From Bacteroidota bacterium (GTDB lineage: Bacteria > Bacteroidota > Bacteroidia > NS11-12g > UBA9320): a stretch of 64,000 nt of DNA. The stretch is from NCBI GenBank assembly GCA_013359235.1, contig JABWCE010000008.1, positions 1 to 64,000 of the forward strand, in the 5' to 3' direction. Positions within the stretch are counted from its first letter, which is position 1. Every line of letters begins with the position of its first letter. Made by a program: the position numbers and the translations under genes. A model generated the notes under the pieces. The model was not told where the DNA came from. It made no database searches and saw nothing but the letters and a program-made list of their open reading frames with translations. Positions 1 through 64,000 of this stretch are shown piece by piece.

Positions 1-320
<320 letters not shown>

Positions 321-385
321 AATTTATTTTATTTACTTCCAATTTTTGTCATTTTTTATTAACTTATTATAGTTATTTAAGACCT

Positions 386-498
386 TTATGGTGACTATAT
401 CAAGGGTGTTCACCTCTTCCCATCTCGAACAGAGAAGTTAAGCCCCTTAGAGCCGATGATACTTGGGTAAAACCTGGAAAAGTAGGTCGTTGCCAAAT
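386..498 (+). rRNA. 5S ribosomal RNA
   Basis: The segment contains the conserved 5S core cccatctcgaacagagaagttaagcccc. Its ends can pair: GGTGAC near the 5' end with GTTGCC near the 3' end form helix I. Length is about 113 bases, normal for 5S. It lies about 65 bases after the 23S end, completing the distal part of an rRNA operon, and is followed at once by a strong terminator. The exact ends are estimates. Confidence 0.94.
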
Positions 499-503
499 TA
501 TTT

Positions 504-530
504 AAAAACCCTTCTTCGGAAGGGTTTTTT
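504..530 (+). terminator. rRNA operon terminator with UUCG tetraloop
   Basis: CCCTTC-TTCG-GAAGGG is a perfect six-pair GC-rich stem closed by the very stable UUCG loop. It is flanked by AAAAA and TTTTTT, so it can work as an intrinsic terminator in both directions. It lies between the 5S gene and the 3' end of the convergent lipB gene and probably serves both. Confidence 0.9.
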
Positions 531-536
531 ATTTTA

Positions 537-1202
537 TCAAAAATTATTTATTAATTCAGAAATAAAATTTTTTCGAACCTTCTCAAAATCTACTTTTCTG
601 TTCAACTCCTTCTCAATACTTGTTACTTCTTTACCTACCAAGCCACAAGGAATAATCAAATTAAAATAATTTAAATCGGGATTTATATTGAATGCTAATC
701 CATGCATTGTTACATAACGGCTTGATTTTACTCCTATAGCTGCTATTTTCCTTGCATTTTTCGTATTGGGATTTATCCAAACACCAGTAAATTCATCTAT
801 TCTTCCTGATTTAATATTGTAATCTTGCAAAGTATTTATTACTGCTTGCTCTAATGTATAAATATATTTTCGCAAGCTTAAATTAAAATTTTCCAAATCA
901 AGTATTGGATAAACTACTAACTGGCCTGGTCCATGATATGTGATATCTCCACCTCTATCAATTTTTACAAATTCAACATCTGGAAAATTTGAATTTTTAA
1001 AATTGTTTTCATTACCGGATTTTCCTAATGTTATTACATGCTTATGTTGGCAAGTGATAATATAATTCTTTGAAATTTTTTTTCCCTGTATTTTGGCTTG
1101 AAGCAATTCTTCAAAATATTTCTTTTGAGTTTGCCATACTTCATTATAATTTGTAATGCCTAAATTGATTATTTCAATTTTTATTTTTCTGCTGCTTGCC
1201 AT
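537..1202 (-). CDS. lipB: Octanoyl-[acyl-carrier-protein]:protein N-octanoyltransferase LipB
   Basis: LipB moves octanoyl groups from acyl-ACP onto the lipoyl domains of 2-oxoacid dehydrogenases and the glycine cleavage system, in the cytoplasm. The 221-residue length is normal. The family signature RGGDITYHGPGQ lies at residues 83-94, the catalytic lysine is in RKIAAIG (K152) and the catalytic cysteine in IIPCGL (C186). The ATG start overlaps the end of the upstream glycosyltransferase by 22 bases, so this is the last gene of a minus-strand operon. The partner gene lipA is not in the window. Confidence 0.95.
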   Translation of the reverse strand: MASSRKIKIEIINLGITNYNEVWQTQKKYFEELLQAKIQGKKISKNYIITCQHKHVITLGKSGNENNFKNSNFPDVEFVKIDRGGDITYHGPGQLVVYPILDLENFNLSLRKYIYTLEQAVINTLQDYNIKSGRIDEFTGVWINPNTKNARKIAAIGVKSSRYVTMHGLAFNINPDLNYFNLIIPCGLVGKEVTSIEKELNRKVDFEKVRKNFISELINNF

Positions 1203-2332
1203 AAAGTGAATATCATATTATCCCAACTGTATTTTTCTTTCTCTTGTTGTACAAATAAAGTCATTGTTTCAGAAAGGTTTTCAGTATAAAATTTTTCAAT
1301 AGCTTTTGCAATTTCTTCCGGATTTTTTTCTACTACAAAACCTGCTTTGCCATTGGGTACAAGCTCAGGAAGACCACCTATATTAGTAACAATCATCGGT
1401 TTATTGTAAAAGTATGATACTTGTGTAACTCCGCTTTGTGTTGCTTCTTTATATGGTTGCACTGTAATATCTGCTGCCGAAAAGTATAGATGAACTTTGG
1501 AATCTGGTATAAAATCTTTGAAAAAAATCACATCTTTTTTCAATTCCAATGTTTCAAGTAGCTCAAAATATGGTTTTTCATTTTCATAGAACTCACCTGC
1601 TATTATAAGTTTGAGATTAAATTTTTTTCTATCTGTTTTTGCAAATGATTTTAAAAGTAGGTCAAGCCCTTTGTAGGCTCTAATAAAACCAAAAAACAAA
1701 AGGTAATTATAAGTATTATCAAGGTTTAAAATTTTACAAGCTTCAGTTTTTGAAACTTGATTTTGAAAACTGTTGTAAATTGGATGTGGATTATACAGTG
1801 TTGGTTTATTTTTTATAAGTTTTTTTAAATCTGATAAAACGCTTTTGCTCATTGCCACAAACCCGTGGCAACTGTTTAAAAAATATTTTGTAAACATTTT
1901 GTCGCCAAAACGCTTTTCGTGTGGTACTAGATTATCTGTAATGGCTACTATTTTGCTTTTGCCATTTGATTTTATAATTCTTGAAATTGTACCGAGGCAT
2001 GGTCCCATAAATGGTAGCCAATATCTTACAACAACCAATTCGGGTTTGAGTTTCCTGTATTTTAAGCCTGTAAAAAACCAATTTAATGGGTTAATAGAAT
2101 TTATTTTAATATCAATCTTTAAATTTTCAGGGGGCAAATCGGTTGATAATTGTGTTTTTCCCGGAAAAAGAAATGCAGGATATTGAAGTTTGAATGTAAG
2201 TATTGTTACATTGCACCCATTTTTTTGAAATTCACTTGCCAGAATTTGATTGTATGTACTTAAGCCACCCCGCAAAGGCCATGCAGGACCTATTATTAAA
2301 ATATTTTTTTCAGTAACCGATTTTTTCTGCAA
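1181..2332 (-). CDS. GT4-type glycosyltransferase
   Basis: This 383-residue protein looks like a GT-B fold, family 4 glycosyltransferase. An N-terminal Rossmann half opens with NILIIGPAWPLRGGLS. The C-terminal half carries GFIRAYKGLDLLL and the nucleotide-sugar region EATQSGVTQVSYFYNKP, then NIGGLPELV. It probably adds a sugar to a lipid-linked or surface glycan in the cytoplasm; donor and acceptor cannot be read from sequence. The only usable start before the fold is TTG, inside the last codons of the upstream GT2 gene (23-base overlap), which suggests translational coupling. It also overlaps lipB downstream. Confidence 0.85.
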   Translation of the reverse strand: MQKKSVTEKNILIIGPAWPLRGGLSTYNQILASEFQKNGCNVTILTFKLQYPAFLFPGKTQLSTDLPPENLKIDIKINSINPLNWFFTGLKYRKLKPELVVVRYWLPFMGPCLGTISRIIKSNGKSKIVAITDNLVPHEKRFGDKMFTKYFLNSCHGFVAMSKSVLSDLKKLIKNKPTLYNPHPIYNSFQNQVSKTEACKILNLDNTYNYLLFFGFIRAYKGLDLLLKSFAKTDRKKFNLKLIIAGEFYENEKPYFELLETLELKKDVIFFKDFIPDSKVHLYFSAADITVQPYKEATQSGVTQVSYFYNKPMIVTNIGGLPELVPNGKAGFVVEKNPEEIAKAIEKFYTENLSETMTLFVQQEKEKYSWDNMIFTLWQAAEK

Positions 2333-3248
2333 GTTGATAATTGTTTCTTTCAGAAGAATTGCGTGAAATTAGTTCGCCCAAAAATCCTGCAAGGAAAAGT
2401 TGCACTCCTATAACCATAGCCAGCATACCGAAATAAAATATTGGTCTTTCGGTCATTTTATATTCTTGAAACGCATATTTGGCAATTGCCAAATAAAGGG
2501 CAATTATAAAGCCAAACATAAATGAAAGAGTTCCAATAAGCCCGAAAAAGTGCATTGGTCTTTTGCCAAATTTTCCAACAAAGTATATGCTAATTAGGTC
2601 TAACAAACCATTTATAAATCTTTCCCATCCAAATTTTGTGGTACCGTATTTTCTTTGTTGGTGTTTTACAACTTTTTCACCAATTTTAAAAAAACCTGCA
2701 TTTTTGGCTATTACAGGTATATATCGGTGCATTTCGCCATAAACTTCTATATTTTTAATCACTTCATTTTTGTATGCTTTCAACCCGCAATTGAAATCAT
2801 TAAGTTTTATACCGCTCATCTTTCTTGTAGCCCAATTAAATAATTTAGTTGGCAGAGTTTTGGTTATGGGGTCATATCTTTTCTTTTTCCACCCCGAAAC
2901 AAGGTCGTATCCTTGATTTATAATCATATTGTACAATTCGGGTATTTCTTCGGGGCTGTCTTGCAAATCGGCATCCATTGTAATAATAACATCGCCTGCA
3001 GCATGGTCAAATCCAATATTTAAACCTGCTGATTTGCCGTAATTTCTTCTAAATTTTATTCCTTTTACTTCAGGGTGTTGTTTATTTATTTCTGTTATTT
3101 TTTTCCATGATAAATCTTTACTGCCATCATCAATCAAAATAATTTCGTAACTGAAATTATTTTCTTTCATCACTTTTACAATCCAATCAACAAGTTCGTT
3201 AAGTGATTCTTCTTCGTTGTAAAGCGGTATTACTACTGAAATGTTCAT
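2310..3248 (-). CDS. GT2 glycosyltransferase, DPM1/GtrB-like, membrane anchored
   Basis: The GT-A domain starts with NISVVIPLYNEEES and has the DDGS motif and the metal-binding DADLQDSPEE, as in polyprenyl-phosphate sugar transferases. Two C-terminal hydrophobic segments (MHFFGLIGTLSFMFGF and FYFGMLAMVIGVQLF) anchor it, as in GtrB/ArnC-type enzymes. It likely charges a polyprenyl phosphate with a sugar at the inner membrane. The track begins at a TTG, but the ATG one codon later forms a TGATG junction with the stop of the DUF4199 gene, so I start there (312 residues). Confidence 0.88.
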   Translation of the reverse strand: MNISVVIPLYNEEESLNELVDWIVKVMKENNFSYEIILIDDGSKDLSWKKITEINKQHPEVKGIKFRRNYGKSAGLNIGFDHAAGDVIITMDADLQDSPEEIPELYNMIINQGYDLVSGWKKKRYDPITKTLPTKLFNWATRKMSGIKLNDFNCGLKAYKNEVIKNIEVYGEMHRYIPVIAKNAGFFKIGEKVVKHQQRKYGTTKFGWERFINGLLDLISIYFVGKFGKRPMHFFGLIGTLSFMFGFIIALYLAIAKYAFQEYKMTERPIFYFGMLAMVIGVQLFLAGFLGELISRNSSERNNYQLAEKIGY

Positions 3249-3820
3249 CAATTTTCTTCTTTTGAAATATCTGTTTCCATAAAGTTTTCAGGTGGGTTTC
3301 GTTTTATAATTAATGCTATAATTGCCGAAATTATTGCTGAAACTACAATAGCCCATAGCAATTGTTTAATATATGCTCCTGTTGTATTGGCATTGGCAAA
3401 TTGTTCGTGTATTTTTTCCATTTGCATATCAATTTTTTCTTGGTCCATTTTGTATTTTTCGAGCCAGTTAGCAGTACTTTGAGTTACAACTTCTTCGAGG
3501 CGGGTATTAAATTGCTTGTCAATTACATTTGTAAAAACAATTGTGTATGTGAGATTAATTAGGTATCCAACAATGCCAATAATAAACAAAGCAATAAAAG
3601 CCTGTTTGTATTTGAGAAAGCCTCCGTTTTGTTTCCTTTCGGCTATCCCTCCGGCAATGTAAAAAACAAGAGGTATAGCAAGGCTTATTGCTCCCCAAAG
3701 TATAAATTTTCCAAAAAGTTCAAAATTTACGAGATAAACTATTGTAAAAACAGCTATTGAAGTAATTCCGTAATAGATACCGTACCATACTGGTATTTTT
3801 TTAATTATAGATGTGTTCAT
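3248..3820 (-). CDS. DUF4199 family membrane protein
   Basis: A 190-residue integral membrane protein with four hydrophobic stretches (near residues 15-30, 38-58, 72-95 and 150-170) and a charged helical segment before the last one. The pattern matches DUF4199, a family of unknown function found in Bacteroidota, often beside a GT2 glycosyltransferase and a dihydroorotase-like gene. It shares one base with the GT2 gene (TGATG) and its start overlaps the upstream hypothetical gene by 20 bases, so it is part of one transcript. Function unknown. Confidence 0.82.
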   Translation of the reverse strand: MNTSIIKKIPVWYGIYYGITSIAVFTIVYLVNFELFGKFILWGAISLAIPLVFYIAGGIAERKQNGGFLKYKQAFIALFIIGIVGYLINLTYTIVFTNVIDKQFNTRLEEVVTQSTANWLEKYKMDQEKIDMQMEKIHEQFANANTTGAYIKQLLWAIVVSAIISAIIALIIKRNPPENFMETDISKEEN

Positions 3821-4472
3821 AATTAATGTTATTAATATTTTTAAATTTATTTAAAATTGATAAAAAAGCTTTTTGAAATTCAACATTTTTGCCTTTTTGA
3901 CTAATTATTTCAATTTTTTGATCAGTATTTATACTTGGCAAAAAGAACATTAAAATTGGCAATAATTGACTTTCGAGTTGTCCATTAAAATTTAAAGTAG
4001 CTATTTCTACCCAAGTGTTTAAATCTGAGTTTTGAAGTTGTTCGCGGTTTTTTAAAATATCTTCATAAAATAAAGCATCTTGATTATCAAAATCATCTTC
4101 ACACATTAAAAATTCATCAATATAATCATCAATCGATATTTCAAAATCATTGTCAGAGCATTCGCGTAAATAAAGTAAAATATTGAAAAGTTCGGTACCT
4201 CTATCAAGCAATTTTTCTTCAGTTTTTTGCCATTCGGTAGTTTCAAAAATATTTGGATTTTTATTTTCTAAATTGTCAAAAAAATCAAATAAAACTATAT
4301 CATAAATCAATTCGGCAATATCATCGTTTATATTGTAGCTTGCAGAAAGTTTATCTGTTTCATTAATTTTTTCAATAAGACTTTTGTTTGAATTGGTTAA
4401 TTCAGTAATTTTATGAACTAAATCATGATCCTTAACAAATTCTTTTAATAGTTTTTCTGTAGTGATATTCAT
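3801..4472 (-). CDS. Hypothetical acidic helical protein
   Basis: A 223-residue protein that I do not recognise. It has no signal peptide and no membrane segment, is rich in Asp, Glu, Asn, Leu and Ile, and looks mostly alpha-helical, so it is probably cytoplasmic. The ATG start lies 5 bases after the dihydroorotase-like gene, and its end overlaps the DUF4199 gene by 20 bases, which makes it a genuine member of the operon. A role tied to the dihydroorotase-like or DUF4199 protein is only suggested by position. Confidence 0.75.
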   Translation of the reverse strand: MNITTEKLLKEFVKDHDLVHKITELTNSNKSLIEKINETDKLSASYNINDDIAELIYDIVLFDFFDNLENKNPNIFETTEWQKTEEKLLDRGTELFNILLYLRECSDNDFEISIDDYIDEFLMCEDDFDNQDALFYEDILKNREQLQNSDLNTWVEIATLNFNGQLESQLLPILMFFLPSINTDQKIEIISQKGKNVEFQKAFLSILNKFKNINNINYEHIYN

Positions 4473-4477
4473 TAAAT

Positions 4478-5767
4478 TTATAATTTGCGTATAAAATTGT
4501 TATTTGCTACAAAAACACATTTTCCTTTTAAGGTTTTTCCTAAAAAATGCGAATTGGTTGAAAGAGAATGGTTGCTTTGCTTATTAAATTCCCAATTTTC
4601 ATCAGTATTGAATACTACCAAGTTTGCAGGCATTTTTTCATTTATTTGGGGAAGCGGCAAGTTTAATATTTTGCGTGGATTTATGGATGCAACTTTAATA
4701 AATGTGTCAATATCAATTTTATCAGACAAAAACTGGTTGTATAAGCTATAAAGAATTTGCAATGTAATAGCACCAAAAGGTGAAAAATTAAATTCAACTA
4801 ATTTTGTTTCGGGGCTGTGTGGGTTGTGGTCAGATATTATACAATCTATTGTTCCGTCATTTATTCCGTCAATAAGTGCCTGCCTGTCAGTTTCATTTCT
4901 CAGGGGGGGCATTATTTTAAGGTTTGAATCAAAGTTCTGCATTATTTCATCAGTATAGATGAGATGCAGAATAGAAACATCTGATGTTACTTTTATTTTT
5001 TCTGATTTTGCTTTTCTTATCAATTCTACTGATTTTGCTGAACTTAAATGCGAAAAATGAATTTTTGAATCGGTGTATTTTGCAATTTCTATCTGGCTTG
5101 CAACTTGAGTAAACTCGGCTATATCGGGGAAAAACTTTAAGCCTAAAGAAACCGTGTTTTTACTTTCGTTTACAGTTCCGTTGTTGCTCAAGTTTTTATC
5201 TTCGGCATGAGAAAATATTAAACCATCAAAATCTTTTACATAAAGTAATGCTCTTTGAAGCGTACCGTAATTTACAGGATTATTTCCATTGCTAAACCCA
5301 ATTGCGCCACCAGCGTGCATTTCATACATTTCTGAAAGTTCTTTTCCTTCACAATTTACTGTCAAAGCTCCTAATGGACTAATGTCAACTATTTTATTTT
5401 CAGATTTTCTCAATAAAAATTCAATTTGTGCTTTTGTTTGTATTGCGGGATTAATATCTGGCAAAGTAGCAACTCCTGTAAAACCGCCCGATACAGCAGT
5501 GTTTATTAAACTGTTTATGTCTTCATTTTGTTCTTCGCCCGGTTCGCCTTGTTTACACCTTAAATCAAATAAACCTGTAGTTATTATACAGTTTAGGGCA
5601 TCAATTTCAAGGTCACATTTTGTTTTAATTTTTCCTATTTTTTCAATTTTTCCATTTTTTAATAAAATGTCAGTTGTTTTTTTGTTGAATGGGGAACCGG
5701 CAGATATTATCTTTCCATTTTTTATCAGTATTGAACCTGAACTTCTGCTTGTGATGTTTTTTTCCAA
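4478..5767 (-). CDS. Dihydroorotase-like pseudoenzyme (PyrC/PyrX-type amidohydrolase)
   Basis: The 429-residue protein has the full amidohydrolase fold of type I dihydroorotase, with HAED (H187), the HFSHLSS region (H238/H240) and SDHNPH (D313). Key residues of the first metal site are lost: the family DxHxHLREPG reads DLRCKQGEPG, so both histidines are R70 and K72 and the substrate-binding arginine is G74. The PNTxP asparagine is D103. It is therefore unlikely to make dihydroorotate and may be a structural partner, like the inactive PyrC' of some ATCase complexes. The only listed start is TTG, 43 bases inside the BatA gene; a start near ILIKNGK would fit the family better, so the N-terminus is uncertain. 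Confidence 0.85.
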   Translation of the reverse strand: MEKNITSRSSGSILIKNGKIISAGSPFNKKTTDILLKNGKIEKIGKIKTKCDLEIDALNCIITTGLFDLRCKQGEPGEEQNEDINSLINTAVSGGFTGVATLPDINPAIQTKAQIEFLLRKSENKIVDISPLGALTVNCEGKELSEMYEMHAGGAIGFSNGNNPVNYGTLQRALLYVKDFDGLIFSHAEDKNLSNNGTVNESKNTVSLGLKFFPDIAEFTQVASQIEIAKYTDSKIHFSHLSSAKSVELIRKAKSEKIKVTSDVSILHLIYTDEIMQNFDSNLKIMPPLRNETDRQALIDGINDGTIDCIISDHNPHSPETKLVEFNFSPFGAITLQILYSLYNQFLSDKIDIDTFIKVASINPRKILNLPLPQINEKMPANLVVFNTDENWEFNKQSNHSLSTNSHFLGKTLKGKCVFVANNNFIRKL

Positions 5768-7788
5768 AATCTTAACAAAATTATTTCAATTGCAATAAAT
5801 AGCAAAGCAAAGTATATAAAAATTCTCCAAAGTGGTTTTCCGTTTTCGTATTGTTTTATTAATGTGTTCAGTGGCAAGTCGGTCTTATCAAAAATCTTAA
5901 TATTTTTTGAAGGTAATATGTTTTTTAAATCATTGGGTGTGCTTAGTTCTGTTTCAGATTCAATTCTGTTGTAATTAAATGCTAAAGTTTGCATTGTGTT
6001 TTTTGAGTTTTTTTCTATCAAATCGTAAAAACCAGATGTATTTACCTGATTATTTTCGGTAAGGTATAGTTCATTGTTTTTTATAATATTTTCGAGTAAA
6101 ACTTCAAATTTTCCCTTTTTCAAAACATATTGAAAGCCTGTATTTTTAATATCTGATGAAGGAATTAGTAAATTGTTTTCTTTTATTGTGTAACAAAGTG
6201 GAAGAAGTGATTTTTTAAAAAGTGCCATTCTGAAAATTACAGGTAAAAAAATTTGATTTGTTTGAAAATTGCTCCATTCCTGGTCTATGTTTACGGCAAA
6301 TTGAAAAACTTGTCCTTTGCCGATTTTGTAAGTGTTTAAAAAAACATCACCATTTCGTAGCTTTAAAAGTGTTAAGCCCGGCAAATTCCCCTGGTTTATT
6401 TTGTAATATTTAACAATTTTTGGTAAATCGAGGTTTTGATTTTGATTTTGTACGATGTTTTTTAATAATTCGTTCGAAAAATCAATAAACGAAACTTCGG
6501 TCTTTTCAGTTTTCAATTCGCCAAAAATGCCAGTACCGGTTTCTTGAATAAAATCTTCAAAACCTGATTTACCATTGTTGTCTGAAGGAAAAATAGCAAT
6601 ATTTCCCCCATTGTTTAAGTATTTTTTCAACTCATCAATTGTTCCGCTCGAAATATTTTGGGCAGACGAAATTATTATCAAGTCGTAGTTAGCTAATGAT
6701 GAAAAATCAATTTGATTTATGTTTGAAGTTGTAAGCCTGAAATAAGGTTCGGTATCAAACAGTTTTCTTATATAATTATTTGCTGCTTGCGAAAAAATTT
6801 CAAGAATTTTCACTTCGTTGTGTATTTTGAAGGTGAAAAAGTATGTATCGTCAAAAGTAATAGGGTAATCAGTAATTTTAAGTTCGGCGTTTTTAATTCC
6901 AGGATTATTAACCGAAAAGCCCATCGAAATATTTTTGGTTTCGCCAGCGGCAATATCAAAGCCCGAAATAGATTTTTGAACGTTGTTTATTTTTAAAGCA
7001 ACAGTACCTCCTTCGAGGTTTTGTATGCCTTTGTTTTTAATTCTTACAGCAATATTAAGAACTTGACCTGGTTGAAAAACAGGAGACATAAACCAAACCG
7101 AATCAATCAATATATTATTAACTGAATTGTTTTTAAGAGGTACTAAATTAAATTCTATTGCATTATTTACCTGTAAAATTTTATTGCCAGAAAATGATTT
7201 TTGAAAATCAGAAATAATAAAAGAATAATTGTTTGCTGAATTGTTGTTAAGCAATGAATTATTTTGCTTACTTATAATGTTTTCAAGAGTTTTTGAGCCT
7301 GATTCTACTTCAGTTTCATCTAATTTTTGTAAAAATTCTTCTTTGCTGTAAAACCTGTCATTTGAGCCTTTGAACTGGTTTGTTAGTAGCTGAAAACGGT
7401 CGCTTTCTGAAAATGCTGATGCTATTTCACGAGCTTTGGTTTTTGCAGTTTCAATTAATGGTCCTTTTTCGTAAACGGCATTCATACTAAATGAATTATC
7501 AACATAAATGCTTATATTTTTCTGTCCTGTTGTAGTATTGGGTTTTTCGGAGGGAATATACGGTTGAGCAAATGCTAAAACAAGCGAAGTTAAAGCAAGA
7601 ATACGCGAAAAAAGTACTAAAAGATGTTTTAAATTTCTTTGTTTTTGTGATTGTTGTTTTACCTCTTTCAAAAACTTGACATTAGTAAAAACCACTTTTC
7701 TGTATCTTCTGAAATTAAATAAATGAATTATTACAGGAATAATAATTGCAAATAATCCGAAAATAAAGGCGGGATATACAAACTGCAT
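5725..7788 (-). CDS. BatA-domain membrane protein with VWA-like domain
   Basis: The first 85 residues carry the BatA double-transmembrane domain (YPAFIFGLFAIIIPVIIHLF, then a second helix ending LVLAFAQPYIP). A von Willebrand A-like domain follows with a MIDAS-type DNSFSMN near residue 97. A long extracytoplasmic region with beta-rich, CARDB-like segments comes next, and a final membrane helix (IFIYFALLFIAIEIILL) near residue 660. At 687 residues it matches the Bacteroidota BatA-domain proteins often encoded beside a dihydroorotase-like gene. It is the first gene of the seven-gene minus-strand unit. Its molecular role is unknown. Confidence 0.85.
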   Translation of the reverse strand: MQFVYPAFIFGLFAIIIPVIIHLFNFRRYRKVVFTNVKFLKEVKQQSQKQRNLKHLLVLFSRILALTSLVLAFAQPYIPSEKPNTTTGQKNISIYVDNSFSMNAVYEKGPLIETAKTKAREIASAFSESDRFQLLTNQFKGSNDRFYSKEEFLQKLDETEVESGSKTLENIISKQNNSLLNNNSANNYSFIISDFQKSFSGNKILQVNNAIEFNLVPLKNNSVNNILIDSVWFMSPVFQPGQVLNIAVRIKNKGIQNLEGGTVALKINNVQKSISGFDIAAGETKNISMGFSVNNPGIKNAELKITDYPITFDDTYFFTFKIHNEVKILEIFSQAANNYIRKLFDTEPYFRLTTSNINQIDFSSLANYDLIIISSAQNISSGTIDELKKYLNNGGNIAIFPSDNNGKSGFEDFIQETGTGIFGELKTEKTEVSFIDFSNELLKNIVQNQNQNLDLPKIVKYYKINQGNLPGLTLLKLRNGDVFLNTYKIGKGQVFQFAVNIDQEWSNFQTNQIFLPVIFRMALFKKSLLPLCYTIKENNLLIPSSDIKNTGFQYVLKKGKFEVLLENIIKNNELYLTENNQVNTSGFYDLIEKNSKNTMQTLAFNYNRIESETELSTPNDLKNILPSKNIKIFDKTDLPLNTLIKQYENGKPLWRIFIYFALLFIAIEIILLRFWKKTSQAEVQVQY

Positions 7789-7881
7789 TGTATTTGTGCT
7801 GCGAATTTAACTCTTTTTTAAATCAATTTTAGTTAAACTGCTTTTATTATAGTGTTTAATTTTTTTGATTAGTTTTATTTT

Positions 7882-7889
7882 TAATTTTG
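7882..7889 (+). promoter_or_regulatory. Candidate -7 box (TAATTTTG) for the amidohydrolase gene
   Basis: TAATTTTG fits the Bacteroidota -7 consensus TAnnTTTG and ends 4 bases before the ATG, which would give an almost leaderless mRNA. I see no good -33 TTTG at the right spacing, so this may be chance in AT-rich DNA. Confidence 0.35.
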
Positions 7890-7893
7890 CTTT

Positions 7894-9525
7894 ATGAAGT
7901 TTTTTCTTTTAACAACAATATTGTTTGTTTCAGGAGTTTTGTTTGCACAAAAAAACAATCAAACAGAGGTTGATTTAATATTGTATAATGCCAATATAAT
8001 AACTGGTCCGTTTACTCCTCAATACAAAGTTATAATTATAAAAAATGGAAAAATTATTAAGCTATTAAACGATGATTCATGGAAAAGTACCTTTATTTCA
8101 AAAAAAATAATTGATGTAGAGAGTAAAGTTGTTTTGCCAGGTTTTATTGATGCACATTGTCATTTTTTGGGTTTGGGAAAAACGCTTGAAGAAGTTGATT
8201 TACTGGGATGCAAAAGTTGGGAAGAGGTAATTAAACGCGTTATTGAATTTTCATTAAAAAATCCAGAAATGATGTGGATACAAGGAAGAGGCTGGGACCA
8301 AAACGATTGGAGTAATAAAAATTTTCCGACAAAAACATTGCTCGATAGCTTTTTTCCTGATAAATATGTTTTGTTAAAAAGAGTTGACGGGCACGCTGTA
8401 ATTGCAAATTCAAAACTCATCAATTTTGCCGGTATTACATCAAAAACTTTAATAGAAGGAGGAAAAATTTTAACAGAAAATAATACTCTTACAGGTGTTT
8501 TTATTGATAATGCAACCGAACTTATAGAATCAAAAATTCCAAATGCCGATTCAAAAATTAAAACAAAGAGGCTCTTAAAAGCTCAAAACGAATGCTTAAA
8601 AAACGGACTTACACAAATAGCTGATGCCGGTTTGCCCTTAAAAGATATTTTTTTAATTGATAGCCTTTGCAAAGCAAATGTACTAAAAATGAGATTTTAC
8701 CTAATGTCAAACCCCGATAAAGAAATTTTAGAAAACAAACCTTTCGAAAATAATAATGTGAAATGGAAAAGTGTAAAAATATATTCTGATGGTGCTTTAG
8801 GTTCGAGAGGAGCATTGCTAAAAAAACCGTATTGCGATGATAAAAAGAGTAATGGTTTGAGTTTAACAAGTATTATAAAACTTGATAGTTTGCTTAAATT
8901 ATACAATGATTTAGGCTTGCAGGTATGTACTCATGCAATTGGCGATTCGGCTATACATTTAATGTTAAAAACTTATTCAAAATATCTGAAAAACACAAAC
9001 GACAAAAGGTGGAGAATAGAACATGCACAGATATTTGACCCAATAGACTTGATTTACTTTAAACAGTTTTCTATTATTCCATCAGTACAACCAACACACG
9101 CTACCAGCGATATGGATTGGGTTTACGAGAGGCTTTGTGATGAAAGAATGAATGAAGCATACATTTATAAAACTTTATTAAAAAACTCAAATTACATAGC
9201 TTTGGGTACCGATTTTCCGGTAGAAGAAGTATCGCCCATAAATACTATAAGAGCTGCACGTTTCAGACAAAATAAGCAAAAAATGCCTGACGGAGGTTTT
9301 AAATTTGAAGAAGCACTGAGCAGTAATGAAACATTTGCCGGAATGAGTATTTGGGCTGCAAAAGCTAATTTTTGGGAAAATTCTACAGGTACACTTGAAA
9401 TTGGAAAATTTGCCGATTTTATTGTTTTAAACAAAAACCCTTATACTGCAACTTTTGAAGAGTTGAACGAAATAAAAATAATCGAAACGTATATAGGCGG
9501 AGAAAAGGTTTGGGTAAATAAATAA
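7894..9525 (+). CDS. Exported amidohydrolase, YtcJ-like (amidohydrolase family 3)
   Basis: A 543-residue metal-dependent hydrolase. MKFFLLTTILFVSGVLFAQ is a signal peptide, so the enzyme is periplasmic or outside. The metal motif IDAHCHF (H88, H90) follows the conserved VLPGF. Later come KIYSDGALGSRGA, CTHAIGD, RIEHAQ and GTDFPVE, which supply the remaining metal and catalytic residues of YtcJ-like enzymes. The C-terminal GKFADFIVLNKNP closes the composite beta-domain. The substrate is unknown; relatives act on N-acyl or amide bonds. It converges with marC across an 11-base gap and is probably a single-gene transcript. Confidence 0.9.
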   Translation: MKFFLLTTILFVSGVLFAQKNNQTEVDLILYNANIITGPFTPQYKVIIIKNGKIIKLLNDDSWKSTFISKKIIDVESKVVLPGFIDAHCHFLGLGKTLEEVDLLGCKSWEEVIKRVIEFSLKNPEMMWIQGRGWDQNDWSNKNFPTKTLLDSFFPDKYVLLKRVDGHAVIANSKLINFAGITSKTLIEGGKILTENNTLTGVFIDNATELIESKIPNADSKIKTKRLLKAQNECLKNGLTQIADAGLPLKDIFLIDSLCKANVLKMRFYLMSNPDKEILENKPFENNNVKWKSVKIYSDGALGSRGALLKKPYCDDKKSNGLSLTSIIKLDSLLKLYNDLGLQVCTHAIGDSAIHLMLKTYSKYLKNTNDKRWRIEHAQIFDPIDLIYFKQFSIIPSVQPTHATSDMDWVYERLCDERMNEAYIYKTLLKNSNYIALGTDFPVEEVSPINTIRAARFRQNKQKMPDGGFKFEEALSSNETFAGMSIWAAKANFWENSTGTLEIGKFADFIVLNKNPYTATFEELNEIKIIETYIGGEKVWVNK

Positions 9526-9536
9526 TTTATAAAAAC

Positions 9537-10094
9537 TTAAATATTTGACTTGAAAAGCCTTATTGCAATTGATAAAAGCACAAGACCGAAAAATTTTCTT
9601 AAAACGATTTGACCTCTTTTCCCAAGTTTACGGGCAATGTATTTTATTGACTTTAAAACAATAAATACCGCAAGCAGATTAATAAGAATTCCGATTAAAA
9701 TTTCAACTTTACTGTATTCTGATGTAAGCGAAATAATAGTAGTAAGAGTACCGGCTCCTGCTACTATTGGAAATGCAATGGGGACAATACTTCCCTTATC
9801 GTCATCGGCACTGTCTTTAAAAAAATTTTGACCCAAAACCATTTCAAGAGCTATAATAAAAATTACAATAGAGCCCGCAAGAGCAAAAGAATTAATATCT
9901 ACACCGAGCATTTCTAAAAACTTTTGACCAATAAAAAGAAACAAAATCATAAGAATTCCTGCAGCAATTGTGGCTTTGCCCGATTCAATTTCACCTAACT
10001 TTTCGCGTAATGCCATTACTACCGGAATACTTCCCAAAATATCAATAACAGCAAAAAGAGTGAGTGATATAGTAATAATTGATTTTAAATCCAT
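9537..10094 (-). CDS. MarC family integral membrane protein
   Basis: A 185-residue polytopic inner-membrane protein with about six hydrophobic helices. It opens with LKSIITISLTLFAVIDILGSIP and carries the GAGTLTTIISL segment typical of the MarC/UPF0056 family. Despite the family name, MarC has no proven role in multiple antibiotic resistance. It stands alone, converging with the amidohydrolase and diverging from the small lipoprotein gene. Confidence 0.9.
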   Translation of the reverse strand: MDLKSIITISLTLFAVIDILGSIPVVMALREKLGEIESGKATIAAGILMILFLFIGQKFLEMLGVDINSFALAGSIVIFIIALEMVLGQNFFKDSADDDKGSIVPIAFPIVAGAGTLTTIISLTSEYSKVEILIGILINLLAVFIVLKSIKYIARKLGKRGQIVLRKFFGLVLLSIAIRLFKSNI

Positions 10095-10098
10095 TTTG

Positions 10099-10106
10099 CA
10101 AAATTA
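10099..10106 (-). promoter_or_regulatory. Candidate -7 box (TAATTTTG on minus) for marC
   Basis: On the minus strand the sequence reads TAATTTTG, a match to TAnnTTTG, ending 4 bases before the marC ATG. As for the amidohydrolase gene, this would imply a near-leaderless transcript. No clear -33 element is seen. Confidence 0.35.
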
Positions 10107-10161
10107 AAGACAACTTATTGTAATTTTTTTTAAATATTATAGCATTTCTGATTTTATAAAT

Positions 10162-10169
10162 TATTTTTG
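10162..10169 (+). promoter_or_regulatory. Candidate -7 box (TATTTTTG) for the small lipoprotein gene
   Basis: TATTTTTG fits TAnnTTTG and lies 19 bases before the ATG, a reasonable leader length. No convincing -33 motif. Confidence 0.4.
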
Positions 10170-10188
10170 ATTTAAAATTTATAATAAT

Positions 10189-10545
10189 ATGATTAGAATT
10201 TTACTCATTTCAATTTTTGCTTTTACAGCTATTATTTCTTGTAAAGAAAACAACAATGACGACAAACCCGAACCCAAGCCTTTGTGCGATTCGGTAACCT
10301 ACAACACACTGATGAAGCCGGTATTTACCGACAATTGCAACAATGCCGGATGCCATTCGCAAGGTGCAGGAGGTATTGATTTAAGAACTTATGCCAAAAC
10401 TGTTCAGGCTTGCCAAACCGGCAAAGTTGCCAAAGTTATAAAGCATACTTCAGATGTAATAGCTTATCATAAAACAGATCCTGTTCTTACTGAAAGAGAA
10501 ATAAAAATATTCGAGTGTTGGGAAAGTAAAAATTATCCCGAATAA
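10189..10545 (+). CDS. Small lipoprotein with CX4CH haem-type motif
   Basis: A 118-residue protein starting with a lipoprotein signal (ILLISIFAFTAIISC, lipobox IISC), so it is probably an outer- or inner-membrane lipoprotein. After an acidic linker it has LMKPVFTDNCNNAGCHSQG, then GGIDLRTYAKTV, the layout of short cytochrome c-like domains in Bacteroidota. The haem motif is CNNAGCH, with four residues between the cysteines instead of two. No methionine follows it, so the sixth haem ligand would have to be a histidine or be missing. It could be a haem protein or a disulfide-bonded relative. It converges with the MacB-like permease across 12 bases. Confidence 0.7.
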   Translation: MIRILLISIFAFTAIISCKENNNDDKPEPKPLCDSVTYNTLMKPVFTDNCNNAGCHSQGAGGIDLRTYAKTVQACQTGKVAKVIKHTSDVIAYHKTDPVLTEREIKIFECWESKNYPE

Positions 10546-10557
10546 TTTTAAAAAAAA

Positions 10558-11850
10558 TCAAACACTTCTTATAGCTTCCACAGGGTTTAACCGCGAAGCC
10601 CTTAATGCAGGTATTATACCAGCTAACAAGCCTGTGAGGGTTGATAATATAATACCTGTAAGAAAGTTGTTTATTGAAAAAAATACAGGAAAATCTAAAC
10701 TGTGAGATATTGATATTGTAGTAATCCAAACCAAAATAATTCCTGCAATACCACCTGCCAAACTTAGTAGAACAGATTCGTAAAGAAATTGAATGAGAAT
10801 AAATTTTCTTTTTGCTCCCAAAGCCTTCTGAATTCCTATGAAAGGAGTGCGTTCTTTAACCGAAACAAATAGAATGTTGGCAATACCAAACATACCTACA
10901 ATTAGAGAAAAAAGCCCGAGTATCCAAGCTACAATGTCCAACATCTTAAAAGTACTGTCTAATTGTTGGCTGAACATTGTCATTTTGTTTAAAGCAAAAT
11001 TATCTTTTTCCTTAGGTTTTAGCATTCTTAGGTTTCTCATTTGTTTTGTAACCTCAGCTTCAAGTTCGTCAATAGAACTATTTTCATAACCTCTTACAAT
11101 AATTTTACATTGTGAACTTTCGCTTGCAAAATCAGCAAAATTTCTCATAAAAGTATAAGGTATAAAAACAGCCATGTCAATTTGTTTATTAATAAATGAG
11201 CCTTGTTTTTCAAACACACCTATTACCGTACTTCTAATACCATTTAGTTTAAAAGTTTTGCCTATAGGATTTATATCGCCAAAAATTTCTTTTGCGACCT
11301 TATCGCCAAGTACAGCTATGTTTTTTCCACTTTTTTCTTCATTCAAGTTAAACATTCTTCCGTTACTTATTTCAAAACCATTCATTTGAGAATAATTTGA
11401 TGTTGTACCAATAAGCATTGCTTTTTTAGTTGATTTTTTTTTGTAACTTACATTAATATTACGAGCATTAGATTCAAATCCCATATCTTTTACCACATCT
11501 TTTGAAAATCTTTGATCAAGTAATTTGTATTCTTTTAAATTTACTTGTGGACGGCTCATAAAATCCCACCATTTATATTCTCCACTTGCAAAACCCCATG
11601 GCCATTTTTCAATAATAATTACATTTAAACCCAGCGATTCTAAATTTCCTCTGACGTTTTGTTTCATACTTCCGGCAAATGTCAAAACCGAAACAATACA
11701 GAAAATGCCAATAGCTATACCTAAAACAGATAAAAAACTTCGCAATTTATTACCTTTCAGAAATAGATTGCTGATAGCAAAAGCACTAAAAATATAAGAA
11801 ATAAAATTTTTCAAAAAATTAAAACCACAACAAATTAAAGTCATAAACAT
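10558..11850 (-). CDS. ABC transporter permease, MacB/FtsX type
   Basis: The 430-residue protein has the MacB architecture: one N-terminal membrane helix (LRSFLSVLGIAIGIFCIVSVL), a large periplasmic core domain, and three C-terminal helices of the FtsX domain (from ILGLFSLIVGMFGIANILFVSVKERT onward, ending LRASRLNPVEAIRSV). Such permeases couple ATP hydrolysis to mechanical work on lipoproteins, peptides or envelope substrates and need a partner ATPase. No ATPase or membrane-fusion gene is adjacent, so it is an orphan here. Two in-frame ATGs (residues 1 and 3) are possible starts. Confidence 0.88.
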   Translation of the reverse strand: MFMTLICCGFNFLKNFISYIFSAFAISNLFLKGNKLRSFLSVLGIAIGIFCIVSVLTFAGSMKQNVRGNLESLGLNVIIIEKWPWGFASGEYKWWDFMSRPQVNLKEYKLLDQRFSKDVVKDMGFESNARNINVSYKKKSTKKAMLIGTTSNYSQMNGFEISNGRMFNLNEEKSGKNIAVLGDKVAKEIFGDINPIGKTFKLNGIRSTVIGVFEKQGSFINKQIDMAVFIPYTFMRNFADFASESSQCKIIVRGYENSSIDELEAEVTKQMRNLRMLKPKEKDNFALNKMTMFSQQLDSTFKMLDIVAWILGLFSLIVGMFGIANILFVSVKERTPFIGIQKALGAKRKFILIQFLYESVLLSLAGGIAGIILVWITTISISHSLDFPVFFSINNFLTGIILSTLTGLLAGIIPALRASRLNPVEAIRSV

Positions 11851-11926
11851 TGCATGAATATTATCATTCGATTAAATTCGCAATAATTCCTCTGTATATT
11901 CATTTTTAATAATTGCAAAAAAAATA

Positions 11927-11934
11927 TAATTTTG
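11927..11934 (+). promoter_or_regulatory. Candidate -7 box (TAATTTTG) for queA
   Basis: TAATTTTG followed by CACCCC resembles other heads in this window (TTTGCAGTCC, TTTGCAGCCC). It lies 37 bases before the queA ATG. No good -33 element is visible. Confidence 0.45.
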
Positions 11935-11971
11935 CACCCCTCAAATTTTTAAAAAAAACAAAAGTTACGTA

Positions 11972-13021
11972 ATGAAACTTTCAAAGTTCAGGTATAATCT
12001 CCCAGCAGAATTAATTGCACAGTATCCAGCCGAAAATCGCGACGAAAGCCGTATGATGGTAGTAAACAGAAAAGAAAAAACCATTGAACACAAATTGTTT
12101 AAGGATTTTCTTAATTATTTTGAAGAGCATGATGTTGTTATTTTTAATAACTCAAAAGTTTTTCCTGCCCGGTTGTTTGGAAACAAAGAAAAAACAGGTG
12201 CTCAAATTGAAGTTTTTTTACTTAGAGAATTAAATTCTCAATTAAAACTCTGGGATGTGCTTGTTGACCCTGCTCGAAAAATTAGAGTAGGAAACAAATT
12301 GTTTTTTGGAAACGATGACCTTGTAGCCGAAGTAATAGATAATACAACTTCAAGAGGCAGAACTATAAGGTTTTTGTTTGACGGCAGCGATGAAGATTTT
12401 AAAAAACTTATTTTTAGACTTGGCGAAACTCCGCTTCCTAAATATATAACAAGACCAGTTGAGGAAGAAGATGCTATAAGATATCAAACTATACACGCCA
12501 AGGTAGAAGGTGCAATTGCTCCGCCCTCGGCGGGGCTTCATTTTACACGCGAAATGATGATGAGATTAGAGATAAAAGGTGTAGATTTTGCCGAAGTTAC
12601 CGTATTTCAGGGTGCTTCGTATGGCAGGTCTGTAGAAGTTGAAGACCTTACAAAACATAAAATGGATTCTGAAAATATTTTTGTAATGCCCGAAACCGCT
12701 GCACGAGTAAACAAAGCTATTGAATCAAAAAATAAAATTTGTGCTGTAGGGAGTTCGGTAATGAGGGCATTAGAAACTTCAGTTTCTGCTTATGGTAAAC
12801 TTAACTCTTCAGAACAGTGGACCGATAAATTTATTTTTCCCCCTTATGATTTTAGAATTGCAAATGCTTTTCTTACAAATTTTCATGAATCAGAAAGTAC
12901 TCTAATGATGCTTACAGCAGCATTTTTGGATGATTTAGATTTTATGCAAAATATTTATAAAACTGCCGTTGCCGAAAAGTACCGTTTCCTATGCTATGGC
13001 GATTGTTTGCTTATAATTTGA
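11972..13021 (+). CDS. queA: S-adenosylmethionine:tRNA ribosyltransferase-isomerase QueA
   Basis: QueA transfers the ribosyl part of SAM to 7-aminomethyl-7-deazaguanine in tRNA, making epoxyqueuosine at the wobble position. The 349-residue length is normal. Family segments are visible throughout: an N-terminal [33 protein letters not shown], the core [17 protein letters not shown] and the C-terminal [22 protein letters not shown]. It has its own candidate promoter and no other queuosine gene beside it. Confidence 0.96.
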
Positions 13022-13157
13022 TGTTAAGTTAAAAAAACACAATAAATAAGAAAATATTTTCATTTTCAGTAACCTTTGTTACGTAATTCTCAGTATTTTC
13101 TATTGAACTTTGAAGTATTAAATTATAATATTTTTAACAATTAAAAAAAATTACACT

Positions 13158-13622
13158 ATGAAAAATTTAAGTTCATTATCAAAAAGAAGTATGATGCCAT
13201 CGCTGGCAAGTGAATTATTCGATTCAGAAAATTTTTTCAGTCCGCGTATTTGGGATTTTGGAGGCAATTTTTTCGATTTGAAATTTGATACCTCAATCCC
13301 TTCTCTCAACATTATTGAAAACAAAAACGATTTTAAAATTGAATTGGCTGCCCCTGGTTTAGAAAAAAAAGATTTTAAAGTAAAAGTTGAAAGAGGTTTG
13401 CTTACAATTAGTGCCGAGCAAGAAACCAAAAAAGATGAAGAAAAAGAAAATTACACAAGAAAAGAATTTTCTTACAGTAGTTTTAGCCGTTCTGTTAGAT
13501 TGCCCGAACATTGTGATTATGAAAAGATAAGTGCAAAATACGAAAAGGGAGTTTTAAATCTTACAATTCCCAAAAGAGATTCAAAATTGAAAGATGATGT
13601 AAAAGTAATAGAGGTTGTGTGA
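13158..13622 (+). CDS. Hsp20 family small heat-shock protein
   Basis: A 154-residue alpha-crystallin-type chaperone that holds unfolding proteins in the cytoplasm. The N-terminal arm (to about residue 45) is variable. The alpha-crystallin domain follows: PSLNIIENKNDFKIELAAPGLEKKDFKV, then RKEFSYSSFSRSVRLPE and KGVLNLTIPKR. The C-terminus ends VIEVV, a plausible I-x-V oligomerisation motif. It is a single gene with a clear terminator. The upstream region has a short inverted repeat (GTAAC-CTTT-GTTAC near 13069) but no recognised CIRCE operator. Confidence 0.93.
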   Translation: MKNLSSLSKRSMMPSLASELFDSENFFSPRIWDFGGNFFDLKFDTSIPSLNIIENKNDFKIELAAPGLEKKDFKVKVERGLLTISAEQETKKDEEKENYTRKEFSYSSFSRSVRLPEHCDYEKISAKYEKGVLNLTIPKRDSKLKDDVKVIEVV

Positions 13623-13647
13623 TTTTGTTTTCATAATAAATTTTATA

Positions 13648-13675
13648 AATCCCGCCAATTGGCGGGATTTTTTTG
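13648..13675 (+). terminator. Intrinsic terminator after hsp20
   Basis: AAATCCCGCC-AATT-GGCGGGATTT is a perfect ten-pair stem with a four-base loop followed by a T run. The A tract on the other side lets it also serve the convergent gene at 13682-14437. Confidence 0.92.
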
Positions 13676-13681
13676 TAGATA

Positions 13682-14437
13682 TTAATTTTGCATTCTAAAA
13701 GATAAGCCTAAAGACACAAAAAATGAAGGCGACTTTTGAGAAATACCCAATCCACCTGAAAGGTCAAGCATTATGTTATTTTTAATTATATAAGTATATC
13801 CGGTATCAAACCTGTGGTCAGGAGTAGTTTTTTGTGATACAAATCCGTACAATTCTATGTATGTTCCAAAATTTTCAGAAATTGAATATCCTGTTGTAAT
13901 AGTATATAAAAAATTAGGTTGGTTAAAATTTTCATCCCATTGAGCTCCAAGATTATAACCTAAAGTTAAATTTTTATTTATTGTATGTTGCATAGTGAAT
14001 CTAAAGTCAGGAAAATAAGAGTTTTTGGACATATTATCCGATAAAAAAAAAGGAAATCTAAGATGCCCAATAAATGCAGTTGTGGGAATTATTCCTTTTT
14101 CATCGGCAAGTTTAGTTTTAAAACCTGCTCTAATTGGCTCAAAACCTATCGTTTTGTTATTGTTAAATTCTTGAGTAACGGTTTCTGTAATTAATCTTAA
14201 TTCGAAAATATTGTTAATTCCTATTCTTGTTAAAATTGTTGGATGAATATAATTTAATTTGTTTTTGTCTTCTTTTTCGAATAAAAAACCGTTTTCGAAT
14301 TGTATATGGCGTTTACTTACTATAAATGGGCTTTCGGTTTGGTCGGGGCGGTCTGTTTGAATTGGTATTGAATCTTGAGCATCAGAAATTTCTGATGAAA
14401 ACAAAGTTATTAAAAAAACAAATTTTGGAAATTTCAT
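13682..14437 (-). CDS. Outer-membrane MetA-pathway-of-phenol-degradation-like protein
   Basis: Starting at the ATG of MKFPKFVFLITLFSSEISDAQ gives a 251-residue protein with a signal peptide; the track start 24 bases upstream is a TTG that would only lengthen the signal. Mature residues open with TDRPDQTESPF, the hallmark of the Phenol_MetA_deg/transporter family of outer-membrane beta-barrels, and alternating beta-strand patterns continue to a C-terminal FVSLGLSFRM. The family name reflects one pathway; the substrate here is unknown. It shares a terminator with hsp20 and diverges from the large T9SS gene. Confidence 0.78.
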   Translation of the reverse strand: MKFPKFVFLITLFSSEISDAQDSIPIQTDRPDQTESPFIVSKRHIQFENGFLFEKEDKNKLNYIHPTILTRIGINNIFELRLITETVTQEFNNNKTIGFEPIRAGFKTKLADEKGIIPTTAFIGHLRFPFFLSDNMSKNSYFPDFRFTMQHTINKNLTLGYNLGAQWDENFNQPNFLYTITTGYSISENFGTYIELYGFVSQKTTPDHRFDTGYTYIIKNNIMLDLSGGLGISQKSPSFFVSLGLSFRMQN

Positions 14438-14584
14438 TTTTGAAATGTTTTTAAAAAACAACTTAAAATTTAAAATAGTTTTTAGGATATAGTTAAAATT
14501 TTAAAAAGTCTTGAAAAAGTAATAATTTATAAAATTTTTGGTTTAATGGATAAAAAATGGTTGATTTGAAGTTCAATTAATTAC

Positions 14585-17515
14585 ATGAAAAAAATAAGAA
14601 TAATTTCACAGATTTTATTGCTGATATCAGCATTTTTTACAAATGACATCATTGCTCAAACAACAAGATTTCAAAGGATAATTGGCAGTTCGGGTGACGA
14701 ACGCAGTTACAGCATTGTTCAAACAAAAGACGGAGGTTATATACTAACAGGCTATACAAATGGAAACGGAGCAGGAGGCGATGATGCATATATTATAAAA
14801 ACTGACGGATTGGGCAAAGTAACTTGGCATAAAACTTATGGAACATCTGCCGACGAAGCAGCATGGAAAATAAAGCAAACAAGCGATTCGGGCTATGTTA
14901 TTGTTGGTACTTCATCAACCAAAAAAGGCGATGGAATAATTATTAAAACAGATATAAATGGTAATTTGAAATGGAGTAAAATTATAGATGAAGATAGTAC
15001 TCATGATATTTACAATGTAATAGAATCAAGAGTTGATGGGTCACTTTATATTACCGGATTTGTAAAAACCGATTCGTTTGGTTCTGATGCATTTCTTGGC
15101 AAACTATCATCTACAGGCAGTGTAGTTTGGTTTAAAAAATTTGGTAGCGAGGGCGACGAAGAAGGTTATGCCCTTGTTGAGGATATAGGTGGAAATATTG
15201 CCGTAACCGGAATGGTAATAAATGATACAATAACCGTTGGCGGAAAATTAGGAGCAATGGGAGATGAAGATTATTTTATCGCACAATTTGATAAAAACGG
15301 CAACAAAAAATGGATGAAAAATTTTGGTACTTCAGCTATTGACCAAGCATGGGATATAAAATCTTACAAAGGTTTTTATGTTACAACTGGTTGGGTAAAT
15401 TCAGGACCTGGAACTACTGATATTTTGGTATCGATAATTGATACAACAGGAAATTTATCTAATTCATTTTCATACAATGCAGGAGGTAGTTCAAAGGGAT
15501 TTTCAGTAATTATTAATCCCGACGAAACATATTCTGTAACAGGATATGTACAAACAACCGGAAAGGGTCGTGAAGTTTTTTACCTCAATACAGCTAAAAA
15601 CGGATTTATTAATCAGTTTTATTCTATGGGAGGCAATTCTACTGACGGGCACTGGCCAAGCGAGATTTTAAGAACTGCCGATGGTGGGTTTACAATATTT
15701 TCGGTAAGCAATTCTTTTAGAACAGGAAATTCTTATGATTTATATTTAATAAGATTAGACAATAAAGGCGTCAGCCAATGCAATCAGTCAACAATTTCGG
15801 GTATAAATTTTAATGCAAATATTCAATCCAGTGGCAAATTTGGGAATATCAGACATGGTTTGAGTATGAATAATGGAAATTTTACTACCAAAACAGTATC
15901 CGGCACATACGATTCTGTTTTATGCTGCAGGCTTCAGGCACAGGTAGCCGGACCAACTTTGAGAATTTGCAAGGGCGAAGGTATAAGAATTGGAAAACCT
16001 TCAATTCCGGGAATTGTATATAAATGGACAGAAGTTGGTGGAACATTCAGTTCAAGCGAATCAAGCCCACTTGTTTACCCTACTAAAACTAATACAACAT
16101 ATAAGCTTGTAGTTAGTTCGTCAGACGGAAAATGCTTGAAAGATTCAGCAAATATTACAGTAACAATAAGACCTGGAATTATGAGTAGTGATTTTGTAAA
16201 TGATACATTTTTCTGCCACAACGATTCAGTATTGGTAACAGCCCGTTCTGGGGCTATTGATTACTCGTGGAAAGGTAAGACAGGAACATGGAAGGGGCAG
16301 CAAATTAAAATTGGTGCCGAAGATAAAATAATTCTTACAATTACCGATACTACAACATGTTTGTACTACGATACATTTAATGTTACAAAAAAATACCTTC
16401 CTGTTTTTGAACTTGGCAAAGACACAACTATTTGCGATAATGCAAAATTAGAGCTTAAAGGACCTGCCAATATGAAAAGTTACATTTGGAATGGAGGCGA
16501 AGCATATACACGTTCAATATATGCAACCGACGAAAAAACTTATACTTTGTTGGCGATAGATAGCTTTGGTTGTAAATGGACTGATAGCAAAGTGATTTAT
16601 AACAACCCTTCGTCATCGTTTAGTCTTGGACCAGATACTTCAATCTGCGAAGGAATAAACTATACAATAAACGGACCTACATTTTTGATGAATTACTACT
16701 GGAACGGAGTTTCTACTTTTAACCCAAATAAAACTGTAAATACACCCGGAACGTACATTTGCCAGGCACAAAACAGTTTTGGATGTATTTGGATTGATAC
16801 TATTGTTTTGAAGAAAAAACCTGATCCAAATTTTAGTCTTGGTGCTGATGGTGGTGTTTGCGAAAACGGAGGCAGATTGCTCAAAGGTCCATCAGGAGTA
16901 GTATCGTATAAATGGGATGACGGCTCAACAGATTCAACTTATCAGGTATATTTTGCAGGTACATATTGGCTGCAGGTTACAGGAAAAAACGGTTGTATTT
17001 TCAGAGATACAATCAACCTTGTTAAAGTTTCAAATCCCAAACCGGAACTTGGCAAAGACACAACAATTTGCGAAAAAGATTCAATATATATTGATGCAGG
17101 AGTATTTAACTCATACAAATGGAGTACAGGCGAAACAACAAGAATAATTAAGGTAAAAAAAGCAGGGCTGTACGAAGTGATAGTTAGTGATATAAACCAA
17201 TGCGAAGGTAGTGACGATAAATCTGTAAAAACTAAATTCTGCATTGATGATGTTAGAAAAATTGTGTTAAATGATGCAATAAGAGTTTTTCCAAATCCGG
17301 CTCGCAATGTCTTAAATATAGAAGTAAAAGAAAATTTGCCTAATGGTAATTATTTAATAATTTACGATATTTACTCAAAAAAGGTGTTTGAAAAAGAATT
17401 GCCAGGAGGTAAAAATAATATAACCATTGATATAAATTCATGGTCAAAAGGTTTGTATTATTTAAAACTCTCATCATCACCATTGGGGCAATCTATAAAA
17501 ATATTAGTTGAGTAA
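14585..17515 (+). CDS. Large secreted T9SS cargo protein with repeat domains
   Basis: A 976-residue surface or secreted protein. A signal peptide (IISQILLLISAFFTNDIIAQ) leads to about six 50-60-residue repeats (residues 27-400) of the type DERSYSIVQTKDGGYILTGY, probably a beta-propeller. A beta-sandwich region follows with four roughly 70-residue repeats beginning ELGKDTTIC or similar near residues 608, 679, 749 and 820. The end, from about residue 900 (FPNPARNVLNIEV to SIKILVE), is a type A T9SS sorting domain, so export through the T9SS and cell-surface anchoring or release are expected. No catalytic motif is seen. The gld genes follow 61 bases downstream. Confidence 0.9.
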   Translation: MKKIRIISQILLLISAFFTNDIIAQTTRFQRIIGSSGDERSYSIVQTKDGGYILTGYTNGNGAGGDDAYIIKTDGLGKVTWHKTYGTSADEAAWKIKQTSDSGYVIVGTSSTKKGDGIIIKTDINGNLKWSKIIDEDSTHDIYNVIESRVDGSLYITGFVKTDSFGSDAFLGKLSSTGSVVWFKKFGSEGDEEGYALVEDIGGNIAVTGMVINDTITVGGKLGAMGDEDYFIAQFDKNGNKKWMKNFGTSAIDQAWDIKSYKGFYVTTGWVNSGPGTTDILVSIIDTTGNLSNSFSYNAGGSSKGFSVIINPDETYSVTGYVQTTGKGREVFYLNTAKNGFINQFYSMGGNSTDGHWPSEILRTADGGFTIFSVSNSFRTGNSYDLYLIRLDNKGVSQCNQSTISGINFNANIQSSGKFGNIRHGLSMNNGNFTTKTVSGTYDSVLCCRLQAQVAGPTLRICKGEGIRIGKPSIPGIVYKWTEVGGTFSSSESSPLVYPTKTNTTYKLVVSSSDGKCLKDSANITVTIRPGIMSSDFVNDTFFCHNDSVLVTARSGAIDYSWKGKTGTWKGQQIKIGAEDKIILTITDTTTCLYYDTFNVTKKYLPVFELGKDTTICDNAKLELKGPANMKSYIWNGGEAYTRSIYATDEKTYTLLAIDSFGCKWTDSKVIYNNPSSSFSLGPDTSICEGINYTINGPTFLMNYYWNGVSTFNPNKTVNTPGTYICQAQNSFGCIWIDTIVLKKKPDPNFSLGADGGVCENGGRLLKGPSGVVSYKWDDGSTDSTYQVYFAGTYWLQVTGKNGCIFRDTINLVKVSNPKPELGKDTTICEKDSIYIDAGVFNSYKWSTGETTRIIKVKKAGLYEVIVSDINQCEGSDDKSVKTKFCIDDVRKIVLNDAIRVFPNPARNVLNIEVKENLPNGNYLIIYDIYSKKVFEKELPGGKNNITIDINSWSKGLYYLKLSSSPLGQSIKILVE

Positions 17516-17533
17516 TTTATAAAGATTATTCAA

Positions 17534-17541
17534 TAAATTTG
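17534..17541 (+). promoter_or_regulatory. Candidate -7 box (TAAATTTG) for gldAFG
   Basis: TAAATTTG matches TAnnTTTG in the 61-base gap between the T9SS gene and gldA and would give a leader of about 30 bases. No -33 TTTG is seen. Confidence 0.4.
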
Positions 17542-17576
17542 AAGCCTTTATTTTACAAAAGGCACATCACTTTTTT

Positions 17577-18488
17577 ATGTCAATAGAAGCAATTGAGTTA
17601 AGCAAAATTTACGGCTCACAAAAGGCTTTAGATAATATAAGTTTTTCAATAAATTCGGGTGAAATTGTGGGATTTTTGGGACCCAATGGTGCCGGAAAAT
17701 CTACAACCATGAAAATTCTTACTTGTTTTATAAAACAAACATCAGGCATAGCAAAAATTTGTGGATATGAAACCTTAAAATCTCCCGAAGAAGTAAAAAT
17801 GAGGATAGGATATCTGCCAGAAAATAATCCGTTATATACCGAAATGTATGTAAGCGAATATTTGAATTTTGTTGCAGGTTTTTATAAATTAAGTAATGTA
17901 AAAGCAAGAATAGACGAAATAATACAAATCACAGGACTTGCAGAAGAAAGACATAAAAAAATTGTAGCATTATCAAAAGGTTACAGACAAAGAGTAGGTT
18001 TATCGCAGGCTTTAATTCACAATCCTGAAGTATTAATTTTAGACGAACCTACTTCTGGGCTTGACCCCAACCAGATAAACGATATTAGAAAAATTATTAA
18101 AGATTTTGGCAAAGACCGCACTATACTTCTATCTACACATATTATGCAAGAAGCAGAAGCATTATGCGACAGAATAATTATTATAAACAAGGGTAAAATA
18201 GTAATTGATGAACAAACTCAAGTGTTAAGGCAAAAATTCACTTCAAATCTTGTTATAAACGTTGAATTTAAAAATGAGGTTTCAAAAAGTAAGTTATTAA
18301 AACTTGAAGGAATTCTTTCTGCTATTTGTATAAAAGAAAACCATTGGAGAATAGAATCTGATGGAAATTCAGACATCCGCGAAATTCTTTTCAAATTTGC
18401 TGTAGAAACAGAAAATATTATATTGAAACAAAACGAAGAGGAACAAAAACTCGAAGAAATTTTTCACCAACTTACTCAAAGCAAATGA
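17577..18488 (+). CDS. gldA: GldA, ATP-binding subunit of gliding-motility ABC transporter
   Basis: A 303-residue ABC ATPase with Walker A GPNGAGKST (35-43), signature LSKGYRQRVGLSQAL, Walker B VLILDEPTSGLD and the switch histidine in STHIMQEAE. Identification as GldA rests on the following genes, which are clear GldF and GldG homologues. The Gld ABC complex is needed for gliding in Flavobacterium johnsoniae, although its substrate is unknown and it is not part of the T9SS itself. The stop overlaps the gldF start by ATGA, so the pair is translationally coupled. Confidence 0.9.
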   Translation: MSIEAIELSKIYGSQKALDNISFSINSGEIVGFLGPNGAGKSTTMKILTCFIKQTSGIAKICGYETLKSPEEVKMRIGYLPENNPLYTEMYVSEYLNFVAGFYKLSNVKARIDEIIQITGLAEERHKKIVALSKGYRQRVGLSQALIHNPEVLILDEPTSGLDPNQINDIRKIIKDFGKDRTILLSTHIMQEAEALCDRIIIINKGKIVIDEQTQVLRQKFTSNLVINVEFKNEVSKSKLLKLEGILSAICIKENHWRIESDGNSDIREILFKFAVETENIILKQNEEEQKLEEIFHQLTQSK

Positions 18489-19210
18489 AAACGCTATTAA
18501 TTAAAGAAATCAGAAGTTTTCTCAGTTCGCTAATAGCCACTATTGTTATAACAGTTTTTTTACTTGCAATAGGCTTGTTTATGTGGGTTTTCCCGGATAG
18601 CAATGTGCTAGATTACGGGTATTCAACACTCGATACTTTATTTTATATGGCTCCATGGGTTTTTATTTTTCTTATTTCTGCTATTACAATGAAATCTTTT
18701 GCCGAAGAAAGAAAAATGGGAACTATGGAAACATTGGCAACTAAGCCATTGAGCAAGTATAAAATAATTTTAGCAAAATATTTTGCCGCTTTGATACTTG
18801 TACTTTTTTCTATTCTGCCAACATTTGTTTACTTTTACTCTGTATATAATCTTGGTTCGCCTCAAGGAAATATTGATACCGGAGCCACTTGGGGGTCGTA
18901 TATTGGTTTAATTTTTTTAGGAAGTTGTTATGTGTCAATTGGCCTTTTTTCATCATCAGTTACCGATAATCAAATTGTAGCATTTATTTTAAGCATGTTT
19001 TTGTGTTTTCTTTGTTTTTCGGCTTTTCAACAAATTAGTAAACTCGGTTTTTTGAGCCAAATTGATTTTTTGATTGAATGGCTTGGAATCAATTATCACT
19101 ATCAAAGCATAAGTCGTGGTGTGCTCGATTCGCGTGATATATTGTATTTTATAAGTTTTACTGCACTTTTTTTAGGTTTTACCAAAAGAAATATTTCTAC
19201 TGCAAAATGA
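18485..19210 (+). CDS. gldF: GldF, permease subunit of gliding-motility ABC transporter
   Basis: A 241-residue ABC-2 type permease with six hydrophobic helices, starting FLSSLIATIVITVFLLAIGLFMWVF. The cytoplasmic loop FAEERKMGTMETLATKPLS is typical of GldF/NosY-type permeases, where it contacts the ATPase. It overlaps gldA upstream and gldG downstream by four bases each (ATGA), giving a tightly coupled three-gene unit. Confidence 0.92.
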   Translation: MKTLLIKEIRSFLSSLIATIVITVFLLAIGLFMWVFPDSNVLDYGYSTLDTLFYMAPWVFIFLISAITMKSFAEERKMGTMETLATKPLSKYKIILAKYFAALILVLFSILPTFVYFYSVYNLGSPQGNIDTGATWGSYIGLIFLGSCYVSIGLFSSSVTDNQIVAFILSMFLCFLCFSAFQQISKLGFLSQIDFLIEWLGINYHYQSISRGVLDSRDILYFISFTALFLGFTKRNISTAK

Positions 19211-21015
19211 AAAAAAACGTGAGTGATATAAAAAACAGAATTTTTAAAAACAAATTATTATCTGATTTTATAATCTTTCTTGCCGTATTGGTTGTATTAA
19301 ACATAATAGCAGACGAATTTTATTTCAGGATTGATTTAACCAAAGAAAAAAGATATACTCTTGCAAAATCAACAAAAAACTTACTTGGTAAACTTGACGA
19401 TGTTGTTTACTTCAATATATATCTCGATGGCGATTTAACTTCAGATTACAAAAGGCTTAAAGAAGCCTGCCGTGATATTTTGAATGAATACAGACAACAA
19501 GCAGGTTCAAAAATTCAATTTGAATTTGAAGATGTTTTGTCAGACAAAGAGTTGAAAGAAAAAGATGAAATTTTAAAACAGCTTTCGGCAAAAGGTCTTG
19601 AAATTAACAGAAGCGAAATAAGCGATGATAAAGAAGCTGCCGAAAAATTTATTATTCCCGGGGCAATAGTATTTTTTAAAGGCAAAGAATATCCGTTGAA
19701 TTTTTTGAAAAAAAAGTTTGGAAATTCAATTGAACAAGACATAAATCAATCAATAGAATTGCTGGAATATGAAATAGGGAATATTTTGAGAAAGTGTGTG
19801 GCAAACAATGAAGTGAAATTAGCCTTAATAAATGGACATGGCGAACTTACTGATAATGACATTGCGGATATTGGCAATGAACTTTCAAATTTTTATACTT
19901 TGAGCAGGTTTAATTTGAATTTGAAAGACACAAACTGTTTGAAACAAGTAAGACGAACAATTGCCGATTCGGGCAAAATTACTCCTCAAACACTTGTTAA
20001 AACATTGATAGGCAAAATAAAAACCTTTAAAGGTATAATAATTGCAAAACCTGTAATTCATTTCACCGATCTCGAAAAATTTATAATTGACCAATATGTG
20101 ATGAACGGAGGGAAAGTAATTTGGTTAGTTGAAAGTCTTAATGCCGAAATGGATAGCGTTGGCAAATACGGCAGTATTTTTACTTATGATTATGATTTAA
20201 ACCTTAATGATATTTTGTTTCGATATGGTGTTAGAATAAATCCTGATCTTGTACAAGATATGCAGTGTCATGGAATACCCGTTGTGTCAAAAGGCGGTTC
20301 GGGCAAACCAGGTTTTTTACCATGGTTGTATTATCCATTATTTAATGCAGGCGATAGCACACATCCAATAGTGAAAAATCTTGGAAGTGTTTGGGGACAG
20401 TTTGCAAGCAGTATAGATACTACATCAAACCAAAATATAAAAAAAACAATTTTACTTCAAAGTTCACAATATTCAAGAATTGCCGGCAATCCGGTAAATG
20501 TATCATTAGAGATACTCGGAATAAAACCCAATCCTGAAACTTTCAACAAGCCATATCGTTCAGTTGCAGTATTGTTAGAGGGCAGGTTCAAATCTCTATA
20601 TGAACATATTAGCAGTGTAAAACAAGAATTTCCTTTCAAGCCAGAAATTAGTAATAACAGCATGATAGTAATATCGGATGGCGATTTGATAAGAAACCAA
20701 ATAAAAAAGGGCAATGGAGAAATTTATCCTTTGGGTTACGATAGGTTTGCCAGCCAAACTTTTGGCGAAGCTGTGATTTTTGATAACAAAAAATTTATGT
20801 TAAATTGCATTGATTATCTGTGCGACGAAAGCAATCTTATAGAAGTTCGAACCAAAAATGTAGAACTTCGTTTGTTGGATAAAGCAAGAGTTAAAACCGA
20901 AAAAACCCGGTGGCAGTTGATTAATATGCTTTTACCTATACTGGCAATTATTTTGTTCAGTTATTTAAACTACATTTTGCGAAAGTTTAAATATGAAAAG
21001 AAGCATATTAAATAA
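19207..21015 (+). CDS. gldG: GldG, periplasmic subunit of gliding-motility ABC transporter
   Basis: A 602-residue protein anchored at both ends: an N-terminal helix (LLSDFIIFLAVLVVLNIIADEF) and a C-terminal one (INMLLPILAIILFSYLNYIL). Between them lies the extracytoplasmic GldG/ABC-type_uncharacterised domain, with FRIDLTKEKRYTLAKSTKNLL at its start and KLALINGHGELTD and GKVIWLVESLNAEMDS further on. It completes the GldAFG complex in the inner membrane. It converges with the PlsC-like gene across a 14-base gap with no visible hairpin. Confidence 0.93.
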   Translation: MKKNVSDIKNRIFKNKLLSDFIIFLAVLVVLNIIADEFYFRIDLTKEKRYTLAKSTKNLLGKLDDVVYFNIYLDGDLTSDYKRLKEACRDILNEYRQQAGSKIQFEFEDVLSDKELKEKDEILKQLSAKGLEINRSEISDDKEAAEKFIIPGAIVFFKGKEYPLNFLKKKFGNSIEQDINQSIELLEYEIGNILRKCVANNEVKLALINGHGELTDNDIADIGNELSNFYTLSRFNLNLKDTNCLKQVRRTIADSGKITPQTLVKTLIGKIKTFKGIIIAKPVIHFTDLEKFIIDQYVMNGGKVIWLVESLNAEMDSVGKYGSIFTYDYDLNLNDILFRYGVRINPDLVQDMQCHGIPVVSKGGSGKPGFLPWLYYPLFNAGDSTHPIVKNLGSVWGQFASSIDTTSNQNIKKTILLQSSQYSRIAGNPVNVSLEILGIKPNPETFNKPYRSVAVLLEGRFKSLYEHISSVKQEFPFKPEISNNSMIVISDGDLIRNQIKKGNGEIYPLGYDRFASQTFGEAVIFDNKKFMLNCIDYLCDESNLIEVRTKNVELRLLDKARVKTEKTRWQLINMLLPILAIILFSYLNYILRKFKYEKKHIK

Positions 21016-21029
21016 TTAACTTTCAAACC

Positions 21030-21587
21030 TTAAATGATACCTTTTTCGGGATATTTTCCTTTGTATTGCTTGAAAAAAGTCTTAATTTTTATCAGGTCAT
21101 CATCCAAATTTTCTGTTGGATAAAATGGTTCTGCAATAATTAATGTTTTTGAACTAAAATCAATAGCTGCCATAACAATAGGCACTTTTGCTAATGTAGC
21201 AATTGTGTAAAAACCTGTTTTCCATTGTGCCGTGTATTTTCGTGTGCCTTCGGGCGATATAGCTAATACAAAATCATTTTTTGTGTTAAATATTTCAACT
21301 ATCTTAGAAACCACATTGCTTCCTTTGCTGCGGTCAACCGGATAGCCTCCTAAGCATCTGAACAAATACCCGAATGGAAAAATAAAAAGTTCTTTTTTGC
21401 CAATAAACCATGATTTTAGCCTTAGACTGCTTCTTGCCCATAAACCAATCATAAAATCCCAGTTGCTGGTATGTGGTGCAACAATAATAACGTATTTTTT
21501 AAGTGTGGGCTTTTTCCCTGATATTTTCCATCCTAATATTTTTTCAAAAATCAGAATGTAAACCGGTCGTAAAAATCTTCCGTACAT
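21030..21587 (-). CDS. PlsC-like lysophospholipid acyltransferase
   Basis: A 185-residue acyltransferase of the glycerol-3-phosphate acyltransferase superfamily. The catalytic HX4D motif is HTSNWDF near residue 37, and the acceptor-binding motif is SPEGTRKY near residue 113. It probably acylates a lysophospholipid or other lipid at the inner membrane. The short length and the HTSNWD form place it in the small PlsC-like subgroup, so I do not call it plsC. It is the last gene of a minus-strand unit with the thioesterase and the ABC ATPase. Confidence 0.85.
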   Translation of the reverse strand: MYGRFLRPVYILIFEKILGWKISGKKPTLKKYVIIVAPHTSNWDFMIGLWARSSLRLKSWFIGKKELFIFPFGYLFRCLGGYPVDRSKGSNVVSKIVEIFNTKNDFVLAISPEGTRKYTAQWKTGFYTIATLAKVPIVMAAIDFSSKTLIIAEPFYPTENLDDDLIKIKTFFKQYKGKYPEKGII

Positions 21588-21599
21588 TTAATACAAATA

Positions 21600-22001
21600 T
21601 TAAATATTTTCTAAAACATTTCTTAGTTCATCATCAAGTTGTACAGCTTTTCTGGTTTTTAAATCAATAAGTACAAATGTTACATCAGCTTGGCAAATAA
21701 TATGTTTTTTATGTTTATCATACACAGTTTGATGAACCACAGAGCTTTTGTTTCCTACAGATTTTATTTGAGTTTTTATTTCGAGAACATTATTAATAAA
21801 CGATGGATTTTTGTAATTAATATTTATGTTTACTACAACAAAACCTAAGTTTCTTTTTGAAAAAAATCCCGAATCAATAAGTTCTTGCATAGCTTCCCAT
21901 CGGGCAATTTCAAGAAATTCGAGATATCTGGCATTGTTTGTATGTCCAAAAACGTCAATATGAAAACCGCGTATGGTAATTTCGGTAGTAGAAATTTTCA
22001 T
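21600..22001 (-). CDS. Acyl-CoA thioesterase, 4HBT/YbgC-like
   Basis: A 133-residue hotdog-fold thioesterase. The catalytic segment DVFGHTNNARYLEFLEIARWEAM matches the 4-hydroxybenzoyl-CoA thioesterase family, with the aspartate at the start (D in HIDVFGH). It probably hydrolyses an acyl-CoA or acyl-ACP in the cytoplasm. Spacing is 12 bases to the acyltransferase and 3 bases from the ABC gene, so the three are cotranscribed; a lipid-turnover link with the acyltransferase is plausible. Confidence 0.9.
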   Translation of the reverse strand: MKISTTEITIRGFHIDVFGHTNNARYLEFLEIARWEAMQELIDSGFFSKRNLGFVVVNININYKNPSFINNVLEIKTQIKSVGNKSSVVHQTVYDKHKKHIICQADVTFVLIDLKTRKAVQLDDELRNVLENI

Positions 22002-22004
22002 TTT

Positions 22005-23639
22005 TCAATTATAAATGCAATTAATTAAAAATTTTGTATATTCTGTTTGTGGGTTGTTTAATATTTCAGGTAATTTTCCTTGCTCTTCTATTTTTCCGTT
22101 TTTGAGTATAATTATTTCATCAGCCATATATCCTACAATATTAAGGTCGTGAGATATAAAAAGGTAAGTAAGACTAAGTTTTGATTGTAAATCTTTTAGT
22201 AAATTCAAAATTTGAGATTGAACAGAAACATCGAGAGCCGAAACTGCTTCGTCAAGAATTAATATTGATGGTTTTGTTGATAATGCTCTTGCAATACAAA
22301 CTCTTTGCCGCTGCCCACCACTCATTTGATGTGGATATTTGTAGTAAAAATCAGCCGTAAGCCCGGTTAGTTCTAATAGTTTTAAAGTTTCTTGTTTGGT
22401 ATTTTTTTTACTATTGATTTTATTTACAATCATCGGCTCTGAAATAGCTTCACCGGCCGTAATTGTAGGATTTAGCGAAGAGTATGGATCTTGAAAAACC
22501 ATTTGAATTTTGCTTTTGTCGGTTGACAAGTTTTTAAAATCTCCGGATGTTTCTTTTTCAAGATTTGTCAGTATTTTAGCTAAAGTACTTTTGCCACAGC
22601 CCGATTCTCCTACAATTCCTATTGTACTGTTTGAATATGCTGAAAACGAAATTCCCTTTATTACTGCTTGGCTATTTTTATTTTTTGCAAAAAATGAATT
22701 TTTAAAATATGATTTTGTTATGTTGTTTACATCGAGTATTTTATTTCCTATAAGGTTTTTGTTTCTTTTGATTACTTCAAATTTTTTTTCGAAAAACTCA
22801 CCATTTTCATTTTGACCAATTAAATCAGATATTGTTGGCAATATATATCCAGCGTTTTTGTAATCGGGACGGGTTTTCATCAAAGCCTTAGTATAAGGGT
22901 GCGAAGGGTTTTCAAAAATTTTATTTTTATCTCCTGTTTCTACTATTTGCCCTTTATACATTACAATAATATGGTTGGCTACGGATTTTAGGCAATTCAA
23001 ATCATGTGAAATAAAAATCATTGACATACCTCGTTTTTTTACCATTTCAACCATAAGGTCAATAATAGATTTTTGAACAGAAGCATCGAGTGCAGTGGTA
23101 GGTTCGTCGGCTATTAGCAATCGCGGATTATTTGCAAGAGCCATTGCAATCATTACTCTTTGCCTTTGTCCACCCGAAATTTGATGAGGATATGAGTTGA
23201 ATATTCTTTCGGTGTCGGGCAATTTTACTTCTCCAAAAAGATTTAATACTTTTGATTTTAATTCGTTTTTATTTATCTTTTGATGTGCCAATATTGCTTC
23301 ACAAACCTGAAAGCCGCATGTGTACACCGGATTTAGTGCAGTCATTGGTTCCTGAAAAACATAAGATATTTCTTTTCCTCTAAGTTTGGTTAATTCATTT
23401 TCGTTGCAATGCAAAAGATCAATAGTTTTTCCATCGTTTTTTGTGAAAAGCACATTACCATTTATCTTAACTGTTTTAGGCAAAAGTTTTGTAATACCCA
23501 TACATGTTACACTCTTGCCCGACCCTGATTCGCCTACTATGCCGGTTATTTTTCCTTCATCTACATCAAACGAAACATCTTTTACCAAATGTATATCTTC
23601 AGCAATTGCATTAAATTCTGAAATTTTTATTAAAGACAT
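22005..23639 (-). CDS. Tandem-ATPase ABC protein, oligopeptide/dipeptide (OppDF-like) type
   Basis: The 544-residue protein carries two complete ABC ATPase domains. The first has GESGSGKS (36-43), ISGGQRQRVMIAMAL and LLIADEPTTALD; the second has GESGCGKS, MSGGQRQRVCIARAL and ILILDEAVSALD. Each is followed by an ISHDLN switch and the first by an OppD-type C-terminal region (NPSHPYTKALM). This is the fused YejF/GsiA form that energises peptide importers. No permease or binding-protein gene is nearby, so its partners must be elsewhere. Confidence 0.93.
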   Translation of the reverse strand: MSLIKISEFNAIAEDIHLVKDVSFDVDEGKITGIVGESGSGKSVTCMGITKLLPKTVKINGNVLFTKNDGKTIDLLHCNENELTKLRGKEISYVFQEPMTALNPVYTCGFQVCEAILAHQKINKNELKSKVLNLFGEVKLPDTERIFNSYPHQISGGQRQRVMIAMALANNPRLLIADEPTTALDASVQKSIIDLMVEMVKKRGMSMIFISHDLNCLKSVANHIIVMYKGQIVETGDKNKIFENPSHPYTKALMKTRPDYKNAGYILPTISDLIGQNENGEFFEKKFEVIKRNKNLIGNKILDVNNITKSYFKNSFFAKNKNSQAVIKGISFSAYSNSTIGIVGESGCGKSTLAKILTNLEKETSGDFKNLSTDKSKIQMVFQDPYSSLNPTITAGEAISEPMIVNKINSKKNTKQETLKLLELTGLTADFYYKYPHQMSGGQRQRVCIARALSTKPSILILDEAVSALDVSVQSQILNLLKDLQSKLSLTYLFISHDLNIVGYMADEIIILKNGKIEEQGKLPEILNNPQTEYTKFLINCIYN

Positions 23640-23648
23640 TTTATATGT

Positions 23649-24140
23649 TTACCTTATTCTGTCATACGATTTAACTAATTCATCATCTTTATTAATTCCC
23701 TTTCCTGCATTAAAATTTGCCCATGCAGAAACAAAAGGAAAAATTAGCGAAATAACAGGATTGTATTCATGTCCATAGTCAAAATATCGGGTACTTATGC
23801 CATAGTAATACATTAAAAACAATTGGATGACAATTAAAAAATAATTAATTTTTACTATAATTTTCTGATATTTTCTGTTTTTAAACAATAGGATACAAAA
23901 AGCAGAGAGCATTGCAATCAACAAGGTGGTGTATTTCAAAAAACTATTTTGATGATTAACAACTCTGCTTTTGGCAATATCAATATTGGTATATGAAAAA
24001 CCAATATCTGCAAAAGCATCTTCAATTACTTTACCATCAATTTGCCCTTCAGCCTGCAAGAATGGGATATTGAGCCAAACCGATGAAATGTTAATAACAA
24101 AAATCAACAAAAGCCAGATAGATTGTTTTCTTTGAATCAT
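23649..24140 (-). CDS. DUF4293 family membrane protein
   Basis: Starting at MIQRKQSIW gives a 163-residue membrane protein; MIQR is the usual beginning of this Bacteroidota family and the track start 27 bases upstream would add an unconserved tail. Four hydrophobic stretches are visible, the second being YTTLLIAMLSAFCILLF. Function unknown. It is the first gene of the minus-strand unit that continues into the tandem ABC protein 9 bases on, and it is divergent from truA. Confidence 0.8.
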   Translation of the reverse strand: MIQRKQSIWLLLIFVINISSVWLNIPFLQAEGQIDGKVIEDAFADIGFSYTNIDIAKSRVVNHQNSFLKYTTLLIAMLSAFCILLFKNRKYQKIIVKINYFLIVIQLFLMYYYGISTRYFDYGHEYNPVISLIFPFVSAWANFNAGKGINKDDELVKSYDRIR

Positions 24141-24197
24141 ACTACAAACCAACCTAAAATTTTTCAAATGAACAATAATGTAATAATACTTAAATCA

Positions 24198-24205
24198 TAT
24201 TTTTG
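24198..24205 (+). promoter_or_regulatory. Candidate -7 box (TATTTTTG) for truA
   Basis: TATTTTTG fits TAnnTTTG. Transcription would begin near 24210, essentially on the TTG that the ORF track uses as the truA start, which favours the ATG at 24223. Confidence 0.45.
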
Positions 24206-24222
24206 AATAATTGAAATTAAAA

Positions 24223-24933
24223 ATGATAATATCGTTTGATGGTACTGCATATCATGGATGGCAAAAACAGAAAAATGCAATATCAGTACAACAAATAATT
24301 GAACAAAAACTTGAAATTTTAATCGGTAAAAAAACCGAAACTTTAGGATGTGGCAGAACAGATACAGGAGTGCATGCACGTAAATTTGTTTTACATTTTG
24401 AAACTATAAAAAAACCAAGTAAAAACTTTTTGTACAACCTAAATTCTATTTTGCCTCAAGATATTGCAGTATTGAAAATCTCACACGTTAATAGCAGTTT
24501 TAATGCAAGATTTTCTGCCAAAAAACGCGAATACAGATATTTTATACATTTCGAAAAAAATCCATTTTTGATAAATAAAAGTACTTTGCTTAATAAAAAT
24601 CCTGATTTTGATAAGCTGAATAAAGCATGTGAAATTTTAAAAAAATACAACGATTTTGCAAGTTTCAGCAAAAAAGGTTCTGACAACAAAACGACGATTT
24701 GTAAGATTTATGAAGCCAAATGGGTCAAAAAAAACAAACAATACATATTTATAATAATAGCAGATCGTTTTTTAAGAAATATGGTAAGAGCCATTACCGG
24801 AACAATGCTTGATATTGGATATGGGAAAATAAATATTGATGATTTTGTAAAAATTATTGAAAGCAAAGACCGCAAAAACTCTTCAACATCAGCACCGCCA
24901 GGCGGATTGTATCTATGGGATATTAAATATTAG
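24223..24933 (+). CDS. truA: tRNA pseudouridine(38-40) synthase TruA
   Basis: TruA converts uridines 38-40 of the tRNA anticodon arm to pseudouridine. The signature GCGRTDTGVHAR contains the catalytic aspartate (D47 from the ATG), and ISFDGTAYHGWQ forms the N-terminal strand. The C-terminal RFLRNMVRAITGTMLDIGYGK is also conserved. I start at the ATG at 24223 (236 residues) because the upstream TTG at 24211 would sit on the predicted transcription start; TTG would add only four residues. Cotranscription with trpS is possible, but trpS has its own promoter box. Confidence 0.93.
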   Translation: MIISFDGTAYHGWQKQKNAISVQQIIEQKLEILIGKKTETLGCGRTDTGVHARKFVLHFETIKKPSKNFLYNLNSILPQDIAVLKISHVNSSFNARFSAKKREYRYFIHFEKNPFLINKSTLLNKNPDFDKLNKACEILKKYNDFASFSKKGSDNKTTICKIYEAKWVKKNKQYIFIIIADRFLRNMVRAITGTMLDIGYGKINIDDFVKIIESKDRKNSSTSAPPGGLYLWDIKY

Positions 24934-24978
24934 TTTTAAAAATAAAATTATAAAATTTTTTATTCAAAACCCTCAAAT

Positions 24979-24986
24979 TATTTTTG
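24979..24986 (+). promoter_or_regulatory. Candidate -7 box (TATTTTTG) for trpS
   Basis: TATTTTTG overlaps the TTG used as the start of the ORF track line, so translation must begin downstream. The ATG at 24999 is 12 bases after the box. Confidence 0.45.
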
Positions 24987-24998
24987 TCCGAAATTAAA

Positions 24999-26000
24999 AT
25001 GAAAGAAATAGTAGTAAGTGGAATTAGACCAACCGGAAAATTACATTTAGGCAATTATTTTGGTGCAGTTGCAAGTTTTTTGAAAATGCAGAACGATTAC
25101 AACTGTTTTTTCTTTATAGCCGATATACATTCGCTTACAACCCATCCAGTACCAAATGATTTGCACAATAATGTAAAACAAGTTTTGGCAGAATACCTCG
25201 CCTTAGGTCTAAATCCTGATAAATGCACACTTTTTATACAAAGCGATGTGCCACAAGTAACCGAATTATATACTTATATGAATATGAATGCTTACATAGG
25301 TGAGTTAGAGCGGTCAGCTTCATTCAAAGAAAAAATAAGAACTCAACCCGACAATGTAAATGCCGGCTTACTTACCTATCCTGTACTAATGGCTGCTGAT
25401 ATTTTGATACATAAAGCTAATAAAGTACCCGTTGGTAAAGACCAACAGCAACATCTTGAAATGACGCGGCAATTTGGCAACAGATTCAATAGGTTGTATA
25501 ATGTTGATTACTTTCCCGAACCCATAGCATTTGCTAACAACAACGAACTTGTAAAAGTGCCCGGTTTGAGCGGAGCCGGTAAAATGAGCAAAAGCGTAAG
25601 CGAAACTGATGCTATATTTCTTGCAGATGCTGAAGAAATAAATAATAAAAAAATAATGAGAGCAAAAACCGATAGTGGTCCAACTCAAAAAAATCAGAAA
25701 AAACCACAGGAAATACAAAACTTATTTGATTTGTTGAAATTGGTTAGCGATGAAAAAACAGTTACACATTATGAAATAGCGTATAATGATTGTACAATAA
25801 AATATGGAGAATTTAAAAAAGCACTTGCTACCGATATGGAATTTTTTTTAAAACCCATAAGAGAAAAAATAGCAGAAATTTTTCAAAACGATAAATTAAT
25901 AACAGAAGTTGCAAAAACAGGTGCTCAAAAAGCACGTGAAAGCGCCGATAGAACGTTAAAAGAAGTAAGAGAAATAATAGGATTCAGAAAGTTTTATTAA
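24999..26000 (+). CDS. trpS: Tryptophanyl-tRNA synthetase
   Basis: Class I aminoacyl-tRNA synthetase that charges tRNA-Trp. The HIGH-like motif is in GIRPTGKLHLGNYFGAV, the KMSKS loop in GAGKMSKSVSE, and the conserved PVLMAADILIH and GKDQQQHLEMTR segments are present. The start is the ATG giving MKEIVVSGIRPTG (333 residues), the usual family length. The ORF track starts five codons earlier at a TTG that overlaps the promoter box. Confidence 0.96.
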   Translation: MKEIVVSGIRPTGKLHLGNYFGAVASFLKMQNDYNCFFFIADIHSLTTHPVPNDLHNNVKQVLAEYLALGLNPDKCTLFIQSDVPQVTELYTYMNMNAYIGELERSASFKEKIRTQPDNVNAGLLTYPVLMAADILIHKANKVPVGKDQQQHLEMTRQFGNRFNRLYNVDYFPEPIAFANNNELVKVPGLSGAGKMSKSVSETDAIFLADAEEINNKKIMRAKTDSGPTQKNQKKPQEIQNLFDLLKLVSDEKTVTHYEIAYNDCTIKYGEFKKALATDMEFFLKPIREKIAEIFQNDKLITEVAKTGAQKARESADRTLKEVREIIGFRKFY

Positions 26001-26089
26001 AATATCCGGTTTGTTGAAAAATATTTTTCATCAACTAATAAAATTCTAATTAATAAAAGTACTATAATTGAACAAAAAAATAATAAAGC

Positions 26090-26719
26090 ATGAGTGATTC
26101 ATCATTGCATATAGCAGTATCGGGAAATATTGGAGCCGGTAAAACAACCCTTACTCAAATGCTTGCAAAGCATTATAATTGGGAACCGCATTTTGAAGCA
26201 CTCGACGATAACCCATATATTAGCGATTTTTATGACGATATGCATAGGTGGTCATTTAATATGCAAATGTATTTTCTGAATTCACGTTTCAATAGCATAC
26301 TTGAAATAAAAAGAGGAAACAATTCTGTTATACAAGACCGAACTATTTATGAAGATGCCAATATTTTTGCTCCAAACCTACATGGTATGGGATTGATGAG
26401 TACAAGAGATTTTAATACTTATAAATCTTTGTTTGAAAGTGTAAAAAATTTAATTAAACCACCTGATTTGTTAATTTATCTTAGAGCAGCTATACCAACA
26501 CTTGTAAATCAAATACAAAAAAGAGGCAGACAATATGAAGATTCAATAAGATTAGATTATTTAAAAAGACTAAACGAAAGATACGAAGCATGGATTTCAA
26601 ATTATAAAGATGGAAAACTATTGATAATAGACATAGATGATTTGGATTTTGAAAACAAACCTGAAGATTTTGGTCAAATTATTAATAAAGTAGATTCTAT
26701 GCTAAACGGTTTATTTTAA
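26090..26719 (+). CDS. Deoxynucleoside kinase
   Basis: A 209-residue P-loop kinase of the deoxynucleoside kinase family, which phosphorylates deoxyadenosine, deoxyguanosine or similar nucleosides for dNTP salvage. Walker A is SGNIGAGKTT (11-20). The catalytic/substrate region reads HFEALDDNPYISDFYDD, the DRS-like motif is QDRTIYEDANIF, and the LID region contains QIQKRGRQYEDSI. Which nucleoside it prefers is not readable. It precedes the ribosomal locus by 167 bases that hold that locus's promoter. Confidence 0.9.
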   Translation: MSDSSLHIAVSGNIGAGKTTLTQMLAKHYNWEPHFEALDDNPYISDFYDDMHRWSFNMQMYFLNSRFNSILEIKRGNNSVIQDRTIYEDANIFAPNLHGMGLMSTRDFNTYKSLFESVKNLIKPPDLLIYLRAAIPTLVNQIQKRGRQYEDSIRLDYLKRLNERYEAWISNYKDGKLLIIDIDDLDFENKPEDFGQIINKVDSMLNGLF

Positions 26720-26820
26720 TTTATCTATTATCATTCTTTTAAACTTAAGAAAAAAAAAACCTTAGTAAAAATTAAAAAAGACAGGCATTAAAATATTTTT
26801 TTAAAAATTATAAAATCTGT

Positions 26821-26851
26821 TTTGTAATTTATTTATTAAATCTTACTTTTG
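26821..26851 (+). promoter_or_regulatory. Bacteroidota-type promoter of the ribosomal protein locus
   Basis: A -33 TTTG (26821-26824) and a -7 TACTTTTG (26844-26851) are separated by 19 bases, matching the Bacteroidota housekeeping promoter TTTG-N19-TAnnTTTG. The rpsL ATG lies 35 bases downstream. This is the best two-part promoter match I found in the window. Confidence 0.8.
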
Positions 26852-26886
26852 CAGTCCTTTAAAAAAATTGAAGAAAATAAAAGTAA

Positions 26887-27267
26887 ATGCCCACCATACA
26901 ACAATTAGTTAGAAAAGGTCGTGTTGCTCCCAAGTTTAAAAGCAAATCACCTGCACTTGATTCTTGTCCGCAGAGGCGAGGAGTATGTACAAGAGTTTAT
27001 ACCACAACTCCAAAAAAACCAAACTCTGCAATGAGAAAAGTTGCAAGAGTAAGGTTGACAAACAGCAAAGAGGTAAATGCATATATACCTGGAGAAGGTC
27101 ACAATTTGCAAGAACACTCTATTGTTTTGGTTAGAGGAGGTAGAGTAAAAGATTTACCTGGTGTAAGATACCACATAGTTAGAGGTGCATTGGATACAGC
27201 TGGAGTTGAAGGGAGAAAACAACGCAGATCAAAATACGGTGCAAAAAGACCAAAAGATAAGAAATAA
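26887..27267 (+). CDS. rpsL: 30S ribosomal protein S12
   Basis: S12 lies at the decoding centre and controls accuracy. The 126-residue protein has [19 protein letters not shown] and [15 protein letters not shown]. The two lysines whose mutation gives streptomycin resistance in other bacteria (in TPKKPN and RVKDLP) are wild type, and the aspartate of KDLPG that RimO can methylthiolate is present. First gene of the locus, 3 bases before rpsG. Confidence 0.98.
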
Positions 27268-27270
27268 AGC

Positions 27271-27741
27271 ATGAGAAAAGCAAAAGCAAAAAAGAGAATT
27301 CAAACACCTGACCCACGTTTTAATGATGTTTTGGTTTCAAGGTTTATAAATTGTATGATGCATAGCGGAAAAAAGAGTGGAGCAAGAAAAATATTTTATG
27401 ATGCAATTGACATAGTAGCTAAAAAAATGCCAGATGACGAAGGAATTGAAACTTTCAGAAAAGCATTAAATAACATTATGCCCTCTGTTGAAGTAAAAGC
27501 CAGAAGAGTCGGTGGATCAACATTTCAAATACCTACCGAAGTAAAACCCGAAAGAAGAGTAGCACTCGGTACAAAATGGATGCTTACATACAGCAGAAAA
27601 AGAAACGAAAAGTCAATGTCGGAAAAACTTGCTGGAGAAATTGTAGCCGCTGCCAAAGGCGAAGGTGCATCAGTAAAGAAAAGAGAAGACACACACAAAA
27701 TGGCTGATGCCAATAAAGCATTTTCACATTTCAGAGCATAG
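27271..27741 (+). CDS. rpsG: 30S ribosomal protein S7
   Basis: A primary 16S rRNA-binding protein that nucleates the small-subunit head. The 156 residues match the usual length, with the conserved N-terminal [21 protein letters not shown] and [19 protein letters not shown]. It sits between rpsL and fusA with gaps of 3 and 5 bases, the standard str order. Confidence 0.98.
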
Positions 27742-27746
27742 TATTA

Positions 27747-29885
27747 ATGGCAAGAGATTTAAAATATACAAGAAATATTGGAATTGCTGCTCATATTGAT
27801 GCAGGTAAAACAACTACAACCGAAAGAATTTTATATTATGCCGGTGTAAACCATAAAATTGGTGAAGTACACGATGGTGCTGCAACTATGGACTGGATGG
27901 CACAAGAGCAAGAAAGAGGTATTACCATTACTTCTGCTGCTACTACTGTATCATGGAATTACCCAATGGTTGATGGCAAGCCAGGTGCAAATACAAAACA
28001 ATATCATATTAATATAATTGATACACCCGGACACGTAGATTTTACTGTAGAAGTTAATAGATCATTAAGAGTACTTGATGGTCTTGTGTTTTTATTTAGT
28101 GCAGTTGACGGAGTTGAGCCACAATCAGAAACAAACTGGAGGCTTGCAAATAATTACAATGTAGCACGTATAGGTTTTGTAAATAAAATGGATAGGTCCG
28201 GTGCCGATTTTTTAAATGTTGTAAAACAAGTTAGAGAAATGTTGGGCAGCAATGCAGTTCCATTACAATTACCAATCGGAGCAGAAGACAACTTTAAAGG
28301 AGTTGTTGATTTAATAAATTTCAGAGGGATGATTTGGAATGAAGAAGATAAAGGAATGACTTACAAAGTAATTCCAATTCCAGATGATATGATAGATGAA
28401 GCAATGCTTTGGAGAGAAAAATTACTTGAAGCAGTTTCAGAATATGACGACCATATTATGGAAAAGTTTTTCGAAAACCCCGAATCAATTACTGAAAGAG
28501 AAATTCTTGATTGTTTGAGAAAAGCCTGTATTGATTTAAAAATTGTTCCAATGGTATGCGGTTCATCATTTAAAAACAAAGGGGTACAAACTATGCTTGA
28601 CCTTGTAATGGAACTTATGCCAAGCCCATTAGACAGAAAAGAAATAACAGGAACAAACCCCGATAACGATAACGAAGTATTGAGAAAACCTGATTATAAA
28701 GAACCTTTTGCAGCTTTGGCATTTAAAATTGCAACCGACCCATACGTTGGTCGTCTTGCATTTGTGAGAGTATATTCAGGAAAACTTGATGCAGGTTCGT
28801 ATGTTATGAACTCAAGAAGCGGAAATAAAGAAAGAATTTCAAGAATTTTTCAGATGCATGCCAATAAACAAAACCCTGTTGAATATTTAGGAGCAGGTGA
28901 TATTGGAGCAGTTGTTGGATTTAAAGATATAAAAACAGGCGATACATTGTGTGATGAAAAATTTCCAATTGTTTTAGAAGCAATGGTATTTCCCAAACCT
29001 GTAATTGGTTTGGCAATTGAGCCAAAAACACAAGGCGACTCTGATAAACTTGGAAATGCCTTATCAAAATTAGCAGAAGAAGACCCTACATTTCAAGTAA
29101 GAACAGATGAAGAAACAGGTCAAACCATTATAAGTGGTATGGGCGAACTTCACCTTGAAATTATTGTTGACAGATTACGTAGAGAATTTAAGGTAGAAAT
29201 AAATCAAGGAGCTCCGCAAGTTGCCTACAAAGAAGCAATCAAAGGAAAATATCAGCATAGAGAAGTATTCAAAAAACAAACAGGTGGTAGAGGTAAATTT
29301 GCCGATATTCAGTTTGAAATTTCACCCGTTGATGATGACTTTAAAGGCGAAGGGTTACAATTTGTAAATCAAATTGTTGGAGGGGCTATTCCAAGAGAAT
29401 TTATTCCTTCAGTTGAAAAAGGATTTAAAGAAGCTATGAAAACAGGTATTCTTGCAGGATATCCTCTCGAAAGCATGAAAATAAGGCTATTTGATGGTTC
29501 ATTTCACCCTGTTGACTCCGATTCTATTTCGTTTGAACTTGCGGCAAAACAAGGATACCGAGATGCAATTAAACAAGCAAATCCTGTTTTGTTAGAACCA
29601 ATTATGAAATTAGAAGTAGTTACCCCTGCCGATTATATGGGAGATGTTCAAGGTGATTTAAACCGCCGTCGAGGATTAATTGAAGGATTAGAAGAAAGAG
29701 CAGGTTCGCAAGTTATAAAAGCAAAAGTTCCACTTTCAGAAATGTTTGGATATGTAACCACATTAAGAACAATTACATCAGGAAGAGCCACTTCAACAAT
29801 GGAATTTTCGCATTACCACGAAGTTTCAAAAAACATGGCTGAAGAAATAATAGAAAAAGTAAGAGGAGTAAAAGCAAACGCGTAA
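27747..29885 (+). CDS. fusA: Elongation factor G
   Basis: GTPase that drives translocation of tRNA and mRNA on the ribosome. The 712-residue protein has G1 [12 protein letters not shown], the switch region [12 protein letters not shown]3 DTPGHVDFT and G4 NKMD, then domains II-V with [14 protein letters not shown] and the C-terminal [15 protein letters not shown]. The str operon continues directly into rpsJ with a 4-base gap; tuf is not between them, unlike in many proteobacteria. Confidence 0.98.
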
Positions 29886-29889
29886 AAAA

Positions 29890-30198
29890 ATGGTTAACCA
29901 GAAAATAAGAATTAAGTTAAAATCATTCGATCCTACACTGATTGATAAATCAGCAAAAAAGATTGTAAGTTCGGTGAAAGCTACAGGAGCCGTTGTAAGT
30001 GGACCAATTCCACTTCCAACAGAAAAAAGAATTTTTACAATTCTTCGTTCACCACATGTAAACAAAAAAGCAAGAGAGCAGTTTCAAACTTGTGCTTACA
30101 AGCGTTTGCTCGATATTTACAGTTCTACTTCAAAAACTGTAGATGCTCTTATGAAACTGGAATTACCAAGCGGAGTTGATGTAGAAATTAAAGTTTGA
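29890..30198 (+). CDS. rpsJ: 30S ribosomal protein S10
   Basis: The 102-residue protein matches S10 (NusE), which is both a head protein of the small subunit and a component of antitermination complexes. Conserved [21 protein letters not shown] and [28 protein letters not shown] are present. First gene of the S10 block, joined to fusA without a break. Confidence 0.98.
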
Positions 30199-30223
30199 CA
30201 AATATTATATAGTATAAATAATC

Positions 30224-30841
30224 ATGTTTGGAATAATAGGAAAAAAAGTAGGAATGACCAGCATATTTGCCGACAATGGTAAAATGATACCATGTACAGT
30301 GATACAAGCAGGTCCATGTGTTGTAACGCAAGTAAAAACAGTTGATAACGATGGATATGATGCTATACAACTTGGATATGGCGAAAGAAAACCAAAAAAC
30401 ACACCCAAACCGCTGATAGGACACTTTGCCAAAGCCAAAACTAGTCCAAAATCTCAAATTTTTGAGTTTCCACATTTTGATAAACAATTAAATATTGGAG
30501 ATTCAATAGATGTAAGCAATTTTGAAATTGGTGAATATGTTGATGTTATTGGAACATCAAAAGGCAAAGGTTTTCAGGGAGTAGTTAAAAGACATGGGTT
30601 TTCGGGTGTTGGAGGTGCTACACATGGCCAGCATAACAGATTGAGAGCACCCGGCTCAATGGGAGCTTCTTCTTTCCCCTCAAAAGTAATCAAAGGTATG
30701 AGAATGGCAGGACAAACCGGAAACAGCAGAGTAAAAATTACAAATCTGGAAGTTTTAAAAGTTGATTCAGAAAATAATTTATTAGTTGTAAAAGGTTCAA
30801 TTCCCGGTTTTAATGGTTCAGTAGTATTAATCGAAAAGTAA
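30224..30841 (+). CDS. rplC: 50S ribosomal protein L3
   Basis: L3 initiates large-subunit assembly and reaches toward the peptidyl transferase centre. The 205 residues include [30 protein letters not shown] and [18 protein letters not shown]. The glutamine that PrmB methylates in Escherichia coli (GSIGQ) is replaced here by GSMGAS. One base separates it from rplD. Confidence 0.98.
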
Positions 30842-30842
30842 A

Positions 30843-31472
30843 ATGAAACTAAGTGTATTAGATATAAAAGGAAACGAAACAGGAAGACTGGTTGATTTGT
30901 CAGAAACAGTTTTTGGAATAGAACCAAATGATCATGCAATTTATCTTGATGTAAAACAGTATCTTGCCAATAAAAGACAAGGCACTCACAAATCAAAAGA
31001 TAAATCTGAAATACAAGCATCAACCAAAAAAATAAAAAGACAGAAAGGAACAGGAACAGCAAGGGCTGGTAGCTTAAAATCGGGTACAAGAGTAGGTGGA
31101 GGAAGAATTCATGGACCAAGACCCAGAGATTACAGTTTTAAACTTAATAAAAAACTGAAAAGACTTGCCCGTATGTCAGCATTATCATATAAACTTAAAG
31201 ATAATAATATATTAGTTATTGATTCTTTAAATTTTGAAAAGCCCAATACAAAAGAATTTAATAGTATGATAAATACTTTAAATACTGCGGGTGTAAGAAC
31301 ATTATTTGTAGTGCCCGAACACAACCAAAACGTGTATCTTTCAGCAAGAAACTTGCCCAAATCAGAAGTGTTAACAGCTTCAAATCTGAATACATACCAG
31401 ATTATGAAAGCCGGCAAACTGATTTTAGTTGAAAATTCAATAAATAAAATAGAAGAAGTATTAAAAGATTGA
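30843..31472 (+). CDS. rplD: 50S ribosomal protein L4
   Basis: L4 binds 23S domain I and lines the exit tunnel with a basic loop. The 209 residues carry the loop region KKIKRQKGTGTARAGSLKSGTRVGGGRIHGPRPRDYS. In E. coli L4 represses its own operon; no corresponding leader structure was sought here because rplD is internal to the long locus. Followed by rplW after one base. Confidence 0.97.
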   Translation: MKLSVLDIKGNETGRLVDLSETVFGIEPNDHAIYLDVKQYLANKRQGTHKSKDKSEIQASTKKIKRQKGTGTARAGSLKSGTRVGGGRIHGPRPRDYSFKLNKKLKRLARMSALSYKLKDNNILVIDSLNFEKPNTKEFNSMINTLNTAGVRTLFVVPEHNQNVYLSARNLPKSEVLTASNLNTYQIMKAGKLILVENSINKIEEVLKD

Positions 31473-31473
31473 A

Positions 31474-31764
31474 ATGAATGTATTAATACGTCCGTTATTA
31501 ACGGAAAAAATGACAAAAATAAGTGACAAAACCAAACAAGTAGGTTTTATCGTAAACAAGTCTGCATCAAAAGACCAGATAAAATTAGAAGTTGAAAAAA
31601 CTTACAACGTAGAAGTTGAAAGTGTTAATACTTCAATTGTTAGAGGTAAGAGAAAATCAAGATTTACAAAAGCTGGTTTAATGAATGGTAAAAAACCAAA
31701 TTACAAAAAAGCATTGGTACATCTTAAAGAAGGACAAAAAATAGATTTTTTTGAAAATATCTGA
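31474..31764 (+). CDS. rplW: 50S ribosomal protein L23
   Basis: A 96-residue protein at the tunnel exit, the docking site for trigger factor and [37 protein letters not shown] is the conserved core. Normal length and order between rplD and rplB. Confidence 0.97.
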
Positions 31765-31766
31765 TT

Positions 31767-32591
31767 ATGGGAGTAAAGAGATTAAATCCGGTAACACCTG
31801 GAACAAGATTTAGAGTAGCAAACACTTTTGCTGAACTGACAGAGTCAAAACCTGAAAAAAAATTGATTATATCAATTAAAAAATCGGGTGGACGAAACAA
31901 TCAGGGAAAAATGACTATGCGCTATATTGGCGGTGGTCATAAACAACAATACAGAATAATTGATTTTAAAAGAAACAAAAACGGTGTTGCTGCAACTGTA
32001 AAAACAATAGAATACGACCCCAATCGTACATGCTTCATCGCATTAATTGAATATACCGATGGAGAAAAAAGTTATATTCTTGCACCAAACGGTTTAAAAG
32101 TTGGGCAAACCGTTATGTCGGGCACAAATGCTACACCTGATGTAGGAAATACAATGCCATTAAGCCAAATGCCATTAGGTAGTATAATACACAATATTGA
32201 AATAAACCCTGGGCAAGGCGGAAGAATAGTTAGAAGTGCAGGAACATCAGCTCAGCTATCATCAAGAGATGGAAAATATGCTGTTATAAAACTACCTTCG
32301 GGCGAAACAAGAATGATACTTTCAACTTGTTGTGCTACAATAGGTACTTTAAGCAATCCCGACCACAACCTCGAAAACAAAGGGAAAGCCGGCAGAACAA
32401 GATGGTTAGGACGTCGTCCTCGTACACGTCCGGCCGCAATGAACCCTGTTGACCATCCGATGGGAGGAGGCGAAGGTAGGGCAAAAGGAGGACAAGCTCG
32501 TTCAAGAAAAGGAACAGGATTAAAAGGACATAAAACACGAAATGTTCACAAAAGTTCAAGTAAATTAATTTTAGAAAGAAGGAAAAAATAA
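31767..32591 (+). CDS. rplB: 50S ribosomal protein L2
   Basis: L2 supports subunit association and the peptidyl transferase centre. The 274-residue protein has [19 protein letters not shown] and, near the C-terminus, [17 protein letters not shown]. The essential histidine of the DHP motif is kept, while the second histidine of the usual HPHGG is methionine. It precedes rpsS by 3 bases. Confidence 0.98.
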
Positions 32592-32594
32592 AAT

Positions 32595-32858
32595 ATGCCA
32601 AGATCTCTTAAAAAAGGACCGTTCGTAGATGTAAAACTATTTAAAAAAATTACAAAAATGAACGAGATCAAAAAGAAAAATGTAATCAAAACTTGGAGTC
32701 GCAGGTCGTTAATAACACCAGACTTCGTAGGTCACACATTTGCAGTGTACAATGGAAATAAATTTATACCTGTGTATGTAACCGAAAACATGGTTGGACA
32801 TAAACTTGGAGAATTTTCACCAACAAGAATATTTAAAGGACACTCAGGAAACAGATAA
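32595..32858 (+). CDS. rpsS: 30S ribosomal protein S19
   Basis: An 87-residue head protein near the A-site finger. [15 protein letters not shown] and [42 protein letters not shown] are classic S19 segments. One base separates its stop from the real rplV start. Confidence 0.98.
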
Positions 32859-32859
32859 A

Positions 32860-33234
32860 ATGGAAGCAGTAGCAAAATTAAATAATTGCCCTTTATCACC
32901 TCGTAAAATGAGATTGGTAGCCGACCAAATCAGAGGAACAAACGTTAATAAGGCATTAGCAATTTTAAAATTTAACCAAAAGCCAAGCTATTCAAAATAC
33001 GTTGAAAAATTACTTCTTTCGGCAATTGCTAACTGGCAGTTGAAAAACAATGAAAAAGTTGACGAAGAAACAGGATTGGTTGTAAAATCAGTATTTGTAA
33101 ATCAGGGAAGAACACTAAAAAGATTAAACCCTGCACCACAAGGCAGAGCTTACAGGCTAAGGAAACGTTCAAACCATGTTACACTTATAGTAGATGTGAT
33201 AAATAACGATAACCCTAACGAAAACGAAGAATAA
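32860..33234 (+). CDS. rplV: 50S ribosomal protein L22
   Basis: L22 spans the exit tunnel wall together with L4. The family starts at [26 protein letters not shown], so the ATG at 32860 is used; the ORF track extends 22 codons upstream into rpsS out of frame. The 124-residue product keeps [31 protein letters not shown] and ends with a short acidic tail (NDNPNENEE). Confidence 0.97.
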
Positions 33235-33244
33235 TTAAAAGAAT

Positions 33245-34063
33245 ATGGGTCAGAAAGTAAATCCGATAAGTATAAGATTAGGCATCATCAGAGGATGGGA
33301 ATCAAATTGGTTTGGAGGCAAAAACTTTGGCGAAAAACTAAGCGAAGATTTTAGAATCCGCAAATATCTATATGCAAGAATCCAACGTGGAGGTATAGCG
33401 AGAATAGTTGTAGAACGCACCTTAAAACGCATAATAATAACTATTTACACAGCCCGTCCGGGAATTGTAATTGGTAAAGGAGGAACAGAAGTAGATAAAA
33501 TTAAAGAAGAATTAAAAAAACTAACAAAAAAAGATGTACAAATAAACATCTTTGAAATAAAAAGACCTGAAATAGAAGCTCGTCTTGTAGCCGAATCAAT
33601 TGCACAACAAATAGAAGGCAGGGTATCGTTCAAAAGAGCAACAAAAATGGCAATTGCATCAACAATAAGGATGGGTGCAGAAGGCATAAAAGTAATGATA
33701 TCGGGAAGGTTAAACGGAGCCGAAATGGCTCGAACCGAGCAGTATAAAGAAGGTAGAATTCCACTTCATACATTTAGAGCTGATATTGATTATTACATAG
33801 CCGAAGCTTTGACTGTGTATGGTAAAATAGGAGTGAAAGTTTGGATTATGCGTGGTTTGGTTTATGGTAAAAGAGATTTATCATTAAATTTTGGTGGAGG
33901 AAACACCTATTCAGATAAAAAGCCAGGAATGGGAGATAGAGAAAGAGACCGTGACAGAGACAGAAGAAAAGGACCAAGAGACAGAGAGCCAAGAGGCGAA
34001 AATGAAAACAGAGATAACCGCAACTCAAATTATAGAGGACCATCAAAATTCAACAAGAAATAA
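33245..34063 (+). CDS. rpsC: 30S ribosomal protein S3 with charged C-terminal tail
   Basis: S3 forms the mRNA entry tunnel and has mRNA helicase activity with S4. The KH and C-terminal domains are typical ([54 protein letters not shown]). The 272-residue length is about 40 longer than E. coli S3: from about residue 225 a low-complexity tail of Arg, Asp, Glu, Gly and Asn repeats ([19 protein letters not shown]) follows. Position between rplV and rplP is standard. Confidence 0.97.
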
Positions 34064-34078
34064 TTAAATAAATTAGGC

Positions 34079-34498
34079 ATGTTACTACCAAAACGAACCA
34101 AATTCAGAAAACAACAAAAAGGAAAAGTAAAGGGAATTGCAACAAGAGGTGCAAACTTGGAATTTGGAGATTTCGGATTAAAATCAATGGAACCAAAATG
34201 GTTAACTTCCCGACAGATAGAAGCAGCACGTGTTGCTTTGAATCGTTATATGAAAAGAGAAGGTAAAGTTTGGATAAGAATTTTTCCTGATAAACCAATT
34301 ACAAAAAAACCAGCCGAAGTAAGGATGGGTAAAGGAAAAGGAGCACCTGAATACTGGGTTGCAATTATTAAACCCGGTACCATAATATTTGAATGCGAAG
34401 GTGTAAAACTCGAAGATGCACGTGAAGCTATGAGATTAGCTGCTCAAAAATTGCCGGTAGTTACAAAATTTGTTGTTAAACCAAGTTATACAGAGTAA
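34079..34498 (+). CDS. rplP: 50S ribosomal protein L16
   Basis: The 139-residue L16 contacts the A-site tRNA and organises the central protuberance. [37 protein letters not shown] and [10 protein letters not shown] are diagnostic. The arginine hydroxylated by YcfD in E. coli lies in the corresponding [10 protein letters not shown] segment. It is 3 bases before rpmC. Confidence 0.98.
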
Positions 34499-34501
34499 GA
34501 A

Positions 34502-34693
34502 ATGGAATACGATAAAATAAAATCATTGACCAACAAAGAACTTCACGGAGCATTACGCGACGAAAGATTACAATTGCAAAAATTAAAATTTGGACATGCT
34601 GTGTCGCAAATAGAAAACCCTCGTAAAATAAGATATTCGAGAAGATTGATTGCAAAATATTTAACCGAAATTAACAGCCGAAATAACAAGTAA
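34502..34693 (+). CDS. rpmC: 50S ribosomal protein L29
   Basis: A 63-residue two-helix protein at the tunnel exit next to L23. The pattern IKSLTNKELHGALRDERLQLQKLKFGHAVSQIENPRKIRYSRR fits L29. Small, but in the invariant rplP-rpmC-rpsQ order. Confidence 0.96.
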   Translation: MEYDKIKSLTNKELHGALRDERLQLQKLKFGHAVSQIENPRKIRYSRRLIAKYLTEINSRNNK

Positions 34694-34718
34694 ATACTTT
34701 TTTTAAATAAGTAATAAA

Positions 34719-34973
34719 ATGGAAAGGAACTCCAGAAAAGAAATAATCGGTACAGTAGCAAGTAATAAAATGAACAAAACTATTACTGTAACCGTAGAAA
34801 GAAAAAAGAAACACGCCAAGTACCACAAATTCGTTAAAGCCACTTCAAAATTTATGGCTCATGACGAAAAACAGGAATGTGGCATTAATGATATTGTAAA
34901 AATTATGGAAACCCGGCCGCTTAGTAAAAACAAGCGTTGGAGAGTAGTAGAAATTATTGAAAAAGCAAAATAA
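34719..34973 (+). CDS. rpsQ: 30S ribosomal protein S17
   Basis: An OB-fold primary binding protein of the small subunit. The 84 residues contain [34 protein letters not shown] and GDI-like [25 protein letters not shown]. Its stop shares a base with the rplN start (TAATG). Confidence 0.98.
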
Positions 34974-35341
34974 TGATACAACAAGAAACAAGATTAAAAG
35001 TAGCTGACAACAGCGGTGCAAAAGAAGTACTTTGCATTCGTGTATTGGGTGGAACAAACTCAAGATATGCTTCAGTAGGAGACAAAATAATTGTAAGTAT
35101 TAAAGAAGCGTTACCATCTGGTGGTGTAAAAAAAGGTACAGTATCAAAGGCAGTAATTGTAAGAACAAAAAAGGAGGTAAGACGCCCTGATGGTTCATAC
35201 ATTAGATTTGACGATAACTCTTGCGTACTTTTAACAAAAGATGACGAACCACGTGCTACACGTATTTTTGGTCCCGTAGCCCGTGAACTTCGCGATAAGC
35301 AATTTATGAAAATCGTATCATTAGCCCCCGAAGTATTATAA
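34973..35341 (+). CDS. rplN: 50S ribosomal protein L14
   Basis: A 122-residue beta-barrel protein at the subunit interface. [27 protein letters not shown] and [29 protein letters not shown] are almost invariant. Begins in the last base of rpsQ. Confidence 0.98.
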
Positions 35342-35346
35342 AATAT

Positions 35347-35682
35347 ATGGAACGCAGATTTAATAAAATACCAAAATTAAAAATTAAAAAAGGAGATACC
35401 GTAAAAGTATTGTCAGGCGATGACAAAAACAAAACCGGTAAAGTTCTTAGCGTATTGGTAAAAGAAAGAAGAGCAATTGTAGAAGGAGTAAATTTAGTTT
35501 CGAAGCATAAAAAACCAGATGCAAACAATCCAAACGGCTCAATAATAAAGCTTGAAGCACCGGTTTATCTTTCAAAACTAATGCTTATGAGTGGGGGAAA
35601 AGCTACAAGAGTAGGCAGAAAATTAAACGACGAAGGCAAATTGCAGAGATACTCTAAAAAAACAGGAGATTTTATAAAGTAA
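35347..35682 (+). CDS. rplX: 50S ribosomal protein L24
   Basis: An assembly initiator of the large subunit with a KOW motif. KLKIKKGDTVKVLSGDDKNKTGKVLSV is the KOW region, followed by VEGVNLVSKHKKP. The 111-residue length is normal. Confidence 0.97.
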   Translation: MERRFNKIPKLKIKKGDTVKVLSGDDKNKTGKVLSVLVKERRAIVEGVNLVSKHKKPDANNPNGSIIKLEAPVYLSKLMLMSGGKATRVGRKLNDEGKLQRYSKKTGDFIK

Positions 35683-35685
35683 AAA

Positions 35686-36231
35686 ATGTATTCACCAAGA
35701 CTTAAAGAAAAATATAAAAATCAGATAATTCAGGCTCTGAAAGAAAAATTTCAGTATAAGAATGAAATGCAAATTCCAAAACTTGTAAAAATTTCTATCA
35801 ATCAAGGAGTTGGTGCAGCAGTAGCAGATAAAAAGCTTATTGATGCAGCAGTAGCCGAATTGTCAAGCATTGCAGGGCAAAAAGCAGTAGCAACAATTTC
35901 TAAGAAAGATATTTCAAACTTTAAATTGCGTTCAAAAATGCCAATAGGCTGCAAAGTTACCTTAAGAAATAACAATATGTACGAGTTTCTCGACAGGCTT
36001 ATTTCAATAGCATTGCCAAGGGTACGTGATTTTCAAGGAATAAATAACAAAGGTTTTGACGGAAGAGGAAATTACACACTCGGAGTTACAGAACAATTGA
36101 TTTTTCCTGAAATAAACATTGATAAAGTAGGAAAAATTAACGGGTACAATATCACTTTTGTTACAACAGCAGAAAATGATATAGAATGTATGGAGTTGTT
36201 AAAAGAATTTGGATTACCATTTAAAAATTAA
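35686..36231 (+). CDS. rplE: 50S ribosomal protein L5
   Basis: L5 binds 5S rRNA and contacts the P-site tRNA. The 181-residue protein has [52 protein letters not shown] and the C-terminal [20 protein letters not shown]. Position before rpsN is standard. Confidence 0.98.
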
Positions 36232-36240
36232 TAAAAATAC

Positions 36241-36510
36241 ATGGCAAAAGAATCAATAAAAGCACGTCAAAAAAAGCGTGAAAAATTAGTTGCAAGATAT
36301 GCCGAAAAGCGTAAAAAGCTAAAAGCAGAAGGCAACTTTGATGCATTGCAGGCTTTACCACGCAACGCATCACCTGTAAGGTTGAGAAACAGATGTTCTA
36401 TCACAGGACGTCCGAGAGGATACATGAGAGTTTTTGGTATTTGCAGAAACCAGTTCAGAGACTTGGCATCGTCTGGCAAAATACCCGGAGTTTCAAAAGC
36501 AAGCTGGTAA
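36241..36510 (+). CDS. rpsN: 30S ribosomal protein S14, zinc-free form
   Basis: The 89-residue protein is the short S14 that lacks the CXXC-X13-CXXC zinc ribbon; it keeps [41 protein letters not shown]. In bacteria that hold both types, this form replaces the zinc form in low zinc. Here it is the operon copy; a second copy elsewhere cannot be excluded. Confidence 0.97.
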
Positions 36511-36533
36511 AATTTATATAAGAAAAAATTATT

Positions 36534-36929
36534 ATGACAGATCCGATAGCAGATTATTTAACAAGATTGAGAAATGCCATAAAGGCAAATCATCGCATTG
36601 TAGAAATACCATCGTCAAAAATTAAAAGAGAAATTACAAAAGTTTTATTCGAAAAAGGATATATTTTGAATTATAAGTTTGAAGAAAACAAGCTTGGCGG
36701 AATTATTAAAATAGCATTAAAATATCATCCATTGACAAAATTACCAGCCATTAATGAAATTTCGAGAGTTAGTAAACCAGGATCGAGAAGATATTCTTCG
36801 GCAGATGAAATGCCAAGAGTAAAAAATGGATTAGGTATTGCAATTGTTACAACGTCACATGGTGTAATTACAGATAAAGAAGCCCGCACAAAGAATATTG
36901 GCGGAGAATTAATATGTTTTGTTTCATAA
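36534..36929 (+). CDS. rpsH: 30S ribosomal protein S8
   Basis: S8 organises the 16S central domain and, in E. coli, represses the spc operon. The 131 residues open with MTDPIADYLTRLRNAIKANHRIVEIPSSKIK and end KNGLGIAIVTTSHGVITDKEARTKNIGGELICFVS. The usual operon position after rpsN is kept. Confidence 0.98.
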   Translation: MTDPIADYLTRLRNAIKANHRIVEIPSSKIKREITKVLFEKGYILNYKFEENKLGGIIKIALKYHPLTKLPAINEISRVSKPGSRRYSSADEMPRVKNGLGIAIVTTSHGVITDKEARTKNIGGELICFVS

Positions 36930-36945
36930 AAAATAAAAATAGAAA

Positions 36946-37500
36946 ATGTCAAGAGTAGGAAAAAATCCAATTTCATTGCCCAAAGGAGTTGAAATACAAA
37001 CTTCAGACAATATTGTAAATGTAAAAGGTTCGAAAGGGCAACTTACACACAAATTGTCAGACGGTATTACAATTGAAATAAATGATGGAACAGTAAACGT
37101 AAAAAGAAGCGACGACAGCAAAACTCAAAAAGCATTACATGGCTTAAACAGGGCACTTTTAAGTAATTTAATAAAAGGCGTAAGCGAAGGTTTTACTATA
37201 AAACAAGAAGTTGTAGGTGTTGGTTATAAGGCAAGCAATCAGGGTAATTTATTAGAATTGCATCTCGGATTTTCGCACAATATTTTCTTTGAAATACCCA
37301 AAGAAATAAAAGTTTCAACAGAAACAGTTAAAGGTAAAAGTCCTTTGATAATACTTGAAGGATGTGACAAACAACTTTTGGGTCAGGTTGCAGCCAAAAT
37401 CAGGTCATTGAGAAAGCCTGAGCCATACAAAGGAAAAGGTATAAAATTTGAAAACGAAAAATTAAGGAAAAAAGCAGGAAAATCTGCAGCTAAAAAATAA
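36946..37500 (+). CDS. rplF: 50S ribosomal protein L6
   Basis: L6 lies near the GTPase-associated centre. The 184-residue protein shows two L6 folds: [17 protein letters not shown] to [17 protein letters not shown], then [39 protein letters not shown]. Confidence 0.98.
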
Positions 37501-37508
37501 ATAAAGTA

Positions 37509-37865
37509 ATGTTAAACAGTAAAGTTTTAAGAAGGATAAAAATTAAAAAAAGAGTTAGAGGCAAAATTTCTGGCAGTTCTGAAAAACCAAGATTATCAGT
37601 ATTCAGAAGCAATAATGAAATATATGCACAGCTAATTGACGATATGTCTGGCAAAACTCTTCTTTCATTTTCATCAAAAAACAAAGAATTTGCATCTGCC
37701 GGAAAAACAAAATCTGATAAAGCATTTGAAGTAGGAAAAAAAATAGCAGAAAATGCAAAACAAAATGGAATTGAAACAATAGTATTTGACAGAAATGGAT
37801 ACTTATTTCACGGAAGAGTAAAAAAACTTGCCGAAGGAGCAAGAGATGGAGGATTAAATTTTTAA
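37509..37865 (+). CDS. rplR: 50S ribosomal protein L18
   Basis: A 5S rRNA-binding protein of the central protuberance. [33 protein letters not shown] and [26 protein letters not shown] are diagnostic. 118 residues, normal. Confidence 0.98.
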
Positions 37866-37875
37866 CAAAAATTAA

Positions 37876-38394
37876 ATGGCAACACAAACATTATTAAAGG
37901 TAAAATCGGCAGATATAGAACTGAAAGAAACAGTAGTAAGTATAAACAGGGTAGCAAAAGTTACTAAAGGAGGAAGAACATTCAGTTTTACAGCAATAGT
38001 GGTAATTGGTGATGGAAAAGGTATAGTAGGACATGGACTTGGCAAAGCAAGTGAAGTTACAGACGCAATTTCAAAAGGAATTGAAGATGCAAAGAAAAAT
38101 TTAATACGTGTACCTGTAATAAACAACACAGTGCCACACGAACAAATTGGAAAATTTGGAGGAGGGCTGGTATTTATTAAACCTGCTTCACACGGAACTG
38201 GTGTAATAGCAGGTGGTGCAATGCGTGCAGTATTAGAAAGTGCCGGAATTCATGATGTGTTGGCAAAATCAAAAGGTTCATCAAATCCACACAACGTAGT
38301 AAAAGCAACAATTGATGCCCTCTCAAAATTGAGAGACCCATACACTATTGCAGAACAAAGAGGAATTAGTTTAGATAAGATTTTTAACGGATGA
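37876..38394 (+). CDS. rpsE: 30S ribosomal protein S5
   Basis: S5 works with S4 and S12 in decoding accuracy. [41 protein letters not shown] forms the dsRNA-binding-like domain and [36 protein letters not shown] the C-terminal domain. The 172-residue length is normal. Its stop is close to or overlaps the rpmD start. Confidence 0.98.
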
Positions 38395-38399
38395 TAAAA

Positions 38400-38579
38400 A
38401 TGGCAAAAATCAAAATAACACAGGTAAGAAGCGGAATAGACCGTACAGAAAGAGAAAAAAGAACATTGACAGCATTAGGTTTAAGGAAAATAAATCAGAC
38501 AAAAGAATTTGAAGAAAATCCGGCAATACTTGGAATGATAAATTCAGTTAAACATTTGTTAAAAGTAGAAAACGTATAA
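38400..38579 (+). CDS. rpmD: 50S ribosomal protein L30
   Basis: A 59-residue protein starting MAKIKITQVRSGIDRTEREKRTLTALGLRKINQ. The ORF track starts three codons earlier at an ATG that overlaps the rpsE stop (ATGA); both are possible, but the second ATG gives the family N-terminus. Last small gene before rplO. Confidence 0.95.
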   Translation: MAKIKITQVRSGIDRTEREKRTLTALGLRKINQTKEFEENPAILGMINSVKHLLKVENV

Positions 38580-38581
38580 AA

Positions 38582-39028
38582 ATGAATTTAAGTAATCTTA
38601 GACCTGCAAAAGGTTCAGTAAAAAGCAATAAAAGAAAAGGACGTGGATATAGTTCGGGAATGGGCGGTACTTCTACAAGAGGTCATAAAGGTGCCGGTTC
38701 ACGTTCTGGCTATTCAAAAAAAATAGGATTTGAAGGTGGGCAAATGCCTTTACAGCGTAGAGTTCCAAAATTTGGTTTTAAAAATCCATTCAGAACTGAA
38801 TATGTTGGAATGAACCTTGACAGATTACAGGAACTTGCTCAGAAAAATAATGTAGATACAATCAACCACGAATTATTATTAAAGAACAGAATAATTAATA
38901 AATCTGAAAAAATTAAAATTCTTGGAAGAGGTGAATTTACAATGAAACTCAATGTATCTGCACATGCTTTTTCTGAAAAAGCAAAAACTGCAATAGAAAG
39001 TAATGGCGGAACAACTCAAATAATTTAA
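38582..39028 (+). CDS. rplO: 50S ribosomal protein L15
   Basis: The 148-residue late-assembly protein has the glycine-rich arm KRKGRGYSSGMGGTSTRGHKGAGSRSG and FEGGQMPLQRRVPKFGFKN. It precedes secY by 7 bases, the usual arrangement. Confidence 0.97.
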   Translation: MNLSNLRPAKGSVKSNKRKGRGYSSGMGGTSTRGHKGAGSRSGYSKKIGFEGGQMPLQRRVPKFGFKNPFRTEYVGMNLDRLQELAQKNNVDTINHELLLKNRIINKSEKIKILGRGEFTMKLNVSAHAFSEKAKTAIESNGGTTQII

Positions 39029-39035
39029 TCCGTCA

Positions 39036-40403
39036 ATGAAAAAGCTGATATCTACAATAAAAAATATATGGAGTATTGAAGAACTTCGTTCGAGAATAAT
39101 CCAAACATTAATATTATTGGCAGTTTACAGAGTTGGTACATTTATTTATTTGCCAGGTGTTGACCCAGTAATAATGAATGAAAAATACTCTTCATCAACT
39201 CAAGGTGGGTTACTCGGACTTATAAACACATTTTCGGGAGGTGCTTTTGACAGAGCTTCTATATTTGCACTTGGTATAATGCCATACATTTCGGCTTCTA
39301 TTGTTGTACAGTTGCTTACTTTTGCTTTACCTTCATTTCAACGTTTATCAAAAGAAGGCGAAGACGGCAGAAGAAAAATAAACCAAATAACAAGATATCT
39401 TACAATTATAGTATCTGGTGTTCAGGCAATAGCATACATAGTACAATTAAAAGCTACAAAAGCTGATGCAATTTATGCAATGCACCAAAATGCTCCAATA
39501 TCAGTGTTTACATTTACCTTACTTGCCGTAGTAACGCTTATAGCAGGCACCATGTTTACAACATGGTTAGGCGAAAGAATTACAGACAGAGGATTAGGAA
39601 ATGGTATTTCATTGATTATAATGGTTGGTATAATTTCACGTTTGCCATTTTCTTTATTAGGCGAATTGAATAGCAGATTGGGTGGTGCGGGAGGTCCTAT
39701 TATTTTCTTAGTAGAAATAGCAATTTGGCTATCGGTAATTTTATGTGTGATTTTGCTTGTACAAGGAACCAGAAGAGTACCCGTACAATATGCAAAAAGA
39801 ATAGTAGGCAACAAACAGTACGGTGGCGTAAGGCAATATCTTCCATTAAAAATAAATGGAGCAGGAGTAATGCCAATAATTTTTGCACAGGCTTTAATGT
39901 TTATTCCATCTACAGTTACAAGTTTTATGTCGGGAAAAAATACAGCAATATCAGGCTTTTTTGCACAATTTTTAAGTATAACTTCTGTAGGATACAACGT
40001 ATTGTTTTTTATTTTAATAATACTATTTACATATTTTTATACAGCTATTACATACAATCCCGTACAAATTTCGGAAGATTTGAAAAGAAACGGAGGATTT
40101 ATACCCGGGATTAAGCCAGGTAAAAAAACAGCCGATTTTATTGATACAATTATCTCAAGAATCACTTTTCCAGGAGCTATTTTTATTGGTATCATAGCTA
40201 TTTTGCCATCATTTGCTATTATAGCAGGTGTAAATGACCAATTTGCACAATTTTACGGAGGTACATCGTTGTTGATTTTAGTTGGTGTAGTATTAGATAC
40301 ATTAGCACAAATTGATACCCATTTATCAATGAGAAAATACGATGGTTTAATGAAATACGGAAGGATAAAAGGCAGAACAGCAACCGGAGGTTCTTTAACA
40401 TAA
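39036..40403 (+). CDS. secY: Protein translocase subunit SecY
   Basis: The channel-forming subunit of the Sec translocon in the inner membrane. The 455-residue protein shows ten hydrophobic helices; conserved parts are SGGAFDRASIFALGIMPYISASIVVQLL (plug and helix 2), the cytoplasmic loop with YAKRIVGNKQYGG, and FYTAITYNPVQISEDLKRNGGFIPGIKPGK. In many Bacteroidota map follows secY; here infA follows instead. Confidence 0.98.
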   Translation: MKKLISTIKNIWSIEELRSRIIQTLILLAVYRVGTFIYLPGVDPVIMNEKYSSSTQGGLLGLINTFSGGAFDRASIFALGIMPYISASIVVQLLTFALPSFQRLSKEGEDGRRKINQITRYLTIIVSGVQAIAYIVQLKATKADAIYAMHQNAPISVFTFTLLAVVTLIAGTMFTTWLGERITDRGLGNGISLIIMVGIISRLPFSLLGELNSRLGGAGGPIIFLVEIAIWLSVILCVILLVQGTRRVPVQYAKRIVGNKQYGGVRQYLPLKINGAGVMPIIFAQALMFIPSTVTSFMSGKNTAISGFFAQFLSITSVGYNVLFFILIILFTYFYTAITYNPVQISEDLKRNGGFIPGIKPGKKTADFIDTIISRITFPGAIFIGIIAILPSFAIIAGVNDQFAQFYGGTSLLILVGVVLDTLAQIDTHLSMRKYDGLMKYGRIKGRTATGGSLT

Positions 40404-40433
40404 TTTTAGAATAAAAATAAAAGAAATAATTAT

Positions 40434-40441
40434 TATATTTG
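40434..40441 (+). promoter_or_regulatory. Candidate internal -7 box (TATATTTG) before infA
   Basis: TATATTTG followed by CAGCCC closely resembles the rpsL promoter (TACTTTTG followed by CAGTCC). The infA ATG is 22 bases downstream. No TTTG at -33, but the similarity to the locus head promoter makes an internal promoter plausible. Confidence 0.5.
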
Positions 40442-40462
40442 CAGCCCGCAAAAAAAAGATAA

Positions 40463-40681
40463 ATGTCAAAACAAGATTCTATAAAACAAGACGGAGTGAT
40501 TTCCGAAGCATTATCAAATGCAATGTTTAGAGTAGAACTTACAAACGGGCACAAAATAATAGCAACAATAAGCGGTAAAATGAGAATGCACTACATAAGA
40601 ATTTTACCAGGCGATAAAGTTCAGGTTGAAATGTCGCCCTATGATTTAACAAGAGGAAGAATAAGTTTTAGATACAAATAA
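40463..40681 (+). CDS. infA: Translation initiation factor IF-1
   Basis: The 72-residue S1-like OB-fold factor binds the A site during initiation. [58 protein letters not shown] is a complete match. It starts a sub-block infA-rpmJ-rpsM-rpsK-rpsD-rpoA-rplQ and may have its own promoter. Confidence 0.98.
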
Positions 40682-40682
40682 A

Positions 40683-40799
40683 ATGAAAGTAACATCATCA
40701 GTAAAAAAGAGAAGCGCAGACTGTAAAATAGTGAAGCGTAAAGGAGTGATTTACGTAATAAACAAGAAAACCCCAAAATTTAAACAAAGACAAGGATAA
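40683..40799 (+). CDS. rpmJ: 50S ribosomal protein L36, zinc-free form (not in ORF track)
   Basis: A 38-codon gene too short for the ORF track lies one base after infA. It reads [19 protein letters not shown] and ends FKQRQG, the L36 ends. The zinc ligands of classic L36 (CXXC, C, H) are mostly gone: only one cysteine remains. This is the C-minus form usual in Bacteroidota. It ends three bases before rpsM, the conserved order. Confidence 0.96.
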
Positions 40800-40802
40800 A
40801 AA

Positions 40803-41180
40803 ATGGCAAGAATTTCAGGTGTAGATTTACCAAAAAACAAAATAGGCTTCATCGGATTATCATATCTGTATGGAATTGGAAGATTTAATGCTGTAACAAT
40901 TTTAAAAAGTGCAGGAGTTGATTTGAATAAGAAAGTAGGAGATTGGAGTGACGACGATCTAACTCATATCAGAAAAATTATTACAGAAGAATTTAAAGTA
41001 GAAGGTGAACTTAGATCAGAAGAACAGATGAATATCAAAAGGCTTATGGATATAGGATGTTATAGAGGATTAAGACACAGAAAGGGATTGCCTGTTAGAG
41101 GTCAAACAACCAAAAATAACGCCCGAACCAGAAAAGGAAAGAGAAAAACGGTAGCAAATAAAAAGAAAGTAACCAAATAA
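40803..41180 (+). CDS. rpsM: 30S ribosomal protein S13
   Basis: S13 forms the intersubunit bridge in the head and touches the P-site tRNA. The 125 residues include [26 protein letters not shown] and [29 protein letters not shown]. Confidence 0.98.
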
Positions 41181-41203
41181 TAAGTAATCACAAACAAAAT
41201 TAA

Positions 41204-41593
41204 ATGGCAACAGGAAAAAAAGCTGTAAAAAAACGAAAAGTAACAGTTGATTCGCATGGGCAGGCACACATAAAAGCCTCATTTAACAATATAATAATTT
41301 CAATTACAAACAATCAAGGCCAGGTAATTTCATGGTCAAGTGCCGGAAAGATGGGTTTTAAAGGTTCGAAAAAAAATACTCCATACGCCGGCCAAATTGC
41401 TACACAAGATTGTTGCAAAGTAGCAAATGATTTAGGAGTAAGAAAGGTTGATGTATTTGTTAAGGGACCCGGCTCAGGACGCGAATCAGCAATTAGAACA
41501 ATACAAGCAGCGGGAATAGAGGTGCTTTCTATAAACGACATTACACCAATGCCACACAACGGATGTCGTCCACCAAAAAGAAGAAGAGTATAA
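41204..41593 (+). CDS. rpsK: 30S ribosomal protein S11
   Basis: A platform protein near the E site. [37 protein letters not shown] and [17 protein letters not shown] are invariant. 129 residues, normal. Confidence 0.98.
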
Positions 41594-41623
41594 TAAATTT
41601 AAAAAATATATTTTAAAATATAA

Positions 41624-42226
41624 ATGGCAAGATATACAGGACCAAAGTCAAAAATTGCACGTAGATTCAGAGAGCCAATCTTTGGACCAGACAAGGCATT
41701 AGACAGAAAAAATTACAGACCTGGAATGCATGGAAATTCCAGAAGAAGATCTAAGCAATCAGAATATGCTATACAACTTGGCGAAAAGCAAAAAGCAAAA
41801 TACACTTATGGAGTTTTAGAACGTCAATTTGCCAATCTTTTTGATAAGGCTGCAAGAAAACATGGTATTACAGGTGAAAATCTTCTTAAATTTTTAGAAG
41901 CACGACTTGATAATACTGTATATAGATTAGGTATTTCAACAACCCGTGATGGTGCAAGACAACTGGTTTCTCATAAACATATTTTAGTTAATGACACAGT
42001 TGTAAATATTCCATCATATCACTTAAAACCTGGTGATAAAATTTCGGTAAGAGAAAAATCAAAATCTCTTGAAAATATTAATGATGCCCTTGCAAAACGT
42101 AAATCATACAATTGGTTGCAGTGGGATGCCGATAAGTTTGAAGGAATTTTCCTTGCATTGCCCGAACGTGAAGATATACCAGAAAAAGTAAAAGAACAGC
42201 TTATAGTAGAGCTTTATTCAAAATAA
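41624..42226 (+). CDS. rpsD: 30S ribosomal protein S4, zinc-free form
   Basis: S4 binds 16S early and shapes the mRNA entry tunnel. The 200-residue protein begins [20 protein letters not shown] and has the S4 RNA-binding domain [33 protein letters not shown]. The N-terminal zinc cysteines of some S4 proteins are missing. It also can repress the alpha operon in E. coli; no leader test was possible. Confidence 0.98.
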
Positions 42227-42254
42227 TAATTAATAACAAACAAATAATTTAACA

Positions 42255-43247
42255 ATGTCAATATTAGCATTTCAGAGACCAGACAAGGTAATAATGCATA
42301 AAGAAACAGACTTTTTTGGTTTGTTTGAATTTCGCCCTTTAGAAAGAGGCTATGGAATTACAATAGGTAATTCTCTTAGAAGGATATTGCTTTCATCACT
42401 AGAAGGATATGCAATAGTTTCAATAAAAGTTCCCGGTGTTGATCATGAATTTACAACAATAAAAGGTGTTGTAGAGGATGTTACCGAAATTATTTTAAAT
42501 CTAAAACAAGTAAGATTTAAAAAAATAGGCAGCAGCGGAAACTCTGAGAAAATATACATAAACATCAAAGGACAAGAGCAATTTACTGCAGGCGATATCA
42601 GCCGATACTCATCAATGTTCGAAATTTTAAATCCCGATCTAGTAATTTGCAATATGGAACCATTTGTAAATTTTGAGATGGAATTGGTTGTTGATAAAGG
42701 AAGAGGATATGTGCCCGCTGAAGAAAACTTGTCAGGCGATGCACCAATTGGGCTTATTCCTATTGATTCAATTTTTACTCCAATAAAAAACGTAAAATAC
42801 AGCGTAGAAGATTATAGAGTAGAAGGTAAAACAGATTATGAAAAATTACTTATTGAAATAAGTACTGATGGCTCAATTCATCCCGAAAATGCTTTGAAAG
42901 AGGCTGCAAAAATACTTATTCAGCACTATTTATTATTTTCTGACGATAATATTTTGCTCGATACGCAGGTTAAATCTAAGGCTCAAGAAGTAGATGAAAA
43001 TCTTCTTCAAATGAGAAAAGTTTTAAAGACACCATTATCAGATCTTGACCTTTCTGTTAGAGCATACAATTGTCTTAAAGCAGCCGAAATAAGAACTTTA
43101 GGAGAATTGGTTAGTTTTCACATTGAAGACCTTTTAAAATTTAGAAATTTTGGTAAAAAATCACTTACCGAACTTGAAGAATTTGTTAAAGAAAAAGGAC
43201 TTAATTTTGGTATGGACACATCAAAATACAATCTTAGCGAGGATTAA
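42255..43247 (+). CDS. rpoA: DNA-directed RNA polymerase alpha subunit
   Basis: Alpha dimerises to start RNA polymerase assembly. The 330 residues show the N-terminal domain ([30 protein letters not shown]) and the C-terminal domain ([23 protein letters not shown] and [18 protein letters not shown]), which contacts promoters and activators. It lies between rpsD and rplQ as in most bacteria. Confidence 0.98.
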
Positions 43248-43252
43248 TAAAA

Positions 43253-43843
43253 ATGAGACACGGAAATAAGATAAATCAATTAGGAAGATCCACAAGTCAC
43301 CGTCATGCAATGATGGCAAATATGGCGTCTTCATTAATAAAGAGTAAAAGAATTTTTACAACACTTGCAAAAGCAAAAGCTCTTCGCAAGTACATTGAAC
43401 CTCTTGTAACAAAATCAAAAGCAGATTCTACTCATTCGCGAAGAGTTGTTTTCAGTTATTTGCAAAACAAAGACTCAGTTAAAGAGCTTTTTGGAAGCAT
43501 TGCAACTAAAGTAGCTGACAGACCAGGCGGATACACCAGAATATTGAAAACCGGTGTTAGACCAGGTGATAACGCTGAAATGTGTATGATAGAATTTGTT
43601 GATTTTAACGAAAGTCTTGGTGGAGGAAAAATTTCTTCTAAAGTTGCTGCAGCCTCAAAACGTACAAGAAGAGGCGGCGCAAAAAAAGATGTAAAAAATG
43701 CAATTGAATCTAAAGTTGAAACACAAGTAGAAGCAAAGGATGAAGTTGTAGAAAACAATGAACCTGAGATTTATGAAGAAATTGCTCCCGATGTAATGCC
43801 TGAAAGCGAAACATTTGAAGAAAATAAACAAGAAGAAAAGTAA
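43253..43843 (+). CDS. rplQ: 50S ribosomal protein L17 with acidic C-terminal extension
   Basis: The first 125 residues are typical L17 ([37 protein letters not shown] and [26 protein letters not shown]). A further 70 residues follow that E. coli L17 (127 residues) lacks: a basic stretch ([14 protein letters not shown]), then a Glu-rich tail ([17 protein letters not shown]). Such tails occur in Bacteroidota L17; their role is unknown. Last gene of the ribosomal locus, followed by a terminator. Confidence 0.97.
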
Positions 43844-43867
43844 AACAAATTATTTTGTTAATAATAT

Positions 43868-43900
43868 AAAAAAAGAGGTTTTATTAAACCTCTTTTTTTA
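43868..43900 (+). terminator. Terminator of the ribosomal protein locus
   Basis: AAAAAAAGAGGTTT-TATT-AAACCTCTTTTTTT forms a long stem with a T run, 25 bases after rplQ. Confidence 0.9.
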
Positions 43901-43946
43901 TACGTAAAAAACAAGTTATTTCAGATATTATTATTTATTTGCACAA

Positions 43947-44378
43947 ATGAATTTTTTAATTCTTTTATTATTTGTATTCAGTGTAAATGCACTTTTGCTT
44001 TTTATTCATGTTTACTGGTTTTTGGGAGGTAATTTTGGGTTAGAATTTTCTAATTATACAATAAGAGTAAAAAATAAAAAATCAAAATCAATCAAAAGAA
44101 ACAAGATATTTATTATAGCAATTTTGCTTGCATTTATTTTTATAGTAAATTTAACACAGACAGGCATTAATAATATAAATGTAAACCCAAACTTAATGTT
44201 ATGGATAAATAGAATAATTTCATTAGGTTTTTTTTACCGTTCGGTTGGAAATTTTACAAGTTTTGGATTTACAAAATCAATTAGAAAAGGTCTTTATGCA
44301 TCATTAGATACATGGATTTATTCTCCTGTGTTTTTGCTTATGGCAGTGTGCCAAATATTGATTTCTATGAAAGATTAA
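43947..44378 (+). CDS. DUF3995 family membrane protein
   Basis: A 143-residue polytopic membrane protein. The N-terminal helix runs into FIHVYWFLGGNFGLEF, the hallmark of DUF3995, and three more hydrophobic segments follow, the last holding YSPVFLLMAVCQILI. Function unknown. Its TAA stop and that of the opposing LytTR gene share the palindrome TTAA, so there is no room for a terminator between the two genes. Confidence 0.8.
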   Translation: MNFLILLLFVFSVNALLLFIHVYWFLGGNFGLEFSNYTIRVKNKKSKSIKRNKIFIIAILLAFIFIVNLTQTGINNINVNPNLMLWINRIISLGFFYRSVGNFTSFGFTKSIRKGLYASLDTWIYSPVFLLMAVCQILISMKD

Positions 44379-45154
44379 TTGATGCTTTTCATTTTTTCTA
44401 AAAATTCTTTCTTATGCTGTCTTGATAATATTATTTCATCAAGATTTTTCATTCTTACAAAAAATGATGAATTATTTTTTTTTAATAAGTCTTTTACCTG
44501 ATTAAGGTTTACCAAGTAAGAACGATGAGTTCTGAAAAAATTCAAATTTTGAAGAATATTCTCAAAATAATTTGTGCTTTTTGAAACTAAAACTGATTTT
44601 TCATCATAAATTATCTTACTGTAAACTCTTTCAGCTTTCAGGTAAAAAATATTCGAAATATTAATAAAATAAGTTTTACCATGTGTATCAATTATCAATC
44701 TGCCGTTTGCTTCTATTACTTTGCTTTCGGGCTTTTGGTTATGTATTTCTGAAGTTTCAATTTCTGAAATATTTTTTTCACGGTTTAAAAAACGATTTAT
44801 AACATCTTCAACATGAAACTTGTCTATTGGTTTAATCAAATAATCAAATGCATGAATTTTAAAGGCTTTCAGAGCATAATTTTCATGAGCTGTAGTAAAT
44901 ACAACCTGAAATGTATATTGACCAATTTTTTCTAAAATTTCAAAACCATTTAAAAGTGGCATTTCAATATCTAAAAACAAAATATCTATTTCATATTTTG
45001 CAAGTTTTATTAATGCTTCGTTTGCATCTGATGATGTAAAAGTTATTTCAATTATATCATTTTTGTTTTCTAAAATCTTAGTAATTGCTGTTATACTGAA
45101 AACACTATCATCAATTATTGCAACTTTAATTTTTTTTGAAAAATCAGAACTCAT
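44375..45154 (-). CDS. LytTR-type response regulator
   Basis: A 259-residue two-component regulator. The receiver domain (about 8-125) has the acidic pair in AIIDDS, the phospho-acceptor aspartate in FLDIEMP (D62), the threonine in VVFTTAHE and the lysine in YLIKPID. The C-terminal LytTR DNA-binding domain (about 155-255) contains FLKAERVYSKIIYDEK and FFRTHRSYLVNLNQV. No histidine kinase is adjacent. The gene starts 32 bases after the PorP-like fusion gene on the same strand, so the two are probably cotranscribed. Confidence 0.92.
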   Translation of the reverse strand: MSSDFSKKIKVAIIDDSVFSITAITKILENKNDIIEITFTSSDANEALIKLAKYEIDILFLDIEMPLLNGFEILEKIGQYTFQVVFTTAHENYALKAFKIHAFDYLIKPIDKFHVEDVINRFLNREKNISEIETSEIHNQKPESKVIEANGRLIIDTHGKTYFINISNIFYLKAERVYSKIIYDEKSVLVSKSTNYFENILQNLNFFRTHRSYLVNLNQVKDLLKKNNSSFFVRMKNLDEIILSRQHKKEFLEKMKSIN

Positions 45155-45186
45155 TGCAATTTGTTTTTAGAGTTTTTTAATGAAAA

Positions 45187-47115
45187 TTATTTGTTTTTTG
45201 ATTCACGCCACATCCAAGGATTGCCTACTATATAGTCTTTTAGCCTTTTTTCTGTTAACCTGTTCATTTCAGCTTTTGCCTCATCCTTAGTGAATATTTT
45301 TTTAGTCCACACATAGTAGTAGTTTTGTGGTGTAACCAATACTTGTGTAGGTTCATCATAGGTTTTTAATAGATATTTTTGATAGTTTTTTAGATTGTTG
45401 TAATATCTGAAGGCACCTATTATTACATAATAATCCCAAATTTGTGAACTGTCTTCAATTTCATCTACATTTATTCGGTGTATCGAAGATGGATCTTGGC
45501 TTACGAGTGGGCTTCTTCCCCATTGGTCAACAACTGAACCTTTTGGAGTATTGGGTTCAAGATCTAAATCGTCAGAAATGCCATCGCCATCAGAATCTAC
45601 AACCTTTTCAATAATTATATCATCAGGTTTTACTATTGCAATCCCATTTTTATCTACTTTTGCTCCCGTCGGCGAGAAAATTTGACCATCAATACAATCT
45701 TTATAACCATCTTTGTCGCTGTCTTTGGCTACTCCCCATTCATCTACTATACATTTTGAGGCATTAATATTGTATTTTTCGCCAATATGTTGCCAGTGTG
45801 GTGTTTCAGGTTCGCGATCTTTTACGTCAGGCACGCCGTCTTTGTCTGTGTCAATTGCTGTACCGTTTTTATCAATTTTTGCACCGTGAATTGTATTTAC
45901 TTCTTTGTCAAAACAGTCTAAAATTCCATCATTATCACTATCAGAAGCTATTCCAAAATTATCTACAACGCACCCTTCAGGGGTATTAGCTTGCATATCA
46001 AACAGGTCAATTACTCCGTCGTGGTCTGTATCTAAAGCAATACCATGCGAATCAACAGTTGCTCCAGATGGTGTATTGGGTTGTTCATCAATTCCGTCTG
46101 CTACTTTATCATTGTCGCTGTCAAGTGCTACCCCATCGTTATTTACAACACTTCCTTTTACGCTTGCAGGTTCTTTATCAAACAAATCAGATACGCCATC
46201 TTTATCTCCATCATTTTTAAAACTTTTTCCTCCAAGGTCAAATCCAAAAAATATTTCATGAAAATTTCCTGTATTTTTCTTTTGTTGTATTGCAAATGTA
46301 TATCCTAATGAAATTTTATTGTAAAACTGCATTCCTGCCGAAAAATCGTATCCGTATAATTGGCGGTATCCACCACTTATCCATAGTTTTGATTTGTAAT
46401 ACGCAGCAGTATTAAAATCTAAATTTAATTTTGAATCAATGCTCTTTCTAGCTTGAAGTGTAGGTTCAATTTTGAAATTTTTGTTTTTTAGACAAAATAA
46501 ATATGAAACATTGCAAGCCAAATGTTTTTCAAATAAATATGCAAAATCGTCATAGTATTCTGAATTTACTTTTATTTGATTAGACTCTAAAAGACGATAT
46601 CCGGCAATGCCAATATTTAATCCATTTTTGTGAAGAGAAACTCCAAAATTACCATCAAAATCTGTAGTAGAATTTGATTTTTCTGCAAGTGTAATTTTTT
46701 GTGTTTTTTCAAGGTCAACCCTTTCTGTTATTAGCTTTGCTTGTTCATAACCAATTGAAAAACCAAATGCAAGCATACTTTTTTTATCAATTTGTACTTT
46801 GTAACTGTATGTACCGGTGATAGAGCTTCGTGAAAGTATGTCTCTTGAGTCGTTATAGGCTATAAACCCTATACCATCGCTACCATTTCTAAAATTTCCG
46901 TTGTATGATGCCAGAAAACTCTCAGTTTTATTAGTGTTTGCTTTCCAGTTGCTGCGGTTTAAAAGAAAAATTTTATTTCCGTTTAAACCTGCAAAAGCGG
47001 GATTTGAAAGATATGAATTGATAAAATAACTGCTTGTTGGTGGCAATTGTTGTGCTTCTGATTTTATTGAAAATATCAGCAGAGCCGAAGATATTAAAAG
47101 TGTAAAATTTCTCAT
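45187..47115 (-). CDS. PorP/SprF-type outer-membrane barrel fused to TSP3 repeats and a SPOR-like domain
   Basis: A 642-residue outer-membrane protein. After a signal peptide (LLISSALLIFSIKSEAQ), residues 24-300 form a PorP/SprF-type barrel; the family start SSYFINSYLSNPAFAG is clear. Residues 301-535 hold seven calcium-binding thrombospondin type 3 motifs such as DGDKDGVSDLFD and DSDGDGISDDLD, joined by NTPxGAxVDxxGIA linkers. Residues 556-640 resemble a SPOR domain (YYVIIGAFRYYNNLKNYQKYL to PWMW), which in other proteins binds peptidoglycan. PorP/SprF proteins work with the T9SS or gliding machinery. A role linking such a barrel to the cell wall is my inference. Confidence 0.85.
   Translation of the reverse strand: MRNFTLLISSALLIFSIKSEAQQLPPTSSYFINSYLSNPAFAGLNGNKIFLLNRSNWKANTNKTESFLASYNGNFRNGSDGIGFIAYNDSRDILSRSSITGTYSYKVQIDKKSMLAFGFSIGYEQAKLITERVDLEKTQKITLAEKSNSTTDFDGNFGVSLHKNGLNIGIAGYRLLESNQIKVNSEYYDDFAYLFEKHLACNVSYLFCLKNKNFKIEPTLQARKSIDSKLNLDFNTAAYYKSKLWISGGYRQLYGYDFSAGMQFYNKISLGYTFAIQQKKNTGNFHEIFFGFDLGGKSFKNDGDKDGVSDLFDKEPASVKGSVVNNDGVALDSDNDKVADGIDEQPNTPSGATVDSHGIALDTDHDGVIDLFDMQANTPEGCVVDNFGIASDSDNDGILDCFDKEVNTIHGAKIDKNGTAIDTDKDGVPDVKDREPETPHWQHIGEKYNINASKCIVDEWGVAKDSDKDGYKDCIDGQIFSPTGAKVDKNGIAIVKPDDIIIEKVVDSDGDGISDDLDLEPNTPKGSVVDQWGRSPLVSQDPSSIHRINVDEIEDSSQIWDYYVIIGAFRYYNNLKNYQKYLLKTYDEPTQVLVTPQNYYYVWTKKIFTKDEAKAEMNRLTEKRLKDYIVGNPWMWRESKNK
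45510..46215 (-). repeat. Thrombospondin type 3 repeat array inside the PorP-like gene
   Basis: Seven units of about 30-40 codons, each with a D-x-D-x-D-G-x-x-D core: DGDKDGVSD, DSDNDKVAD, DTDHDGVID, DSDNDGILD, DTDKDGVPD, DSDKDGYKD and DSDGDGISD. One unit carries an insertion with WQHIGEKYNINASKC. The array is a protein-level repeat with diverged DNA. Confidence 0.85.
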
Positions 47116-47146
47116 AAATTAACCTTTTAAAAAATTGAATTTATCC

Positions 47147-47154
47147 CAAAAATA
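47147..47154 (-). promoter_or_regulatory. Candidate -7 box (TATTTTTG on minus) for the PorP-like gene
   Basis: On the minus strand TATTTTTG matches TAnnTTTG, 31 bases before the ATG. It lies in a 245-base gene-free stretch (47116-47360) in which I see no gene, RNA or terminator hairpin. Confidence 0.45.
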
Positions 47155-47360
47155 CTAAGGTCTTAGAGCATATTAATCATACTAAAATTTAAAAAAAATG
47201 TTGATATGGTTTTTAATTTGAAATTTAAACTAAAAAACTCATTGCTTAAAAACTAAAAAATGCTGAATTAATAAAGGGTTTAGCTTTAAATTTAGAATTT
47301 GAAACATGTATAAATTCCTGAACAAATCAATGAATTTAAGTGAATAATCAATTTTAAGGG

Positions 47361-48644
47361 TTATTGAATAATGAATTTTTGACTTAGAGCTTTTTGGTTT
47401 TCATAAAAAACTTTTATATAATATACCCCCGATGATAGTGTTTCACAATTGAATTTGTATCTGAAATTATCTGAAATTGAAAAGTTTTGTTCTACTATTG
47501 GTTGACCAACTATATTTGTTATTTTTATTAAATAATTTCCTTTTTTATCAAGATTTACATTCAAAAAACTACTTGCAGGGTTGGGGTTTATGTTTACAAA
47601 TTCTGAAGCAGGAATTGAATTATCAATACTTGTTGTGCCTACTTCGGGTCTTAAATTTACCAAATTCCATCGCATTTGGTTTGCTTGTTCTTTTGAAAAC
47701 ATAACGGTACAAGGGTAAGGAGTATAATCCATATAGTTTTCATACATATCAGGTTTGTCGCCACTGCCTTCGTAACATGAATTTTTATTTGCTACACAAT
47801 TTGAACTTGCAATACTGCAAAACGGGGTGTCTTTAAATCCATCATCATCACCATTACAAGTTTTATTTTTATCAGCCCATATATGTCTTAACCCAAGATA
47901 ATGCCCTATTTCGTGAACAAGTGTTTTTTCGCGAATTGAAGAGCTTAATCCATCGTAGGGATTTTTTACACCTACAAACTGATAATTTATTACCACACCA
48001 TGAAGGTCAATGTCTTTGTAAAATTGTGAATTCCAAAATTTGGCATTTATAGGGGGAAAACCATAGGCTGCCGTAAGTAAATAACCTTGATAAGTGAAAC
48101 GACAAACCCAAATATTCAGATATTTGTTTGGGTTCCAGGCATCACTACCACCTTCCGAAGTAAATTTTACTGATTCAGCTTGACCGAAATTATCGCCAAA
48201 ATCTGATTTTTTTGTTTTTACTCTGTTAATTCCGTTGGTTGGCTTTCCTTCCGGGTCTTTTTTGGCAAGGTAAAATACAATTCTTGCATTACCAACTACA
48301 GGTTTAAAAACACTTCTTACTTTGCCTGTGTCTTTGTGGTTGTGATTATAAGCTTCGTTTAATGCTTTTATTTGTGAATATATCAAAGAATCATGAATAT
48401 TCAATTCAGGAGTGTTCCATAAAATATGAAAAACTACGGGTATGTAATATATAGTTTGGTCATCAGCTTTATAAAGAAGTTTTGATGATTTGTGTGATTC
48501 TTCCCTTGTTTTATCTAATGCTTCGCCAAAACCAGGAAATTTTTTTTTCAAATAGTTTTCATATTCGTAAGTTCCGCATTGTGCTTGCAAAAAACTGCTG
48601 TAAGAAGTAAAAAGTAATGTTAAAATTATTATTTTATTTTTCAT
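47361..48644 (-). CDS. M43 (pappalysin/cytophagalysin) metalloprotease with T9SS sorting domain
   Basis: A 427-residue secreted zinc protease. A signal peptide (IIILTLLFTSYSSFLQAQ) leads to the catalytic domain with the metzincin zinc motif HEIGHYLGLRH (H244, H248, H254) and a Met-turn near YENYMDYTPYPC. Several cysteines (CNGDDDGFKDTPFC, CVANKNSC) fit the M43B disulfides. Residues 350-427 form a type A T9SS sorting domain (NINPNPASSFLNVNL), so it is exported through the T9SS. Its ATG directly follows the stop of the enoyl-CoA hydratase gene (TAAATG), which places it in the rpoN unit. Confidence 0.93.
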   Translation of the reverse strand: MKNKIIILTLLFTSYSSFLQAQCGTYEYENYLKKKFPGFGEALDKTREESHKSSKLLYKADDQTIYYIPVVFHILWNTPELNIHDSLIYSQIKALNEAYNHNHKDTGKVRSVFKPVVGNARIVFYLAKKDPEGKPTNGINRVKTKKSDFGDNFGQAESVKFTSEGGSDAWNPNKYLNIWVCRFTYQGYLLTAAYGFPPINAKFWNSQFYKDIDLHGVVINYQFVGVKNPYDGLSSSIREKTLVHEIGHYLGLRHIWADKNKTCNGDDDGFKDTPFCSIASSNCVANKNSCYEGSGDKPDMYENYMDYTPYPCTVMFSKEQANQMRWNLVNLRPEVGTTSIDNSIPASEFVNINPNPASSFLNVNLDKKGNYLIKITNIVGQPIVEQNFSISDNFRYKFNCETLSSGVYYIKVFYENQKALSQKFIIQ

Positions 48645-49427
48645 TTAATTTCCATTAAAGACCGGTTTTCTTTTTTCTATAAAGGCATTAGTCCCTTCTT
48701 TAAAATCATTTGTATTGCCGGCTATTTCTTGACAAAATGCTTCAAAATCAAGTTGCGTATCGAGGTTTGAATTGGTTGAATTGTTCAACATTTTTTTAAT
48801 TAAGCCAATAGCTTTGGTTGGAGCATTTTTATAATAGTTTACAATATCATTTACTGTATATTCAAACTCATCATCATTGCAAACTCTGTTTATCATTCCG
48901 ATTTCAAAGGCTCTTGTTGCGCTAATTTTGTTTCCCATTGTTGCGGCTTCAAATGCAAATTTGCTGCTTGTAGCACGTGGTAAAAAATACGATGAACCAC
49001 TGTCGGGGACAAGACCAATGCCAACAAAGGCTTGCACAAGTGTAGCTTCAAAATGTGCAATTACAAAATCGCATGCTAATACAAGTGAACAACCCGCCCC
49101 TGCTGCTATGCCGTTTAATCGGCAAATTATTGGTTTGGGAATTTCTCTCATAGCTTTTATTAATGGATTATACCGTTTGTAAATTGAATCAATAAATGAA
49201 GGATTTGGGTTTGATAAGAATTCTTTTAAATCTTGACCCGAACAAAATGCTTTTCCTATTCCAGTTAATACTATCACTCTAATATCTTGGTCAATAGTGG
49301 CTTTTGAAAAAGCATCTTGAAGTTCAAAAATCATTTCTTCGTTTAAGGCATTATATACATTGGGTCTGTTTAAAGTTATTGTCAAAACAGTATCACTTTT
49401 TGTATATAAAATTGATTTATAATCCAT
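48645..49427 (-). CDS. Enoyl-CoA hydratase/isomerase family protein, PaaG-like
   Basis: A 260-residue crotonase-fold enzyme. The oxyanion-hole segments are GIGKAFCSGQDLKEF and GIAAGAGCSLVLACDF. The catalytic position that carries glutamate in true hydratases reads VGIGLVPDSGSSYFLPR, with aspartate, as in PaaG-type 2-(1,2-epoxyphenyl)acetyl-CoA isomerases. I leave the symbol empty because no other phenylacetate gene is near. It overlaps the preceding membrane-protein gene by 11 bases. Confidence 0.88.
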   Translation of the reverse strand: MDYKSILYTKSDTVLTITLNRPNVYNALNEEMIFELQDAFSKATIDQDIRVIVLTGIGKAFCSGQDLKEFLSNPNPSFIDSIYKRYNPLIKAMREIPKPIICRLNGIAAGAGCSLVLACDFVIAHFEATLVQAFVGIGLVPDSGSSYFLPRATSSKFAFEAATMGNKISATRAFEIGMINRVCNDDEFEYTVNDIVNYYKNAPTKAIGLIKKMLNNSTNSNLDTQLDFEAFCQEIAGNTNDFKEGTNAFIEKRKPVFNGN

Positions 49428-50082
49428 ACGAAAGCAAAGTTAGCACAATTGGGCAAAATATACCAATAAATATTCCGAAAGCAATTTCAAGCCAATCGTG
49501 TGATTTTAAAAAATATCGAGAAAAACTTACAGGGATCAATATTAATAAGTTTGTTGCAGCAGCGTTTAAAAGTAATGATTTATTAAATGTAGCCAACGAG
49601 TTTAAATCTGGAACTTGCCATATAAATATCAAATAAAAGCATGCAAAAAAGCTTAAAACAAGAGTGTGCAAACTATTTTTAACTCCAAAAAAGTGAAATA
49701 AAAATGACACAATTGAAATTAAAACCATACCCATTATAATTGTAGAAAACATGGTTTTATAATCTCTCAGAAATACAAAGTTTAGGTTTGTGGTAAGAAT
49801 TAAAAAAATCAGAAAATGAATAATTGAAACTGCAAGTATTTTAGTTCTTTCATCAATCCCTGCTTCGCTTAAATAGCTCAATTTAAAATTTCTTTTTTCT
49901 AAAAAAATTATCAAAACGGTATAAAAAACAGGTATTAAAACCAAAAAAAACAATGAAAGTAACAAGGTAAAACCCAATACGGGCCCGCGGTTTCCAATGC
50001 TTATCAGTAAAAACAGTATATTGAAAAATGAAACAAATAACGGATGAAAAATATATGAAATTAGTGTAGCAGTTTTTTTCAT
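49417..50082 (-). CDS. Polytopic membrane protein, possibly degenerate PAP2-like
   Basis: A 221-residue protein with about six hydrophobic helices, starting KKTATLISYIFHPLFVSFFNILFLL. The end SRYFLKSHDWLEIAFG resembles the third motif of PAP2 phosphatases (SRxxxxxHxxxD), but aspartate is replaced by glutamate and the KX6RP and PSGH motifs are not clear. It may be a non-catalytic PAP2 relative; I would not assign an activity. It lies between rpoN (9-base gap) and the enoyl-CoA hydratase gene (overlap). Confidence 0.7.
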   Translation of the reverse strand: MKKTATLISYIFHPLFVSFFNILFLLISIGNRGPVLGFTLLLSLFFLVLIPVFYTVLIIFLEKRNFKLSYLSEAGIDERTKILAVSIIHFLIFLILTTNLNFVFLRDYKTMFSTIIMGMVLISIVSFLFHFFGVKNSLHTLVLSFFACFYLIFIWQVPDLNSLATFNKSLLLNAAATNLLILIPVSFSRYFLKSHDWLEIAFGIFIGIFCPIVLTLLSYGL

Positions 50083-50091
50083 TAATGAGTT

Positions 50092-51594
50092 TTAAAATGA
50101 TTTTCGGAGCCTTGCAACCGGTATATTTAGTTGTTCGCGGTACTTGGCTACTGTACGTCTTGCCATTGTATAGCCTTTGGTTTTTAGTAGCTCGGTAAGT
50201 TCGTCATCTGTCATTGGGTTTTTCTTATCTTCTGCATTTATTGTTTCCTGCATTAGCCTTTTTACTTCTTTTGTTGAAATTTCTTCGCCATCTTCATTTA
50301 CAATTCCTTCAGAAAAAAAGTATTTTAACAAAAAAATGCCATAATCAGTCTGTACATATTTGCTTGTTGCAACTCTTGATATTGTAGAAATATCCATATT
50401 TATTTTTTCGGCAATATCTTTTAGTTTCATTGGTTTTAGTTTTGAACTATCACCTGTTTTAAAAAATTCTTTTTGAATATCAACTATTGCCGACATTGTG
50501 AGCAATAATGTGTTTTGGCGTTGTTTTACGGCATCTATAAACCATTTTGCATTGTCAATTTTTTGTTTTAAAAACTGTACAGCTTCTTTGTTGTTGTTTT
50601 TAGTATTTGCTTTATCGTAATATTTTAATGAATCTGAAAAATCTTGACTTATTTTCAGTTCCGGTTGATTTCCTTGATTGAGTATAATTTCAAAATTTCC
50701 AAGATTATCGGCTACAACAAAATCGGGAATTACTGTTTCGGTTTTGGTTTCGTCATCTACTGTTGCAGGCTTAGGATTTAACTTTGTAATAAGTTGTACT
50801 GCTTCTTTAAGATATTCAATATGCACATTTAGTTTGTTTGCAATTTTTTCAAATTGGCGTTTTGTAAAATCTTCAAAACAATTTGTAATTATAAGTTTTG
50901 AGAGTTCAATTATAGGATTTCTACCTTTTTCTTCTTTTTTTCGAATTTGTATAAGCAAACATTCCTGCAGGTTTCTTGCCCCAATTCCCGGAGGTTCAAA
51001 TTTTTGAATTTTAAATAAAACCTTCTCTATTTTTTCAATCGTTGTATTGTGATTGTATTGAAACAACAGGTCGTTTACAAGTGATTGTAATTCGCGGCGT
51101 AAATACCCGTCATCGTCAAGCGAACCAATAATTTGCTCGGCAATCAAAATTTCATCTTCATCTTCAAATGTGCTGTTAATTTGTTCAGAAAGTGTATCTC
51201 TAAAACTTGTAGAAAATACAATTTGAGGATAAATTTTATCATCATCTTCGTTTTTGTTATTGTCGTTTAAGCGATAATCATCAGAGTCGTCTTCAATAAA
51301 ATCTTCGATGTCAATTTCTTCAAAAGTTTCTTTTTCTATAGTGTTTTCGGGCTCTTCAAAATCGTTTTGAAATTCTTCATTTTCATTTTTTTCTATTTCA
51401 GGAAATGATTCTTCTTCAAATTCATTTTCAAAATCATCATCGTCTTTGGTAATTTCTAAAGCTGGATTTTCAATTAGTTCCTCTTCAAGCCGTTGTTCAA
51501 AATTGAGCGTATTAAGTTCAAGCATTTTAACGTACATCAATTGCTGGGGTGATAGCTTTTGAAGTTGCTTTTGACTTTGACTTTGCTTTAACAT
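50092..51594 (-). CDS. rpoN: RNA polymerase sigma-54 factor
   Basis: The 500-residue protein is RpoN. Region I is the Gln/Leu-rich activator-interacting segment SQSQKQLQKLSPQQLMYVKMLELN. A long acidic region II follows (residues about 50-125). Region III carries the core-binding part and HTH, and the end has the RpoN box ARRTVAKYREQLNIP. It directs transcription from -24/-12 promoters and needs AAA+ activators, none of which is in this window. It heads a four-gene minus-strand unit and is divergent from asnS. Confidence 0.97.
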   Translation of the reverse strand: MLKQSQSQKQLQKLSPQQLMYVKMLELNTLNFEQRLEEELIENPALEITKDDDDFENEFEEESFPEIEKNENEEFQNDFEEPENTIEKETFEEIDIEDFIEDDSDDYRLNDNNKNEDDDKIYPQIVFSTSFRDTLSEQINSTFEDEDEILIAEQIIGSLDDDGYLRRELQSLVNDLLFQYNHNTTIEKIEKVLFKIQKFEPPGIGARNLQECLLIQIRKKEEKGRNPIIELSKLIITNCFEDFTKRQFEKIANKLNVHIEYLKEAVQLITKLNPKPATVDDETKTETVIPDFVVADNLGNFEIILNQGNQPELKISQDFSDSLKYYDKANTKNNNKEAVQFLKQKIDNAKWFIDAVKQRQNTLLLTMSAIVDIQKEFFKTGDSSKLKPMKLKDIAEKINMDISTISRVATSKYVQTDYGIFLLKYFFSEGIVNEDGEEISTKEVKRLMQETINAEDKKNPMTDDELTELLKTKGYTMARRTVAKYREQLNIPVARLRKSF

Positions 51595-51622
51595 AATATT
51601 AAACCAATCTAAAAAATTAAAT

Positions 51623-51630
51623 TAATTTTG
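51623..51630 (+). promoter_or_regulatory. Candidate -7 box (TAATTTTG) for asnS
   Basis: TAATTTTG matches TAnnTTTG 35 bases before the asnS ATG. It is the left arm of the perfect palindrome TAATTTTG-C-CAAAATTA shared with the rpoN box. Confidence 0.5.
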
Positions 51631-51631
51631 C

Positions 51632-51639
51632 CAAAATTA
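51632..51639 (-). promoter_or_regulatory. Candidate -7 box (TAATTTTG on minus) for rpoN
   Basis: The right arm of the palindrome reads TAATTTTG on the minus strand, 37 bases before the rpoN ATG. Each predicted transcription start falls inside or next to the opposite box, so the two promoters overlap face to face. Confidence 0.5.
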
Positions 51640-51665
51640 TAACAAATACAGCAATAAAATTAAAA

Positions 51666-53180
51666 ATGTTTATTAAAGATTTATCAAAATATAAAGGCGA
51701 AGAAGTAATTTTAAAAGGATGGGTATCAAATCGTCGCGATAGCAAGGGGCTTGTTTTTATTGTTCTTAGAGATGGAACAGGTATTTGCCAGTGTGTAGGA
51801 GATATAAATATTTTGGGCGATGAGGTTTTTAATAAAGCTGTAAGTCTTGGGCTTGAAAGTTCATTGATTGTAAAAGGAAAAGTAATTGAAGATGAAAGGC
51901 AAATAGGCGGTTTTGAAGTGCAATTATCTCAAATAAATATTTTGCAAGATGTAAAAAATTATCCTATTTCAAAGAAAGAACATGGGGTTGATTTTCTAAT
52001 GGACAACCGCCATTTATGGCTTAGAAGCAATAGGCAGTGGGCAATAATGAAAATTAGAAACCAAATAATTTTTTCAATACACAACTTTTTTCAAAGTGAG
52101 GGATTTGTGCAAATGGATGCTCCGATTTTTTCGGGTAATGCTTGCGAAGGAACTTCTACGCTTTTTGAAACCGAATATTATGGCGAACCTGCTTATTTAT
52201 CGCAATCGGGGCAGTTGTACGGCGAAGCTATGGCTATGGCTATGGGCAAAATTTATACTTTTGGACCTACTTTTAGAGCCGAAAAATCTAAAACCCGTCG
52301 TCATTTATCCGAGTTTTGGATGATTGAACCCGAAATGGCTTTTTTTGACATTTTTGACAATATGAATTTGATTGAAAGTTTTTTGCATTTTGTAATTAAA
52401 GATGTTTTGCAAAATTGCCAAAACGAACTTAAAATAATTGATAGAAATACCGAAATGTTAGAAAGCAGCTTAGCTCCTTTTCCTCGTTTAACTTATGACC
52501 AAGCCGTTAAAATAATAAAAGGCGAAAAAGATGTAAATGGGTTGAATAGTATAACATCGCTCGAGCAGTTATTAATTGAAACAAATGATAAATTTGAAAA
52601 AATAAAAAATGAAATTTCAGATAGAGAATTGAAAATAAAAACTCCGGGGATGAAAAAGGGTGAAATTAATTTTAACCAAAATAAAATAGACCAGTTAAAA
52701 AACGATTTAAAAGAAACAGAAGAAGAACTAAGAAATATACCACAATGGATAAATTCTGCCAAAAATTTTGAATACGGAAATGACTTTGGCGGAAGTGACG
52801 AAACAGTAATTACAAGGCTTTACAATAGCCCGATAATGGTATATGACTGGCCACATGAAGTAAAGGCTTTTTATCTGAAACGCAACCCCGATGATAACCG
52901 TTTTGCACGAGGCGTTGATGTGCTTGCTCCTGAAGGATATGGCGAAATTGTTGGTGGAGGCGAAAGAGAAACAAATCTTGAAATGCTTACAGCTAAAATA
53001 ATTGAACACAAACTGCCTATGGAAGCTTTTGAATGGTATTTGGATTTGAGGCGTTATGGCTCTGTACCACACGCAGGCTTTGGTTTGGGGCTTGAAAGGC
53101 TCGTTACATGGGTTTGCAAATTGAAACATGTGAGAGAGTCAATTCCTTTTCCACGAATGTATGGAAGATTACTTCCTTAA
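51666..53180 (+). CDS. asnS: Asparaginyl-tRNA synthetase with coiled-coil insertion
   Basis: Class IIb synthetase that charges tRNA-Asn. The N-terminal OB-fold anticodon domain (GWVSNRRDSKGLVFIVLRDGTG) is followed by the catalytic domain with MDAPIFSGNACEGTSTLFE, FGPTFRAEKSKTRRHLSEFWMIEPE (motif 2) and GFGLGLERLVTWV (motif 3). The 504-residue length exceeds the common 460-470 because of an insertion at about residues 285-365 rich in Lys and Glu with a coiled-coil pattern (KIDQLKNDLKETEEELRN). First gene of a unit with PPTase and SDR genes. Confidence 0.96.
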   Translation: MFIKDLSKYKGEEVILKGWVSNRRDSKGLVFIVLRDGTGICQCVGDINILGDEVFNKAVSLGLESSLIVKGKVIEDERQIGGFEVQLSQINILQDVKNYPISKKEHGVDFLMDNRHLWLRSNRQWAIMKIRNQIIFSIHNFFQSEGFVQMDAPIFSGNACEGTSTLFETEYYGEPAYLSQSGQLYGEAMAMAMGKIYTFGPTFRAEKSKTRRHLSEFWMIEPEMAFFDIFDNMNLIESFLHFVIKDVLQNCQNELKIIDRNTEMLESSLAPFPRLTYDQAVKIIKGEKDVNGLNSITSLEQLLIETNDKFEKIKNEISDRELKIKTPGMKKGEINFNQNKIDQLKNDLKETEEELRNIPQWINSAKNFEYGNDFGGSDETVITRLYNSPIMVYDWPHEVKAFYLKRNPDDNRFARGVDVLAPEGYGEIVGGGERETNLEMLTAKIIEHKLPMEAFEWYLDLRRYGSVPHAGFGLGLERLVTWVCKLKHVRESIPFPRMYGRLLP

Positions 53181-53192
53181 TTGTTTTAAAAA

Positions 53193-53861
53193 TTGCCATT
53201 AGTTTCAAAATTTATAAAAGATAAAAATAATGTAGCTGTGTGGCTTATTACCGAGCAATGTGAAACATTACAAAAATTACTTGTAATAGACAATTTTCAT
53301 CCCTTTAATAACGAAAAACGTAATACACATTGGCTTGCAGCACGTATAGCTTTACAAGAAGTATTGCCAAACAAAAATTTTAAATTGATAAAAAACATTC
53401 ATGGTAAGCCCTATACCGAAAACAATAAAGGGCATGTGTCTATTACACATTCCTGGTCTATGGCAGCAGCAGTGTTTAATGCTGAAGATTTGTGTGGTAT
53501 AGATTTAGAAAAATTTGACCATAGAATTTCAAAAATTGCTTATAAATTTTCTTCACAAATTGAAACTTCTTTATTGCCGGCAGATTTTTACAATACATTA
53601 TGCTGCCTTATTTGGAGCGGTAAAGAAACGGTATTTAAGTATTCGCCATTAATTGATATTGATTTTAAAGAGCATATAGAACTTATAAAAATTGATACTG
53701 AAAAATGTATTTTACATTTTTATTTTAAAAAAAATGACAATATTTGCCTTGATGTAAATTATAAATTTTACGAAGTTAAAAACGCAAATGCTAATGAAAT
53801 AGGAATGATAAACGACAATTTGATGAAAGAAAAAGAACATTATATTCTTACATGGATATGA
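53193..53861 (+). CDS. 4'-phosphopantetheinyl transferase, Sfp type
   Basis: A 222-residue PPTase that converts apo carrier proteins to holo form using CoA. The magnesium motif is CGIDLEKFD (D104, E106) and the second signature is WSGKETVFKY (K144, E145). HGKPYTENNKGHVSITHSW is the P-motif region. The only start giving the family N-terminus MPLVSKF is TTG; no in-frame ATG exists before residue 90. It starts 12 bases after asnS and its stop overlaps the SDR start (ATGA). The carrier-protein target is not in the window. Confidence 0.9.
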   Translation: MPLVSKFIKDKNNVAVWLITEQCETLQKLLVIDNFHPFNNEKRNTHWLAARIALQEVLPNKNFKLIKNIHGKPYTENNKGHVSITHSWSMAAAVFNAEDLCGIDLEKFDHRISKIAYKFSSQIETSLLPADFYNTLCCLIWSGKETVFKYSPLIDIDFKEHIELIKIDTEKCILHFYFKKNDNICLDVNYKFYEVKNANANEIGMINDNLMKEKEHYILTWI

Positions 53862-54649
53862 AAAAAACGGTTTGGATTACAGGAGCAAGCAGCGGTATTG
53901 GCAAAGAACTTGCATTGCAATATGCCGCAATGGGTTTCAACATTGTAATATCGGCAAGAAGAAAAGATGAACTCGAAAAAGTAGCAAAACTTTGTAATGA
54001 TATGAATGCTGAATGTATGGTTTTGCCTTTTGACCTTGAGAATTTAGAAAATATATCTGAAATTGTTTCTAAAGCCATTTCTTTCAAAAATGGTGTTGAT
54101 ATTTTGATAAATAATGGAGGAATTTCGCAAAGAGGTTATGCTATCGAGACTCCAATAACTATTGTAAGAAAAATAATGGAAGTAAATTTCTTTGCTCAGG
54201 TAGCTTTGACAAATGCTGTAGTTCCATACATGATAAATCGCGGTGGTGGGCAAATTGCGGTTATAAGCAGCCTTGCCGGAAAATTCGGATTTGCTTTACG
54301 AAGCACATATTCAGCCTCAAAACATGCACTATTAGGATATTTTGAATCTTTAGGATTAGAAAACCGCAAACACAATGTTTTTGTATCGTTAATATGCCCC
54401 GGCAGAGTTTTTACTAATATCTCGTACAATGCAATAGAAAGTAGCGGAAATCCTCATAACAAACTTGATGAAGGTCAAAAGAACGGTTTGCCTGTAAATA
54501 TTTGTGCCCAAAAAATTATAAAAGCCATTTCACAAAGAAAAAGAGAAGCTTACATTGGTAAAATGGATGTATTAATGGTGTATTTTAAAAGATATTTACC
54601 GTTTTTGTTTTACAGAATAGCCCTTAAACTAAACCCTGAAAAAGAATAA
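53858..54649 (+). CDS. Short-chain dehydrogenase/reductase, DHRS7-like
   Basis: A Rossmann-fold NAD(P)-dependent oxidoreductase. The cofactor motif is TGASSGIGKELA, NNGG follows, and the catalytic Ser-Tyr-Lys is in VISSLAGKFGFALRSTYSASKHALL. The length of about 263 residues is typical. I use the second ATG because it overlaps the PPTase stop as ATGA; the track start two codons earlier is also possible. Substrate unknown; coupling to a PPTase hints at lipid or polyketide-like metabolism, which is only inference. Confidence 0.88.
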   Translation: MKKTVWITGASSGIGKELALQYAAMGFNIVISARRKDELEKVAKLCNDMNAECMVLPFDLENLENISEIVSKAISFKNGVDILINNGGISQRGYAIETPITIVRKIMEVNFFAQVALTNAVVPYMINRGGGQIAVISSLAGKFGFALRSTYSASKHALLGYFESLGLENRKHNVFVSLICPGRVFTNISYNAIESSGNPHNKLDEGQKNGLPVNICAQKIIKAISQRKREAYIGKMDVLMVYFKRYLPFLFYRIALKLNPEKE

Positions 54650-54671
54650 ACTTATTTTTTAAATATTGCAA

Positions 54672-55547
54672 TTAAAATATGAATTTCTCTTTACCATATA
54701 TTCTGAATCCAAAGTTGATTAACACGTAATTGAATGGAACATCTTTTATTAATAAAACGCCAGGTTTTTTACCCATTTCAAATCTTACATCAGTACCGTT
54801 TTCTTCCAATTCCCAACCCATTCTATATCCTACTGCATCTCTCTTTGTGTCATTAATGTTGTAATTTATATTGTTTACTGTAACGTCAGACAAGACAGTA
54901 CCTCCAATAATTGCATCAATAAAAAATGTACGTGCTAAAAATGTTCTTCTTTTGCCATACATATCAATATCAACCCCTACTTTTCTTACTTTTTTGCCAG
55001 TATAACCTACAAAAAAACAAGTACCGGTTTGGTTTGAAAAAATTCCTTTATCATTGTTATAAATATTCACTCCATTTGAAACAAATGGTATATCTTCTGT
55101 AGCTTGTATAGCATGGCGATAAAGCATGGCACCAACTTTTACATGATATGATTTATGAACTTTAGCTTTTATACGCAAAGAGGTTTTTGCCCCAACTTTT
55201 ATACCTGTTCTTTTTTCTTTCTTTTTAATATTGCCAGCAAATTGATATTGTGCTGATGCTTCACCATGAAAACCAGATTTTAATTCATTTGTAGATAATT
55301 TTTCACCCGAATTAGCTATACTCAAATAATTATAACGAAACATACCGTTTACAAAAATATTTTTTACAGGTTTGAAATAACCATGTAAGCCTGCACCCAG
55401 ACCACCACCATCAAGTGTTAAAATATCAAGATATATTTTTGTTGGATTAATTTTTTGAGGGTCGTTAAAATAATATGAGTACGAAACTTTTTGAGCTTGC
55501 GAAATTAAAGCAAACGATAACAGAGTAAATAATAGTAATTTTTTCAT
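54672..55547 (-). CDS. Hypothetical outer-membrane beta-barrel protein
   Basis: A 291-residue protein with a clean signal peptide (KLLLFTLLSFALISQAQ) and a mature part rich in alternating hydrophobic and aromatic residues and glycine (GGGLGAGLHGYFKP, NFGFRIYGKEKFIF at the C-terminus), as in outer-membrane barrels. The C-terminal residue is phenylalanine, typical for BAM substrates. I do not recognise a family. It stands alone between two convergent or unrelated genes. Confidence 0.72.
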   Translation of the reverse strand: MKKLLLFTLLSFALISQAQKVSYSYYFNDPQKINPTKIYLDILTLDGGGLGAGLHGYFKPVKNIFVNGMFRYNYLSIANSGEKLSTNELKSGFHGEASAQYQFAGNIKKKEKRTGIKVGAKTSLRIKAKVHKSYHVKVGAMLYRHAIQATEDIPFVSNGVNIYNNDKGIFSNQTGTCFFVGYTGKKVRKVGVDIDMYGKRRTFLARTFFIDAIIGGTVLSDVTVNNINYNINDTKRDAVGYRMGWELEENGTDVRFEMGKKPGVLLIKDVPFNYVLINFGFRIYGKEKFIF

Positions 55548-55696
55548 TTTCTTTATTTTTTTAAATTTTTAAGTTGCAATATTATATCCATTTTGTTTTG
55601 ATTACAAACTATTTTCAAGAAAATATTATAGTGTATTTCATACATATTTTTCAGAAAAATAAATAGAAAAATATTTAATTGATAAATGTTTTAAAA

Positions 55697-56215
55697 CTAT
55701 AAACCAAGTGCTAAATTAATATGGGCGCTATGATGCAGTCCATGCCAACTGTAAAGGCAAAGTAAATCACTTACTCTGAAAGTACGGTTGCTCTGTGGAT
55801 TGAAAAATGTGCGGTTTAACATAATTTCATCTAATGATTTTGCAAGGCAAACAAACTTTAAGTGAATTGCTTCAATTAACATTATAGATACTTGTGCATC
55901 AAGCAAGTTGTTTTCGTTTGTGTTTACCCATAAAGTTTCATTATATGGTTTAATTATTGGGTTATCTTCTGTTAATGCTAATTTTAACCGTATATATGCA
56001 TTGGTATGGCTTTCGCCAATATGATGTACAAGTTGTTTTATATTCCAACTTCCTTCGCGGTATTGTTTTTGGAAATCAAGTTCCGAAATTATATTAAGTA
56101 TTGTTTTTAGGTTTATGGGCAAATTTTCAATGTTAAGAATATATTCATTAATTTGCTCTTTAGTGTACTCTTTTTGTAGAGTAAATTTTCCTATTGGATA
56201 TTTCAATTTTTCCAT
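55697..56215 (-). CDS. DinB/YfiT-type putative metal-dependent hydrolase
   Basis: A 172-residue four-helix DinB-like protein. The metal-binding histidines are visible in LVHHIGESH near residue 65 and in YSWHGLHHSAHI near the C-terminus. The N-terminal YPIGKFTLQKEYTKEQINEYI resembles the YfiT group, some of which are bacillithiol S-transferases; substrate here is unknown. Single gene upstream of and divergent from dnaE. Confidence 0.85.
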   Translation of the reverse strand: MEKLKYPIGKFTLQKEYTKEQINEYILNIENLPINLKTILNIISELDFQKQYREGSWNIKQLVHHIGESHTNAYIRLKLALTEDNPIIKPYNETLWVNTNENNLLDAQVSIMLIEAIHLKFVCLAKSLDEIMLNRTFFNPQSNRTFRVSDLLCLYSWHGLHHSAHINLALGL

Positions 56216-56319
56216 AAAATAAATAACAAAATAATGTTTTAATAGTTGTCTAAAATTTACAAAAGAAGATAAACTTATATTAATTTATCCACTAATCAAA
56301 ATCTTAAAAAGAGCAATTA

Positions 56320-56327
56320 TAACTTTG
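56320..56327 (+). promoter_or_regulatory. Candidate -7 box (TAACTTTG) for dnaE
   Basis: TAACTTTG matches TAnnTTTG, 26 bases before the dnaE ATG. No clear -33 element. Confidence 0.45.
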
Positions 56328-56353
56328 CCTCTAAAGAAATAAAAGAACTTATT

Positions 56354-59300
56354 ATGCCGGATTTTTGCCACTTACATTGTCATACACAATTTAGCTTGCT
56401 CGATGGTACAAGCAGCATAGAAGGAATGGTTAAGAAAGCTGTGGCTGACGAAATGAAAGCAATAGCAATAACCGATCATGGCAATATGTTTGGCGCATTC
56501 AGGTTTGTGGCCGAATGTACCAAAAAAGGAATTAAGCCAATTGTGGGTTGTGAGTTTTACCTTGTAGAAGACCGCCATAAAAAACAATTCTCGAGAGAAA
56601 AAGCTGATAACAGATACCATCAACTGATGCTTGCAAAAAATATGGAAGGATATCAAAACCTTACAAAACTTTGTTCATTGGGCTATATCGAAGGTTTTTA
56701 CAGTAAATATCCGAGAATTGATAAAGAATTAATTTTAAAATATCATAAGGGATTGATAGCCACATCATGCTGCATAGGTGCCGAAATTCCACAGGCAATA
56801 CTTAACGAAAGTGAAGAAAAAGCAGAAGAAAAACTAAAATGGTGGCTCGATTTGTTTGGTGACGATTTCTATCTTGAACTTCAAAACCACAACTTGCCAG
56901 AGCAACAAAAAGTAAACGAAGCATTAATCAGGTTTTCAAAAAAGTATAGTGTAAACATGATTGTATCAAACGATTCGCATTATATAAACCGCGAAGATGC
57001 CAATGCCCATGATATATTGCTTTGTGTAAATACTGGCGATTTGCAAAGTACGCCAAAGGGCGAAGGAAAAGGACAACGCTTTGGTTTTTCGAATGACGAA
57101 TTTTATTTTAAAACAAAAAAGGAAATGTTTGAAATTTTTCCTGATTTGCCACATGCCTTAGAAAATACTCTCGAAATTGCAGATAAAGTAGATGTTTTAA
57201 ATTTGAAAAAAAGCGTAATGCTCCCCAATTTTCCATTACCTAAACCATTTAATGATGCCGATGAATATCTTAGATTTTTAACATTTAAAGGTGCCGAAAA
57301 CAGGTATGGTCAAATAAGAGAAAATGTTAGGGAAAGATTAGATTTTGAATTAGGAGTTATAAAAAAAATGGGGTTTGCAGGATATTTTCTAATCGTTTCA
57401 GATTTTTGCAAGGCTGCAGTAAATTTAAATGTAGTTATCGGACCCGGACGAGGCTCAGCAGCAGGTTCAGCAGTAGCATATTGTATTGGCATTACTAATG
57501 TTGACCCTATAAAATACAATTTACTTTTTGAAAGATTTTTAAATCCCGACAGAAAGAGTATGCCCGATATTGATACAGATTTTGACGATGCAGGCAGGCA
57601 AAAAGTAATTGATTATGTTATTGAAAAATATGGGCAAGAACAGGTTGCACAAATTATCACCTATGGTTCAATGAAAGCCAAAAGTGCTATAAAAGATGTA
57701 GCACGTGTTTTAGAATTGTCGCTTGATGAGTCAGCAGCTTTGTCAAAGCTCGTTCCCGAATCACCTAATGTAAACTTTGATTTAATTTTTGATGGAAAAG
57801 ATGATGAACTAAGAGAAAATTATAATTCTGATGAAATTGCTTCAATAAAAATATTAAGAAATAAAATTAAAGAAAATACACTACACTCAAAAGTACTTAA
57901 AGAAGCCCGATTGCTCGAAGGCTCGGTGCGAAACGTTGGTGTTCATGCTTCGGCTGTAATTATTGCACCTTGCAATATTTCGGATATTATACCTGTTTGC
58001 ACAATGAAAGACAGCGAAATGTGGGTTACACAATTTGACGGTAAAACTGTAGAAGATGCAGGATTATTAAAGATGGATTTTCTCGGGTTAAAAACTTTAA
58101 CAATTATAAAAGATGCAATAGACATGATTGAACAAAATCATGGATTGAAAATAAAAACTGAAGAAATACCACTTGACGATGCAAAAACTTTTGAGCTTTT
58201 TCAACGTGGTGATACAAATGGTGTATTTCAATTTGAAAGCGATGGTATGAAAAAGGCATTAAAAGACTTGAAACCTACAGTTTTAGACGAGCTAATAGCT
58301 GTAAATGCTCTGTACAGACCAGGTCCTATGGAATATATTAAAAACTTTGTTGCCCGTAAACATGGTCGCGAAAAAATAATTTACGACATTGATGTAATGT
58401 CAGAAATACTTGAAGAAACCTACGGAATTACAGTATATCAGGAGCAGGTGATGTTGCTTTCACAAAAACTTGCAAATTTTTCGAAAGGAGATGCCGATTT
58501 ACTTCGTAAAGCAATGGGAAAAAAAGATAAAGCAACATTAGATAATATGAAATCAAAGTTTATGGAAGGTTGCCATAACAACGGTTTTGATTTTAAAATA
58601 TGTGAAAAAATTTGGAAAGACTGGGAAGCCTTTGCCCAATATGCTTTTAACAAATCTCATGCAACATGCTATGCCTATTTAGGCTATCACACGGCATATC
58701 TTAAAACATATTATACTGCAGAGTTTTTAGCATCTACACTTACACACAACAACAACAATATTGAACAAATTACATTTTTTATGGATGAATGTAAAAGATT
58801 GAAAGTGCCTGTAAAAGGACCTGATATTAACGAAAGCGGCATAAATTTTTCCGTAAACAAAAAAGGTGAAATCAGGTTTGGGCTTGGGGCAATAAAGGGA
58901 ATTGGTGATGCAGCTACCGAAGAAATTATAAAACAACGTAAAAAAGATGGTTTTTATAAAAGCATTTTCGATTTAACATCAAGAGTAAGTTTGAGAACAG
59001 TAAATAAAAAATCACTCGAGGCTCTTGCATTGGCGGGTGCTTTTGATAGTTGGGGTACTTTTAATCGTGCTCAATACCTTGTAAAATCAAACGAAAATTC
59101 GCCCAATGGCGTTGAAATTGCAATAAGATACGGAGGAAATATTCAGGAAAACAAAAACAGTTCACAAAATTCACTTTTTGGTATTGATGGTGATGCAAAT
59201 ATTCCTGAACCTAAAATTCCTTACATTGACGAATGGCATACAATAGAAAAACTGCACCGCGAAAAAGAAGTATCGGGAATGTTTATTTCTGGGCATCCGC

Positions 59301-59878
59301 TTGACGATTTTAAAATAGAAATAGAAGTTTTTACTAATACAAAAATATCTGAACTCACTGACTTAAATGAAATAAAGAAAAAGGAATTGAAAATTGCCGG
59401 TATTGTAACTCTTTTTGAAGAAAAAGTGAGCAAAAACGGGAAGCCATGGGCAAAATTTGTGCTTGAAGATTTCAGTGGTTCAAAAGAATTTACACTTTTT
59501 GGAAATGATTTTCCAAAATTCAGAGGTAATATACATTTAAATGCCATGTTGTTTGTAAATGGAAGCATTATTAAAAATGATTTTAAAAATGAACTCAATA
59601 TTAAAATAAACAATATTTCATTTCTTGCTGATATGAAAGATACTAATCTAAAAAGTGTTCAACTTTTGCTTGACAATAAGCAGATAAATAATGAAAATTT
59701 AGTTAAACTAAAAAATCTTTTTGAGAAAAATAAAGGTAAAGCTGCATTAAAAATAGCTGTTGTAGATACCGAAAGTCTTCATAAAACACAATTACTAAGC
59801 CGCCAACTGCGAATTGATTGGAATACCGAACTGAAAAACGAACTTGAGCAGATGAATATTGGCTTTAAAGTGAATTGA
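56354..59878 (+). CDS. dnaE: DNA polymerase III subunit alpha
   Basis: The replicative polymerase. The 1174-residue protein has an N-terminal PHP domain (LHCHTQFSLLDG, AITDHGNMFG), the palm with GPGRGSAAGSAVAYCIGIT and the catalytic PDIDTDFDD near residue 405, the fingers, and the beta-clamp and OB-fold region near residues 1030-1110 (LKIAGIVTLFEEKVSKNGKPWAKFVLED). It is of DnaE type, without the PolC exonuclease insertion. Single gene on the plus strand, converging with the esterase gene. Confidence 0.97.
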   Translation: MPDFCHLHCHTQFSLLDGTSSIEGMVKKAVADEMKAIAITDHGNMFGAFRFVAECTKKGIKPIVGCEFYLVEDRHKKQFSREKADNRYHQLMLAKNMEGYQNLTKLCSLGYIEGFYSKYPRIDKELILKYHKGLIATSCCIGAEIPQAILNESEEKAEEKLKWWLDLFGDDFYLELQNHNLPEQQKVNEALIRFSKKYSVNMIVSNDSHYINREDANAHDILLCVNTGDLQSTPKGEGKGQRFGFSNDEFYFKTKKEMFEIFPDLPHALENTLEIADKVDVLNLKKSVMLPNFPLPKPFNDADEYLRFLTFKGAENRYGQIRENVRERLDFELGVIKKMGFAGYFLIVSDFCKAAVNLNVVIGPGRGSAAGSAVAYCIGITNVDPIKYNLLFERFLNPDRKSMPDIDTDFDDAGRQKVIDYVIEKYGQEQVAQIITYGSMKAKSAIKDVARVLELSLDESAALSKLVPESPNVNFDLIFDGKDDELRENYNSDEIASIKILRNKIKENTLHSKVLKEARLLEGSVRNVGVHASAVIIAPCNISDIIPVCTMKDSEMWVTQFDGKTVEDAGLLKMDFLGLKTLTIIKDAIDMIEQNHGLKIKTEEIPLDDAKTFELFQRGDTNGVFQFESDGMKKALKDLKPTVLDELIAVNALYRPGPMEYIKNFVARKHGREKIIYDIDVMSEILEETYGITVYQEQVMLLSQKLANFSKGDADLLRKAMGKKDKATLDNMKSKFMEGCHNNGFDFKICEKIWKDWEAFAQYAFNKSHATCYAYLGYHTAYLKTYYTAEFLASTLTHNNNNIEQITFFMDECKRLKVPVKGPDINESGINFSVNKKGEIRFGLGAIKGIGDAATEEIIKQRKKDGFYKSIFDLTSRVSLRTVNKKSLEALALAGAFDSWGTFNRAQYLVKSNENSPNGVEIAIRYGGNIQENKNSSQNSLFGIDGDANIPEPKIPYIDEWHTIEKLHREKEVSGMFISGHPLDDFKIEIEVFTNTKISELTDLNEIKKKELKIAGIVTLFEEKVSKNGKPWAKFVLEDFSGSKEFTLFGNDFPKFRGNIHLNAMLFVNGSIIKNDFKNELNIKINNISFLADMKDTNLKSVQLLLDNKQINNENLVKLKNLFEKNKGKAALKIAVVDTESLHKTQLLSRQLRIDWNTELKNELEQMNIGFKVN

Positions 59879-59899
59879 GTTTTAGTGTTAAGCCAAATT

Positions 59900-60784
59900 T
59901 TATTTCAAATATGTTTTAAAAAAAGCTACAAGTTTGTTTACAACATCTATATTTTGGTTTTCGTCAAAACCATGAAAGGCTACATATTCATTGTATTGAC
60001 GAGTTACCCCGGATTTATTAAGTTTATCACTCAAATGCTGGCTTTGGTACAAAGGAACAATTGGGTCTAAGTTTCCATGAAAAATTATTGTAGGCTGACT
60101 TTGCGAAGAAATATTCCAAATTGGGCTTACACTCTTATAAACAGTGGTATCCCACGATTGACCAACATATTCTGTAATAAAATCGCCAACTTTGCCTCCA
60201 AGCCATAAATTATAACTATTATACCAAGACCAATCGTTTAAATTACTCGGTCCAAAAATATTTCCTATACATTTTATATTGTTTTGGTAGTTGTATTTGT
60301 AGGCGTAAATCATAGCTAAATGCCCTCCGGCACTTGTTCCCATTATCCCGAGTTTTGTAGATACATTGTAATTGTTTTTATTGTTTACCAAATGTGAAAC
60401 CACAAGTTTTATATCATCCATTATTTCGTTGTGATGAATATTATTTGCATTGCTTGCCAAACGATAATTCATATTTGCTATTGCTACATTTTTCCATGTA
60501 TTTTTAATTAATGTAACATAATTGTTCACATCAGCTTTATCGCCTGCTTTCCATGCCCCGCCATGCAACAGCAATATTGCAGCGGTATTGCTGTCGCGGT
60601 GTGCCGGCAAATAAATATCATAAGTTTGTTGCGTATGTTTTCCGTAGCTTATATTTAAAATTGTTGATTCTTTTAGATTGCTTGTACCTGTAGAGTCATC
60701 TTTTTTAATCTGCGATTTTGTGCATGAAAATAATCCAGTTATTATTAAAAAAAACAATAATTTAACTTGGTATTTAAAATTCAT
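59900..60784 (-). CDS. Lipoprotein alpha/beta hydrolase (esterase-like)
   Basis: Using the internal ATG gives MNFKYQVKLLFFLIITGLFSC, a lipoprotein signal with Cys21; the 20-codon longer track start would spoil it. The alpha/beta-hydrolase core has the oxyanion motif LLHGGAWKAGD, nucleophile elbow GTSAGG (S151), aspartate in FHGNLDPIVP (D240) and histidine in AFHGFDEN (H271). The fold resembles the BD-FAE/esterase-lipase group; carbohydrate esters are a possible substrate because the neighbouring gene encodes a beta-helix protein. It lies 57 bases after that gene on the same strand. Confidence 0.86.
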   Translation of the reverse strand: MNFKYQVKLLFFLIITGLFSCTKSQIKKDDSTGTSNLKESTILNISYGKHTQQTYDIYLPAHRDSNTAAILLLHGGAWKAGDKADVNNYVTLIKNTWKNVAIANMNYRLASNANNIHHNEIMDDIKLVVSHLVNNKNNYNVSTKLGIMGTSAGGHLAMIYAYKYNYQNNIKCIGNIFGPSNLNDWSWYNSYNLWLGGKVGDFITEYVGQSWDTTVYKSVSPIWNISSQSQPTIIFHGNLDPIVPLYQSQHLSDKLNKSGVTRQYNEYVAFHGFDENQNIDVVNKLVAFFKTYLK

Positions 60785-60840
60785 TTTCAACTTTTGTAAC
60801 AACTTCTGTTCTTTTAACGAAAATAAGCTAATAACATTCA

Positions 60841-63234
60841 TCAATCTGCTATTTTTATAATTTTAGTTCTGTATTTTTTGCAATTATGTGTAACTTCAAT
60901 AAAATATATACCATTATGCAAAATGCTTAAATCTATAATTTCGGTTTTGGGGTTAAAAGATTTACTTTGATATATAATTTTACCTATATTGTTTGATAAT
61001 GTAAGCAATATTGGTTTTTCAAAATTGGGTTTATTAATTTTTACATAGTTTTTTGCAGGGTTAGGAAAAGCTATAATAGTATTATTGTTATTTATAATTT
61101 CAATAATTTTATTAGTAAATTTACTCTCTTTTGCCCCTATATCAGGGCTTTTGCCATTAAAATCGTAAAAACCTTTAATTTCTATGCCAGCATCTATCAA
61201 CGGACTATTGTATTCCAATTCAAAACCTCCTGTTTTTTTGTCTTTAAACATAGGATTCAATTGGGTAGCTTTTCCGATGAAAATATATGGACTACCAGAA
61301 ATACTGCTTAAAGTACTTTGTATATCGTCCACTTTGTCTATTTCAGTACAATTGTATTGACCATTAATGTGCTTAGCCACTATTATAGGCGAATTGGGGT
61401 TATACGAAAAGTAGTTTTCATTTATTGATGAAATTTGAAAATCACTATTAGTTTGAACACTTGCCAGATTACAATAAAAAAAAGGAAAACTTTTTGAGTG
61501 AGAATAAGAATTGTTTATAAATAAGGCTTTTCGCCATTCTGCATACCATGATGTAAATACAAAACCAAGTGTATCGTCAGAGTGAAATGTATTGTTAAAA
61601 AAATACAAATTGCCTTCGGGCACATTTTCCATATAGGTTGAGTTCGTTTTAATTCCTACTCCTTGCCCATTATAAACGTTGTTTACCGGCTGGCAACCTA
61701 TAAAATACGGATCGTCTTTTTCATTTCTTCGTCCTTGCATTCCATGTATTAGGTTTTTGTAAAAGTAACGTGGACCATAATACGGTGGAGCAGCAGATAT
61801 ACCAGCCATTGGGCGTATTATTTCATTTCCCCAAACTCTTAAATTTGACCAGTAGCCATCGCATTCTATCGCATCAAAATTATCTACAAATACATTGTTA
61901 TTTATGTCTATTTCTTCATTAAACCCATAAGAAATATAGCTTTCTAAACCTGAATTTAGTCCATCAAAATAATTGTTTTTTATTACTACTTGTTTGCTCG
62001 AATTTAGAAATATAGCCGATGTTTCAATGCCTCTGCCTCTTGACGATGAAATAGTATGCAAAATAGTATGAACAAAAATATTTGCTTTTTTAATCATTGC
62101 ATGTGTCCATTTGCCAACTTCGTTTTTAAAATAAGAATTTTGAATGGTTAAATAATTGCACTGGCTATTAAATGCAATATCGCTTGTATTGTTTATAAAA
62201 TAACAACTGTCAAAATAAACATGATGTACGTTTCTCAGGTCAAAAACCATTGCAAGATATGCATCATTTGTATTGCCTAATTCATTTAAAACAGGTTTGC
62301 CGAAATTTTTAAATTTTATACCTTTAATTTTCAAATAAGCATTGTTGTTTTTACCGTAAACTGTTAAAAACCTGAACGAGTTTGAAACAGTAACAATAGA
62401 ATCATTAGGGTTTATACCTTTATGAGTTTTTATCCAAATTGTATTTTCATCTCTTACAAAACCATCATATCCAAAACTCAAGTTTCTTAAATTGTAGTTA
62501 CCCAACAATATTTCAGCGTTTAGCGAAGGGTAGGGGTATATTGAAGTGCTGCCAAGTACGCAAATGTTTGAATGGCGGGCATTTGAAGGTATTGTTGTGT
62601 AGTAGAGATTTGAGTCAGTTTGTGTTTGCACCCATTTTGTAGTGATTACCATACCTCCGTCAAAAATTGGTTTGCTGTTAGGTGCAGCAATTATTACAAT
62701 AGGTGTATTTTCGGTGCAACTATTATTAATATTCAATTGCAAATCGTTAGTTGAGTAAGTGCCATCAGTAAGGTATATGGTTGTTCCACAAATTACTTTA
62801 CCCGAAGTGAATAAATTTTTTAAATTTCCGGGATTTTCTTTTGTGTAATCACCATTCCCATTTGGCGAAACCCATTTAATATCAGAAGTTGGGGTAAATG
62901 TTGTTAATGCCCAAGTTTTCTGATTTAAAACTTCAAGTTCTTTGCTATTAGAATTATTAAATAATGTTATTTTTATTTCATAGCTTGTGTTTGCCTCAAG
63001 CAACATAATACTTCCTCTGAATTGTTTTTCATTAGAAATTGTAATTGTATCGGGCTGAAACCCAAGCAACCATTCTGATTCTGATTGTTTTTTGTATTCA
63101 ATTTGGCAACTGTCGTAATTGCCAATTTCACTTATTTTTATTCCAATAGAATTATAAGTTGGAAAAAGCTCTGTTTTTTGAGCTTTTAAATAGGCAGTAG
63201 CAAAAAGTAAAATAAATAGAACTAAAGGTTTCAT
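60841..63234 (-). CDS. Secreted right-handed beta-helix protein with T9SS sorting domain
   Basis: A 797-residue exported protein. A signal peptide (KPLVLFILLFATAYLKAQ) is followed by a fibronectin-like segment, then GNGDYTKENPGNLKNLF, the usual entrance to a parallel beta-helix. Repeated NNTSDIAFNSQCNYLTIQNSYFKN and NNYFDGLNSGLESY motifs run through residues about 130-650. This is the scaffold of polysaccharide lyases and related enzymes, but I see no certain catalytic set. The end (FPNPAKNYVKINK to RTKIIKI) is a type A T9SS sorting domain. It probably shares a transcript with the zinc-ribbon gene 12 bases upstream and the esterase downstream. Confidence 0.88.
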   Translation of the reverse strand: MKPLVLFILLFATAYLKAQKTELFPTYNSIGIKISEIGNYDSCQIEYKKQSESEWLLGFQPDTITISNEKQFRGSIMLLEANTSYEIKITLFNNSNSKELEVLNQKTWALTTFTPTSDIKWVSPNGNGDYTKENPGNLKNLFTSGKVICGTTIYLTDGTYSTNDLQLNINNSCTENTPIVIIAAPNSKPIFDGGMVITTKWVQTQTDSNLYYTTIPSNARHSNICVLGSTSIYPYPSLNAEILLGNYNLRNLSFGYDGFVRDENTIWIKTHKGINPNDSIVTVSNSFRFLTVYGKNNNAYLKIKGIKFKNFGKPVLNELGNTNDAYLAMVFDLRNVHHVYFDSCYFINNTSDIAFNSQCNYLTIQNSYFKNEVGKWTHAMIKKANIFVHTILHTISSSRGRGIETSAIFLNSSKQVVIKNNYFDGLNSGLESYISYGFNEEIDINNNVFVDNFDAIECDGYWSNLRVWGNEIIRPMAGISAAPPYYGPRYFYKNLIHGMQGRRNEKDDPYFIGCQPVNNVYNGQGVGIKTNSTYMENVPEGNLYFFNNTFHSDDTLGFVFTSWYAEWRKALFINNSYSHSKSFPFFYCNLASVQTNSDFQISSINENYFSYNPNSPIIVAKHINGQYNCTEIDKVDDIQSTLSSISGSPYIFIGKATQLNPMFKDKKTGGFELEYNSPLIDAGIEIKGFYDFNGKSPDIGAKESKFTNKIIEIINNNNTIIAFPNPAKNYVKINKPNFEKPILLTLSNNIGKIIYQSKSFNPKTEIIDLSILHNGIYFIEVTHNCKKYRTKIIKIAD

Positions 63235-63245
63235 AAATTTAAGTT

Positions 63246-63506
63246 TTAGTCAAAAAATTCGCTCAACCAATGCTTTTTGCGGTGTTTGTGATAATCGTGA
63301 GAATCGTGATGCCTGTATTCTTTGAATTGCTGAGGTGATTGCTGATAGAATGGAGAACCCTTTTCGTTTGACATTGCTTTGTCAAGAATTTTATCAAGTT
63401 CGCCTCTATCAAGCCATATACCACGGCAACTGGGGCAATAATCAATTTCAACACCTTGTCTTTCTGACATAACTAAATCAACGTTTGTGCAATTTGGACA
63501 TTTCAT
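63246..63506 (-). CDS. TFIIB-like zinc-ribbon protein
   Basis: An 86-residue protein with a zinc ribbon at the N-terminus (CPNC at residues 3-6 and CPSCRGIWLDRGELDKIL at 24-41), the zf-TFIIB family. The remainder is a His- and Lys-rich tail (HHDSHDYHKHRKKHW). The domain probably binds zinc, and nucleic-acid binding is possible but unproven. Confidence 0.88.
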   Translation of the reverse strand: MKCPNCTNVDLVMSERQGVEIDYCPSCRGIWLDRGELDKILDKAMSNEKGSPFYQQSPQQFKEYRHHDSHDYHKHRKKHWLSEFFD

Positions 63507-63583
63507 TTTTTATTAATTTAATATAGTTTTTTTAAAAAATTTGTTTTAAAATTATAGTATTTCAAATACTTCTTGAACTTTTA

Positions 63584-63591
63584 CAAAAATA
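63584..63591 (-). promoter_or_regulatory. Candidate -7 box (TATTTTTG on minus) for the zinc-ribbon gene
   Basis: A TAnnTTTG match on the minus strand, 77 bases before the ATG. It lies in the 240-base gap 63507-63746, in which I see no gene or hairpin. Confidence 0.35.
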
Positions 63592-63746
63592 TACTTTATT
63601 TATAAAACCTGATTTGGTTTGCTTTGTAATATTTAATTTTCAATTTCAAATTTTTCATTTGATAGTTTTTAAGATAAAGCAAATATAGAAATCTATGTTA
63701 AAATATTTATTATGAATAAAGAATAACCAAAATAAATATATTTGTT

Positions 63747-64000
63747 TTAATACATATCTTTTAAGGTACTCATCTCGGTAGAGCGGGTAGAGTCTAAACG
63801 AATTAGGGTAAATAATAATATTGTAAAACCTATAAGTGATGAACCTCCGTAGCTGAAAAAAGGTAAAGGAATACCAATAACAGGTACAAGCCCAATTGCC
63901 ATACCGATATTTATTGTGAAATGGAAAAATAAAATAGAAGCTACGCAATAGGCAAAAATTCTGTTGAAACGGTTTTTTTGCCTTTCGGCTAAATAATATA
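63747..64000 (-). CDS. rodA: Rod shape-determining protein RodA, C-terminal part (partial, not in ORF track)
   Basis: The minus-strand frame from the window end reads YYLAERQKNRFNRIFAY, then TINIGMAIGLVPVIGIPLPF and FSYGGSSLIGFTILLFTLIRL, to the stop at 63747. This is the C-terminus of a SEDS-family glycosyltransferase; the VIGIPLPFFSYGGSS segment and short tail fit RodA better than FtsW. RodA polymerises peptidoglycan with PBP2 during elongation. Only 83 residues are inside; the gene continues beyond base 64000. The track shows only a shadow ORF here. Confidence 0.9.
   Translation of the reverse strand, partial: YYLAERQKNRFNRIFAYCVASILFFHFTINIGMAIGLVPVIGIPLPFFSYGGSSLIGFTILLFTLIRLDSTRSTEMSTLKDMY

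Follow-up and report, generated by a model that had tools for sequence, protein, structure and literature searches.

How Bacteroidota choose among moving, fixing and releasing the surface proteins of type IX secretion is a question that one gene in the window (the whole 64,000-nucleotide stretch of contig JABWCE010000008.1 that was analysed) raises for a carrier barrel that continues, in a single chain, into a repeat stalk and a SPOR domain. The initial annotation had described one continuous frame with a PorP/SprF-type barrel, seven TSP3 repeats with DxDxDG calcium motifs and a SPOR-like C-terminal segment. Its coordinates (45187..47115) were correct and the 642-residue ORF runs without interruption, with the strand, which had been left unstated, being the minus strand (47115 to 45187); the plus strand of the same interval, in the frame opening at its first position, has stops throughout. 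Of the description as a whole, the barrel, the seven DxDxD motifs and the SPOR domain stood, and the assignment to TSP_3 and the strand needed correction.

Barrel, stalk and SPOR domain of the encoded protein

A putative signal peptide (47053..47115, minus strand; residues about 1-21, around the stretch KSEAQQ, with a cleavage site predicted from sequence) opens the chain, and AQQ at residues 21-23 was invariant in the 11 orthologues. It is followed by the barrel (46237..47049, minus strand; residues 23-293), which was assigned with confidence to the PorP/SprF family by a match to PF11751 over residues 20-292 (E 4.3e-44; 151.5 bits against a cut-off of 22.3) and by TIGR03519, the curated PorP family of the type IX secretion system (T9SS), at 148.6 bits against a cut-off of 90.55. 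The full-length predicted model has 14 barrel strands, at a modest mean pLDDT of 70.7, and the nearest fold in the PDB to the predicted barrel was 8gl6_F, from a substrate-bound T9SS complex with the RemA CTD; we take chain F to be the PorV shuttle. PDB sequence searches, both with the single protein and with a profile, gave nothing meaningful. As the number of strands is even and the chain begins with a signal peptide, its start and its end are both expected in the periplasm, and as the repeats begin about nine residues past the last strand, the stalk and the SPOR domain are expected there too. From the architecture, both barrel termini, the stalk and the SPOR domain should thus be periplasmic; an outward-facing repeat region had been named in the initial annotation as evidence against its reading. 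No cysteine was found in the segment just after the barrel in any of the 11 orthologues, which therefore have no Cys-x-Cys tail of the SprF type.

The stalk (45511..46212, minus strand; residues 302-535) consists of seven DxDxD repeats, at residues 302, 332, 362, 392, 422, 465 and 507, mostly spaced by 30 residues, with the 30-residue unit DxDxDGVxDxxDxxPxTPxGxxVDxxGxA. Shuffling the protein sequence 10,000 times gave 0.10 motifs on average, three at most and never seven. The count of seven in the initial annotation was upheld. The Pfam TSP_3 profile (PF02412) scored 13.5 bits, under its own gathering cut-off of 25, and we therefore name the repeats TSP3-like. The Asp ligand positions were invariant across the 11 orthologues, and the number of repeats was seven in the window's genus and eight in related genera. 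Calcium binding by the stalk, and its stiffness, we only infer. The cysteines of the stalk are paired at a spacing of 19 residues (382/401 and 455/474 in the window protein), and a further pair, the first, was missing as a pair only in the window and its closest relative, G001, being present in the other nine orthologues; the pairing suggests, from sequence, that disulfides may form within the stalk across neighbouring repeats. The genome also encodes an OprF-like protein (L105) in which a stalk of three TSP3 repeats precedes an OmpA domain.

The C-terminal segment (45190..45438, minus strand; residues 560-642) is a real but divergent SPOR domain, judging by its orthologues and by its predicted fold. 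PF05036 scored 17.9 when the whole protein was scanned, below the gathering score of 21, and rose above it when the C-terminal 108 residues were scanned alone (22.0) and in the genome search (22.1); the SPOR-like call of the initial annotation thus survived the profile search by which it could have failed. The orthologous C-termini matched SPOR in nine cases of nine (best 3e-6), and hhalign against six other SPOR domains from these genomes gave 96.4% (E 1.4e-9). The predicted fold (AF2; pLDDT 85) is b1-a1-b2-b3-a2-b4, for which Foldseek returned CwlC first and DamX second among PDB matches, with the SPOR domains of RlpA and FtsN lower. The domain closes with the invariant motif IVGNPW[LM]W[KR]E. 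In the SPOR domains of RlpA and FtsN, a conserved Gln and Arg contact the glycan. On comparison with PMC6895207, the canonical Gln is absent from the window protein, with Ile/Val there, and the canonical Arg position is a Tyr. The Gln position was hydrophobic in all PorP-linked SPOR domains aligned, and a stand-alone SPOR protein encoded in the same genome, L037, kept the canonical Gln. As the conserved glycan-contact residues are replaced, wall binding is not assured, and to judge by these residues it may be weak or absent.

Distribution and relatives of the fusion

The full architecture was found in ten other genomes, four of them from the window's genus and the remaining six from two further genera of one family, as full-length orthologues at 39-75% identity, which rules out an assembly artefact. 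When 84,980 species genomes were scanned, the same ten loci were recovered and, at the sensitivity of the scan, no others. All carriers of the full architecture are metagenome-assembled Bacteroidota, and most of the order lacks the gene. In the barrel tree the PorP-TSP3-SPOR barrels form one clade (100/99), with a long branch for the window and G001. All three domains are under purifying selection: between the window and G001, crude dN/dS was 0.19 (0.186) in the barrel, 0.07 in the stalk repeats and 0.02 (0.024) in SPOR. In several pairs synonymous sites were close to saturation. In the sister genera, barrel and SPOR are conserved to the same degree, the barrel at 81-98% identity. Two members of the window's genus, G002 and G005, encode at the same locus only a signal peptide, a linker and SPOR, with the barrel and stalk gone (L019:555-1205 and L094:2495-3277, respectively). 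The barrel-less proteins, together with a fast barrel and a constrained SPOR domain, suggest that the protein may be losing its role as a carrier in this genus, with its SPOR part still of use.

Joining of PorP to OmpA or SPOR recurs, as PorP-coiled-coil-OmpA, PorP-TSP3-OmpA, PorP-SPOR and PorP-coiled-coil-SPOR, so the window gene is not a unique oddity; two more such fusions are encoded in this very genome. Its four other PorP proteins are a PorP-coiled-coil-OmpA (C39), a PorP-linker-SPOR (C37) and two plain ones, with the OmpA and the SPOR fusion each directly downstream of a type B gene. Across 31 genomes of the family, 37 of the 115 PorP proteins above the cut-off had open frames of 430 residues or more, where plain PorP has about 300-375. 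For other families, long frames were fetched from a 148-genome sample of the phylum and comprised PorP-TSP3-OmpA (L071, L074), PorP-SPOR (L073) and PorP-coiled-coil-SPOR (L075), with SPOR-like C-terminal sequence under the Pfam cut-off in L070, L072 and L076. L071 and L074, from G094 of another family, occupy a branch of their own in the barrel tree. In the PorP proteins L079-L083 (660-690 aa), which adjoin type B genes, a very long, charged coiled coil precedes a divergent SPOR-like end. Where the genes upstream of fusions were scanned, a type B sorting domain was present in ten of ten, nine over the curated cut-off and the one beside L070 below it.

A search of mainly open-access literature found no description of PorP or SprF fused to OmpA or SPOR, which agrees with the remark in the initial annotation that no system of this exact architecture was known. 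The window gene belongs to a wider, apparently undescribed set of fused carriers, which seem to keep surface proteins in place and not to travel with the gliding machinery. Its main value lies in this membership of a recurrent set, whose natural PorP-OmpA/SPOR fusions provide independent support, of the Rosetta-stone type, for a link between PorP and the wall.

Neighbouring genes and the role of the window protein

The upstream gene (47361..48644, minus strand) encodes an M43 metalloprotease that has a type A T9SS sorting domain and is no type B client; it is the neighbour throughout the genus. The orthologues of the sister genera are encoded directly downstream of a type B gene. Other type A sorting-domain proteins are encoded in the window at 14585-17515 and 60841-63234. 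Downstream, 32 bp past the stop, lies a LytTR response regulator (44375..45154, minus strand), a neighbour present only in the window and G001; as it is confined to these two, an operon with the regulator was not counted as evidence. The genome has 23 type B sorting domains over the cut-off, as well as SprA, and two of its five PorP proteins adjoin a type B gene, leaving many orphan type B substrates. When the type B partner of the sister genera was queried in the window's genus, only general PKD/CTD similarity was found and no dedicated orthologue stood out, with the best matches adjoining the other PorP fusions, and a CTD comparison based on incomplete extraction of the CTDs gave no clear client. 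For the window's genus, an orphan type B protein is the probable client.

Type B proteins stay bound to PorP-like carriers (PMC9143113). The reading that we favour, with moderate confidence, is that the window protein acts as a carrier for type B substrates and bears its wall anchor in cis, which would make it a fused counterpart of the published static PorP-PorE complex and the opposite of SprF. It draws on the architecture, the barrel family, the SPOR fold, conservation in 11 species, the type B neighbour in the sister genera and the recurrence of fusions with OmpA, and from these we infer that the protein would bind a substrate, peptidoglycan and calcium and be immobile. The barrel would accept a type B substrate handed over by the SprA translocon and remain attached to that substrate as its surface anchor; the last strand would run straight into the TSP3-like stalk and SPOR, in place of an SprF-type Cys-x-Cys hook to GldK; and the SPOR domain would hold peptidoglycan, by which the attached surface protein may be fixed in place. 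With a wall module where the Cys-x-Cys would be, a static anchor in one chain is the simplest reading. Against the carrier reading stand the type A neighbour, the partner search in which no dedicated type B orthologue stood out, the loss of the barrel in G002 and G005, the fast barrel and the altered SPOR contacts.

Alternatively, in the window's genus the protein may be mainly a tether from outer membrane to wall like OprF/OmpA, its barrel now just a membrane anchor and its function resting on SPOR, perhaps at the division site, with carriage of substrates lost or fading. We regard this as possible although rather unlikely. It would fit the lack of an adjoining type B gene in this genus, the two proteins that kept SPOR at the same locus after losing barrel and stalk, a SPOR domain that is the most constrained segment (0.024 against 0.186 for the barrel), the long barrel branch of the window and G001, and the OprF-like protein with its three-repeat stalk in the same genome. 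The barrel is, however, still an intact family member under purifying selection, in the sister genera the type B neighbour is retained and the barrel well conserved, and orphan type B substrates are known to share one non-adjacent carrier, as three of them do in Flavobacterium johnsoniae (PMC12618676).

A less probable alternative, which we consider doubtful, accepts a carrier and changes its anchor: the SPOR-like domain would dock not to glycan but to a protein (the track, the GldK/GldN ring or the divisome), making the carrier mobile or machine-bound. The replaced Gln and Arg, the hydrophobic Gln position in all aligned PorP-linked SPOR domains and the invariant extra tail IVGNPWLWKE are consistent with such docking. 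Many contacts in the RlpA complex are nevertheless made by the backbone, and the contact Phe is retained (PMC6895207); in addition, paralogous carriers have at the same position OmpA, a proven wall binder in PorE.

That the protein is a core T9SS part replacing both PorE and PorP in this lineage, as domain logic might suggest, is highly improbable and was rejected, as the gene is missing from most of the order and the genome has both a short PorP adjoining a GldK-type gene, likely the canonical PorP, and a separate PorE-type protein (TPR-PD40-OmpA). The proposal in the initial annotation that the fusion combines PorP and PorE-like roles accordingly holds in part: there is one chain and the PorP-PorE parallel is apt, but the core PorP and the PorE-type protein are separately present, which leaves carrier and anchor for a type B substrate as the best role for the window protein.

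Fused carriers and known systems

Among the type B substrates of F. johnsoniae, some travel with the gliding machinery and one at least, Fjoh_3952, is static; for the latter, anchoring was proposed via a PorE homologue encoded beside its carrier (PMC12618676). SprF is linked to GldK by a disulfide through an invariant Cys-x-Cys in its tail, a motif that is required for movement; without it, most SprB is nearly stationary yet still exported (PMC12635249). A broader and speculative proposal, to which we attach a low probability, is that interchangeable periplasmic tails set the fate of PorP/SprF cargo, with Cys-x-Cys leading to the track, OmpA to the wall and SPOR to denuded glycan at the septum or new pole, so that the window protein and its relatives would display type B surface proteins specifically at the division site. 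The PorP fusions are one-gene test objects, by which static and mobile anchoring are made testable.

Like PorP-PorE-PG1035 of Porphyromonas gingivalis and Fjoh_3952/3951/3950 of F. johnsoniae, in which a PorP-type carrier of a type B substrate is wall-linked and proposed to be static (PMC9143113, PMC12618676), the window protein combines a carrier barrel with a wall-type module; in those systems, however, the wall binder is a separate outer-membrane-associated PorE with TPR, propeller and OmpA, whereas in the window protein, in which a domain scan found no TPR, PD40 propeller or OmpA, the module is fused to the barrel via the TSP3-like stalk and is SPOR, not OmpA. With SprF-SprB it shares a PorP/SprF barrel and a periplasmic C-terminal extension that would decide the fate of the bound surface protein, but the tail of SprF is short and bonded through its Cys-x-Cys, by a disulfide, to GldK of the moving track (PMC12635249), and this is absent here. 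OprF/OmpA-type porins with TSP3 linkers, such as L105, likewise place periplasmic TSP3-type repeats between a barrel and a wall-binding end domain, although their end domain is OmpA, their barrel belongs to another family and they have no T9SS link. The same modular idea is found in the PorP-coiled-coil-OmpA, PorP-TSP3-OmpA and PorP-SPOR proteins L001, L071, L074, L005, L021 and L073, with a type B gene upstream where scanned (L001, L005, L021 and L073); in these the linker, the wall module or both differ, and the combination of a TSP3-like stalk with SPOR occurs only in the window's clade.
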